Below are positions 1 to 64,000 of a DNA stretch of 64,000 bases, one piece after another (position 1 is the stretch's first letter; every line of letters begins with the position of its first letter). The notes below the pieces were generated by a model. It was not told where the DNA came from and did no database searches. It saw only the letters and a list, made by a program, of their open reading frames with translations. The position numbers and the translations under genes are program-made. Origin of the DNA: Medicago truncatula (lineage: Eukaryota > Streptophyta > Magnoliopsida > Fabales > Fabaceae); assembly GCF_003473485.1 (NCBI RefSeq), contig NC_053048.1, positions 39,862,755 to 39,926,754 on the forward strand. Reading direction: 5' to 3'.

Positions 1-826
1 CTGCCGCTATGCTATTCCTTTTGTTTGTCCTCATGCTCTTATCTTTTTTTGCAATTACTTTGGCATGATCTTTTCAAAATTTCCGACACCAACTTTGAGA
101 AGGAAGAAGAATTCTCTTCTTGTAGCAATTGAGGGTCTTGCTTTCCTCGATCAATGACTTCCAAAGCTCAAAGTCTCTAAACAGAGTTATGACATGAATT
201 CGATCACCCTAAACCCATAAACAAAACAAAGATGCGGAAGTAAATCCAAATGCTTAAATTTATTCTCATATTATTACCGTACGATGTATTAATGTTGTGC
301 CCATGTCAATGCTTCATAACTTATAGCTTTTCAATGTATTTTTCCAAACATCATATATAACTTTTGTTTGTGAGTTTAATATTGTAGAATTGTACAGCTC
401 CGAACATAATCTCTCTTTTTTTTTTTTTTTCTTCCTCCTTTTGTTAACCTAATGTAATCACATAATCATAAAGAAGAATATCATACATAGTTTTTCACAC
501 ATTAATTTATTTATCACTTGAATTTGTGTTTCATTATGAAACATTGCTGATTCCTTGCTAGCTGTCTAGCTAAGGTATCTCTTCATGGTTCTGTATAATT
601 TGGACCCATAAAAAGATAGGTCCAACTTGGACCAGTCAAACAGTGACCATTGATTTATTATATATTTAGTCCAATGGATCAGATTTAAAGATGTGTACCT
701 ATTAATCAAGTTGCAGTGTTACCAAGCCTATGTAAGCTTGCCCACAGTTGATTATTCGTTTTTCAACCTCTGGATTTATGGAATGCACAGCAAGCAACCC
801 CTTCTTCTTTATTCGTTTTTCAATAA
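1..826. other. Intergenic DNA, no gene seen
   Basis: AT-rich DNA with no convincing exon on either strand. A run of 17 T occurs near 415-431. Nothing else was recognised. Confidence 0.5.
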
Positions 827-828
827 GG

Positions 829-1262
829 CTCTGTTTGATAAAAATAACGGATAACTGATAGCTTATAGTGTATAGCTGATGTCTGGTAGCTTATAACTGA
901 TAGCTGATGTCTGGTAGCTGATACTACCTCCGTTCTTTTTTAATTGTCACATTTTGATATTTTACACAAACCAAGACAATCAACAATTGATACTACTTTT
1001 GATGCAATAAGTTATACTTTTACTATAATGACCTTATTCATTTAATATCTCATTTCATATATTTATCTCCACAATAAATAACTAAGGACAATATTGGTAA
1101 AACAAGATTTAATGTTGCATTGAACTTTGAAAGTGACAGTTAAATAGGAACAAAAAATTTCTCCAAAAGTGACACTTAAAAAAGAACGGAGGGAGTAGTT
1201 TATAAGTGATGACTGATAGCTGATAAACTAATTAGAGTGTTTGGTAAAATTAACGGTTCAAC
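829..1262. repeat. Nested repeat rich in TAGCTGAT-type motifs
   Basis: The motif AGCTGAT/TAACTGATAGC recurs on both sides of the Stowaway-like element at 927-1195. GTTTGATAAAAATAACGG at the left and GTTTGGTAAAATTAACGG at the right are near-identical direct copies. This fits an older repeat that was later split by the inner MITE. The outer borders are approximate. Confidence 0.45.
927..1195. mobile_element. Stowaway-like MITE (Tc1/mariner type)
   Basis: The ends are inverted repeats: CCTCCGTTCTTTTTTAATTG at the left and the complement of GAACGGAGGGAG with similar flank at the right. A TA dinucleotide lies just outside each end (925-926 and 1196-1197), the expected 2-bp target duplication. The element is 269 bp, has no coding capacity and sits inside another repeat. 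Confidence 0.75.
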
Positions 1263-2080
1263 TAAATGTAAAATGATATAAAAAGACATTTTAATTGATA
1301 AAAACTTTATAATCAATTAATATTTTTAATATTTAATAAGTAAATTTTTAATTGAATATATTTTTATTTTTTTGAAAGAATTTGAAGATATATTTTATAT
1401 ATTGTTAAATTAATTTTTCAGTAAAGTTTTTTTTTTTTAGTTTATTTCATTTCATTCCTAAAAAAAAAAAATCATTTCATTTCAGTTTTTAATTTTTATG
1501 CGTATAAAAAATAACTCAAGCGCCCCTTATGTCCTTCGAATTCAGCAATATCACTCAAGCCCTTCGTGATCCTGATTGGCGCTCTACTATTCAAAATTTG
1601 TAATTATCAATTACATTATACAATTTCTTTCTTTCTATATTTCTATATTTATATCTAGAAACCATTGAAAGCTTGAATTGATTTTTTTTTCATTAAATCG
1701 TTTAGTAGAAAAAAAAACTGAAGAACAACATTAATTGAAAGATAAAACTGAAGAACAACAAAAAATGCTCACAATTTTTTTTTACAAAGATAAAAAATGT
1801 TAACAATTCTTTTTACAAGAACTAAAATTTTTGACTGCAAATTTACTGAGACTAAAAAGTACGATTTTTTTAACGAATAAAAATGAATTTCAGAATATTT
1901 ATAGAGACCATTTATTAAATTGACCCTTTATTTTATTTTTATAGTGTATGTATTTAATCAACCTTTTATTTTTTCATTCTTTTTTTCCTAAAATAAATGT
2001 ATTCTTTTTTTATTTTAAAAATTAATGTAGAGATTATTAGGTTTCCATGAATACTGTGGACATTGTGGAGGATAACCGGA
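1200..2080. other. Intergenic DNA with a possible copia scrap
   Basis: Very AT-rich. Positions 1521-1600 translate on + to a short stretch containing ITQALRDPDWRS, which resembles the segment ahead of the reverse transcriptase in Ty1/copia polyproteins. It is too short to be sure. No gene is seen. Confidence 0.3.
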
Positions 2081-2086
2081 AGAAAC

Positions 2087-2665
2087 TTATGCTAGGAGGT
2101 TATTTTCAATGGTCCAGCATGAACCCAAACATTGATTGGTGCAAGCTAAACGGAACCTCTCTTCATAAGTTAAGTTGTTTTTTGCCATCTGAAACTTGCC
2201 ACCCTGAGATCTTGTAGGATTCAAATGCAATAGCCTTGAATTTGAGTCAAGATAATGAAGAACATGAACCATAACCAATGAGCAAATAAACATGGGTATT
2301 GGACCAAAAAACCAAAGCAGCAAGTTAAGTGCAAATTAAAGAGCTTGAAGACCGAGTGACCAAAAATCACCACCCCTTATGACTGCTAATTCCACACTAC
2401 TAATAGGAACAAAACTATCTGGTGTGCTTATCAAATAGTTTGCATGAACAAAGCGTCTTGCATATTGAATAAAGCATGAGAAAGCAAGAAGGAAACAGGT
2501 TAATAAACAAATGTACTTGATGGAAACTGCGGTTGCACTCGTGTCACCATAGATTAATTGACTCTGGAAGAAAATATTTGAAGTATTAGCAATCCAAGCT
2601 CCAATTAGAGAACAAAGAGTCAAAGAGACTGAGGCCAAGAATGTTGCCGCTGATGTGTTGAATTG
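2087..2665 (-). pseudogene. DUF599 membrane protein, nonsense-mutated fragment
   Basis: The minus-strand translation matches the plant DUF599 family of multi-pass membrane proteins of unknown biochemical role. Recognisable parts in order are a TSAATFLASVSLTLCSLIGAW helix, the SIKYICLLTCFLLAFSCFIQ helix, VHANYLIS, RGGDFWSLGLQAL and LLLWFFGPIPMFI. A TAA stop at 2336-2338 replaces the aromatic codon expected after LGLQAL, and the same frame continues beyond it (FALNLLLWFF), so this is a single nonsense change and not a frameshift. The N-terminal exon normally encoding the first helix was not found upstream, and the sequence just before FNTSAATF contains stops and no clear splice acceptor. A short, diverged tail follows the HYLDSN motif. 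The family assignment is from memory of family motifs; the break is seen directly. Confidence 0.8.
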
Positions 2666-3120
2666 AATTTCAAATTTATTACATTATTTCAGAAAGCTTC
2701 TCAAAAGGAAAATTGTGAAGGAAAGGAAACTCAATAATACTGTATTTGCAAAGAAAACTGTTGTCATCACAAACATTGCAATCACAATTAAAAAAGATAA
2801 TTTGATCGTCATAATGCATGGGAAGACTACCTGCCCTCATCAGCAGATTTTTTCTTTTTCTCCTCCTTAATATAATTTTGTCCATGTAATCTTTAAACCG
2901 ATCACATAGATGTTAACTACTATCGACAATAAAAAGTTTCACACCCAATTTATCTGCAAGTTCCCTAGCTCCAGGGCTGACTTTGACTGACATCAAAGGC
3001 CAATATGAGACTTGTTTTACCTCTATTCTAGATCTCTATCTTGCAAGTGTCGGGACTTCCACAAAAAAAAAATCTTCATCAACTCTGGATTTTAATTTGA
3101 CAGTATTTTAAGTAGCTGAC

Positions 3121-3190
3121 CTATGTAGAAGATAGTTGGAGCACTGAACCAAATGCCAAGAAGTGAAACAACTCCTAATGTCCATGTAAC
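3121..3190 (-). pseudogene. Isolated exon, possibly reticulon-like
   Basis: A 70-base open segment is bordered by CTGCAG/G and ATAG/GTCAGC on the minus strand. It encodes a hydrophobic stretch containing GVVSLLGIWFSAPTIFYIG. This resembles a hairpin membrane segment of plant reticulon-like proteins (LWxLSxxGSWxxFLTLFYI). A candidate preceding exon ends EFIIGDAK near 3338-3364. No following exon could be joined. It is probably a gene fragment, and the family call is tentative. Confidence 0.3.
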
Positions 3191-3375
3191 CTGCAGATTA
3201 TTTACTTGTCAGGCAAAACCAAATGATACTGTGACAAGATGACTAAGCAAAAAGCATAAGAGGTTGCTGAAAGGCACCAAACAAACAAATATAAGTTATT
3301 AATGGATTTGCAACAAATATAAGTTAATTTGTGCAACCTTGGCATCTCCGATAATGAACTCCATATGTTGATTCC

Positions 3376-3418
3376 CAATCGCAAGAAGAAGAAGGTCTCG
3401 TGGAAAGACGGTACTGTG
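3376..3418 (+). repeat. 43-bp inverted copy of the PP1-inhibitor core motif
   Basis: This is a perfect copy, in opposite orientation, of 3797-3839 inside the PP1 inhibitor gene. It would encode [14 protein letters not shown] on the plus strand, followed shortly by a stop (TGATTTAA). No other part of the gene accompanies it. Confidence 0.9.
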
Positions 3419-3613
3419 ATTTAAACAAATACTCCTCTGATTTAAACTAAACACTCCTCTGATTATGATGTCGTGATTTTATATTTGCAACAAAATTTAA
3501 ACAATTCCTTTTACTAATCAACTTAAGTTGAATGAATTCTAGAAACATTTACACAACAAAATATCAGGCTTGTGTGGTTCAGTAATCACCGCTCTGATCA
3601 ATCAGAACCATAA

Positions 3614-3988
3614 CTAACTGCTTGGGCCAGCTTCATCATGATTCTTGCAACAAAATCCATTGTCACTATGATCATGGGGATGTTTGTCAGAGTCGTGTGG
3701 TACATCATCTTCATCGCTATCATCTTCATCAAAGGGCTTTTCTTTATGAAAGATACAACACTTCTTGGAACTCTTTTTCTGCATGAACTCATTGTCCACA
3801 GTACCGTCTTTCCACGAGACCTTCTTCTTCTTGCGATTGAGCAGGAGAAAAAGGACTTCAGGTTGCTGTTGTTCCTGCCGAGATGAAGAGGATGATGGAA
3901 CTGAGCTTTCAATTGTTATGGTGGTGGCGCCAGTAACAGAAGGGGAAGACAACGCTACTGGCCGGTTGGTGCTCCTGCGTCTGTCCAT
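3614..3988 (-). CDS. Protein phosphatase 1 inhibitor-3 (PPP1R11/YPI1-type)
   Basis: A single open exon of 124 residues. The centre carries [20 protein letters not shown] followed by [20 protein letters not shown], the signature of the inhibitor-3 family. The KVSW tetrapeptide is the RVxF-type docking site for the PP1 catalytic subunit, and the Cys-Cys pair with downstream His and Cys residues is typical of the family. The N-terminus is Ser/Thr/Gln rich and the C-terminus is a His/Asp-rich tail ending GPSS, both low-complexity. The protein is expected to bind and restrain PP1, mostly in the nucleus. The start chosen is the first ATG (MDRRRSTN) at 3988. A TATATAAG sequence lies about 30 bases upstream, and an AG at about 4008 could instead be the acceptor of a 5' UTR intron reaching the exon-like segment at 6139-6290. 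The length is typical for plant members and there are no internal breaks. Confidence 0.88.
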
Positions 3989-4089
3989 GATTGGCAAAAA
4001 AGGGACTGAATTCTTATATAGTCCAAGATACCGGAGAGATGAGCGTTTTTTAGATCTTAACTGAAAAAATAAAAAATAATGTAAGTTCT

Positions 4090-4315
4090 TAATAAATAAA
4101 CATAGAAAAACTATAAGAAAAGAACTGTAAAAACTCTTAAGAGAAACTATAAGCAGAGAAAAAACCTAGAAAAACTATACGAGAAATTATTTTGAAAGAC
4201 TTAGAGATTAATGAGTTGAATCGGAATATGGTTTATGATAGAACACCATAGCGTAATTTGATCCATGTAGCCGACCCCACTTAGTAGGATAAGGCTTGGC
4301 TGATGTTGTTGTTAG
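4090..4315 (+). mobile_element. LINE 3' end (RT C-terminus plus GTT tail)
   Basis: The plus-strand translation gives RKTIRENYFER-like and LEINELNRNMVYD-like residues, followed by NLIHVADPT, a stop, and ACTTAGTAGGATAAGGCTTGG with a short GTT repeat. This is the common 3' end of plant L1-type retroposons. It is 5'-truncated, as usual, and lies just upstream of the PP1 inhibitor start. The sister copy is at 40120-40545. Confidence 0.65.
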
Positions 4316-4319
4316 TATT

Positions 4320-5413
4320 TATAAACAACACTTGGTTTGACAAACTTGTACAAAGATCATGTATGATCGATTTTGCATTCGTAATCTGTCAACAAAACTA
4401 CATTCGTAATCATAATAATAATGAAGAGAAACATCATGAGTGGATGGAAAGCAGAAAATGCAAAAACAGTTTCAGAATATGAACAGGAAATCAGGACATT
4501 AATAACATGCAAAACAAATTACAATAGTATAAGAACCTTAAAAACATAATACTAGAATCTTACTGAACGTGCACATACAAACAACTCTTTAATGAAAACA
4601 AAACAGGAAGGCATAACATCACTATTCAGATCTACTAACCACTATTATCAACCCAGTCAGATCACAAAAGTGAACGCAAAAATAATAACAGACACGAGTT
4701 TATATCCGGCCAAGGGAACTCTACATGCATACACAACCTTTCTCTGTCAATACTTCTTGAAAGTCATCAAGGGAAATGGCCAAGTATCTATCCGACAGAC
4801 CATACCCACTACTTCTTAATTTAATGGGAAGGGTAATCATCCATAACATACCAAAAAGAATGAGACCAGAAGCCACTCTCTACCACATATTTGTGCATCA
4901 TTCATCAAATACAACTTGAACAAGAATCTATATTTCCCACTCCAATCAAGTTCAGTTGAAAAGGAAGCATCTTACACTAAATACCTGTGAGCTTACAAAT
5001 CAAATGCCCAAGAATAGAACTATGAACTGCCCAAATAAAATCATAAAAAAGCATGTAACTTGCAGTATTGGTATTTAGCTAATGCTTATAAGAGGCAAGT
5101 AAAGAATGTTGTCATTACCATTGTTTGTTGCTACTAATATATAATCAGTTATCTCACAGAGGCTCATCATATAAGCTGCACAACAAAATAAATTTGTGGT
5201 TTGAACTTGGTCACCAGAAGGCCAATAACCTAAAACTAAAAAGTTCCGATACATTTGACCCAAAAGAATACAAGTTCAGTCTACCTATCACAAGCTTGTT
5301 AGATCCAAATTCACATCTCAGTCAAATGCATGATGAATCTTCTACAAAAATCCAAAGCACACTCAACTAGAAAATAAATTATTATTGAGCCTAAAAAAAC
5401 AATGTCCAGTAAT
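4320..5413. other. Non-coding stretch
   Basis: AT-rich sequence with scattered small open frames and no recognised domain. It may be the intron of the 5' UTR of the PP1 inhibitor gene (see 6139-6290), but no transcript evidence is available in the sequence. Confidence 0.35.
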
Positions 5414-5775
5414 GAAGGCGAATTAAGTTATCAAAAACAGAGCCTGAACAATTCAGGAAAGAAGCGTTCTAATTTCTTTGGAACATAATGCTGAGAAGAT
5501 GAACAAATTCCTGAAGGCCCAAAACAATCAACATAACCAAATTAAGCCAATAAAAAGAAACAAAACAAGCAAGCTAGCATTAAAAAAAGGATAACAGCAA
5601 CATCGCAAACGCACCGTCGAATCAGTTATCAAAAATAGAGCCTGATCAAATCAGGAAAGTAGCCTTCTACTTTCTTTGGGTTCATATTGCTAAGCAAATG
5701 AACAAAATCCTAAATACTGAAAGACCCAAAATGATTAACATAACCAAAATAAGCCAATAAAAAGTCAATAAAAAG
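5414..5775. repeat. Diverged tandem duplication, about 206-bp period
   Basis: Two copies, about 5414-5562 and 5620-5775, share AGTTATCAAAAA(C/T)AGAGCCTGA, TCAGGAAAG, TTCTTTGG, GCTGAG/GCTAAGCA and CATAACCAAA(A)TAAGCCAATAAAAAG. The copies have diverged by base changes and small gaps. No coding function is seen. Confidence 0.7.
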
Positions 5776-6138
5776 GGAACCCATATCTAAACCTAATTTA
5801 CATCTTCTCCTAACAAATTTCATCAATTTAGTAAATCCACACTTAAAACGTGAACAAAAAGCATATCGAAACCTAGAACAGCAACAAAGCTCTCGTTTTT
5901 TGCACAATCCACACATTACCCACAGAAACCCTAAATCAAAAATCAATTAACAAACACCATTTCCCATACTCATATTTCTTCAACAAATATGAATAAAATA
6001 CCCACAAACAAAAACGATGCATCTACATGAATCAAACAAAAGAAACTCTATAAAAAAATTGGATCAATTTTTTGGCAATTGAAAAACTAATCTCGAAAAA
6101 TTGAATGATGAAAAGAGGTATGAGGAAGGGGAAAACCT

Positions 6139-6290
6139 TCAATTGTAGAGGAGGAAGAGATTCAGGCGTAGCGTTGCGGAAAAACAATGAGAAGATCGAA
6201 ACGACGGCGTTTTCAGGTTGATGATCAACGGCGAGAGAAATGGAGAAGAAATGCACTTTGCTTTGAGAAATGCGATTTTTTGTGAAGAGG
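6139..6290 (-). other. Possible 5' UTR exon on the minus strand
   Basis: A less AT-rich stretch contains CTGAAAACGCCGTCGTTTCG on the minus strand and ends CTACAATTGAAG followed by GTTTTCC, a possible splice donor. This composition is typical of plant 5' leader exons. It could be the leader of the PP1 inhibitor gene, with an intron of about 2.1 kb. This is inference only. Confidence 0.35.
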
Positions 6291-6894
6291 GAAGGAAGAG
6301 AATCGAGTTCCTTTTCAAGAATAAATTATTTTCCCTAAAAAAAAAAAAAAAAATATTTTCATTGAAAAATAATTTATGTCTGGATAGTTGATCAGACAAT
6401 GTTCCGTAATTTGAACATCTCTCTTTTGGAGCAAATTTTTAAAAAAATACGTAATTCAACCAAAAAATCAAGTACCAGTAAAATCTTATGAGCATTAAAC
6501 AATTTGAAGTATCAACCAAAAACCCAGAAACATAGATATAACATCAAAACCACAAAGGAAACCAATAAACATCCTAAAAACTGATACAACAAAGACAAAC
6601 CACAGGCTCAAAACAAAAACATGCAACAACAAACATAACACAAAAATCAGAAACCGAAATCAACCAAACACAAACCAAAATATCAAAATCAAACCCTAAA
6701 AATAAAAAGAACAACCTCCTGAAAACATGCAACCTCAATTAACCAAAAAGGGAATGAAGAAAACAACAATCCTCACAATTGATCAAAAAATTAATCAATC
6801 AAACAGGCCAATAGAAGAAGCAGAGGAAAAAAAAACAAAAACAAACACCACAAAAGAGCAAAATATACCAACAATCTAAACATGCAAGCAGATG

Positions 6895-7003
6895 AAAGAT
6901 AAAAAACCAACCTTTGATGAGAAAACGCGACCCCTTGCTCTTCACCTCCGACGACACTAAGCACGCAGAAAAAGAAACGGAAGAGGCTACTCACCATAAA
7001 TCA
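6895..7003 (-). other. Possible leader exon on the minus strand
   Basis: An ATG-containing segment on the minus strand ends CATCAAAG followed by GTTGG, a donor-like site, and lies about 190 bases before the ING gene's transcribed region in divergent orientation. It could be a leader exon of a minus-strand transcript. No protein family was recognised. Confidence 0.25.
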
Positions 7004-7292
7004 ACACATATATTATGTGTGAAAAGCAGAAATTACTAATTTACGAAAATGCCCCCTTCCATAAGGGCAAAATGGTCAACAAAAGGGACAAAGATTGTCC
7101 TATATAGTTAAGTAAAGTAAATAAATAAATAAAGTAGAAGACAAAACAAACGTAAATATTCCAGGCTCAAACGACAGCGTTTTGATCCACCTTCGCTTCC
7201 TCGTATCTGAACCAGCAAGAACACTTCTAGGGTTAGCAAATCCCAATCGCAAACCCTAATATTTCTTCTACTGCGATAATCATTCAATCAAA

Positions 7293-9464
7293 ATGGCAAT
7301 TGCACGCACTGGAGTCTACGTCGATGACTATTTGGAGTGTAAGCTCCTTTTATTTTCAATTCTCTCCATTTAACCCTAATCCTAATTTCCCCCCCAATTT
7401 TTCAACGAATTTTTCAATTTTGTGCAATTTTTCTATTCAACAGATGCCAATACATTGCCCGCTGAGCTTCAGAGACTTCTCAACACCGTTCGTGAACTCG
7501 ATGAACGATCCCAATGTAAATTCCTACTAAAAAATTCCCTTTTTTTAACCCTAAATTTTTTTTACCCTTTGTTGATATAAAATTACTCATTTTTACATCA
7601 TTGCGTCTAAAAATAGATTTTTTTTAATCATAATTTTTTTGTTGCTGTGTGATTGAAGCTATGATAAACCAGACAAGGCAGCAGACAAAGTACTGTATGG
7701 GGTTCTCTTCTCATGGCTCTAAGAAGGGTAATCATAATTATAATAACAATTATATGAATGAGGATGACGATGCTTCCATTGAGAAAATGCGAAAAGAAAT
7801 TGAGGCGAATCAGGATAGCGCATTAAGTTTATGTACTGAGAAGGTTTTGTTGGCACGACAAGCATATGAACTGGTTAGTTTTTTTTTTAGCTTTTATGGC
7901 TTGGACAAGATGGTTTTATATATAGCATTTATAAGGCTAGTATGTGTGAATTATTGTTGCAACAAGTGGCAAAGGGCTTTACATTTCTGAACTCAATAAT
8001 ATCTATACGTGATATCTAAGGAGTAATGGATGGCCTTAATGGTAATGTGATTAAGTTGTCATTAAAATAAGCACTGTGCATATCATGTAGATTAAAATAC
8101 GTGCTATCATATAATATCACTATACAATTCTGCTCTAGGAGCACCATCATTCTTCTTGTTTAAGTTGTATGTCAATTTACGTTATATGACTGAAGACAGT
8201 TACATTATTTGTCTGATCATGCACACATAATGTAGAAAAATTTGCTTTAAGTTGTTTGAGAGGTACCCTTTACTAGATAATTGCAGCTTCTATCTTGGGA
8301 GTCATGTGAATTTTTTCCATACTGCTTCTGGTTATGTATACAAGTAAATGCTGTACTGCTTAAGTTTCAAATTTTATTCTTGTATTTGCTTCATTCAGAT
8401 AGACAGCCATGTAAAACGACTTGATGAGGATTTAACCTACTTCGCTGAAGATCTAAAGCAAGGTAAAATGACCATTTTGATTTGCATTCTGATTTACTTT
8501 ATCATGTATGCACAAATTTTATTTTCATGATCAACCTATACAATTAGTATGATCTGGCAATCTGCTATTCTTACTGCTTTATTCATTTTGTTCAAATTTA
8601 TAAATGAGTATGTTCAATATTTTGGAAGTGCATAATTTGGTTTGACCTGTCTAAAGAAACATGTAATCTAATAACGCATTAGAGAGAAAGAGCAAAAGCA
8701 AAAAGGAATGTTGTTTTGGAATTTAGGGGTATGTTTTTTCGTACCCCTGAAATTCCCCTTTTCCTACTTTGTCAATGAAATTGTTTTTTTGGTACTTTAT
8801 CAATTTATACCTTTCTTATTTTCTTTTTCTTTCACATTTTATTTTATCAGAGGGGAAAATATCACAAGACGAGCCAGCAATTCTTCCCCCACTGCCTATT
8901 GTCCCTAAACCTGAAAAGCGCAGGCACGCATATGGTACACCTCAATCGAAGAGACTTGATTACAGGGAGAGAGACTGGGATAGAGACTTTGAGCTAATGC
9001 CTCCACCAGGAAGCCATAAGAAGGACTATATGATCCCTATGGATATTGATCAACCCATTGATCCAAATGAACCTACATACTGTGTTTGTCATCAGGTTAT
9101 GATATACACGTTGTTAATAATGTCTTATAGTTTCAAGTCTCCTTGTGGACAATTGTGTCATATTATCTTTTGTTTTTGCTTAAACTGAGTTAGTTTACTG
9201 AAATTTCAGGTATCTTTTGGAGATATGATTGCTTGTGACAACGAAAATGTGAGTTCTCTGACTTTGCTCTCTTGTGCTGGTTCTGTTTCATAACTTTTTT
9301 GTTCCCTCTCCTTTTGTTATTTTGACTGAGTTTTATTATGTTATTCTTGACAGTGCCGAGGAGGTGAATGGTTCCACTATTCATGTGTTGGCCTAACACA
9401 AGAGACAAGGTTCAAGGGAAAGTGGTATTGCCCAACGTGCAGATTACTACCACAATGTCAATGA
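7293..9464 (+). CDS. ING2: ING-family PHD-finger protein
   Basis: Seven exons join in frame: 7293-7338, 7444-7515, 7659-7873, 8399-8462, 8851-9095, 9210-9248 and 9354-9464, giving 263 residues, the usual length for plant ING2. The protein begins [16 protein letters not shown]. An N-terminal ING helical domain (about residues 1-115) includes [25 protein letters not shown] and [21 protein letters not shown] basic, proline-rich linker follows. The C-terminal PHD finger (about 209-259) has the full Cys4-His-Cys3 set: [31 protein letters not shown]. Family knowledge: plant ING PHD fingers read H3K4me2/3 and ING proteins recruit histone acetyltransferase or deacetylase complexes in the nucleus. Introns interrupt the PHD finger twice, one directly after CHQ. 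A stop (TGA) follows LLPQCQ. No defects are seen. Confidence 0.95.
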
Positions 9465-10235
9465 TAAATCTTTGCTCCAGTTGAACCAAGTTCATAAGTA
9501 GTCATTGTTGTTTGAATAGATTTTTCACTTTTTAGTGAATGCATAATTTTGGGGTTGTGTTATGATTAATTAATGGGGTAAAAGTTTGATGCAAATCCTC
9601 TTATGTAACTCTTTCCCTTGAATACACGTGGGATTTGAATGATTTGTCGTCTATTTTGCTTGACTATTTGTGTGCCGGTTCACAGTCACGCCGTGCGGTG
9701 ATAGTGATGACATCTAATTTTGTCACAAGCAAATGTATATTTTTAAAGTAAAATATTAACAAAAAAAAAAAAAAAAAACTAGGATTGGTCTGGTGTGAGG
9801 GATTTGAGTAGTATATGCATGAGGTTTTAGATTCAAAGCACATCGCCTCCATTGTACATAAACAAAAGAGTATAATAGTAACAAAAAATGATAATGTTTG
9901 AGGTATGCGTTTGAATTTTATCTAAAATTATTTTATTATTTATTATAAAAAATGATAATAATGGCTTGTAATCCCTCATTGTTACCAAAAACAAAATGAT
10001 AATGATAATCAAAATGAAAATAAATAAATGCGATTTTGGACTAGTTAAGAAGTTCTTTTACAAGTAAATAAAATGAATGATTCTGGATAAGGTGTTTTTA
10101 GAATTTTTTTTGTTGTTGTATTACTTAATTTAGAATACATGGGTTTTGAGGTTGTTTTTTTCAATTTCAACTATAACCTTAAAAAATAAACCTTAAAACA
10201 AATTAGTTTGATGATATATTGTTAGTGTCATTGAA
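9465..10235. other. 3' UTR of the ING gene, then intergenic DNA
   Basis: The sequence after the stop is the likely 3' UTR. The remainder is AT-rich with an 18-A run at about 9761-9778 and no gene. Confidence 0.45.
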
Positions 10236-10320
10236 AGAAAAAAATTTAGCTTTTTTTTTTTTGAAGGGAGAAATAAATTTAGCTTTTTTTTTTTTGAGAG
10301 AGAAATAAATTTAGCTTGTC
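10236..10320. repeat. Short tandem repeat
   Basis: AAATTTAGC plus a run of T plus GA(A/G)-rich GAGAAATA is present twice in tandem with a third AAATTTAGC, at a period of about 36 bp. Confidence 0.7.
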
Positions 10321-10824
10321 AAAATATGAAAATGCAAAATATATATACCTATGATTTTAATCAAAATAAAATTTTATGAAAACATTGGTCATAATTGATA
10401 CGTATTAACGCAAGAAAAAGAGCGGACATGTAATGTCTGTCCGTACGATAGCTAGTAATAATACGAATGATTTTATAAAAATAAAAAAAAAAATGTGATT
10501 GTTTTTTGTTTCCTAAAATATCAACCCTAAATATAGGAAAGGGAGTGAAAAAGAAAACAGGTTCCCTTTATTAAAAAAGAAAAAAGAAAATAGGTTCCCA
10601 AATGGTATAACAGTGTCTCAAAATTGGTACGCTCTACAATCTATCACCTCATAATAAAAGTTCCTTGGCAATTTTGTTTTCTTCGTATGAACAAATATAC
10701 TCTTCTAACAACTGTTACTGTCAGAAAGGAGTTTTTGTTTTTTAGTTCAAAAAATAAGAATAATAACAACAAATAGCAAAAGAGGAAAACGTTTTATCAC
10801 ACACCAGACCTGTGCTCCTGCTTT

Positions 10825-10905
10825 AATGCGGCCCGACAAATGGACGGTGGGATTGAACCCCTCGGATTAGTATGTCCTTGGGCCGGATACCGAATTCAGA
10901 GTGTT
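10825..10905 (+). mobile_element. SINE-like fragment, plus orientation
   Basis: The stretch GGCCCGACAAATGGACGGTG through GGGCCGGATACCGAATT corresponds to the 3' part of the SINE copies at 29487-29699 and 38913-39096, in opposite orientation. It is truncated, without a clear tail. Confidence 0.45.
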
Positions 10906-11300
10906 ATCCTTCCTTTTATGAAAGCTTAGGCATCATTCATCATACATCATGCATTGCTACCCCTCAGCAAAATCCAGCTAGTGTACCTGTCATTTGATCA
11001 TGATTTTTCTCATACCATGCTTTCTGAAAACAATATATCTTCTCCCGTGTCTTCTCAAACTCGAAGTGATCTTTCTGATAATAATAATAATTTGATTTCG
11101 CAAGTCACAAATCATGATAACATTTACAAATGTCAGAGAAGTCTGATATCAAAGTATAAATTAATAGCAACATTGGCAAGTCATTGCCTAAACCAAATTT
11201 TCAATCAGGTAAGTCCATTTTATATCCCTTATCTTCTTTTATGTCCTATCACTTTTTGTCTTCTTCTCACAAACACTTTGTCTTTGCTATTTCACACTAG

Positions 11301-12370
11301 TCTGAAACTTGGATTTTGACTGATTTGCCTGCTGGTAAGGTACCTATTAGTTGCAGATGGGTCTACAAAATCAAATATCATGTTAATGGTTCAATAGAAC
11401 AATACAAGGCTCGGTTGGCAGCAGAGGGTTACACTCAACAAGAAGGAGTGAATTATTTTGATACTTTTAATCCTGTTACAAAACTCACTAATGCGCTTGT
11501 TACTTGCTTTAGCTGCTACACATAATTGGCATCTCCAAAAACTGGATGTCAATAATGCTTTCCTTCATGGAGACCTTGATGAAGATGTGTACATGAAGCT
11601 TCATCCTGGTGTTCATTCTTCCAAACCAAATCAAGTTTGTAAACTACTTTAAACCTCTTTATGGTTTGAAATAAGGCAAGCTGCAATGGCTCTCCAAATT
11701 ATCCTCTTTTTTTCTATTGGATTCACTCAATCCCAATCTGATTATTCATTGTTCACTAAAAAAAACCTCTACTCTTTCACAACTCTGTTGGTATATGTTG
11801 ATGATGTTATTCTCACATGAACATCCATTTCAGATATCCACTCTGTTAAACTTGGTCCTTACTTCTCCCGCTCTTCATCTCAAAGCCTTTAGTGACTCTT
11901 ATTGGGCAACTTGTCCATCTTCCAGAAAGTGGGGTTCTGGCTTTTGCATTTTTTTGGGTAAGTCACTCATTACTTGGCGTTCTAAGAAGCGGGCAGCTGT
12001 CTCTAAATCCTCCTCTGAAACTGAGCATCGTGCGCTTGCTGCTACTACTTGTGAAATTCAGTGGCTTACCTATCGGATTAGAGATCTTCAAGTTTCATTT
12101 ACTTCACCAGCTTTACTCTATCGTGACAGTCAATCAGCAAGACATATTGCATCTAATCCCACATTTCATGAATGCACCAAACACATTGACATCGACTGTC
12201 ATTTCGTTTGTGAGAAATTGCAAGCACATCTCTTTCACCTTCTCCCCATCACTTCCATTAATCAACTAGCTGACTTCTTCACCAAGCAACTTGAATCAGC
12301 TCCATTTCAAAGACTTCTTTCCAAACATGGAATGCTCAATATCCATGCTCCAGTTTACATGGAGTATTAG
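11301..12370 (+). pseudogene. Ty1/copia polymerase remnant
   Basis: Reverse transcriptase motifs of a Ty1/copia retrotransposon are readable: [39 protein letters not shown] and [20 protein letters not shown] short YGLK region follows, then the C-terminal RNase H with LKAFSDSYWATCPSSRK, VSKSSSETEHRALA, CEIQWL, NPTFHECTKHIDIDCHFV and ADFFTKQL. The copy is dead. The frame shifts near 11500, stops occur around 11650 and 11673, and the interval between the YVDD-like block (about 11795-11815) and the RNase H (about 11870) lacks most of the connecting region, so a deletion is evident. Gag, protease and integrase were not found upstream. The orientation is plus. Confidence 0.9.
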
Positions 12371-12427
12371 ATACTTAGCTATAACTATTTTCTATTAAAA
12401 TAGTTTACCTGTTTCGCAAGTTATCTC

Positions 12428-12613
12428 TGTTAGTGACTTAGCCTTAGTTCTAACTAATAACTAACCTTTAGTTATAGTTATTCAGCGTTGGCTTAGAGTA
12501 CATATACATGTACCACACTCTTTGTAATCATTCAATTCAATGAATATACACAATTTTGTCAATACTATCAAGTTCTCTACTAACTATTCTTTACTTGTTT
12601 CTCACTTTGTGCA
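12428..12613 (+). mobile_element. Possible 3' LTR of the copia remnant
   Basis: This segment follows the RNase H stop, starts TGTTAGTGACTTAGCC and could end TTTGTGCA, with a promoter-like block ATGTACCACACTCTTTGTAA. No 5' partner exists in the window, so the limits are uncertain. Confidence 0.4.
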
Positions 12614-12654
12614 TTGTTATTGTATGTTCGGGAATTATATTGTGTTTTTAATAT

Positions 12655-13233
12655 GAAGGGTCATTCTGATTCGTGGAAGATGGAAGGTAGTAAAATGATG
12701 GAAGGAGAGTCAATGAAAGTATTCAGGGATGGGATTAATATGGTTATCAACTTTTGGTGGAGATTCGGAAATCAGCCAAACTTGATTCAAGGAGCCTTTG
12801 TAACAGCCTCTTTTTTTGGTTCACTCAATCCAAAGGTCTAAAATCCAATAAACCACTTAATTCATTTTTCATTTTTCATTTTATTATAATTTTATTCATT
12901 GTTTCTAAAAATAGACATGCCACCTCGTCCTTCTGCAAAAATTACAATCAAGCAACAAATTACTCATTTTATCGGGCAGCTCAATTCTCTTGATAACAGC
13001 ATTGAAGAGGTGTGCGTGTGTTTTATTTTTCCATAATTTATTTCTATCGCTTTTTATTCTTCAACTCCGCTAATATAATTCTTGAGTGTTTGCAATCTCC
13101 ACTTGATAATGTAGGTTTGTGAACAACTATTGGTAATGTACGAAGAATGCTTACAAGGAGATTTTAGCTCTGTCAAGATACTCAGGGAAGCCAGCAAATC
13201 TTGGGTGGGGTGCTCAACCTCATCTAATGCAGC
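12655..13233 (+). other. Exon-like segments of an unrecognised gene
   Basis: Three open segments with plausible splice sites occur in order. 12655-12835 contains FRDGINMVINFWWRFGNQP and ends CCAAAG/GT. A segment from ATG at about 12917 to about 13008 contains KITIKQQITHFIGQLNSLD and ends GAAGAG/GT. 13115-13233 starts after GTAG, contains VCEQLLVMYEECLQGDF and KSWVGCSTSSNAA, and ends GCA/GTAAGT. They do not match a family I know and no terminal exon was found. They may be pieces of a broken or captured gene. Confidence 0.35.
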
Positions 13234-13259
13234 AGTAAGTAAACAAGTTTGGGATAAAT

Positions 13260-14559
13260 CCTCATAATTATTTTGGAATGGAACTGAAGACTTTTATATC
13301 ATTGAGTTAATGCTTGAATTAGATGCATTATTTTGTTATGACCTATTCTTTATCCGAGTGCAACATGGCCATGCGAAGTAGTGTAATATTTACATTTTCT
13401 ACATTTGTTCATATTTGGTTATACTTTATAAATGAATGGTATGAGAGTACAGCACGACGTTTACAACCTCCTCCATGTTACGTATAAGTATAACCAAGTC
13501 CACCATGCATATGTTTGAAAATATGATATGATTTGTGTAAAAACTTAGAAGTCTATTGAACCACACCCAATTTTGTGAATCTTGTTAAACCATTTTATAA
13601 AAGTAGATTTATATGGTTATGTGTGTTGGTTTTAATATTTGATACAATTTGGGGATTTATTTACAATTTTGATACATTCAAGAACTATAATGACAACGCC
13701 TCACACATTTAATTAATGGACTAAAATGACTATTTACTCAATTTTGTTGTTAAGTTTACCTTAGCCTAAACTGTTCCGGTTTTTGTATTATAGGTTTATA
13801 TTTGTATTAGATTTAGAGAATTCTAGAGAAAAGATTTGATAAATGTTCTGATTCCGATTTTTCACATTATAAACTCAAAGATTACTTTATATGATATATA
13901 CATTGAGAATTTGAGACTAGAAAAATATAGTAACTGCTTCTAATATATTAACTCAGCCAGCAAAAATAGATGGAATAACTAACATACTATTCTATTCAAG
14001 GCTAATTACAAAGCTGTTTCGGTGATCTAATACATAACATGTACTCTATGACAATTATCAATAATAATCAAGACTTAGGCTGAGGAGGAGGGAAATTTGG
14101 AACTACTTAAAAGCATGACTTTGTCTTTCAGTTTATATAATTGGACCTTTGATAGAGGTTTTGTGAGCAGGATTGAATTGTTTTGATTGTCAAGAAGGTA
14201 ACATGAGTTGATATTTGAACCTGAACTTCATGTAGAAGGCATTGAACCCAAATAACTTTTAAGGCAATAATTTCCTTTTATGATCAACATCACAAGCCTA
14301 ATTATCTTGTCTAAAAATGATTAAATGAAGGGTATTATGAAAATAATACCATAAATTAGTTGAAAGTTGTTTATTTTTCAAATTATTTTTGTTTGAAAGC
14401 CATATCACGAGTACGTGGGATACAAAGTTGTTTCGTAGTTTAGTGATTAACAAAATTTGGAATTTTGTGGTTTTTCTTGTACATTGTTTTGTCCCGTCTC
14501 CGTGACCAGTTTTGACACAGTTAATTTGTAATATTCACTCCTTTACTCTAATTATTCAT
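13260..14559. other. Intergenic DNA
   Basis: AT-rich, with no exon, RNA gene or clear repeat recognised. Confidence 0.45.
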
Positions 14560-14562
14560 TTA

Positions 14563-14945
14563 GGCTTTGTTTGGGAGTTTGGAGGGGAAGGGAAGGGCTT
14601 TGGGGGTTGGAAATATATAGAAAAATCGACAAAAAAATTCACATTTTTTGAAAGAACAATTTTTCAGAGAATGATAAACTAATACTTATGATTAATATAC
14701 TTTTAATTTTAAGAATATTATAACAACATAAATTGGATTTGAAATATTCATATAAACCCTCCATAACCGTCCAAAACCCTCCCCAAATACAATTTTTGAG
14801 TTCCCCAAATGAGGGGGATTTTTTTTTATCATGAGTAGAAAATTAACCTCCAAAGCCCTCTCCTCCCAATGTCTTCTATTTCTTCCACTTGCTCCTTCCT
14901 TTTTTCTAAAACCCTCCCCTCCCCTCCAAACTCCCAAACAAAGCC
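14563..14945. mobile_element. Tourist-like MITE (PIF/Harbinger type)
   Basis: The element starts GGCTTTGTTTGGGAGTTTGG and ends with the inverse, CCAAACTCCCAAACAAAGCC. The trinucleotide TTA flanks both ends (14560-14562 and 14946-14948), the usual Harbinger target duplication. It is 383 bp and non-coding. A related element, with extended internal palindromes, is at 55060-55638. Confidence 0.85.
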
Positions 14946-14949
14946 TTAC

Positions 14950-16390
14950 AATCTTAAAACTACAAATATCATATATTCATTTTTTGTTATATACTATTCT
15001 CATTGTTTTTTTTTCCTCCTTTGTGCAGGCATTGGATAATGCATAATATTTATTTTCACGACTCGAATATTTCTTTAGTGTGTTATAATGATTTATGTAT
15101 AGTAATTTTTCTTTTTATCACACTTGAGAGTGGAGTCACCTATTTTGCACTTGATTTAGTGTTACAAGGAAGACATTAGTTTCTTTCTTACAATATATGT
15201 AGATTGTTTTAACCCAATTCTCACTTTAAATTTTGATAAGCTAGCAGGAGGACTCTTCAAATTTATTTTTCTTCTGATGAGATTCATGGATATTCTGATT
15301 TTCTCCATTCTTGGAGAAAGTCTTTGCGCTCAGTCTTTCAAATTTACCAGGCAAGATCTTTTCTGAGAATTGTTCAAGTCTGAACTTTCCTTGTGATAAT
15401 TTATTTGCAGCTTCAACAAATGCTTGAAGTGCAAGGTTACTTGGGTTATATGATATATATTGTTGATGAGTGTGTGTTTAAACGATTTTGGTTTATGTTT
15501 GTGACCATTAGAAGTGTACAAAAGATGAGTTGGACTAGTAGTATATGATCCAAACCTGATCCTCATTTTAGATTGAGTCAATTTTTAGACCCGAACATGT
15601 CCATGAACCCGATCAAATGGACGAGGTTCAGATTCAACAAGAATGAGACAATAAATAAGACAAGATTTTGAACAACATCATTTTCATTTACTTCATAATA
15701 GTAGTACATTGGTTCAAACCATTACAAAGATTCATCATAATCAAACTAGATTACAAATTACCAAACTAATTCAGCAAAATTCCATTGCTTATTTCAAATA
15801 AAATCCACTCCAAATTGATTTGCTTTTGCGCATTAACCCTATCCCTAAAAAGCACCAAAGACATCTTCAACCAATTTCTTGTTTTTGCCAACTCAATCTT
15901 TAACTTCCATGTATTTTTTTCCTGCTGCTTATCAATCTTCAAGTCTCTTTTATCAATCATTAATCAATTTCTTGTTAATGATTCAAAACTGGAAAACTTC
16001 ATAACTTTCATGTAGAAAAAGTTGTTTTTTCAATAGTAATAAGGATAAACATACATTACAAATGAATGATATGTACAAGTCCCACCTAAGTGCTCAAAAT
16101 GGATATCTCCATTGTAGATGCGATAAACATACACACACTAAAATAATCATAAGGATAAACATTTAAAACTAACACATATCAGACAAATTATTGTTAGAAG
16201 TTACTATAGATTTAGGATTAAAGGTTGCTAGCAGAATCAACAATAGCATTCATTATTCAAAAGATGCAAATGTTGAGAGCTACATGTGTCTCTAGAGAAC
16301 AACTTAAGCACTTGCAGAAATTCGGTATGAGTTTGGGATTAATTCGGTATGTGAAGTTGCTAATAAAGGAAGTGAAATCCCTTAGAAGGT
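14950..16390. other. Intergenic DNA
   Basis: AT-rich sequence with only short open frames. An open frame at 16225-16494 on + overlaps the SRP54 remnant and has no recognised domain. Confidence 0.4.
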
Positions 16391-16391
16391 C

Positions 16392-18411
<2,020 letters not shown>

Positions 18412-18419
18412 TCTACAGA

Positions 18420-18885
18420 TTATTTAGGGTTTCGATATATGAAGTTTTAGGGTAACAAATTAAATGTAGATATAATAACAAATCATAACCATTGATTTTT
18501 TCACTTTCCATATTCTCACCACTCTTCTTTCTTTCCTATCAGGGGAGATGAAGATGTAGTATAACGAACCAATAGTGTGAGATTTTCTTTTCTCACACTA
18601 CTAGTTTTCAGTGTGTCTTTCAAATTTTCCATTTTATTCCCTTTTATTATATAATCCAAAGGAAAAAAAGTAGTCATTAATATACATTTTCATTCAAATT
18701 ATGATATGCATTTGTTCATACTTGATGCAGGATTTTTACTAGAAACAAACGATTCAATTCTTCAATATTTATTATATGTACTATAATTCTAACATTTACT
18801 TTGTCAAAAGTTAAATTTCTAGCATGCAATACTTATTATTTGCATTTTCAAGATAGAAACAAGAAATAATAAATAAATAGTTTGA
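18420..18885. other. Intergenic DNA
   Basis: Region upstream of the SRP54 pseudogene start. AT-rich, with no gene seen. Confidence 0.4.
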
Positions 18886-18887
18886 TA

Positions 18888-19170
18888 CTCCCTTCATCCC
18901 AAGTTATGTATCACTTTAGCAATTTCACATAAATTAATAAATGCAGTTGATGTTGTATAAAAAAGAATAATTATAAATTATTTTACAAAAATATCTTTTA
19001 TTAATGAAATGGAAAACATGAACTAAAAGAATTGAAAAAAGATAAAGTGATAAATAGTAAATCGCATAATAGAAAAATAAGCATTATCAATTCTTTGATA
19101 TTGTAGAACGACGTATAATTTAAAACAATAAAATTTTGTTAGAATAACATATAATTTAAGACGGATGGAG
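18888..19170. mobile_element. Stowaway-like MITE
   Basis: The left end is CTCCCTTCATCCCAAGTTAT and the right end is the approximate inverse, ATAATTTAAGACGGATGGAG. TA flanks both ends (18886-18887 and 19171-19172). The element is 283 bp and non-coding. Confidence 0.75.
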
Positions 19171-19372
19171 TATTATCAAAACATATTAGTTGAACAATAC
19201 ACAATCAACATTAAACTTAACGAATAATTATTATGACTTCAAATCTTTAGGAATTATCCATGAGACGGATGGAGTATTATCAAAACATATTAGTTGAACA
19301 ATACACAATCAACAGTAAACTTAATGAATAAATATTATGACCACAAATTTTTAGAAATTATCCATTTCGAAT
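19160..19372. repeat. Tandem duplication of about 104 bp including a MITE end
   Basis: The block beginning GACGGATGGAGTATTATC and ending AATTATCCAT occurs twice in a row (19160-19263 and 19264-19372) with a few base differences. The duplicated unit carries the right end of the Stowaway-like element plus its flank, so the duplication came after the insertion. Confidence 0.85.
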
Positions 19373-19431
19373 TTTGTGTAAACTTTCGCAGTTTATCTTT
19401 TATAAAAGGTATCTTGTTAAATCTAAATATT

Positions 19432-19519
19432 GTTTATAAACTACCATTAATCTTAATTGCCGAAACTATTTTAATGTTTATAAACTACCATTAATCTTAA
19501 TTGCCGAAACTATTTTAAT
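19432..19519. repeat. Perfect 44-bp tandem duplication
   Basis: The unit starting GTTTATAAACTACCATTAAT and ending CTATTTTAAT is present twice with no differences (19432-19475 and 19476-19519), which indicates a recent event. Confidence 0.95.
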
Positions 19520-19734
19520 GTACCATAACAATAATATCATCAATAAATAACAAAGATGATTCCTTAAATCAAATTGTCTTACGGTGATCCTTCGTCAAAA
19601 TAGACTAAATGAAAAAAAAAAATAGTAGTAGTCCTACATGACTATATTGATGTTTTAAACCCACACAAAATCTCCTTAAAAAAACCACACAAAATCGTTT
19701 GGTAGAAAAGAAGCCCTTTAATGAAGGGGAGGAA

Positions 19735-20592
19735 AAGGGAGGGAAGGGGAGATATTTCAATTAAATATATGTTTGGTTCAAATGATGAGAGGGAAGGGGA
19801 GGGAAGAGATTTTAATCAAATATATGTTTGGTTCACAAGGGTAGGGGAGGGGAGGGATTTTAAAACTAAATTACTTTATTATCCCTCTAATATTAAAATA
19901 GTATCACGATTTTTAAATTATTCACTTCATAAAAAATTAAACATGAAAACTTAGTAACCGTAAACACCATAAATAATCATACACAAAACTTCTGACAAGA
20001 TATTGGATATTCATAAATATTAGAGCACTGATTTATAAAATATATTTATAAAATAATCTACGAAAATATAAAAATATTTATAAAAAAAAATTATTGTTAG
20101 AACTGATTTATAAAATATATTTATAAAAAACCCTGCACAAAATTTGTTGATAATGTTTTAATATATAATACAATTAAAAAATATTAAACAAAAAAAAAAG
20201 AATTCTCGTAAAAAAAAAATATTAGAAGAAAAGAATATGTGGTTCTACTTAAAAAAAAAAAAAAAAAAAAAAGGATGATATAGGCATGTTTAAGAAAAAA
20301 GGGTAATAAGCAATATATTGAAACACTTAAATTTTTAATAAGGACAATTTTGTCATTTAAAAATGAATATGAGGATAATTATGTCAATATAATTAAAATT
20401 GCATTAAATCATTTATCTTTCCCTTTCCTCCCCTCCAAAAAACTTCAATTTGAGGGGGAGCAATAAATAAACTTATAAGGGATTTTGCTCCCCTTCCTCT
20501 CCCTCCCTTCCCCTTCTAAAAGTTGAACCAAATACAATAAATTTAAAATATTCTCTCCCCTCCCCATCAAAACCCCCGAACCAAACGAACCC
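19735..20592. mobile_element. Nested or duplicated MITE cluster with AGGGGAGGGA ends
   Basis: The left part carries three copies of a G-rich end: GGGAGGGAAGGGGAGATATTTC, then two blocks starting ATATGTTTGGTTCA followed by GGGGAGGGA. The right part carries inverse C-rich ends: CTCTCCCTCCCTTCCCCTTC, then CTCCCCATCAAAACCCCCGAACCAAACGAACC. This fits a TTTGGTTC-ended MITE whose ends have been duplicated. The interior is very AT-rich. Confidence 0.6.
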
Positions 20593-20599
20593 ATGGTGG

Positions 20600-21215
20600 T
20601 GGATGCTAATATTAATATATTACATTAAAATGCCCTTGCTGCAGGTTTATTGAACAATTATTATTTTTATGTTAATGGTTAAAAACACTTTATCCTTTAA
20701 CGAGGCATCTTTTCTACCTCAAAGACTCAAGTAGTAGCTACTAGCTATGCAGTAACTTCTTTTCACTCAATAAGCTGCCATGATCTCCTCCACTCCACCT
20801 TTTCTTTTCTTCTCCTTCTCCTTCTCCAATTTGATGTGCATGCATGTGATGGTAATGTTGCATTTGCATCAATAATTTCATACTAATTTTATCACCAATG
20901 TCATATTTTAGAAATTTGAAAATAGAGTGCTTGAGTTATCCTTGATTTTGCATAGTTGAAGACGGTGAAGGTAATTTATTCACCATTAATCAAAATTTTA
21001 CTTTTGTTTTCATTCTATTTTTTTCTAATCGATCCATTATTATTTACTTAAAACTATTATTTATTGAAAAGGTTGGCAAGGAAAAATAAATAGTGCAATC
21101 AGATAAACTCTCATATGGATCAGTCAAGTTCAGGTACTTACGTTCTCTTCAACCATAATTAAAATCCTTATGAAATTATTTTTTTTCTTGTTAATTCATT
21201 CTATCTTAGCAAAAT
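20600..21215. other. Intergenic DNA
   Basis: AT-rich with a CTTTTCTTTTCTTCTCCTTC-type pyrimidine tract near 20795-20827. No gene seen. Confidence 0.4.
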
Positions 21216-21216
21216 T

Positions 21217-21223
21217 AAAAAAA
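21217..21223 (-). terminator. Pol III T-run for U3
   Basis: A run of seven T on the minus strand about 20 bases after the U3 3' end, suitable as an RNA polymerase III stop. Confidence 0.55.
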
Positions 21224-21243
21224 GATTGGAAATCTGTCAAGAT

Positions 21244-21456
21244 TACCGTGTGACCACCCCAACCAGACTGGGCTGGCTGAGAACGATCATCTACAGTCAA
21301 CTTATGATGATTCCCGTAGGTCTCACCATAGAACCGTTAATCACGCTCTGATCACACGGTCACAAATCCTCATCCAGATTTATGTTCCTGTCTCCTTAGA
21401 AATCAAGGACACAGTAGTACGATCCTATAGAACAGATCCTGTTCAAGTAAGGTCGT
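21244..21456 (-). ncRNA. U3: U3 small nucleolar RNA
   Basis: The minus strand begins ACGACCTTACTTGAACAGGA and continues TCTGTTCTATAGGATCGTAC, the conserved 5' domain of plant U3 that pairs with pre-rRNA. Further conserved blocks follow: GAGACAGGAACATAAATCTG, GATGAGGATTTGTGACCGTG, GAGCGTGATTAACGG, GTAGATGATCGTTC and CAGTCTGG near the end. The end GGTCACACGGT is complementary to internal GACCGTGTGATC, closing the 3' hairpin domain. The length of about 213 bases is normal for plant U3. U3 is the box C/D RNA needed for early 18S rRNA processing in the nucleolus. An upstream USE and TATA box are spaced as in Pol III-transcribed plant small RNAs, so the gene looks intact. The identification is from remembered family sequence; the exact 3' end is uncertain by a few bases. 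Confidence 0.93.
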
Positions 21457-21478
21457 GACCGTTGCTCTCCGCGTAGAG

Positions 21479-21521
21479 TATATAAACATTTAGTATAAGC
21501 CTAAACCAAACGATGTGGGAC
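21479..21521 (-). promoter_or_regulatory. U3 promoter: USE and TATA box
   Basis: On the minus strand, GTCCCACATCG (21521-21511) matches the plant upstream sequence element RTCCCACATCG, and TTTATATA (21486-21479) is the TATA element. They are separated by 24 bases, the spacing known for Pol III plant snRNA promoters (Pol II ones have about ten more). The RNA start lies 22 bases beyond the TATA box. Confidence 0.9.
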
Positions 21522-21529
21522 TTTATTTC

Positions 21530-22240
21530 ATGTTTGTAGTATTAGTTTCAAAAATGAGGTTTCTGTCTTTTGTTGTTACTATCTCTGCTCATCAATTTGG
21601 CGTGACGTTTGATGAATTTTTCTATACTCATTGTTGCTATACTATATCTGTTTTTGAAAATTGTAGAATATATTAGAACTGACTCCAAAGTGTGTGGTAA
21701 AATGATGCAATTAGTGTAAGCTTCTTTAAACTTGAAAAACTGAAGTGTAAAACAACATGAAGAATTTGATATGTATGTGAAAGTAACAAGCAGGGATAAG
21801 ATTTGTTAGCAGTTTGTATGTTATTCTTCAATTTGTAGATCTATGTAAAACCACTATTGATCATTTGATAGCAGATAGTCCCTTTCTCTGTTGTGAAAAT
21901 TTCAATATTGTTCTTCTTGCTTGAGCCTCTAACAATAGGTTTTATCTCATGTCAAAGCTTATTTGTTAAATATAGTATGAGAGTTGAGAAGTAGTTTTCA
22001 TCATTTAGGAACCAAAGTGCTAAGGGATCCGATGAAATAAAAAAATCTGCAAACATTATTGTAATCTATTTTATTGATATTATTGTACTATAGGACATAA
22101 ATCAAGTAAACAAATATACATAGGAAGAACAATGCAAATCCTGCTTCAGAAACACAAAAAACTTATGAAGTAGAAACATGAAATAAAAAAGAGAGCAAGA
22201 AAGGGTGAAAAGAAAGGTTTCTAATAACCGTGTCAATTAA
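21530..22240. other. Intergenic DNA and 3' UTR of the NDH-associated gene
   Basis: The right-hand part next to 22246 is the likely 3' UTR of the minus-strand gene. No further gene is seen. Confidence 0.4.
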
Positions 22241-22245
22241 TGTGA

Positions 22246-23948
22246 TTATGAGAGATTATCGTGCTCAATAACTTGTGCTCCTCTAAATTCTTCACCTGGA
22301 TTCACAGTCACAGGCTCCAATATTGAAGCAGGACCAGTGCATACAAAATAGTCCCTCCCATATTTGTCCGACATGGAACCAGGGCTTGACACATAAATAT
22401 CCTCAAATCCCATTCTTATCACCCTGTAGAAAATCTCACGTCCCTGAAAGAAAGAAAAAAACCATTCTATAAAAAGGCTTCACTAAATATGGTACATGAA
22501 AAATTCCAAATGTTTTGTTCGTCACATGTCCACAATGTAAGTCATTCTAGAATTTAATTGGTATGCATTGTCTGTGTAAGGATCATTTTCAATAATGTGA
22601 CAGCTTATGATTGATTGATTGTGTAAAAAATATTGTATCAAAATGAAACTCGTCGTTCTAACCTGATCAATGATTTCATATTTTGAAGGTGGTGTGTTAT
22701 AAAAAGCCTTTGTTCTTTCTTTAGGAGGTGCAGCAAAAACTCTACTCATCTTATTCTCGAGGAGAGTAATAGGAACACCTTGTTGAGTCCATGAACCTGG
22801 CTTCATTTCAGGCTCAGCGCCAAATGAAATCAACCTTTGAGACTCGGATTTCATTGCTTCTGATGGAGTCAAGATTTGAAAAGGGGAATCAAGAGGAGGG
22901 TGTGAGCAGTATGAGCAGGTTTGAAGACCTTTAATTGCCGCACCACCTCTTCTCTTAAATCTAAAATGGCTTAGTATAGCATTGGTTAGAGTGACAGGTT
23001 TTGGAGATTTGTTCTTAACTATAACTGCTGTTGCCATGCTCACAGGATAGAGGGACACAATATAAGTCATGTCAAAAAATCTATTAGTGCTGATCAATTC
23101 AACCTGCAGAAAATCGAATGGAAGCATCAAATACAACAGCCAACTTTCAGTATTTCACTTTCGCACTGCTAGCAAAAAAGAAGAAAAAATACTAATTCAA
23201 TGATTGTGCTAAATGGTATGTTGAAACTGATGATTCGGAAATATGATTTGTTTGGTTGAGCTGTGACGAAATATGTCCAAAGCACTCTCATGTCCAGCTT
23301 GAAGTGACAATTTCTAGCTTTTGTATTTTCACGTTGGAGAGTGCTTTGGACATGTTTGTGAACACTCAATAAATTTGAGAACAGAAGCTAATTATACGTT
23401 AATGCAGAAGCGAAGAACCTTTGCTATAATTGATTCTGAGCTTAAAAGCCAAACATAATAAATTCCTATTCTAATCACATTTGAAGCAAAAGAGTATCTA
23501 ATTATCAATCAAATTGTACCTGTAGAGCATCAATGGCATCATAGTCAACATCCTTTACAGTCCATTCTAAAGTTGAAGGAAGCAACTCTTTTGCACCAGG
23601 TTGTAATACTTCATTCAAGACCAAACCAATTCCACCTTTGGCTTTGTAAAGACCAGTTTCATTGGCAGGAATTGTGTAAAGAAGTTCCTCAAGTCCATCA
23701 TCTTTCCAAAACACTTTTGGTTTGTAAGATGTTACATGAGCATCAGGTAATCTTAAGCTCAATGAGCTTCCATTTCTAACTGTTAGCTCAACAATGGGAA
23801 TGCTATTAGACTCCAAGAATTTGATGCCTTTTCTTCCAAATTTATCATTGAGTGCCTCAGGAGTTGAAAGAGGTGTTGTAGTTGTAGCAGCTGAAGAGGC
23901 TTTTATTAAGTTTAGTTTGGGAAGAGATAGGGAAAGAAAAGAAGCCAT
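22246..23948 (-). CDS. Chloroplast NDH-associated galactose-mutarotase-like protein (NDF2/NDF5, PNSB2 type)
   Basis: Three exons (23948-23520, 23103-22663, 22443-22246) join in frame to about 355 residues. The first 40 residues are Ser/Ala/Thr-rich with few acidic residues ([13 protein letters not shown]), as in a chloroplast transit peptide. The mature part has [121 protein letters not shown] and the C-terminal QVIEHDNLS. This is the aldose-1-epimerase-like fold of the NDF2 and NDF5 proteins. NDF2 (PNSB2) is a subunit of subcomplex B of the chloroplast NAD(P)H dehydrogenase-like complex used in cyclic electron flow. Enzyme activity is not expected. I cannot tell the NDF2 and NDF5 paralogues apart by eye. 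An upstream in-frame TTG adds three residues; the ATG at 23948 is preferred. Confidence 0.88.
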
Positions 23949-23959
23949 AGAGAACAAGT

Positions 23960-25189
23960 AATAAGGTACTTTTTAAGAGGTTCCACACAAACAAATTATG
24001 AGCATGCTAATGCTAGTTGTAACACAGTACTAAAGAAGGAAATTCATGTTGTCAAGTGATTGATTCTGTGTGGAAGGACATGTTTGCATTGAACTCATGG
24101 TTTACTCTTGGATGGATCAATCTAATAGTGCCAAAAAAGGACAAAGAGTGCAACTCAGCATTGCCACATATATCCTTTGTTATCCGTTTTGGCTTTTTTT
24201 CCTTGGACTTCTTTATTTCTTATTTTCATTCTGCTAGAGCATGAGCTCATGGTTATTTCAAGTAATTAAATTAAAATTACTTTGTTCAAATGTTAACTTA
24301 ATTCAATATATATGAAGAAAAAAAAGTAGTATATGAATTGTGATGGATGGTGAAAAATGTGGTTTCTAAGATATACATTTTTCATGCAGACAAAAAGTCA
24401 ACCTGAAAACAGTATATGAAATTAGACTTTGTCTAATAGTAGTAACAAGTAAACATAATTTTGTAACGTGTACAAGTGTAAAAATAAGTCCCGTTTATCT
24501 TATTTGACTTAATGATGGAATTTTTTATCCAATGTAAAAATTAATTTGTGTCTGGTGTAAGACTTATCTCACTTATGCATCATAAAATTGACCATAAAAA
24601 TAACAATTTTTTAAATATTTTGTGTTCACACTAATCTCAAGTTTTTTATATGGAATTAAACCATCCAATAAATAAAACATCAGTGATAGGTCATCCATTG
24701 AAAACTACCAGTAAAACTGTAAAAGTAATCAAATAATGTAACAAAATCAAAAATATTGAAGATCATAAACCATTAAAGACTTTTATTTCTCATTGAGATT
24801 CAAACTCTCAACACTCCTTTCCCCTAAAATTTAGAGAATTAATTAAGAAAGCAAAAATTAATAAATAAAGGTTTCGTGGAATCTAGAAATTATTCCTTAA
24901 AAAAGTTAACTTTTACAATTTTCATTGCATTGAATACATGAATTTTCATTAAAAAAAATTATCATTTACTCCCTCCGATTATAAGAAAAAATTGACATTT
25001 TAGATTTAAGTGTAGTTAATGTATTTGGTCAAGAAATAATTCTTGGGATGGTCACCATATTTTTCACCTTGACCTATTTGCTTTGCTCCCTATTGGAATA
25101 ATAAAATAATTGAATTTGGTTTGGCCAAAAATAAAATTTTAAGTTTAATTAACTTTTAGACATCATTTTATAATATAGTACATCTCTTG
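23960..25189. other. Upstream region of the NDH-associated gene and intergenic DNA
   Basis: Includes the promoter side of the minus-strand gene, where CCACATATATCCTTTGTTATCC occurs at about 24165-24186. A lone Stowaway-like end (CTCCCTCCGATTATAAG) is at about 24970-24986 without a clear partner. No gene seen. Confidence 0.4.
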
Positions 25190-25197
25190 CATCAGAT

Positions 25198-25940
25198 TAG
25201 GACTGAAAATGAGTCGAGTCAAATCGAACTCGTCTGAGCTCGACTCGATAAGAATTAGCTTGGCTCGAAACTCGAGTTCAATACGAACCTTTCTTTTAAC
25301 TCGAGTTCGGCTCGTTTAAAGTTCACGAACAACTCGGTTCAACTCGTTGCTCAAGTAACATAATTCAAAGTTTTTTTTGTTTTTGTCAAAAGTCCATACC
25401 TTGACCTTTAACTTTATTTAAAATAAAAATAAAAAAAATTGAACTAAAATAAAGCAATAGAACATGTTTGTTTTATGACTAAAAAGAAACAGAATTGTAG
25501 TCATTTATAATTAAACTTCAACTGTAGCGTACTATTCATGCACATAAGCGCTTTTCTTTTATAACCACTCCTCCTTACTATTGTTCTTCAACTCCCCGAT
25601 GTGGGACTAATTGCAATACACATGTTTAGTTAAAATCCTGCAAAAGTATGTTATCCCGATTGCTTTTTTTTTTCTTCTTTTCTCTGTTTTTTTTTTATAT
25701 TATTTCCCTCTTTAATTATAACTATCGTTGATTGTTAATTAAATTAGTTCTAATGAGCTTAGTTCAGTTGGTAGTTGGTATAACTATTGAGTCAGCTCAT
25801 CAAATTCAGCTCATTTATTTAACGAACTTAATTTTCAGCTCAAGTTCAATTCATTTGGTTCATAAACCAAGTTCAACGAGTTAATTGTCGAATCGAGTTT
25901 CAAACTATTGTCGAGTTGGTTCGGTTCATTGCCAGCCCTA
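25198..25940. mobile_element. Nonautonomous hAT element, 743 bp
   Basis: The ends are TAGGACTGAAAATGAG and the inverse-like TTCATTGCCAGCCCTA. A perfect 8-bp target duplication CATCAGAT flanks them (25190-25197 and 25941-25948), diagnostic of hAT insertion. Both subterminal regions are packed with CGAGTTCG/AACTCG motifs in both orientations, as expected of transposase-binding repeats. No transposase is encoded. The same family is at 41900-42203. Confidence 0.9.
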
Positions 25941-26262
25941 CATCAGATACTTGTTAATTTTTGAACAATAATCGTCATACAAGATTTTGTAGTAAAACTA
26001 TCTAAAACAGACTATCAGATTGAGGGACAAAAACAGCCACGTTTTATATTATTAAATTAAAGGAGACGAGGATAAAATAAAATGAGTTAACTCCACTCCA
26101 TACCAAGGTTGATTAAGCAAAAATTAAGACTCAAAAACAACACAACTCTTTCCATGACTAAAGCACTGAGAAAAAAACAAAGAGAGCCAGAAAACAAAGA
26201 ACAAAGCACAAATGAAACAAAACCAATACAAATATCAGCAAATAACTATCACTACTACTAGT

Positions 26263-29200
26263 TTAACTGCTCTTAGAAGAATCTTCAAATGCTGGGGTGG
26301 ATCCATTCCTTTCTAACAGGACCTCTGAATTCACGTTCCCCTGTGCTGCATCTGCAGTAGCTGATTCTTTCATCAAGGTTGTATCAAGAGACTTGGGTAA
26401 TGTAACTGAGCCAAATGTTATATCACTGGCCTTGTTGACCTGTTTTGAGCAAAGAAATTTAAAAGTAAATTTTTTGTTGACATTTGTATGTTTAGATTAA
26501 CCTTAGTTTGAAGAAGCAATAATTTTAAGCAACTTGCAAAAAGGGCTTTTTGCAAAGAAAATATATATATAAAAGCCTATTTGATTTTAGAAAACAAGTT
26601 TTAATTTCTTAATTTCGCTTTTAATTACAAAACTATCGCCTTGTATTACCTTGATTTGTACACAACAACAGTTTCCAGCAAATATCTTTGACAAAAGAAA
26701 CAGTGGTGAAAACAAAGTGACAGATTCACAATTAAAATTGAAAACAGAATAATATAGTAAATGTTTTCCAATACCACACAAGTTCTTACATTTCAAGTCC
26801 AAAACAAAGCGCACTAAGCAGGTTATAGACAGTGAAACAGATTTAAGACAACTGTTACCTGTTTTGGTAACTGCTGCTCCTTAAATTTTCTTTCCTGAGT
26901 GGTCTTTTCGCGGGACTCATAAAACCCAAAATCATCCAATATACTTGTTTTGCTTGCATGCTCCTTGAAAATTTTGACAATTTGAACACCCTTCTCAAAC
27001 TTAACCTGCAGAATGACATATACATAAGCATCTAGTTGAAAGGGAGTCGCTCATAGCATAAAATGAAACAAGCAACAACCAAGCAAATACCTCCTGAGTA
27101 TCCCTGCTATTAGTTACAGGTTTGTTTTCATTGTTTTCTAGTGTTATGTGCCTTAACACACCGTTTGGAATATCCTTAATGATATGCCACTTCACATTAA
27201 AGCAACCAGTCCACCTATCCTGCTGCCAATACTCTACAGTTTTATCAAAATCAACCGGACCAGTCATCTCAGCTAAACCAACAAATTGACCGCTAGTGTT
27301 GACCTGTACGGAAAAAATTGAATTAGGAAAAAAGAAACAGTCAAATAAAACCAATAAAATCTATGAGTTTACCAAATGAAAACTGTATATGGCACCCACC
27401 GAAAATAACAAAAATATAGGACAGCCACCAGCTTCCTGATATGCAGCATCCAACTTTTTGTTGCCGTTGGGAGTGCTTGCCCAAACACTATATTTTATGC
27501 TTTTATGAACATCGTCCTCGCTATAGGATTTGATGATGAAAAATTTTGCGTCGGAATAATTCTCAGACAAATCTTCTCCATTGTATTGTTCTTTATTCAG
27601 AACCAGAGGGACTACTTCGTCATCACTCTTCACTGGAAGGTTCTGCCCTTTGAGTAATAAAGTGACCGGTTCAGGACTTTTGACACTTTTATTATCAGAA
27701 CTCTTGGCAGCTCTAGGTCCCTTATTTAGCTCACTGAAACCATCTCCATTTCTTCTGGAATCATTAGCAACATAGCCATTACCTGTTGCTCTGTACTTAT
27801 TATCAAAAGAACCTGTTCTAGATCCGTATGCAGAAGACCCATAACGAGAATTAGCTCTGAATGAGCTTCCATATTGACTGAACAAATTGTTGCTTGGATA
27901 CATCCCGTTCATGAATCCAGGAAGTAGTTCCATTCCAGATGGATGTCTGGAACCATTCAAGTTCTGCAACAAAGAAGCTATATTTGAGTTTAAGGAACAC
28001 ACACAAAAAAAAAAAAAAAAAAAACACTTATATCAAACACGCTTAGTTCGCATGCACAGTTGCACTTAGAAAAAGAATGACTGAATACCATACCATGAAT
28101 TGTGGAAGTGACTGAGAGTGTCTTTGATTCCTTTGAGATGAGAAGTCTTTGATATTTGCCACTTGGGAAGATAATCCAACCTTTCCTCCATGTTTGGACT
28201 GTCTATCTGAAACCAATGACACGTCTGTAGGGATTGCTGACTGTGCACCATGAGTACTCAACCTTGGACCCTGATATCCTGACAATGGAGCACAAGCTGG
28301 CAAGCTAGACCCTTGATAAGAATCCTTTGTATTCAAAGATGTGTGCTGGGAACTTTTCATAAATGCCTTCAACCCATTTTGATTTGTACAATCACCATTG
28401 ACCATGCTAACAGAGTTTCCTTTATTCATAACATTTGAAGTAATACGATCCGCATTAACAGCAGTTGACATTTCTCGTTGTGGAACACTGGTTTTGTTCG
28501 GAGCAAATGATCCATCAGCGGAAGTTGGAGAGTTGTAATAAGAACAGGGATACTGATACTGTTGCAGCCCATACATCTGACCATCATGTTGAACTACAGG
28601 AGAGGAGGAATTCGGTGAAGCATATGCTCCATATGGTGTGTAGCCATAACCTTGGTGATACATATAAGAGCAGTTATCCCCATAAACACCCTGTAAATAG
28701 ATTCAGCAAGAAAAGCATTTATCAAGTGGTTAGAGGCTTCTCGTTTAAAATATATGTATATTTCAACACACACAAATGATAAGAAACAATGATAACCTAG
28801 TAGAACAGAAACACCAAAAAGAACAAAAAAGAGTCAAAACTTCAAGAGCATTTGCAAAATGCTTTATAATCATTTAAATTTAAAACAGCTACACTGGTCT
28901 ACCAACTTAAATGGATTATATAACTCTCAACATATACAACACAGTTTAGCGTTCAGCAACAGTCTAAAGTCCTTTAATTTTGTAGCTAACAAATAAAAGA
29001 AAGTAGTCACCATCAAATGGTTCTTCAGCAGAATCTGATGCATAAGTATAAAATAATGGCATACGTGATACATTCAACAAATACGGAAACCAGAGATTAA
29101 GGTACTTACTTGAGTCATCCCTCCATCGAGGTTCACATAATTGGAATAACCACTCCAATCTCCTTGCCCATCATAACCTGGAATTGATCACATCACCAAG

Positions 29201-30885
29201 TCATTTTTCCAGAACGGATAATAATAAAAGTCGCTCAAATATTAATTCAACAATCTTAGCATTTTTCTTTTAGGTAATCGGCATGTATTTGTTTATATAT
29301 ATCCTTAAAAACTTAAACAGCTTACCTTACCTCCATAATAATATGTAGAAGGGTATCCATTTGGAACATAGCTAGGATTTGGATTGAATGGCTTGCCCGT
29401 CCCCTTAGCTGCACCATTCGCAAAAACAGGTCCATTCTGCATACAAATATATGACAAATATCAGTTAACACAACATAACAGCAAACTTTATAAAAATAAA
29501 AATAAAAAAAAACTCAGTATCCGGTCCAATGACCGAGTAATTCGGGGGGATCAATCCCGCTGTCCGCTAGTGGGTGGCCCAGTTAAAGGCAGAGCAAAGC
29601 TCTAAATGGACTAGCCCACAAAAAGTGGCATTGCAAAGATTCAAACCTGAGACCATGAGAGGATCACACTCCAAGGTCTCAAGGCTACACCGCCAAACCA
29701 ACATAGCAACAAACAATTGTATGGGCCTGTTTGGATAAACAGCTTATTTGCAGCTTACAGCACAAACACTTATCATGATAAGTGCTTATGCATAAGCTTA
29801 CTTACGTTATTTTTATAGAAAGAGATAAAATAAAGTTAAATTTGGAATACACTGTAAGCTGTTTACATAAACTATATTGGAGAACTTGTGAAAATAAGCT
29901 AAAAAAAGCTTATAAAATTGTCATCAGCAGTTTTCATAACTTTCCCAAACAATCTTACAAAACTTAAGTTAGCATATAAGCTCAAATAAGTCAATCCAAA
30001 CAGGCCATATTTTAGTATCTATTAACATGAGCATATGCAAACTTAATTTTATATTACCTTGATTACACAAAAGTAATCGTGGTTAAATTTGAGCCTAAAA
30101 CATCTTATCCTGAAAGGAAATTTTGTAGTTCAACCATAAATCTCAACCCAATGCAAAAATTGTATTTTTTTTCACTAATGGGTCTACATGGCTTTGGCTT
30201 TTAGGAGAAAACACAATTTTGTTTCAAAACATCATTTTTTTCTCAAAAGTCAAGTTTTGTGAACCTTAAAAGAGGCATGCCCAAACACGTTCAAGACCAT
30301 ATCAACCAACTTAAAAACATGTGCAGCATCAATAAGGTTAAAATTACCTTCTTTACTGGCTCGGCATCTCCAACTATAGTCTTGGGCTGCGAATCCAGAG
30401 ACAAATTCTGCAGTAAACTTGCAGCTTCTATAGTAGCTAGGTCAAGGAAAAAAATATACTTTCATAAACACTGAAAAAATATATATAAAGAAAAAAAAAT
30501 TAAACAAACAAATACATAAAAAAAAAAAAAAAATCACTAAGAAAACCTATGCTTGCAACACAGCAAATTAAATACATATGTTAATATTGCAAAAAAAATT
30601 GGCTTTTGGGAATTTAGCTAATAATTATTAGGTTTCAGTTATGAACTGAAAATACTGAAAGCAGAAACATATAGCTTGATAACAAAGTGAAAGCAAAGAA
30701 ATTAAGTAACCCTAAGAAAGATATTACACATGCACACAACAGAAATTCGATGAAAGCAAAAACCTAAAAAATGTTACTTAATTTCCCGAAAAAAATCGAG
30801 AAAAATAACAAAAAGAGAAAGTATATAAAGAGAGTGGAAGAGGGGAAGCAAGGATACGTTCAGAGGAAGGAGCAACAGAAGGCAT
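26263..30885 (-). CDS. ECT: YTH-domain m6A reader, ECT family
   Basis: Nine exons join in frame: 30885-30858, 30436-30348, 29436-29331, 29177-29110, 28690-28094, 27963-27400, 27303-27091, 27005-26859 and 26439-26263, giving 662 residues. The N-terminal two thirds is a Tyr/Gly/Gln/Ser/Asn-rich disordered region ([34 protein letters not shown]) of the kind linked to phase separation. The YTH domain starts near residue 434 ([20 protein letters not shown]). All three aromatic-cage tryptophans that hold N6-methyladenosine are present: W457 (YSVWAS), W510 (EYWQQD) and W515 (DRWTG), followed by [15 protein letters not shown] and [17 protein letters not shown] short acidic/Ser tail ends DSSKSS. The family binds m6A-mRNA, mainly in the cytoplasm. 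Oddity: the usual charged residue before CPIF is replaced ([12 protein letters not shown]). Intron 2 carries a SINE and a MITE. Confidence 0.95.
29487..29699 (-). mobile_element. SINE in the YTH-gene intron
   Basis: Read on the minus strand, the element runs from GGTTTGGCGGTGTAGCC through GGTCTCAGGTTTGAATC (a B-box-like Pol III motif) and AGTCCATTTAGAGC to GGACCGGATACTGAG and a T/A-rich tail. It is flanked by 15-base repeats matching at 13 of 15 positions (29472-29486 and 29700-29714), a decayed target-site duplication. The orientation is the same as the host gene, within intron 2. Confidence 0.8.
29724..30006. mobile_element. MITE with GGCCTGTTTGG ends
   Basis: The ends are GGCCTGTTTGGATAAACAGC and the inverse-like CAATCCAAACAGGCC. 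Internal AAGCTTA/TAAGCTT motifs recur. It is 283 bp and non-coding, just 25 bases from the SINE in the same intron. No certain target duplication was found. Confidence 0.7.
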
Positions 30886-30959
30886 GATAGATCGAGTGAA
30901 GTGAAGTGTCGCCGCCAAGAACGTGAAGTTTGGGTTTTAGAGATGCAGTGAGTGAAGGA

Positions 30960-31417
30960 AGAATATAGAGAGGGATTTTAGGTGTGACTGTGTTTCTTTA
31001 TATACCGACATTAAATAAGGGAAAATGAATCGTATCCGGTTAAAATTTGATGGTAAAAATTCTAGTGTAGTGGGAGCCGGTATTTTTTGTATGCATGAAC
31101 AAAAAATATATTTAAATTTAAAACCATAAAAAAATATAATCATAGTAGAGGGCATTCGGCTAAACTTCGGTTAAATTCTCGCTTCATCAACAAATTTGAT
31201 ACATTCGGTGGGACAATACGGCATTTGACAAGGAAAATTTTAGTTGCGCAGATCGAGACTACATTTAGTGCATACATATGACGTAGTCTAAGCAATATGG
31301 ATTAATCATCATCAACAAAGAAAATGTCAAAACTAAAAAGACGAACAAGTTTTCGTAAACGTTGGAAATGACGACATTATTGGCTCCCCCGACTTTCCTG
31401 AGAGACGGTCGATTATG
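30960..31417. other. Upstream region of the YTH gene
   Basis: Contains the likely 5' UTR and promoter of the minus-strand YTH gene (about 30886-31010, with TATATA at 30995). No other feature recognised. Confidence 0.35.
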
Positions 31418-31425
31418 GGTCGATG

Positions 31426-32126
31426 TAGGATGTATATGGGTCAATTTGGGTTGGGCTTAACCAAACCCAAAACCCGAATCATATATGATACTTCGGTTTG
31501 AGTGAAGTAAAATAATCATTCGTTATATTATTTGGTCGGTTTTGACAAACCCACTAATTCCTAGTTTAGGTTGGAAACTGGGTTACTTCTTTTTTTTAAT
31601 ATCAAATTACTATATGAATAAATGATGAGTCCTCAAATTTTATTCATAAAAATTAATCAATTTTTTTATTTTCTTAACAAAAATGTGTAATCTATTTTCA
31701 CTAATATCAAATAATAATTTTATCATAAAATACTTGCAACAGTCTAAAGTTGCATAACATAAAATTACATTAGCATTAAAATGACCAAAAAGTGCAATAC
31801 CGTGATTTGTAACTCTAACATGTTATGATTTTCAATATAGATGATGTCTTGTGCCAATTTTTGAAATTAGATCTAGCTTATGACTAAAATATTTGGTATC
31901 CTCCTTCTTCCTTATGAAAATAAAAATACAAATGTTGTTCCCTATGAAAATAAAAATACAAAGGTTGGCATTACTGGGTAAGTTAGTTTATGGGTTTGGA
32001 TCTGGTTTTTTTATTTTTTATGAGTTTTCATTTTTGAAACTGTATTCATCCAATTACCCAGCCTAACGCACTTTTTTTTTATCTTTTTTAGTAAGTTTGA
32101 CCGGGCCTAACCCATGTACACCCCTA
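31426..32126. mobile_element. Nonautonomous hAT element, 701 bp
   Basis: The ends TAGGATGTATATGGGT and the inverse-like ACCCATGTACACCCCTA match the TAGGGGTGTACATGG ends common to plant hAT elements. The 8-bp flanks are GGTCGATG and TGTCGATG (7 of 8 match). The interior is AT-rich and includes a 28-bp tandem repeat (TATGAAAATAAAAATACAAA) near 31913-31963. No transposase. Confidence 0.8.
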
Positions 32127-32732
32127 TGTCGATGTATGATATCATACTTAAGTGACCCGTAAATAAATTGAAGAGTTAATTGTTTTGTTAACTCTGTAAT
32201 ATATGCGAAGTCTGAAAAATGACTTTGTAAAAAAAAATATGTTTTAGCCATGTAATTTAAGATTCTTTTTATCTTTGACCTCTTATTCTTTCCTGTAGAC
32301 ATAAAGACTAAAAAAGTGCCCTAGAGGTTGATTTTTTTCTTTTATGATTTCGCATGCATGTTTATGTCGTTAAAATATGACTTTCCACGTAAAATTATAA
32401 TTTTCAGACAATGGACAGATTAATTATGAATTTTTTTAAGCGTGATAAACTAAAAAAAAAACAACGAAAATCTTGACCTACAAATTGATTTTTGAATTGG
32501 TTTTCTGCGTACACCTCTATAAAAATACATAAAGAAGATCTTCAAAGTTACGAAGAATTTCGGCTATAACTCGATTTATTTGATTTTTCAACAAAAACAT
32601 ATAAATGAAATAATAACTAAACTAGCAAAATGGAGTAAACTCATCATGACATTACATAAAACTTATGGTTAAATATGTTCCAGATCACTACAAATATGCA
32701 CGCTTTCAAAATTTGTTTGTACTTTAATTTTA

Positions 32733-34614
32733 GGGTTAATACCCCCTTTGGTCCCTGTAATATGAGCGATTTCCGGTTTTAGTCCCTGTAAATAAAAAAA
32801 TTTAGATTCTGTCCCTATCATTTCAGATTCTTCCGCTTTTGCTCCCTCACTTAAACTAGTCAGCAGAATCTGCTGACGTGTCCTACTGATTGTGTAATTT
32901 TTTTCTTTTTTCTTTTTTTTTTAATTGGTTTCAGATGCCACTTGTATATTTAATTTATAAACCATTTATTTAAATGTTAAATTTTTTAAAATCAAATCAT
33001 CCAATTAAAATCATTCATCAATGTTTTCCATCTTCTCCTTCCCATCGTGATTCTTCTTCTTCTTCATACTCCTCAAGATTCTTCTTCTTCCATTCAAACC
33101 CAAACTCATGAATCTTCATCATCTTCAACTCAAACTCATAAAAACTCATAACCAGTAATCTCATCACCCATTTTTTCTCCCTCATTTTCTCCAGTGCTCT
33201 TTCAACCTTTCTCTTTCCCACACAAATCTTCATCCCCAAAACAAAACCTATAACCCAAAAAAACTAAACTTTAAACAAAAAATGGAAAAGAGTGAGTCAA
33301 GGATGATGGGTTCTCTAGATCTGGAATTGGGAGATAGAAAATCGAATTCCAACACCCATCCATTTTCAAATCTGCAATTAACCCTGGAGTTGGGAGAGAA
33401 AAAATTGAATTCAAAATTACCATGTTTTGAGAATGAATTTCAGGGTTTGTTGATTGATTTTTGGATGAAGAAGTTGAACACTTGTTAACCAAAAAAATTG
33501 AAATATATGAAAGGGTAAAAGAAGAACCTGAATTTATGGATGAAGAACCCAAATTTATGCCACTTGAGTTTATGATGAAGAGGAGGAAGAAGAACCTGTT
33601 TTTTTTTAGGAAAAAGATACATAGACACACTTCCATGTACACCCTCCATGTGGCATGGGCATTATAGTAATTTCACACATTTTATTATTTTTTTCCTTGA
33701 TTCATCCTTCCCCTCTTTCACGTGTTTATCTCTTTTCTTCCTACCACAACAACAGCCTCGCCACAACCACTCCCCTTCTTCCTACCACCACCGTTTAAAT
33801 TTGAAACTCACGGCGACGGTGACACCGTGAATGGCGACGGTGATGAAGACACGGCAAGTTGCTGAGGGAGGCGACGGAAGAGGACCGGTGAGAGGAGGAC
33901 GGAGGCAACGAAGTTGACAAAAATGAAGACGCCGACGGTGGAGATACCAGATCAGAAACGAAAGGACGGGAGATAGTTGTTTACATAGCCGTCGCCGGAA
34001 AAGAAGTGGGTTGGTGGCGGAGGGTAGGTGTGGCCGGTGGAGGAGTTCGAAAAAGGGAGAACGACAGAGGGAGAAAGGAGAAAGGAAAAAGGGGGAAGGA
34101 AGAGAGAGACTGAGGGGAACGTTTCAATTTTTTTTTCTTTATTTTTTGTTTTTTGTTTGTTTGAGCTGTCACTATTTTATTGGCAGGTGGGAGGAGTAGA
34201 GTGGTATATGCCACGTAGGGGTGTGTACGTATCAGTTCTCTTTTTTTTAAGAGAAGAAGAAGAATTTGTTCTTGTTGCTGCATATTCTTGTTTTTGTGGT
34301 TTTTTATTTTTAATTTTTTTTTTACGAAAATATATTTTATGGTTTTTTAATTGTAATTTTAATTTGTTTTTTATTTAATTTTTAAATAAAATAAACAACT
34401 GAATCCAAGTGGCCTTTGAATCCAATTAAAAAATGAAAAAAATAAGATAATTACACAATCAGCTGGACACATCAGCAAATTCTGTTGACAAGTTTAAGTG
34501 AGGGACCAAAAGCGGAAGAATCTCAAATGATAGGGACATGATCTAAACTTTTTTTTTACAGGGACTAAAACCGGATTTCACTCGTATTACAGGGACCAAA
34601 AGATATATTAACCC
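32733..34614. mobile_element. Mutator-like element, 1882 bp, with long TIRs
   Basis: Inverted terminal repeats of roughly 180 bp start GGGTTAATACCCCCTTTGGT and end ACCAAAAGATATATTAACCC. The 9-bp sequence TTAATTTTA flanks both sides without mismatch (32724-32732 and 34615-34623), the MULE target-site signature. No mudrA transposase is present. The interior (about 33000-34380) is less AT-rich, with GA/CT-rich stretches and a GC-richer block at 33780-34110 that is unlike the flanks and might be host-derived. No protein family was recognised in it. Confidence 0.9.
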
Positions 34615-34928
34615 TTAATTTTATTTTATTTTTTGCTCTCCAATGTTTTTTCATTCGCAAATTTGGTCCTTATCGTCAAATTGTTGTTGATTGGGATAAT
34701 GGAGATGGACATGTGGATGTCACGTTTTTTTTTAAAAAATAAGCCTTAGTGTAGAGATTGTGCCATTGTAGTGGACTTTAACCCTATTTGAACGTTGTAA
34801 TGACCCGAACCACACCCATAAATATAAACTAGACTAATTTATTCTCCTTGTTCGTTGTGACCAAAACCCTAATTATCCACCTCATTTTTCTTATTGTACT
34901 TCATATCTCAGCTCGAAACAGGAGATCC

Positions 34929-35310
34929 ATGGAACACCAAGGAAGCAACAATCGCATAAACAACCACTCACACTCAAACAATGACGCGTCATCTTCGATA
35001 TCTCGACCTAAGGGACTAAAATATCATTGTGGTTATCGAACCATACTTATGACAACTAGGAAAGGGAAGCATGTAAGGAGACAATCCTGGAGATGTCCAC
35101 ATTGGATGTTATATCTGATATAACTTTGATTTATTCTTCTCATTTCTATGTTTTTTACATTTTTTTAATTGTGATTTGTGACACTTGATGGTTGTGTTTG
35201 AAAATGAAGGACATGTGCAACATGTTTATATGGACTGATGAAGCATAAGAGATTGACAGCGTTGATGAGATTAATGAAGTTGGAACTCAATAGGTTGGTG
35301 TCATTACTTT
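34929..35310 (+). pseudogene. GRF-type zinc-finger protein, probably decayed
   Basis: The start ATG at 34929 gives MEHQGSNNRINNHSHSNNDA and then YHCGYRTILMTTRKGKH with WRCPHW. After a possible intron the next open piece gives TCNMFIWTDEA. This resembles the GRF zinc finger (CxCG...T...GRxFxxC...CxxFxWxDE) found in plant genes linked to transposons. The reading frame stops right after TDEA, and the following EIDSVDEINEVG needs to cross that stop, so the copy is probably broken. It converges on the PB1-like gene at 35954-37560. Confidence 0.5.
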
Positions 35311-35953
35311 AGGCATTATTGAGGAAGCAAGGAAGAAGAATCAAAGTTTTACAAAAAATTTAACCATGAAATAGTGAAAGGAAAAGTTATCTCAACATTG
35401 TTAATTGTGCCTTTGATTTTCTATCTTTAATTTGTTATGAAGTTGATGTTCTAGGATTTTAGGTATGATGTATCAGTTGATGTATTAGCGGTTTGTTGTT
35501 AATAAGTGATGATGTATCAGTGGTTTATTGGTAAGAAGCTATGATATGGTATCAAAATCTTATTGTAATACTGAATGTTGTCATTATTCAATGGATTGTG
35601 TTTTTTTCAAAATGATCACAATGTGGTCCAAAATGACAATAAATAATGCAAATTTGCTACTAAAATTGATATATGATAACATGTCCAAATGATTTTCTAT
35701 TACAAATTGATATGACAATTACTAAAAGCAAAAATGGTTAATAATAAAAGGTGCACCAGAACATCTATAAAGGTGCACTAAAACATCCAAAAGGTGTGCA
35801 CCAATGCATATATAAACCACCATAATGTCATCTAAATGTAACAAAACATTTAAAAGGTGCATAGCAAAAAAGGTGAGACTGATATTATCGACCAAATATT
35901 ACATTAAACAAGTGCACATGGAAAAAAACAGTTATGGTTCATTATACCATATT

Positions 35954-37560
35954 TTATTCATTTGGTCTACTGTCCTCATCATTATCTCTTTTTTCTTTAT
36001 TGAACTTGCTAACTTTCTTATTCCATTTGACTAGACATGTGACCGTCTCTCTTAAAATCTTGTCCAAATCCTCTAGTGGTGGCGTTTTCAATCCATTCAG
36101 CATGGCTTCAGCTTTGTTCCACATCGAGTTCCCAACAGCTTTGACTGTTTTTCCTCGGATCTTTGAAATATTCCCCTGCCAACTCACAAGTCCAATAATT
36201 AAACTAGTCGTTGTATCATCAAGATGGTTTGGTGATAGTATCTTCAAGCCATTTATTACCATGCCAACATAATTTTTACCATATTATAAATAACATAGGC
36301 ATTAATGTCATGTTTATCAATCATTCTTGTAGTATAATAGAGGTTAAGTTAGCATTACCTTTTTGTCTATGTTATCAATGTTATCAACGATTTGAGTAGA
36401 AGACATTGGTTGAGTGGTGTCTAAGCCATTTGTCATATAAGCATTTTCGATAGCGTTTTCATGTTCATCAACTGTGGAGAAAGCAATAATTGCATTGACC
36501 TCGTCCTGACAATCCTTATCAACTGTTTCACGTTCATTATGCTCCACCCCGCCAAAACCTTCTATCAACTCATCCCCTTCAAACCCATCTTCTTCACCAA
36601 ACATCTGATCTTTTTCACTATCATTAAAGTGAACATTATTAAGTACAAACTCACTGTCTGAACTCTCGTACTCTGGGGCTTCTTCAACTTCGTGAGCAAT
36701 ACCTTTCCCTTTGTCGTTAAGTTTGCTTGCACCAACACCATAAAGTTCAACACCCTCGAGACACTTTGGATACTCGTCATTACCTGAATCAGTTGTGGTA
36801 TTGTAGTCCACATATATGTCAACTTCTTCAAGATTTTCAACAGCAAATTTAGCCAATTCTAATGCATGAACATCAAGACTTAGCTTTTTTAGACACTCAT
36901 CCAATGGAATGTTGCTTGGTTTCCACCATAGTTTGACACCTTCATCACCATTACTTTCCACTCGTTTGTCTAATTCCTTTGCATGACCCAATGCCCTGAA
37001 TAATGACCATCTCTCTGGATCCAGCCCCTTAAATACCCTGACCTCACCACCAAAATATTGTAGCTTAGGGTTTCTTACAAAAAAACCCTTGGTAAAAAAA
37101 ACTGCAGTAAATCCTCCACCTACCACATGGTATACGAGGACAATTAGTAACGGGGGGAAAGGGAAAGCAGTAACGTGTATCCAAATAATAAACATCATTA
37201 AAAAAATATCAATAAATTCATGATTTAAGACAAACCAACATGATCTCCTTCAACTTATTGCATAAAAGATATTCAAATCATATACCCCACAAAACCCTCA
37301 CATGGTTAAATCAAAACAAAGACAGATCATGATACCCTAATATTAAACAAAACCCCGCATGCTTACATCAATCCAATGTTGTATTATTTCACAGATTTTT
37401 ACCAACAAAAGACAACAAAATGCATATTAAAACACAAAAAAGCAACATACCATGAGAATCTTCTACTTCAATCTCAGGACAACCACGCAGAGTGTCACCA
37501 TCAAAACGTACCATCACGCACGATTTTGGACCACGAGCAAATATTCCCTAATAGTAGATG
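35954..37560 (-). CDS. MULE-associated PB1-like domain gene, probably fragmentary
   Basis: The main exon (about 37120-36341) encodes a segment with GFFVRNPKLQYFGGEVRVFK and GLDPERWSLFRALGHAKELD, then VKLWWKPSN. These match the N-terminal PB1-like domain found in many plant MuDR-type transposase proteins. An acidic low-complexity region follows (YESSDSEFVLNNV, DELIEGFGGVEHNERET). It ends AAAAAG/GTAATG, a splice donor. A downstream segment (36262-35954) with basic and acidic clusters could be a last exon. A possible first exon at 37540-37453 contains MVRFDGDTLRGCPEIEVEDS. No transposase catalytic domain or zinc knuckle is present, so it is either a domesticated or captured N-terminus or a decayed MULE. 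Exon joins are uncertain. Confidence 0.5.
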
Positions 37561-37699
37561 ACACAGATGGAGACAATTTTGAAAAGGGGGAGATGGAGAT
37601 CGAGCATATGGTTTGTTGAAAGAAGTTTGAGAATCTGAAAAAATTAGGGTTGTGTGGGTTTTACGCTGTTTTTTTTTTAAGGACCAGTTAAATAAAAAT

Positions 37700-37880
37700 G
37701 AGGTTAATCGTGATATTTCCCCTGTAAAATAAGTCATTTTTTGTTTACCCCCTAAGAAATCTTCGGTTTGAAATTCGTCCTTGTAATTTTTTTTCTTTCT
37801 TCAGAATACCCCCTGACCCATCTGACCGTGCATGTTTGATGACATGGCACACTGAGTGGCACACTAACTGTATAATTAAT
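37700..37880. mobile_element. Lone Mutator-like terminal repeat
   Basis: The phrases TTTCCCCTGTAAAATAAG, TACCCCCTAAGAAATC and GATGACATGGCACACTGAG follow the layout of the MULE terminal repeat at 32733 without being the same family. No inverse partner was found to the right. The following 37880-38450 is extremely AT-rich. Confidence 0.45.
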
Positions 37881-38898
37881 TTTGTTTTTTTAAGGGTACA
37901 TGTGGCATTTGTGCCCTTTTTTTAAAATAATTTAGAAATAAAAAATTAATTTTGGAGAATAAAAAAATTGTAAAAATTATAAAAAAATATGTTTTTTTTA
38001 CGAAAAATACATTTTTTTAAAATTCAGGAAATATTTTTTTATTATGAAAAATAATTTTTAAAATTTTATTTTTTGTATAAAAAAAATGAACTTTTTTGAA
38101 ATATATTTTATAAATTATCTTCCATAATTTTCCATTTTCGTATAAAGAATGAAACTTTTTCTAATATTTTAATTTCTTAATGTATCCAGATTTTTAAAAA
38201 TTAAAATATTTTCCAGATTTTTTTTTGTATATTTTTTTATTTTACCTTTTTTTTAAACATGGAATTTGTTTTTCTAGTTTTTGCTTTTATTTAATTTTGG
38301 AAAAAAATCCAAAAAAAAATTTCTCTGATTTTTTTCTTCTAATTTTTAAATTTTTGAAAAAAAAATTATTGTTTTTTCTTATTTTTTTAGTTTTTGTAAA
38401 AAAACTTAGTTTTTTTTTACAATTTTTTGATTTTTAAAAATAAAATTTGATGTCTCAATCCCATTTCCATTTTTAATTCATTGGAAGAGCCGCAATTTAT
38501 AAGCACCAAGACAATTGTTGCACTGACACATTAACCAATCGCTGAACGTCACTTCAAAGAAAAATTCATTTTTCTCATGACAAATCAATAAAACTCCAAT
38601 CAACCAAATCACACACTTGAAGTCAACTTTGACAAATCAATAAAAACAATTTATTATTTTTTTAGTTTTTTTTTCCTCATCTACCACTATACTAGCTATC
38701 AACACTCCTCCCAAAAGTAAATATATCTTTTAGCCGAATGGACTCCCAAACTCCTTCTGTGCAACACATTATTCAACTTATGAAGAATAATCGTAGAGAG
38801 GACCTTGTACATACACACCCTACAAACGAAATTAATTGGTCTAAGATTTAATACTTTAACTAAATGATTTATTTTTGGAAGTGAAGCGTGAATACGCC
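37880..38898. other. Extremely AT-rich intergenic DNA
   Basis: Long T-rich and A-rich runs to about 38450, then ordinary intergenic sequence. No gene seen. Confidence 0.45.
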
Positions 38899-38912
38899 TT
38901 TCACTAACCTCC

Positions 38913-39096
38913 ATTTTTTTTAAAAAAACTCGATATCCGATCTAAGAATCGACTAATTCGAGGGGACCAATTTCACCGCCCACTTGCAGGGCCCCATTTA
39001 AAGCTAGAGCGAGCTCTGTATGGACTTAGCCCACTAAAATTGACACCAGAGCAAACTCCAAATTCCCAAGCCAACACTAGGCCAACCCCAAATGGG
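38913..39096 (-). mobile_element. SINE with perfect 14-bp target duplication
   Basis: The same family as 29487-29699, diverged. On the minus strand it runs from GGTTGGCCTAGTGTTGGC through GGGCTAAGTCCATACAGAGC and GGTGAAATTGGTCCCCTCG to GGATATCGAG with a T/A tail. TTTCACTAACCTCC occurs exactly on both sides (38899-38912 and 39097-39110), showing retroposition with a target-site duplication. Confidence 0.88.
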
Positions 39097-39110
39097 TTTC
39101 ACTAACCTCC

Positions 39111-39683
39111 CATTATTACGAAACTATGCCATATATCTAACAAGATCCAAAATTCCTAAAAAAATTGCAAAATCCACATCGTTGGGACCATGACTCTTCG
39201 CACTTTCAAACTCCTCGCCGCTTGTTTTTTTCATCCTCTGAGAATCCTCGAATCAACCCATCGACTTCGACCTCATTGATCGTCTGTTAGCCATGTAAGC
39301 ATGTTTTTTAATGGGAGGTGACACTAGAGACCAAGTTTGATAGTTCTAAACATAGAGAAAGTGATAAAAAAATAATAATAATAACAGGACAAAAAAAAAA
39401 ATTCCTATATTTGCATACGCAAAATATATATTTAAAGAAAAAAAAGAATTTATTATTTTAAAATAAAGCATGTGTAAATAAAAAAATCAAGAACAGTTAC
39501 TAGTATTAAGTTAGAGCGTATACCACAATAAAAATTAAAATTAAAAGCTGGTCAAAGTATGTCTATTTTTTTGCTTATATATTATGTATTTATGTTAGAG
39601 ATGAGCTCAAATCAACCTTTCACTTATACAAACAATTCTATGAGTGGCTTTTGGTATTAAAATATAAGTTTAATGGTGATGGG
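39111..39683. other. Intergenic DNA
   Basis: No gene, RNA or clear repeat was recognised. Confidence 0.4.
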
Positions 39684-39812
39684 TTGCACACACAACCAAT
39701 TAAAACATTTAGAATTGTCACATAAATTAAAAACGCTAATTGATGTGACAATTCTATATTTTATTTTTTGAGAAATGACAATTCTATATATTTTAATTGG
39801 TTGTGTGTGCAA
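39684..39812. mobile_element. Short MITE with perfect 22-bp inverted ends
   Basis: Positions 39684-39705 and 39791-39812 are perfect inverted copies (TTGCACACACAACCAATTAA plus AA). Inside, AGAATTGTCACA and TGTGACAATTCT form a second inverted pair, and GACAATTCTATAT is duplicated in tandem. 129 bp, non-coding. Confidence 0.75.
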
Positions 39813-40119
39813 AGTTGTTTTTAATTTTTTTCTTAGAGGAGAAGTTGTTTTCGATTATCAACCCACAATCATCAAACTCTTAAAATATTTATTTATTTAA
39901 AAACATAATTTAAATTAAACGAAATTATATTTTTCCTTATAAAAAATTATATACGATATTTATAATTTCTTCACCTAAAAAAAAGATATTTATATTTTTT
40001 TATCAATTGTCAAGATAAAATGTTTTTCCTTATCAATAAACGAAATTAAAACGGAATAAAAACTACATGTAACTATATTTTTAACAATAATATTTAGATT
40101 AAAGTAGATGTAAATCATC

Positions 40120-40545
40120 GTATTCATGTTGGGTGATTGAAATGGAGAAGAGCTTAATGTGTATTGTGCGCTAAGAATGTACCATTTAAGTAAGTGTAGC
40201 GGAGATAAGGATTTTGCGCTGAATGAGATTATGAATGACACTATTAGAGAGTGTGTGTGGGTGGTGGTGGGACATCTATAGTAGAAAGTTGGTATAAAAT
40301 AGGCTGACATGTAGAGAGAAGACCCGCAGATGCCGTTGTAAGAAAAGTATAACAGATGGAGAAGAGTTAAGTCAAAAGAGATAGAGTAAGACATAGGAAA
40401 ACCACAAGAGAAACACTTAAAAATGATTTCGAGGTTAATGAACTGAAGTCAAATATAGTTTATGATACACCATTATGATGTAATTTGATCCATGTAACTG
40501 ATCCCATGAAGTGGGATAAGATTTGTTGTTGTTGTTGTTGATTTT
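40120..40545 (+). mobile_element. LINE 3' fragment with (GTT)n tail
   Basis: The plus-strand translation gives scraps of the L1-type reverse transcriptase C-terminus (HVERRPADAVVRK, KTTRETLKNDFEVNEL, NLIHVTDP) broken by stops, then the shared 3' end with GTGGGATAAGATTTG and five GTT units. It is the same 3' end as the copy at 4090-4315. Confidence 0.8.
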
Positions 40546-40873
40546 GATATATTTGCTAATTTCCAAAAAAACATATTTTCTAATCTCAAATTAATTTATT
40601 TTTTGTTGAAGAAATTAGTTTTTTATATTATAATTTTATCACATAACTTAACGTGACTTTTTAATAGATGTTTTATATACTTTTTCTTTTGTTAAGTTTT
40701 TCAACAGACAAATCTTTTTCATCAATATGCATAGGTAAAGCTGTTTAAAAAGTATTTTTCAAGCAATTGCTTTAAAAATATTTTAAAAAAATCATATGAA
40801 ATTATGTTGCCTAAAAGCTTTCAAAGCGTTCAAAAGTTTTTTTTTTTAAGGTAATGTTGAAAGATAACGGTAG

Positions 40874-41441
40874 GGTGAGGTTTAGCATGGGAAAGCTACT
40901 TTTTTTCCACCATGAGAAAGTTGGTTTTTGACCATTAGATCAAACCAAGAACACATCCTTATCATACTCCCTCATCACTAGATTTTGTAATTTTATTATT
41001 TTAAAAACAAAAAATATATTTCGAAATTAAAATAAACATTTAAAAATAAAAAATAAATTTAAAAATATGGAAATTTATTTTCCAAAATTTTAAAAAATAT
41101 AAATAAACTTGTTTTCAAAAAATTTAATTATGATTTTCGAAGATTAAATTTTTGTAATTTTCAAAAATTAATTTCCATATTTTTTTTAGAATTTTTTATT
41201 TCGAAAAAAATGTAAAAATTTCTGAAAATATTTTTTTTGTATCAATCAGACATTTATTTTTAAATTTATTTTTTTATTTTTAAATGTTTATTTTAATTTC
41301 GAAATATATTTTTTATTTTTAAAATTATAAAATCTAGTGATGAGGGAGTATGATAAGGATGTGTTCTTAGTTTGATCTAATGGTCAAAAACTAACTTTCC
41401 CATGGTGGGAAAAAAGTAACTTTCCCATACTAAACCTCACC
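40874..41441. repeat. 568-bp fold-back element
   Basis: The left arm starts GGTGAGGTTTAGCATGGGAAAG and the right arm ends with the inverse, CTTTCCCATACTAAACCTCACC. Both arms also hold CCACCATG(A/G)GAAAGTTGGTTTTTGACCATT and ACACATCCTTATCATACTCC in inverse copy, and the AT-rich centre (TTCGAAATTAAAATAAAC and its inverse) also pairs. The arms are about 250-280 bp each. No target duplication is evident. Confidence 0.85.
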
Positions 41442-41899
41442 GTCTAGTAGATCTAGGAAGTGGATAATTTTATATTTGTTTTTTTTTTTTTTGACAAAAA
41501 TGAGGTAGGTATTTGCAAAGTTGCTTTGATACGAATTTATGGTGAATTTTGGCGACTTTTTTTGTTTTGTTTGAACCTACGATCTTTAAGATGAAGGTGA
41601 AACGTCTTATCAACTAAATTACATTTTCTTATCACGATTGTTGTATATTATTTAATCTCAAATCATAACAAATTAATTTCATTCTTTGAATGTGATACAT
41701 GGATTTTCATTTTATTTGATGCATTTGTAAAAAAGTTTTACAACATTGATCTATGAAAATGAAAATCAATCTCATTCTTTGAAAGCGATACATTTTTTGT
41801 TGTTGTATGAATTAGATATCATTTGCTTTGTAATGCAAATATTAATCAATCGATTAGGTATGACTGCAACTGCAATAGATGGTAAAATATTGTCTAAAA

Positions 41900-42203
41900 T
41901 ATGGCTGATAATGAACCGAGTCAACTCGAACATAGTTCGGAATTCGACTTGACAATTAACTCGTTGAACTTGGTTCATGAATGAAATGAACTGAACTTGA
42001 GCTAAAAGTACCGTCCTTGAGCTGAACGAGCCAACAAGATGAACCTAATGAGCCAAACCGAGTTGCTCGTGAGCTGTAAATGAGTCAAACTCATGCTAAA
42101 ATAAATATTCGTTTCAAACTCAAGTCGAATTTTGAGCTGAACCAAATTCCATTAAGTCGAATTGAGCTCAAACAAATTCGACTCGGCTTATTTTCAAACC
42201 CTA
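41900..42203. mobile_element. Small hAT element, relative of 25198-25940
   Basis: The ends TATGGCTGATAATGAACCGA and the inverse-like CGGCTTATTTTCAAACCCTA, with dense CGAGTTCG/AACTCG-type motifs inside, match the larger element. The flanking 8-mers GTCTAAAA and CTCTCAAG agree only partly, so the target duplication is weak. Confidence 0.65.
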
Positions 42204-42205
42204 CT

Positions 42206-42961
42206 CTCAAGAGATTAAACACCGTTACATTTTCAAATTTTTTACCATTTCATTCAAATACTCTTGAATTTAAAATTGATACGTTACTTTGGATTCATTA
42301 ATTAATTGCATTGATCTTGTCGGATAGAACTACGTTTAATTTTTTCCGCTAATAATCGTTGATCTGTCACATAGATATAGCTGCACCTCTTTACATACCC
42401 TTGATTGGGGCCATCTCCTCTATGGTGGCCGTTTGTGACAACCGCTTTACTCCAATGGTAACTCAAATGTTATGTGAACGTGTACGCACCATTTTTCCTA
42501 GAGTTTCTGATTAAAATGTGCATGTATGGTTACCAAAAAATAATGTGCATGTATGAAAAGAAGAGGCGTATTGGTTCTCCTCTTTGGCGGTTTAGACTTT
42601 TTGTCTTTGGAGATTAGAATTACAAATACAAACAAAGTCAAGGTCGTTTTGATTACATTGTCGTAATCCTAGTCAATGGCCAAAGTGGAAAGAACAATTA
42701 ACATCATGCCAAGTTTGATAATTTTGGGGTACATTGATGGGAATTGATTTTGAACCATTGTTTTTTTTTTTTTTTGACACAACTTTTTAGATAAATAATA
42801 CAATATTGTTTTAGACCTTGAGGTTGTTCATACATTTGTAAAAGTTGTACTCCCACCAGCATAAAATATAATAATATAACAATGTGGCTGGGTATATAAG
42901 TTTTTTTTTTTTGTTGATATTTTTTTTGAAGGGTTGTTGTTGAGAATTTTCTAGTTTACAT
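42206..42961. other. Intergenic DNA
   Basis: No gene recognised. Confidence 0.4.
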
Positions 42962-42970
42962 TTGATTCTA

Positions 42971-44170
42971 GCTCCGTTTCCGGTAGGAGACCTGAATAGA
43001 TCACCTACCGTAGGAGACATGACTATTTTTTTTTTGGCAAAATAAATATGAACCATTGGATAAAAGTAAATTAACTTTGGATCAAAATGCTTACTATATA
43101 CCTCCCACACCGAATTACTTTCTTTTATTCTAAATTACTCTTCTCTTTACTTCTAAATTACTCTTCTCTTTTATTTAAAAAAAAAAAAAACGGTCATGTC
43201 TCCATCATTATCATCGTCGTCCATAACATCATCATGGTTAGACTTAGAGACATAATCTCGGTGCCGTTTATGGTAGGAGACTTGAATAGATCTCCCACGG
43301 GAGGAGACTTTAAAAAAGATTGATTTTTTTTTTTTAATAACAAAAATGACATGTGTTGCGGTTAGATTGACGAAGAACACTGATCTTACCATAATCCTTC
43401 TACACTATATTTTTTTTTCATCTGGTAGATCTAAGAGAGAGACGTGTACTGTAGCAACTCCATTGTTGTTGCTGCACTTTCTGTTGATTGTTATACCTCC
43501 AACACAAATCGTCGTTTTTTTTTCAACACCAACACTTTTTTTTTTGTTCTTTTTATTCTATTTTCATTCGTAATTTTCCATTGACTAGTTTGTGTTCACA
43601 TCTGAACTTAAACACCATCCCTCTCCAGATCTGAGTTCTGTGAGTTTTTCCATTCCGATTTTGATTGTTTTGTTGTGTAACATTTGGTCTGGCGACGGAT
43701 TTAATCACTTTCATCTGAGTTTAGTGATGAATATGTGAACTTTGGGTTGAATGAATTGAATAATTGAGAAATCAATATTTTCTGCAATTTTGTTTTCAGG
43801 TGAATTAGATTAAATGAAATTTGAGTTTAATGAATGTTGTTTTCTGCAACTTTGGGTTGAATGGATTGGATTAAGATTTCCAAAAATTCGTCGTTGTTGT
43901 TGTGATTTTCCGGCGCATTGTCGTTGTGATTTTCCGGCGGCGGTGCATCGCGTTGTTGTTGTTGTTGGGCGAGTAAGAGATATGGAGAGGGAAAGAGAAA
44001 GATGATGGAACATAGTGTGAAAATAATCTAATGTTTAAAGAGTATGATAATACTATGGTCTTCAAAAGTTTTCAAGCACATCAAATGGTTGACATCAATT
44101 TTATAAAAAAAAAAAAGTCAAGTCACCTACGGTAGAAGACCCATCGAGGTCATGTACCGTAGCCTTAGCC
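42971..44170. mobile_element. Mutator-like element, 1200 bp, with a duplicated TIR
   Basis: TTGATTCTA flanks both ends exactly (42962-42970 and 44171-44179), a 9-bp MULE target duplication. The left TIR (CCGGTAGGAGACCTGAATAG, CACCTACCGTAGGAGAC, ATGACT) and the right TIR in inverse (ACGGTACATGACCTCGATGG, CTACCGTAGGTGACTTGACT) align over about 60 bases. A further copy of the left TIR lies inside at about 43259-43316 in the same orientation. The interior 43560-44000 is less AT-rich, resembles plant 5' UTR or gene sequence, and may be captured. No transposase. Confidence 0.82.
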
Positions 44171-44179
44171 TTGATTCTA

Positions 44180-45550
44180 ATCACTAGAATCTTTAACCTA
44201 CTAGAAGACACTTCAAATCAAAATATTCCTACAACTTAAATTTGATTGTTCCTTAAAAAAAAAAAAACTGTGATTATGAATGCTATATTTTGAGCAAATT
44301 TTTTTTTTGTCAAATAGTTTAGTGGCTATAGCTTACACATATAAATGTGAAGAAGTGAGATATGTTCGAACCTCGACACTTGCATATTATATGCAATATC
44401 CTACCAACGATCTAAACTCACGGAGATGAGCTAATAAATTATAACTCTATATAAAAAAAAATCTCGGTTGGTAACATTTTTTTCCCCTTCTCACGAGCAT
44501 TTTTTGTTCCTCTCTCTGTTTTGCCTGAAAAATTAAAATATTAATTCAACAACTTTTTTTAATGATATTTCACATTTATACACTAATCCAACTACTAATT
44601 TTATATAATATACAAATTCGATCAATTAACGTCTTTTATGGATATGTTTATAAGCTATTCACTATAAACTAATCCATTATAAACTATTTTTTGACTAACA
44701 TATCATCTGATCACCTGAATTCGTTGCATGAGTAGTCATCAAATATAAATAGACGACTCCATAAATTAAACACAACTTCTTTTTCAAGCAGCCAACTCTC
44801 TAAGCATTACATTTGATTTTTTTAAATTCGTAAAAAAACATACATTTCATAATATTTTAAATTATTGTGTTTTGTGGTGGATGTTTTTCTAATTCATATA
44901 TAAAAAGGATGAACACTCATCAAAAAGTTTAAAAGAAATTTTTTATCTTAAAAATGGTACATTCAATTCTTTCTAACTATAGATATTAACCTTTACTACA
45001 TAAAATATATAATTTATTTCATTTGTTAGCATGACTCTGAAATAAAAGATAATTATCTTTATAAGGCTATTTTTTTGAATAATTAGTAGTTAAAAACTAC
45101 TAAAACTAGAAACAAAAATAATAAAATATATGATATAATGGTAGTATTTTTCTGAAAATGAAATGAAATAAAATAAAAAATATGATATGATCCTTCAAAA
45201 AAAAATAAAAATATGATATGATAATTAAATGTGTTTGGATATTAGAAAGGCACACATACCATACTACATTTGCATGGTGCATATGATATTCTCACACACA
45301 CAACAACACTCACACACGTACATATATACACAACCAACAACAACACCACCAATAATCTCACCATTACCGCATCCTCTCTTTTCTTTTCTCTTCATCAATC
45401 AAAAAAATTTAAAATATTTTTTTTTAATAAAACTCGATATAACAAAAACCGAACACAAGGTTAACCCATATCTAATATCTTCTTCTTCATCTTCCATTTC
45501 ACGAACCCTAATTTCATTCATCAATCACCATGCTTTCTTCTCCATAGTGA
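44180..45550. other. Intergenic DNA and promoter side of the MLK gene
   Basis: AT-rich to about 45240, then a CA-rich microsatellite-like stretch (CACACACAACAACACTCACA, 45290-45350) and pyrimidine-rich leader sequence. An open frame from 45229 to 45795 covers the leader and has no recognised domain. Confidence 0.4.
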
Positions 45551-45559
45551 AACAACTCT

Positions 45560-46380
45560 TCACTTTTTTTTTTCAACATTACGCATTTCTTCGTTTTTTG
45601 TTACTGATTCTTCCACGATCGTTACTTTCATCGCTTTCTCTTTTGTTTCCTGATTCAATCGCAACCCGATCCTTCCATTTTTGGAGCTCCACGTCTCGAT
45701 CTGTGAGTTTTTTTCGTTTTTATTTGTTTTTTGTTTTTTATATATATGTGGCATATTTGCGTTTGGATTATCGATTTTTCCTTTATTTTTGTTGATTTTT
45801 TTTTCCGATCGGTTTGGTTTTTTCTCAGCGATGACGGTTATTCAGTTTTTTGTTTGTTTCTGATAAATTTTGGATGATCGGAATTAAGTTTTAAATTATT
45901 CGTTGAGTGTTAATTTGAAAAGTCGTTTTTGATTATGAACTTTTGACGTCGTTGTTGATTCAGTTGAAACAATTGGTGAGATTTGCAAGTTTGAATTCAT
46001 GTACTTTGTTTTGAAATGAAATGAAATGATTAGAATAGGAACTTTTTTGTTAGTTTCTGATTTTGTTTTTCTGTTAAATTGTTTTAACTATTTACCATGA
46101 TGATATAGAAAGTGTCTGTTGAATTTAGAATGCAGAAAATGGTAGATTTCTTTGTATTCTTTTAGGTACATTGTTTTTGTTGTGGAGAGTGTAGTTTGCT
46201 GAAATTTGGTGTCTAATGCCTTTTCAGTATGTTTTTATCTGATGTCGAAATGAGGATTGCCACATGGATATTTTTTAAACTTTTGCGCGCGAAGTGTGGT
46301 TTGTTGTTTTTGCAGAAAAGGGTGTCTCGATGAATGCTCTTATTTCATATGTGTAATTGCTTTGATTATTTTTATTGCAG
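45560..46380 (+). other. Probable 5' UTR exon and UTR intron of the MLK gene
   Basis: Leader-like sequence ends CACGTCTCGATCT/GTGAGT near 45701, and TTTTTATTGCAG/AGG at 46380 is a good acceptor 59 bases before the start codon. Together they suggest a 5' UTR intron of about 0.68 kb. This is inferred from splice signals only. Confidence 0.5.
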
Positions 46381-46439
46381 AGGATTTTTTTGCTGTTTTC
46401 GGGGACTATAACGTGGGCTATGATTTGAATGGGGAGAGG

Positions 46440-49400
46440 ATGCCAGAGTTGAGAAGTGGAGCAAGAAGGTCAAAGCGGCTTGGAGATCTTCAGCCTGGTC
46501 CACAACCTGTTGATCAAGGAGAGAATTGGGCAGAGCCTGCGCAGAACCGAACTAGGAGGAGAGTTGGAGGTGGAAGAGGAAGAGGTGGTAATGCCACAGG
46601 TTTAGGTAAAGGGTCTTCACCAGCTGTACCCACGAGACGAACTGCAGCTGGTAGAGGCCGCGGAGCAAGATTGATTGATTTGGATCCTCAACCTTGTGAC
46701 CTCCTTCCAGAACCTGTTGCATTAAGGGCGCAGGAACCTGTTTACAATAACGTAGAGGTAGTGGCCAATAATAACATTGCGATGGAGGGTGGAAGTGGTG
46801 ATAAAGGGGTGGCAGCTGAAGAAGACGCAAGCACAACCCCTGTCCCTGAGAGGGTATCTTCTTTACTTTGCGTTGCTTCTCTTGCATTGCCTTAGTGCAT
46901 TTTCAAAGATATTGCTGCAAATTTGTTTTAATGACGTGATTATTCGTTGTATCATTTATTAATTTTTTTTACATGCTTTGCTGTTTTTCATTAATATGTT
47001 GAATATATATTAATTGAGCTGTTCTGGAACTGAGATGGTAATCGAGATTTTGGTTTTGCATTTTATTTAAAGAATGTTTGTTATGTTCTGGTTCACCAGT
47101 TCATCCATGAAAGAGTTATTAACATCCTGTCAGTATAGATTTGTTGGTATCTTAATTTATATCAACACACGTATTTATGCAGGTGCAAGTTGGCAACTCT
47201 CCTGTATATAAGACAGAAAGGAAGTTGGGTAAGGGCGGTTTTGGCCAAGTTTATGTTGGCAGAAGGGTTAGTGGTGGCTCTGATCGAGTAGGTCCTGATG
47301 CTATTGAGGTATTACTCCGACATTCGATCTTTCTCTATCTCCCTCTCTCTCTGTCTGTCTTTCGGATCCAATGAAATATTAATAACACTGTTGTATGATA
47401 CATTACCTTTTTCTTATTTAACTCTGTTTGAAGGTTGCACTCAAGTTTGAGCATAGAAACAGTAAAGGTTGTAATTATGGGCCTCCTTATGAGTGGCAAG
47501 TTTACAGGTATAAACAATCTTTCATGCATGAAAAGGCTTACCAAGAATACATTTTTTAAGCATTCTCAAGTGCTTTAATTTTATTTTATCCAATTCTAAC
47601 TTTTGTATTTTTGGCATTGATAAGTAATCTGAATGGCTGTTATGGCATTCCCGGGGTTCATTACAAGGGTCGACAAGGAGATTTCTACATTTTGGTGAGA
47701 TATGGTTTCAACTTCCCTTTATCAACATATATTGGCTGGTTCTTTTTTCTAAAGGAAAACAAATTATTTCAGGTGATGGACATACTTGGGCCCAGCCTTT
47801 GGGATGTGTGGAATTCTCTTGGTCAATCGTAAGATTTGGACTATTTGTTTCATTATTTAGGTTCACATAGTATTACTGTAAATTCTTTAAGTTCATTCCA
47901 CTTTGGCTCCACTGAACTTTTATCATCTTGACAGGATGTCACCAAGTATGGCTGCTTGCATTGCAGTGGAGGCAATATCAATTCTTGAGAAGCTCCATTT
48001 GAAAGGGTAAATCCTTTTGATATTTTTTTCAGAGTCAATAGTAATATTCCCATTTATTATGAATAGGTTATGGCCGATTGCTTTTTATAAATGAAACTCG
48101 TGTCATTGAATCAGGTTTGTGCACGGAGATGTAAAACCAGAAAACTTTTTGCTTGGTCAACCCGGAACGGCTGATGATAAGAAGTTATATCTTATTGATC
48201 TTGGTTTAGGTATGCCGTCTTTTCAAGCCAGTTAGTTTTGTGTTCCCACTGCGTTAATTTTCTCTCTATTCGACCTTAGGTTTTATTTATTTGGAGTTAT
48301 ACCATATTTTGCTTGTTCATTAATGTTCCATACCATGTGTTGTCTTCAGCTTCTAAATGGAAGGATGCATCATCTGGTCAACACGTTGAATATGATCAGA
48401 GACCTGATATATTCAGGTTTGTAAATGTTGCGAGTGTAACATGGCTATCTTTTGTGTTTTTGTATTGACATACAGATAATATGCCTTTTTGTGCAGGGGA
48501 ACGATAAGATATGCTAGTGTACATGCACATTTAGGTAGGACGGGCAGTCGAAGGGATGATCTTGAGTCACTGGCATACACATTGATATTTCTCATAAAAG
48601 GGAGATTGCCATGGCAGGGTTATCAGGTGTGTTTTCTATTATCTCATCGTGTATAGATTATTGCTTGCTTCTTAGAGATTTTATCTTATATGGTATGATT
48701 TCTCTCTTCCCCCCAATCTACAGGGTGACAATAAAAGTTTTCTTGTTTGTAAGAAAAAAATGTCCACTTCTGCGGAGTTGATGTGCTGCTTTTGTCCCGC
48801 CCCATTTAAGCTGTTCCTAGAAGCAGTTACTAACATGAGATTTGACGAGGAGCCAAATTATTCCAAGCTTATATCACTTTTTGACAGCTTGATCGAACCA
48901 TGCACTCCATTGAGACCTATTAGAATTGATGGAGCTTTAAAGGTTATTTTAGCTGTCTTTTGTATTTATTTGAAGGTTTTAAGTGCTGTTTCTTTTCAAA
49001 AAACGAGGTTATCTGAATGCTATACTTTTTTTATATATAGGTTGGTCAAAAACGAGGAAGGATGCTTATTAATCTGGAAGAAGATGAGCAGCCTAAGAAA
49101 AAAGTGCGATTGGGTAGTCCTGCTACTCAGTGGATATCAGTGTATAATGCACGCCGTCCAATGAAGCAGAGGTAATTGATATCTTCTATATGGCATCTTC
49201 TTAATGATACTGTTAATAGAGTGTGTTGCAAATTGCAATGTGATATTTTATTTCTCAATGTCTGTTTCTCTTCGTTTTGCTTTGCTGTTTCTTCTCCATT
49301 CATTCAACCTCCAAAGGCTGGGGGATATCACTGTTATACCAAGCCAATGCCCTGAGTTCTCCATTTGCTTTGTTACATGATGCATCATATTCCCCGCAAA

Positions 49401-51534
49401 GGGTTGTTTATTAGAAGCCGTCTCTTTATTTTGCTTGATTTATTAACACTTTCTTTGGTTGCAGATATCACTATAACGTAGCAGACAATAGGCTCCGGCA
49501 GCATGTAGACAAGGGCATTGAGGATGGGTTGTATATAAGCTGTGTGGCCTCTTCAGCAAATTTGTGGGCCCTGATAATGGATGCAGGAACAGGTTTTTCT
49601 TCCCAAGTTTATGAGCTGTCACCGGCCTTCCTGCACAAGGTTTGGCTTTCTTTCCTCGATCTTTATATTTCGTCTTCTAGTAAGCAAATCTTCAGGAATG
49701 CAATAATTGATGCATGGCTGCTGCTATTTTGACGACCTCAGGATTGGATTATGGAGCAATGGGAGAAAAATTACTATATCAGTTCAATAGCTGGTGCAGT
49801 TAATGGCAGTTCCTTGGTTGTCATGTCCAAAGGTTTGATCATTACACCCTTGTGCAACATTTATAGTTTATGACCTACTCCACTTCTTTTCTCTTCGTAT
49901 TGTCCATGGGATTTTCATGTACTATTTATTATTTAGGAATTGTTGTAGCTTGCTTATCATTGTCACCATTACCTTCACCTTAGCCACACATGCTGAGTTG
50001 TAGATATTTTTTATTTATTTTTTCCGGGTTTGTCTATATTGTTTTTTTGTTTTTTATTGTTTTGTTATTTTATGGTTGCTATGCCATTTAAGTTGTCTGT
50101 AGAAGCACTTCAAAATTGTAGACGTACACCGCAAGTGTTTGTAATATTTTTTCCAATTTAAATGTTACATTTTGTATCAACATGGATCTGACAAGCTTCA
50201 TATGGGCAATCCTGGACTCATTTGGCTCCCTTCAAGAAGCCTGGTCTAAGTTTTTTCCTATCCCGAAACCTGCGTTTGTAGCCTATTTGCCTCCTTAGCC
50301 CACTTCGGCAGTGTATACATTTTTATGGAATTACTAAATGATTTAAAAGACATTGATTCTCTCCATGTTTAATCTGCTTTCCTTAATCATGCTCCTTAGA
50401 TTGGTAAATTTCATGTTGGAGACATGTGGCAGTCTTTTTGACATATTAAACCTATGAGACAACACTTCCTTGATTACAACGTAATTAGATATATAAGCTG
50501 GGACAAAAAAACTCTCTTGTTTTATCAGGGGGTTCTTTTCTTTTCCTCCTGGGATGAGAAAAACAGAACATTCTTCGTAATATATGACTTGATGTATGTC
50601 ATCTAATGGTAAAATCCTTGTTGTGCAGGAACTCCTTATACACAGCAGTCCTACAAAGTGAGCGAATCATTTCCTTTCAAATGGATAAACAAGAAGTGGA
50701 AAGAAGGGTTCCATGTTACCTCCATGACTACTGCTGGCAGTCGTTGGGGCGTTGTTATGTCCAGGAATGCTGGGTATTCTGATCAGGTATGTAACATTTT
50801 AACATTGTTATTCTGGTCATGTTTGATTTTTTATTTTTTTTAACACTAACATACTTATATTTCATTTGGTGATTCAAGGTTGTGGAGCTGGACTTTTTGT
50901 ATCCAAGTGAGGGAATCCATCGAAGATGGGAAAATAATTACCGGATTACTTCTATGGCTGCTACTAATGATCAGGCAGCCTTCATACTTAGCATACCAAA
51001 ACGCAAATTACTTGACGAGACTCAAGAGACTTTGCGGACATCTGCTTTCCCTAGCACTCATGTAAAGGTATATTTGCATTTATTGTCCCCTATTATATGT
51101 TAAGATTTACGTATTTTAAGCGTGCCGGATGGTGTCTGGAAACCCAGTTTTTACAGCCAAGGGGATAAGAGTCCTCAGTCACAGTCTACTGTGGTGTTCC
51201 ACTTCTATTCTTCCCCTTTTCTGTTTTTCCATCTTAACATCTAACTTTATTGTTTTATCTCCCTTCCATCATTATTTGTCGACTTCAGTGGAGAATTGTA
51301 GTTGAGGATCTGATTGCTCATTGTTGACAATGAATAACCATCAGTTTCATCTCTTTCTGCAATTTGAAATCCTCATTGTTTTCAAGCCTAAAAGTCTGAT
51401 TTTTTTGTTGTTTGCTACTTCCAGTTGTTGGGTTTTTCCTCATAGTATTAATATCCTATTTGATGGTTTTGCAGGAGAAATGGTCCAAGAATCTCTATAT
51501 TGCCTCGATATGTTATGGGCGAACTGTTTGCTAG
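46440..51534 (+). CDS. MLK: MUT9-like kinase (casein kinase 1-like, MLK/PPK family)
   Basis: Sixteen exons join in frame to 708 residues: 46440-46853, 47183-47308, 47434-47507, 47625-47694, 47773-47828, 47935-48006, 48115-48209, 48350-48416, 48497-48626, 48724-48942, 49041-49171, 49465-49639, 49742-49832, 50629-50786, 50879-51067, 51475-51534. The N-terminus [14 protein letters not shown] and an Arg/Gly-rich region precede a CK1-type kinase domain: Gly loop GKGGFGQV (154-161), K184 in [14 protein letters not shown] (D276) and IDLG (D299) in place of DFG. A SV40-like nuclear signal PKKKVRL follows the kinase domain. The long C-terminal region ([21 protein letters not shown] to [10 protein letters not shown]) is typical of MLKs. 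Known members are nuclear kinases that phosphorylate histone H3 and light-signalling and clock proteins. All catalytic residues expected for CK1 are present. Confidence 0.95.
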
Positions 51535-52100
51535 CTTCTGCAGTGAACATTTGCTATATCCTTCTGGAAAGATGGGAGGACTTGATGATTAAAGTTGGAA
51601 TGGGTAGGGTTATTTTTACCCCCAAACCCAGTCACTACCGAAAAAGTCTTTCCATATTAAAAATTGCGTCATAATTGTATAAAAAAGAAAGATAAAGGAG
51701 AAACAGAAGTGAGCTATGCTGTGTGAGGGCTCGTGTTCAATGGGAGCAATTATTTGTTGAATAGTGTAACATGTTAAAGGGGCTGGCTATTTTGGCCATG
51801 TTTCTTGACCGTGGTTTAAAAAATTTACGATTTTGTATGTATTGATATAAATTTTTAACAACATGAACATTAAATAATGAATTCTAAGCTATAATAATTT
51901 CTAGATTTGAAGACTAATTCTCCACAGTCCTTGACTAGTCAGTGCACGACATCAAAGCAACTGGGGTCACTTCTAATAATTAAGCATTTTCTTTGAATAT
52001 TCAGTGCATGCTCGTGAAAAATTCTTGACGGTGTCAGGTTACTAGCAATTGTGCATGAAAGAGTTGTATAGTAACTTGTATTAAATATGCTAACGTAGTT
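51535..52100. other. 3' UTR and downstream region of the MLK gene
   Basis: Likely 3' UTR next to the stop. No other gene. Confidence 0.4.
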
Positions 52101-52227
52101 TCATCTTCAAGCAAGGATTCCAGGCTCAGTTTAATTACAGTAGAGCATCACCAACGGTGTTTTTTGAGCATAGTATTTCTCGTGCGTCCTATTTTTTTAT
52201 TTTTTTTAAAAAATTATCCTTGGTGCA

Positions 52228-52425
52228 TTCCGGATTATATAATCTAGAATGATGTTTTCTTTTGTTAAAGGGTGAAAAAAATGAGGAACGGATTTTTAGA
52301 TTTTGTAATTCGGAAACTTAAAAAAAATAGGGCGCATTATATGATGTCTTCGGATTACATAATCCGGAAATCCCCTAAACACTCATTTTTTAAGGTAAAA
52401 CAGTTCGGATTATATAATTCGAACT
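52228..52425. repeat. Cluster of CGGATTATATAATCCG-type palindromes
   Basis: Related self-complementary units occur at 52231-52247 (CGGATTATATAATCTAG), 52351-52367 (CGGATTACATAATCCGG) and 52404-52423 (TTCGGATTATATAATTCGAA), with a looser pair at 52289-52313. They probably belong to an uncharacterised transposon. Confidence 0.6.
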
Positions 52426-52629
52426 GTATCAGCACAAATTCTAAACATGTTTGTAACATGAATAGTTAGGGACAATATTAATCTTCCTAACTCTCATCCT
52501 TCTATTTTGGGTCATTGTTATCTGTTCTTAGTCAAAAATTGGGTTTTCTGACTACTTGATCGGATTATTCCGAAACTTCCCAGAAAATCAGAAAAAATTC
52601 AAGGACCATGACTCCCTTAGAAGGGACTT

Positions 52630-54025
52630 CTTACGGGACTCCACCCTTCAAAATTTCATCCTTTAGACTCATTTTTTTTTTATTTTTTATATTCTCAAAA
52701 AAATTCGAAATAATTTGCATTAGTTTTATTTGATTTTTAGAATTTTTTTGTGCTATTTTATATTTATGATTTTATTTGACAGGTTTTTAACATACTTAGT
52801 TTTTTTTGTTGTTTTTAAAAGAAAAACACAAAATTGCTAAAATGTGAGAGTCTGAATGTACAAGAGCATTTTTTAAAATTTTACAGGGTGCGGAAGAAGA
52901 CTATGGGGTGGAAAAAGTAATAGTCGTGTATTTTAGTTTGTCATAAACACATAGAGTGCTGAAATAAAGTCATTTTCAATTGTTTGTGTCTTTAAATGCT
53001 CAACCTGCCCAAATGTAATAAAATCTCATGTCTTGAACAACTTGCGAGACACTCTTTCACGGAGAATTCCTAAAGTTGGTTATTACAAAATTAAGATCTA
53101 AGCTAAATTCAAAGTAACATGTTAAACTAATTTACTTAAAAAACCCCAGGAAAAGATTTCCCGCGTGATTAGTTTGTTGGCTTCTTAAATAACTTACTTT
53201 CCATCGAACCACCACACAACACACGTCTTTATTGTATTTAGAGACCAAAAGTCCTGTTTAGGTTGATGAACTAGACCATGACCACCGTTGTTGTTATTAT
53301 TTATAATAAAAAAAACGAAATATACTCAAATAAAATACCCAGTTCATTCTTTTTGTTTCAATATTATTAGTGTGAAGTTTTCACCGTCATTTTTTTGTGA
53401 TTAATTTTCGTTAAAAAACCTATGAAATATATAAGATGGATTCTACCTTATCAACCAATTTTATTATTACTTTTTTTTATTTTATATATATATATATATA
53501 TAGAAGAGTCAGAAGTCCAATCGCTTTTGCTTAAGGAACTATTTATTATTTGAATCAATGAACGTTGATATATACCAAATTCATTTTAGTTGTTATTTGT
53601 TACTTAAATTCAGAAAGAGATAAACTTTGAACAAGGTCGTGGGTTCCACATGCCCACTTTGATTCCAAGCTAAAATCAAATAGAGGTCCAAGCACGTGGC
53701 GTTTCAATGTCACAATTTCGGAGTTATGATCTCTCCATTTAGGATCTTCTCTTTTATCTGCAGAAATAAATAATAAAACTTGAAAATATTTGGACTTATA
53801 TAATGATAGAATCAACTATATATATTTTGAGTCTACCTTTTTTTTAATGACAATCTCCATTTAATTCTATAATTGGAGAGGATCCTTGTTCCACAATTTC
53901 ACGGTGATTACTATGTTCCTCATTCTGTCGACTAAATGCCATAGGGGTTCCTCAAGTTGTCAAGTTGCTGAACCATTGAATTGTAAACCCAGTTAATTTT
54001 GTACAATTGGGATCTATCATCGAAA
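52630..54025. other. Intergenic DNA
   Basis: AT-rich, with a (TA)n microsatellite at about 53484-53502. No gene recognised. Confidence 0.4.
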
Positions 54026-54027
54026 TA

Positions 54028-54338
54028 CTCCATCCATCATAAATTATAAGCAAAAAAATATCATTTTCTTTATCCAAAAATATAAACAAAAAAGACCAAC
54101 TTTTATATTTATTTCAAAAAAATTATCTTTTTCAAAGTAAAATTAAATGCAAATTGCATTCAATTTGTTCTCCTTTCTATTTTCTCCATAATCATTAACC
54201 AATAAGAATTGTTTTTACATCTTTCCATAAAATTTATTTCAAGAAGAACACAAAAAATTATACTTCAAACTATTATGTTTTTGTTTTTTTAATAAGTGTG
54301 AATTTATATTTTTTACTTATAAATTGGGACGGAGGAAG
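54028..54338. mobile_element. Stowaway-like MITE
   Basis: The ends are CTCCATCCATCATAAATTAT and the inverse-like TTATAAATTGGGACGGAGGAAG. TA is at both flanks (54026-54027 and 54339-54340). 311 bp, non-coding. Confidence 0.75.
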
Positions 54339-54340
54339 TA

Positions 54341-55056
54341 CATTCGAGAAATTTTTTAGCAATGCTAGGGGACAATTGTGTTGGGAGTTCTGTAGCAGCT
54401 ACCTATGCATGTGAATTTGGCGCTCTTATGCCAATTTGGTCCTGCCTAAACCCCGGGCCAAGACTATTTTTTTATATATTTTTTCTATACCTATTTTTGT
54501 GACATCTCTCTTGCATTCTTATTGTGTTTTAATTTTTTTTACATCACATAATTTTTTTATAATATATTGTGTAATTTTTGTTTCAATATCTACATTGTAG
54601 TATTGTATATTTTTTTTTATCGTTGCATATATTGGCTCAAAATATTGGTTCAAATAACACACGTTTGAAGATAGGTCTAATTTTTTTATTTTCCTGTTAT
54701 TTTTATTTTAATTTATATGATATTATATTTAATCATTTAATGAATAAGTGTGACACACATTTCAATACACCTTTTTTTTCACTAAAATTTAGGTGAGTCC
54801 CAATTTTCTTACAGATGCAGAAGTGATTGTTTTCTTCTTTTGAAGTAAGGAAAAACCTTAATACTCTGGGCTTATAAAAAATAAAATAAATCTTCCACCG
54901 TGGAAAAATTAGTTTATGCTATCTTTTTCATATGCATGAACCATGCATTTTTATTCTTTTGAAGAAGCATGTTTTTGTTCTGTTTGATTGTTTTATATCA
55001 TTTTCTTTCATTGCGCAACTGTATTTATTTTTTCATGTGTACTGTATTGTTTTTCT
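54341..55056. other. Intergenic DNA
   Basis: No gene recognised. Confidence 0.4.
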
Positions 55057-55059
55057 TAA

Positions 55060-55638
55060 GGCTTTGTTTGTGAGTTGGGTTTTGGAGGGAAAGGGAAAGA
55101 AAGGCTTATGGAGTGGTAAACCATTGTTTGTGAATTTTAAAAAAACAAGAGAAAGATTTTGGGGGATTTTGAAGGGTTTCATTTGTCTAATTTTAAAGTT
55201 CCCCAAATTGGGGGTTTTGGGGTTAAATATACAAATTGACAATTTTGCCCTCTTAATAATTCAAAATTCTAATTTTAGACATTACTAAAATTATTACAAT
55301 CTTTTTTAAAAACAACTTATTCAAAACAACTTATTTATACAAAACAGTTTATTACGACCTCATTTTCAAAAACCGCTTATTCAAAACAACTTATTGTAAT
55401 AAGCGGTTTTTGAAAATGAGGTCGTAATAAGCTGTTTTCTATAAATAAGTTGTTTTGAATAAGTTGTTTTTAAAAAAGATTGTAATAATTTTAGTATTGT
55501 CTAAAATTAGAATTTTGAATTATTAAGAAGACAAAATCGCTTATTACAATTTTTCCCTTATTTTTTTAAAACTCACAAACAAGGGTTTACCACTTAAGCC
55601 TTTCATTCCCCTCCAAAACTCAACTCGCAAACAAAGCC
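55060..55638. mobile_element. Tourist-like MITE folding into a long hairpin
   Basis: The ends are GGCTTTGTTTGTGAGTTGGG and the inverse-like CTCAACTCGCAAACAAAGCC. TAA flanks both ends (55057-55059 and 55639-55641). From about 55250 to 55560 the two halves are close inverse copies (for example ACGACCTCATTTTCAAAAAC against GTTTTTGAAAATGAGGTCGT), giving a stem of over 100 bp with a short loop near 55390. It lies about 290 bp upstream of the IMP dehydrogenase start and is related at its ends to 14563-14945. Confidence 0.88.
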
Positions 55639-55930
55639 TAAAAGAAAAGTTTATGGGGATCAAATGAATGGTTTGTTTGTGAACAAACTGAAAAGAGGAG
55701 AGGAAGATGAATTCAAAATTTTATCGACAGGAGCCGTGTTACACAACAGAACACATGAACCCGATGACTTGGATTCCATGCATTGAGTCACCAAATCGAT
55801 TAAAATAAGTTATCGAAAATTACAATATTCTAAAAATCCACTACAAACACATTTTTCAACACTAAGCTAACTATAGCCGCCACCGTAGTTGAAAAACCTA
55901 CTTCACTCACTTATCTCTCCGACAACCACA

Positions 55931-58900
55931 ATGGATTTCACTCCTCCGCCAATCGAAGACGGTTACGCGGCGGAGAAGCTTTTCAACACCGGTTTCTCTT
56001 ACACCTACGATGACCTCATCTTCCTCCCTCACTACATCGACTTCGCTGCTGATGAAGTCGACCTCTCCTCCCGTCTCAGCCGCAATATCCCCCTTTCAAC
56101 TCCCTTCGTCGCTTCTCCTATGGACACCGTCTCCGAATCCTCCATGGCTTCTGCCATGGCTGCACTTGGTGGAATCGCTGTTATTCATCCTAACAACACT
56201 CCTTCACGTCAGGCCGCTATCGTCCGGACTGCTAAGTCCCGCCGTGTGCCTATCCTCTCTGAACCGGTTTTCGTTTCTCCTTCCGCTGTAATTGATTCTG
56301 AAGATTATTTTTATGCTTCACCTTTTATTTTAGTAACAGATTCTGGTAATTCTACTGGGAAATTTCTCGGTTTTGTTTCAAAGACTAACTGGTCGAATCG
56401 AAATGACAAGGGCGTCAGAGTTTCCCATTATATGGAGGCTCCACCAGGTTCTCTACCGTGGAACTCTGACCTTGCGGAAATTGAAGAGGAAATGAATAAG
56501 AGAAATGGAAATATTGTTGCTTTGGTGAAGGATGAAGAGGTGGTGGATTTGGTGACAAAAGAGGAGGTTGAGAGGGTCAGAGGCTATCCGAAGTTGGTGA
56601 CCGGAGGATCGGTTGGGGCTGATGGAGAGTGGATGGTGGGGGCGGCGATTGGGACGAGGGAACAAGATAAGGAGAGGTTAGAGCATTTGGTGAAAGCTGG
56701 TGTGAATGCTGTGGTTTTGGATAGTTCTCAAGGGAATTCTATTTATCAATTGGAGATGATTAAGTATGTGAAGAAGGTTTATCCTGAATTGGATGTTATT
56801 GGCGGGAATGTTGTGACTATGTATCAAGCTGAGAATTTGATTCAAGCTGGTGTTGATGGGTTGAGAGTTGGTATGGGATCTGGTTCTATATGCACTACCC
56901 AGGAAGTTTGTGCGGTTGGGCGTGGTCAGGTATATAGTCTTGTCTTTGTTGTCTTATAAGATCAAAGTTTGAACAGTTTCTTGCATCTGGCTTTGGATTG
57001 TTGTTTTAGGTGTGTGTTTTCAATTGATAAAGCCTTGATTGTGACCATGTTTGGATAAAACTTAGATGAGAACTTATCATATAAGTGCTTATGTATAACA
57101 TAACCCAGTTATGCATGCAAATGTTTGGACCAAATTGATATGCATAACAGGGCCAAATTGACATGCAACCTAGATGTCATATGTTATTTTCATAAGTTGT
57201 CCCAAACAATCTCACAAATGTTGATGCCAGCAGATAAGGTAAAATATGCCAGTCCAAACAAGCCGTATGTGTTATTTCGAGATTTCACTTAAGTATAGAA
57301 TAGAATTGAGAGAATGTTTTGCATTGCAATTGTGGTTGTGGCAGCTACATCATGGTAGTTGCAAACTATTGCAGTCACGATGCAGTTGCTAAGATCTCCA
57401 AAACTGTAATATTGTGGCTAAAATGTGGTTATGACTGCATATAGAGTTAAATTCTTACCAATGATCCTTTGTTGCTACAATAAGCCATGTGGCTTGTGTG
57501 GCATACCCTGACCTTGGAGTGGAGCAATCTCTTCTTTCTATAATGATTTTCTCACTTCTATAACAGAAATTTTTGAAGTTATTACTTTTAACATTTCATG
57601 TTCTCGCTAACGAATTCCAGATATTGCTCAAGGCCCTGATTCTTAATACCGAGTCTGTGTTTGACAGGGAACTGCTGTTTACAAGGTCTCATCCATTGCT
57701 TATAAAAGTGGAGTTCCTGTGATTGCTGATGGTGGCATCTCAAACTCTGGTCATATTGTAAAGGCTTTATCGTTGGGAGCATCGACTGTTATGATGGGAA
57801 GCTTCTTAGCTGGTAGTCTTGAGGCTCCTGGGGCTTATGTATATCAGGTACCAAAACCTTATGAAATCTTGTGAATTGTGGTAGCCTTTTGAAGCTTGTG
57901 CTGTGTGTGGATGAAAGTGTTGTACTGAAAACCTTTTTAAAAATAGATGATTAAATTCTTACGGAGGTTTATTTGGTGTGAATATGGAAACAACTATACT
58001 ATGATAAATTTTTTACACTGCTTACTCTTCCTTTGGTGTTTTCCTTGTTTCCTGTCATTTATTCATAAATACACTTGTAACATGCATAGCTGTTTTTTTT
58101 TTTCTTCACCAGAATGGCCAACGTGTCAAAAAGTATAGAGGAATGGGTTCCCTTGAAGCTATGACTCAAGGCAGTGATCAAAGGTACCTTGGTGATACAG
58201 CAAAGCTTAAAATTGCCCAAGGGGTCGTTGGAGCCGTTAAAGATAAGGGTTCTGTGTTGAAGTTCATTCCATATACCATGCAAGCAGTAAGGCAAGGTTT
58301 TCAAGATATTGGTGCCAACTCTCTGCAGTCTGCACATGACCTTCTTAGATCGAGGGTGTTAAGGCTAGAGGTATGGTTGACTGAGTCTTGTTATTTATTT
58401 CTTGCTTTGGTTATTAGCATAATCTATAATTGTAGCTGTTTCGTTTGCACAATTAAAATGGTTGATCTTTTTTGCATCCATAAGTATTGCCCGTGGAAAA
58501 GTTAGGAAACTAATAATAGGATAATGTAACTCTAAAATTATAAAAGCTCTGTGTTGTGTGCCATTTCATTCTTTAAACAAGAAAACATGAAAAAGGTAAA
58601 ATATAAGAGAAATTGCACTCGCCTCCCATGAGAATAATGTCACATATCTTCTATTTTGTAAAAGACACTGACCTGTCATCAATTACAGTCACCTACTATC
58701 TATTTTGTAAAAAAGACAAAAATTTAGTGGTGTGTGTGCTTTAGGGGAGGTTAATGCAATTTCTCCAATAAATAAAAGTGGTGAGTGTGTTTGTTTAAAA
58801 ATAAAAGTGACGTCTGTGTCATTTACGCATAACTGAGGGTAGTGCCTTTTTTCCTAAAATATATTACAGTGATATGTGAATTGCTTTTTAACAAGATTTT

Positions 58901-59426
58901 TTCCACTGGAAAGGATTAAATCGATAGAAGTAAAGACTAAAAAAAAATCTAATTAGTTGGGTTCTGTAAAAATCTTGAATCGAAAAACAAAAGAGGAGAA
59001 AGCAATGTGATGTAATTGTTGATGGTCCAAGGGGATTCTCGTCTTCGTCTGATCATGCAATTTGCTAGAAGCCATAAGTGTTTTGTGCGAATACAACTTT
59101 GCTTGAGATTTCATATAAACTACCCAGATTGGTATGCAAAAGATCATCAACATCAAATTGGTCCTCAAATGATTATCTTTGTTTTTTGAACAATAGCAGT
59201 TTGGTCCCCCCACTATCAATAATTTTTTGTAGTAAAAAATGTCATTTAAGAACCAATTTGATCTTGTAATCTTTTGAAGACACAGTGGATTCTCTAAACA
59301 TCTTTCCTCCACCAATATGTAATGTTACTCAATTACGCTATCTGCTTTGTCCAGGTTCGTACTGGAGCAGCACAGGTTGAAGGAGGAATTCATGGACTGG
59401 TTTCTTATGAAAAGAAATACTTTTGA
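55931..59426 (+). CDS. IMPDH: Inosine-5'-monophosphate dehydrogenase
   Basis: Four exons (55931-56929, 57668-57847, 58113-58370, 59355-59426) give 502 residues, the normal plant length. The enzyme oxidises IMP to XMP with NAD+, the committed step of GMP synthesis in the cytosol. Visible parts are [17 protein letters not shown] near the N-terminus, [20 protein letters not shown], a CBS-pair region (about residues 115-220), [43 protein letters not shown], and the active loop [13 protein letters not shown] with catalytic Cys321. Exon 2 has [18 protein letters not shown] and [14 protein letters not shown]. Exon 3 has the flap [12 protein letters not shown]. The last exon ends [11 protein letters not shown]. 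The ATG at 55931 ([12 protein letters not shown]) is the start; an upstream in-frame TTG at 55889 is not favoured. Introns 1 and 3 carry small repeats. Confidence 0.97.
57042..57263. mobile_element. Decayed MITE in IMPDH intron 1
   Basis: The ends GACCATGTTTGGATAAAACT and the inverse-like AGTCCAAACAAGCCGT resemble the GGCCTGTTTGGATAAAC family seen at 29724-30006. Internal CATAAGT/ACTTAT motifs also match. No clear target duplication. Confidence 0.5.
58607..58765. mobile_element. Small inverted-repeat element in IMPDH intron 3
   Basis: The ends GAGAAATTGCACTCGCCTCCC and the inverse-like GGGGAGGTTAATGCAATTTCTC bracket 159 bp, with CTATTTTGTAAAAGACA duplicated inside. Confidence 0.6.
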
Positions 59427-59429
59427 AGT

Positions 59430-60360
59430 ATGAAGCCAGTAAATAATGAGCCGTGTAGAAGTTGATGCAATTATTACAAAAGAGCACTTCTGTTGGAGCT
59501 CTTCTAAGTTTTGGGGAACATGGTGGAAATAGATTCCTCAAAGTTCTGAATTAAGACCTGCTGTAATTCCGTTAGAATATAAACTTGGGTGTTTTTTGTT
59601 CTCTCTAAATTCTATCCATTAGATTTTGTTTCCTTTAGATTTAATCCAAGACCTTACTATTGTAACGGACATGAATATATGTTCCTCTTGTATTGTATGG
59701 TTTCTTTCTTGCTCAATGCTCACTATGAATTAAAACAGTTATGTTGGGTGACAGTTTTCATAGATCTGATAAATCAAAATGCTGCCATTGCCGTTTCACA
59801 ATGTGTTCGCACCACTCTGTGTCAGCCTTCAATCCTAGTGGAAATTGTCGTCTGCCTCTCCCCCAATAAAATCGTCTTTCATGCACCACAATATTTTTGA
59901 GACTCATCGGAAAAATATTCAATTTTCTCACGCATATCACTGTTTTTGTCTCCGGTCCTGGAAAATACAAATATCATACACTCCATTTTTAAAAGTGTTT
60001 GCTAATTTACGCCTACCTAGTTTTTAGAATGAGTATGTTAGCAGTGTGTAAATTAGCAAACAAACTCCACCCACCCCTCACACACATCTCTGACCTTATA
60101 AATATTTCAAACTTCAAAGAGTAAGTTAGGAACTAATTGATAGTAAGTGCCTAAGTGGGTTAACTTATGGACCAAAATGATAGTAACTTGTTAAAATATA
60201 GAGACTTGATTGATAGTTAATGGTTAAATATAAGGACTAACTTGAAAATTTAATGGAGTCAAGGATCTTTTTGTAATACTTGTAATCATATGACCTATTT
60301 TAGAGTCAATAACTTACTCCAAACGATATTAACCGACAACAAATACAAACATTTCCATTA
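59430..60360. other. 3' UTR of IMPDH and intergenic DNA
   Basis: Likely 3' UTR to about 59740, then AT-rich DNA without a gene. Confidence 0.4.
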
Positions 60361-60531
<171 letters not shown>

Positions 60532-60576
60532 TTAAATTCAAACCATAAACTGAAAGAATATTCAGAACGTGAATTT

Positions 60577-60750
60577 AATTAAGGCTTAATTGCACTTTTA
60601 ACCCCCTATCTTTTTAAAAGTTGCGATTTTGGCCCCCTAACTAATAAAATACAAAACAGCCCCCTATGTATTGGATCTTTGACAGTTTTTGCCCCCAAAG
60701 CCACTTTTGACTTAGTCTTCGCTGACATGGCAGCCACAATGGTCGACACG
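60577..60750. mobile_element. Terminal-repeat-like sequence of a DNA element
   Basis: GGCTTAATTGCACTTTTAAC, TTTTGGCCCCCTAACTAATA, GACAGTTTTTGCCCCC and CTGACATGGCAGCCAC are arranged like the TIRs of legume MULE-type elements. No inverse partner was found. Confidence 0.4.
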
Positions 60751-60764
60751 TGTGATAAGTGCTC

Positions 60765-62035
60765 AAAATGATCTAATTTAGGTGTTAGTTTAGGCATGTT
60801 TGATGAGTTGTTTTACAAATTATTGGTAAAAAAGCTTCAATTATGTGCCTAAATGCCATTTATGCTTTGCATGCCTTACTTTATCCTTTTTGTGCAGGAA
60901 AATACAAGCAAGGAGCAAGAATTGCCAAAGTTCACAAGAAAGTCGCTATTAGCGAGATTCTCGCTATTAGCGAAAATGGCACAGGGAGTTTCGCCATCAG
61001 CGAAGCTGGGGGCGAAGTCATAAGAAGGACTTCAAGAAACTTGCCATTAGCGAAAAACTCACAGGGAGTTTCGCTATTAGCGAAGTTGGAAGCGAACTTC
61101 ATGAAAGTCAAGTGGATAAGGGAAATTTCCCACATTTCGCTAATAGCGAAATAGTTAGCTATTAGCGAAATTCTGCAGAAGTGGCCCATATAAATAGTTT
61201 TCTCTTCTTCTTCCAATTATTCTATTACATTTTTATTCATATTTTTCTGGTTTTAGAGAGAGACTAGGGCTTTTCTAGAGAGAGAAACACAAAGCAAGGT
61301 AGTTAGGAGTAGATTCAAGCCAAGATTTGTTGAGACATCATGGATTCTTCATCCTTTGCAAAGCTATCATAGACATATGTAGCTACATCTACTCTTGTAG
61401 TTTTGAGGTATTCAAACAAGCTATTATGTAATCTTTTGATCATTTAATATATGGTTCTAGCTATTTATTCAATATTGTTGTTATTCTTGCTTTTATTGTT
61501 TATTGAGATTCAAAATGATATGGACACATACTTTTGAATCTAGAAATAGAATAACAATCTATCTTAAGTTATCACTATAGACATGAATGTTAATATTTGA
61601 TAATCACTTTTAATATAGGACTTAATGCTTTTGGATAATTTAATCGGTTGGGAAATCGTCGATTAAACTACCCAATCGACTTTGTGATCGTTTAAATGTT
61701 TGAGAAATCGATGTTTAAACGACCCCTTAGAAATAACGTTATCATTTGGACACGAATGATATTGTCGAGTGATTATGATAATATAGTTTAAAAAGCTAGA
61801 ATCCGTTAATCGATCGAGAGATTGCAGCTGTTACGCTTGGTTGATGTCTCTGACCGCAAGCGGAATAACCCTATCTCTTCTCGTTTTACTTTTATGTCGA
61901 TTAGGAAAATAGTTTTACACAAACAAACAATTTATACCCAAACACTTAACGTGACAAATATTGTGAAAATACGCATGAAATACGCAACTCCATGTGGACA
62001 CGATCCTATTATACTTACGTGTGAATAGTTTTATG
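60765..62035 (+). mobile_element. Probable LTR-type retroelement remnant with palindromic cluster
   Basis: A non-coding block contains ATGCCATTTATGCTTTGCAT, seven TTCGCTATTAGCGAA-like palindromes (60950-61170), a leader-like AGAGAGAGACTAGGGCTTTT, and near its right end CCATGTGGACACGATCCTAT followed by TACGTGTGAATAG. These are phrases I associate with the ends of plant gypsy-type LTRs. No gag or pol is present. It may be a solo LTR, but its ends are not defined. Confidence 0.4.
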
Positions 62036-62315
62036 AGATGGAAAAATCCTTCATCAACGTGACACCTCACTTTGGCGAAAATTATACTCACCTCTCTTAT
62101 CACTCACATTTCTATTTATTAAATAAACACTAACCTCCCTTATATTTTAAAATAAATAAATAAACATCACACTTCATTAAAAAAAAACACATCAAACTTA
62201 TGAAAATAAATTACGTGTGCCTCTTAGAATAACATATTTTGACAAGTTTAAACGTGACTCAGGTGAACAAAAATAAAGAAACAAATTAAGAAAAGAAAAA
62301 AAATAAGTTTCACGT

Positions 62316-63030
62316 CTAAAACTTCGAATTTTTTTTTTCTGACCCTTTTGTCCAAAAAAAATACAAGTCTGACCCCCTTTGAAAAAAAATTCTCAAAATG
62401 ACCCACTTTTGATTTTTTTTTTGTCCTTTTGTGCGTTCCCGCCATTTGAGACGGCGGGACTGGCCGCCGGTCCAACACGTGTCACGATCTGACAGGGCAG
62501 CTTTTTTTTTTTTTTTTTTGGTCATTCCCGCCATTTGAAATGGCGGGACCGATTTTTTTATTTTTTATTTTCGTTTTTTGCTTTTTTTAATTTATTTGAG
62601 AAAAAATTTCAATTTTGCACCCAGGGGGAATCGAACCAGGCGCATATGGGAATCAAATGTACATTGGCTTAGTGGTAACACAGAATGACAATGACTCATA
62701 TGCGCCTGGTTCGATTCCCCCTGGGTGCAAAATTGAAATTTTTTCTCAAATAAATTAAATAAAGCAAAAAACGAAAAAAAAAAAAAAAAATTGGTCCCGC
62801 CATTTCAAATGGCGGGAATGACAAAAAAAAACTGCCCTGTCACGATGTGACACGTGTCAGACCGGCGGCCAGTCCCGCCATTTCAAACGGCGGGAACGCA
62901 CAAAAGGACAAAAAAAAAAAAATCAAAAGTGGGTCATTTTGGGAATTTTTTTTTAAAGGGGGTCAGATCTAAAATTTTTTTGGCCAAAAGGGTCAGAAAA
63001 AAAAATAAAAATTCTAGCTTAGGTCTAGTA
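62316..63030. repeat. 715-bp imperfect palindrome with GC-rich inner palindromes
   Basis: The two halves are inverse copies over most of their length. Matching blocks are CTGACCCTTTTGTCCAAAAA / TTTTTTTGGCCAAAAGGGTCAG, CTGACCCCCTTT / AAAGGGGGTCAG, GGCCGCCGGTC / GACCGGCGGCC, and TTTTGCACCCAGGGGGAATC / GATTCCCCCTGGGTGCAAAA. CCCGCCATTT-(G/C)A-(A/G)A(T/C)GGCGGG units occur four times (62440-62460, 62528-62548, 62796-62816, 62874-62894). The unpaired centre is about 62652-62692. Confidence 0.88.
62665..62718 (+). promoter_or_regulatory. tRNA-like A box and B box
   Basis: TGGCTTAGTGG (62665-62675) fits the Pol III A box and GGTTCGATTCC (62708-62718) is a perfect B box, 32 bases apart as in tRNA genes, with a T6 run at 62740-62745. 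The surrounding bases do not fold into a tRNA (acceptor and T stems fail), so this is a tRNA-derived relic or internal promoter, not a tRNA gene. Confidence 0.55.
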
Positions 63031-63714
63031 GGTCCAATATGGTAAAAATTGAGTTCTTTCAAAATATAGTGAGCCCTACAAGTAATTAATAGCAAATAGT
63101 TTTGCATCATTTATATCTTGAAGAATATTGACATTGTCTTTGATGTGTATAGAGGCAAAGAAAACTTCATCATATGTAAACGGTGGTCCATGAGGTTGAT
63201 GATTTGTCCTAAAGTGCTCTCCTAATGCTTTCGAATTGGCCTTTGAGGACATAGACATGGAGAAAAAACACATGACTTGACATGTGCATATCTTTTAGTA
63301 TACTTCACCATCTCTTGATAACCATATAGTTTATACTGAGGGCCATTCCTAAGAATTCGGAGATTCGGTTCTGGGAGTGAAAAGAGGTCAATGATAAAAT
63401 TAAAACGTATTTTTTTTTTAAAGAGCAATGCTCTATTTATATTTTTTAAAAGATAAATACAAGGTGCCGTATATATGCGGTACACCTAAAGGTGAAAATG
63501 TGTCAAATTCATAATATATTATGTCCAAATCAAAAAGGTCTCCCATGCTAAAAAAATATAATTAAAGAAGAAAAAATGAAAAGAAAAATTGATTAAAAAA
63601 ACACGAGTCCTAAGTTAATTAAAGAAGAAAGAAGGAAAGGGAAAAGAAAAAATTAATTAAAGAAGAACATGAGTAAACAAAGAAAAAGAAAAATATTTAG
63701 ATTATGTTCCAGTA
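63031..63714. other. Intergenic DNA
   Basis: No gene recognised. A run of AATTAAAGAAGAA-type repeats occurs at about 63560-63670. Confidence 0.4.
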
Positions 63715-63715
63715 A

Positions 63716-64000
63716 TTTTCTTTTGATCCCTTCTTTCATCACGTCAGTAGAATCTGTATAAATTACGTTCTTGTAATTTCAAATTCCTTCCACTTTTGGT
63801 CCGTGTAATTTCAGATTACTTCACTTTTGGTCCCTCATTTTATGTGCCATGTATGCAGATTCTGCTGACGTGGTGAAATGAAAGACTAAAAGTGGAAGAA
63901 TTTGAAATTACAATGACATAATCCAAATCTTTTTTTTTTATAAGGACTAAAACAGAAATTCGCTAATATTACAGAGACGAAAAGAGGTATTTACCCTTTA
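63716..64000. mobile_element. Mutator-like element end, related to 32733-34614
   Basis: Phrases shared with the 1.9-kb MULE include CACTTTTGGTCCCTCA, GCAGATTCTGCTGACGTGG, AAAAGTGGAAGAATTTGAAA, AAGGACTAAAACAGAAATTC and AATATTACAGAGACGAAAAG, ending TTTACCC near the window edge. The left part (63716-63845) is an inverse, diverged arm, so this may be a small deletion derivative. The right border may lie outside the window. Confidence 0.7.

Follow-up and report, generated by a model that had tools for sequence, protein, structure and literature searches.

The window, that is, the whole stretch of 64,000 nucleotides of Medicago truncatula DNA that was analyzed, lies on contig C7 of the genome searched here (430 Mb in 42 contigs). 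Pieces of an IMP dehydrogenase gene are found at 55889-58505 (Pfam IMPDH), and the palindromic element that is the subject of this report begins about 3.8 kb downstream of the last matched frame. Beyond the element, at 63803-63913, the Rfam model of MIR5284 matches the plus strand with 104.1 bits, above its cut-off of 93, and the minus strand with 63.5 bits, below it; this near-palindromic MIR5284-like hairpin is perhaps a MITE annotated as a microRNA. A MIR2655 microRNA precursor was discarded as a candidate in the interval 61000-64000, its Rfam score of 39.9 bits being far too low against a gathering cut-off of 122. The features assigned to the element are given below, where L010, L012, L013 and L015 are four relatives treated as full-length. 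The CAA triplet, the boxes and the T run were read from the letters, the antisense B box also from the deletion alignment, and the GC palindromes were located by pattern search.

62326..63014, no strand: whole element of 689 bp, probably a non-autonomous, internally deleted Mutator-like fold-back element, from the compared family ends and the single gap
62326..62650, plus strand: probable left terminal inverted repeat (TIR), outer to inner, with a 94-97% match to one TIR of L010, L012, L013 and L015, a tree branch shared with L010_R, L012_R, L013_R and L017_L, and the inverse of the right TIR
62438..62459, plus strand: GC palindrome 1, presumably E2F-site-like
62527..62548, plus strand: GC palindrome 2, free of mismatches to the pattern
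62627..62637, minus strand: antisense B box, putative remnant of the tRNA-like unit of the left TIR
62648..62651, no strand: putative internal-deletion junction, site of the gap of 620-646 bp relative to L010, L012, L013 and L015
62651..63014, minus strand: probable right TIR, outer to inner, with one tRNA-like unit kept without its TATA
62654..62656, plus strand: CAA triplet, at -4 of the tRNA-like unit
62658..62730, plus strand: tRNA-like unit, called tRNA-His (atg) by ARAGORN at a threshold lowered to 70%
62665..62675, plus strand: A box, TGGCTTAGTGG
62708..62718, plus strand: B box, GGTTCGATTCC
62739..62744, plus strand: T6, putative Pol III terminator
62796..62817, plus strand: GC palindrome 3, free of mismatches to the pattern
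62874..62895, plus strand: GC palindrome 4

The original prediction described two near-inverse arms between 62316 and 63030. The palindrome is real: a blastn comparison with the window pairs 62330-63005 with its own inverse at 86.9% over 702 aligned positions, and the longest arm pieces are 90-97% complementary in an inverted-repeat comparison. The outer limits had been drawn slightly too wide, however, and comparison with the ends of family members places the element at 62326-63014. The matched arms are separated by 48 nt and diverge from each other by about 9-13%. Folded as RNA, the 676 nt of 62330-63005 reach -487.5 kcal/mol, against -170.1 kcal/mol (sd 8.1) for 20 shuffled sequences, which corresponds to a z of -39.

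A search of the genome with the element returned at least 139 matching pieces, with 40 of 229 candidate places scored, many of them inverted pairs whose arms are separated by about 600-700 nt. Thirty-seven stretches were taken for study, followed by 7, 3 and 18 more. The family ends in GA(A)ATTTTTTTTTTCTGACCC. In L010, L012, L013 and L015, 1314-1353 bp lie between the target duplications, and the TIRs, long as in Mutator-like elements (MULEs), measure 437-473 bp and are 85.5-91.4% identical; the remaining end pairs measured span 474 to 6381 bp. A perfect target duplication of 9-10 bp was found in 19 of the 26 end pairs tested and one with a single mismatch in two others (L030 and L035), counts that stand without a null, come from offsets picked to fit and include some A/T-rich duplications. 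The other 11 of the 37 stretches are omitted from these pairs, either with one arm found (L011, L014, L018, L022, L031, L041 and L042), with two arms (L023 and L024), with an end cut (L043) or as a repeat of L035 (L045). No acceptable duplication was found in five of the 26 pairs, namely the window copy, L020, L021, L037 and L040; the best match for the window copy is A-rich, agrees at 8 of 9 positions and lies away from the element ends, and L040 has a 7 of 9 match at its ends. The 9-10-bp duplication characteristic of MULEs is therefore a trait of the family that the window copy does not display.

Palindromic forms recur among the relatives. L034 (474 bp) and L040 (937 bp) are short copies that fold nearly completely, and L034 741-1214, L040 4595-5531 and L051 1386-2021 are each inverted over much of their length. 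A different arrangement is seen on an unplaced contig (L056, G000:C15:48000-53200), where diverged family members stand head to tail in units offset by 1948 bp and 99.4% identical; on this contig the matches listed for the A-box pattern include nine, spaced at 1.87-1.95 kb, between 48819 and 64294. These head-to-tail units are a MULE-derived tandem array.

One longer relative, L028 (1337-7735), links the family to a transposase. It is 6381 bp long, is bounded by a perfect 9-bp target duplication and has TIRs about 78% like those of the window copy. Its coding content, present as domain-bearing pieces, comprises the MULE transposase domain (PF10551, E 9.4e-18), DBD_Tnp_Mut (PF03108, E 1.5e-8) and SWIM (PF04434), with pieces of a plant mobile domain (PF10536) on the opposite strand. 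In the window arm, the match to the L028 TIRs is confined to the outer part (query positions 54-310 and 58-320 of 325), and the tRNA-like query is unmatched in L028. Because related TIRs bound this transposase-bearing element, the window element would probably have been moved in trans by a MULE transposase recognizing its TIRs. We conclude, with a probability of about 0.88, that the palindrome is a non-autonomous Mutator-like DNA transposon whose arms are its long TIRs, joined by internal loss. The fold-back DNA transposon proposed at the outset is borne out by the many relatives, the defined ends and the target duplications in most of the relatives tested.

Comparison with the full-length relatives indicates how the palindrome probably arose. 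When the window copy is aligned with L010, L012, L013 and L015 in their better orientation, a single gap of 620-646 bp appears and the arms are 92-97% identical; most of six more rearranged elements (L017, L019, L025, L029, L032 and L035) differ in gap length or have more than one gap in one orientation or both. A tree built from 22 arms places the left window arm with L010_R, L012_R, L013_R and L017_L at a support of 98/98. The right window arm groups with L010_L, L012_L and L017_R at a weak support of 88/71; L013_L is unplaced, and the tree leaves 11 of its 19 inner branches open. Since the two window arms branch with opposite ends of the full-length copies, each arm appears to derive from a different end of an element. 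The two TIRs would have been brought together by the loss of about 620-650 bp between them, which accounts for matched arms only 48 nt apart. We conclude from these comparisons that the palindrome most plausibly arose when two old TIRs came together on loss of the middle, and not as a new inverted duplication. An internally deleted MULE explains the striking palindrome simply.

Long palindromes are hard to assemble, and the original prediction had named a single-copy, misjoined inverted duplication as the case that would overturn it. The 9-13% difference between the arms and their placement in two TIR branches, one with good support, that co-occur in full-length copies make the chance of such an assembly artefact next to negligible. 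Together with the genome copies, the deletion alignment and the arm tree oppose this case, and the window palindrome can hardly be a misassembly.

The center of the element had been predicted to carry an A box, a perfect B box at tRNA spacing and a T run, and all of these are present. The two boxes start 43 nt apart, which equals tRNA spacing. The window has a single pair of this kind, and 200 Markov-1 sequences of 64 kb, searched on both strands, have none. The antisense B box expected in the left arm was likewise recovered, at 62627-62637. When the window copy is set against its relatives, the deletion is seen to have stripped TATA from the right unit and to have cut away the left unit's front half, including its A box and TATA; both B boxes are intact. 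One cassette survives in the window copy, with its TATA gone.

The unit is not recognized as a tRNA gene. ARAGORN at default settings reports no tRNA in the window or at seven related loci, the Rfam tRNA model has no match at E up to 1 in 61000-64000, and Rfam finds nothing at gathering in L012, L013 and L028. At the threshold of 70%, ARAGORN calls tRNA-His on the unit and also tRNA-Trp on the opposite strand, so that the tRNA-His call is not specific. The predicted fold of the unit is no cloverleaf, and the T-stem pairs, as read from the letters, are mismatched. In the unit alignment, covariation in the anticodon-like stem was sought by eye; the change there seemed to be C-to-T rather than compensation. 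A functional tRNA gene was therefore rejected, the cloverleaf being recognized neither by default ARAGORN nor by the Rfam tRNA model. As the predicted fold is not a cloverleaf, we take the cassette to be the relic of a promoter rather than a tRNA. No matches to the tRNA-like 25-mer and the GC palindrome were found in viral contigs.

Across the family, both TIRs carry this tRNA-gene-like, Pol III-type cassette near their inner end, reading outward. We collected 38 units in which the match to the 96-nt query spans 86 nt or more, from the first 37 stretches, with L045 excluded and the window unit included. A TATA lies 20-40 nt upstream in 36 of the 38, and 37 have a CAA no more than 10 nt upstream; an A box is present in 32, a B box of the form GRTTCRANTC in 23 (perfect in 16), and a run of T4 or more downstream in 36. 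All five occur together in 17 units. The family thus has what look like the promoter elements of a plant tRNA-type Pol III gene, and the window copy has them without TATA. The CpG of the B box has become TG in 11 of the 38 units and CA in one (two are unreadable), changes that would be expected of methylated copies. If transcribed, the cassette could yield an RNA of about 90 nt ending within the TIR. In the middle of L012, at about 1500-1560, a second A-box-like stretch, TAGCCTAGTGG, was seen by eye, with no clear B box.

The evidence for constraint on the cassette is mixed. In the near family (20 arms of 10 elements), conservation is 0.85-0.86 at the B- and A-box stretches and 0.80-0.98 across the TIR, and no excess conservation of the tRNA-like part over the rest of the TIR was found in these arms. 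A wider set of 92 units, found in the fetched loci by allowing up to 5 mismatches to the A-box 25-mer, contains TATA in 90, CAA in 88, an A box in 75, a B-like box in 66 and T5 or more in 66, with GGTTCGAYTC in only 37. Among 17 of these that are less than 85% alike, conservation peaks at 0.82-0.92 in the stretch that begins shortly before TATA and ends with the A box; between the A box and the end of the B box it is 0.77-0.82. Immediately upstream it is 0.70-0.78, and it falls to 0.4-0.6 at greater distances upstream and past the T run. The A-box seed and, for the 17 units, the demand for a B-like box inflate conservation at those stretches, the TATA stretch excepted, and the drop past the T run may reflect TIR swapping.

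These figures bear on a possible role of the cassette. The transposon lineage might have adopted a tRNA-type Pol III promoter as a permanent component of each TIR, where TFIIIC and TFIIIB, or Pol III at both ends, would shield the TIRs as a chromatin boundary or keep them open, or where short outward transcripts of about 90 nt would help the element. In such a case TATA, CAA and the boxes would persist across diverged subfamilies, as the counts in the 92 units and the profile of the 17 diverged ones suggest. The inflation caused by the seed, TIR swapping as a source of the drop, the even conservation in the near family, the TG or CA in place of CpG in 12 of 38 B boxes and the scarcity of GGTTCGAYTC speak against such a role, and we regard it as rather unlikely. 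If it were true, the loss of TATA would make the window copy a natural knock-out of one such unit.

The source of the cassette was sought in the genome. The original prediction had suggested a SINE trapped by a fold-back element, and the A and B boxes at tRNA spacing, the T run and the tRNA-His call at the lowered ARAGORN threshold would suit a SINE or tRNA pseudogene inserted at the window locus. The unit, however, sits in both TIRs of the family and reads outward with TATA and CAA in front, which is unexpected of a retroposed SINE, and no tail is visible in the aligned units. A 22-base B-box/acceptor pattern, allowed up to 2 mismatches, matched 35 times, and all 35 matches, each in a fetched locus, lie within 800 nt of outer-TIR sequence of the family, which is A/T-rich and was matched unmasked at E up to 1e-3; the independent dispersal of a SINE is not seen here. 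An inserted SINE or pseudogene is accordingly highly unlikely.

Neither a donor tRNA gene (DNA search with 40 of 111 candidates scored, the 22-mer and the A-box 25-mer) nor, in the genome pattern searches, an independent copy of the cassette was found. The A-box 25-mer has at least 105 genome matches, and the 28 newly fetched places (7 from the DNA search, 3 from the 22-mer and 18 from the A-box 25-mer) all resemble the L013 element. Outer-TIR pieces, at the same unmasked threshold, are present in 27 of the 28, the exception being L071, one of the 18 A-box places; the A-box places C3:57106265, C5:16998532, C1:30997507 and most of C15 lie outside the fetched set. The upstream TATA and CAA favor capture of a tRNA-gene-like locus together with its 5' flank over a SINE. 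Most likely, the cassette was captured in this way: it and its 5' flank would have been taken from such a locus and then multiplied with the TIRs.

The length of the window hairpin raises the matter of silencing. In maize, Mu killer contains a partial inverted duplication with TIR copies and has been proposed as a source of hairpin RNA (PMC3440606). Read-through of the 676-nt palindrome, with its z of -39, could by analogy produce a long hairpin and make the window copy a source of small RNAs, and a locus of this kind would direct siRNAs against the MULE family. The fold-back form is, however, not special, as L034 and L040 are also short fold-backs, and the alignment shows nothing but TIR sequence in the window copy, in contrast to the transposase sequence of Mu killer. 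We consider a Mu-killer-like silencing locus distinctly unlikely.

The arms also contain four CCCGCCATTTSAAAYGGCGGGA units, reported in the original prediction and found again at the same places, with none expected from 100 shuffles. Genome-wide, the 22-base GC pattern at up to 1 mismatch gives 197 forward and 187 reverse matches, near-palindromes scoring on both strands, and 0 in a reversed control. We take these palindromes to resemble E2F sites (motif WTTSSCSS). Cell-cycle enhancer motifs are described in the MuDR TIR (PMC3310237), and E2F sites have been spread in Brassicaceae by MITEs, those of MULE type included (PMC12595863). In view of these precedents, the GC palindromes may serve the expression of the element or the binding of transposase. 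The full palindrome, scored with a fixed pattern, is kept in just 17 of 46 arms, which appears to oppose a strict role.

The window object is an ordinary one, an internally deleted MULE, with one unusual content, the tRNA-type Pol III cassettes in its TIRs. To our knowledge, no DNA transposon has been reported to carry a complete tRNA-type Pol III unit in each of its TIRs, and none is announced in the titles or abstract openings returned by searches of open-licence PMC papers. Such a unit in both TIRs, in dozens of copies, would be a new TIR content; MULE TIRs are described as holding transposase-binding sites and promoters (PMC3310237). The family cassettes offer a direct test case for the use of Pol III or the binding of TFIIIC by a DNA transposon, and an inert cassette would still exemplify a promoter multiplied by a transposon.

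A comparison with known systems places the family among the MULEs. It resembles them, as well as the fold-back forms FARE of Arabidopsis and MuTAnT of Medicago truncatula, in its long TIRs, 9-bp duplications and hairpin-forming short copies, and it resembles MULEs further in the transposase of its longer relative L028. FARE is named alongside MuTAnT in the account of the latter, which describes TIRs with GGGGTTTGCTAGAACA and TA microsatellite targets (PMC4486113). The window family ends instead in GA(A)ATTTTTTTTTTCTGACCC, and membership in MuTAnT was rejected, as neither the GGGGTTTGCTAGAACA TIR nor a (TA)n target was seen when ends and flanks were read by eye; the accessible portion of the MuTAnT account makes no mention of a tRNA-like cassette (PMC4486113). 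With Mu killer, the window copy shares inverted MULE sequence with the capacity for hairpin RNA, but Mu killer has transposase sequence and silences. The GC palindromes, which resemble E2F sites, lie in TIRs, as do the cell-cycle motifs of MuDR, and E2F sites have been spread by other plant transposons; the window family differs in the low retention of the full palindrome. In descriptions of plant tRNA genes, TATA and CAA precede the A and B boxes and a T run follows, TATA being present in only 22-32% of them (PMC11700998). The family cassette has these elements in the usual order, but differs from these genes in lacking a predicted cloverleaf and a default ARAGORN or Rfam tRNA match, and in lying within the TIR of a transposon. 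Compared with tRNA-derived SINEs, it has the internal A and B boxes in common and is set apart by its upstream TATA and CAA and by the 35 pattern matches, all of them beside MULE TIRs.
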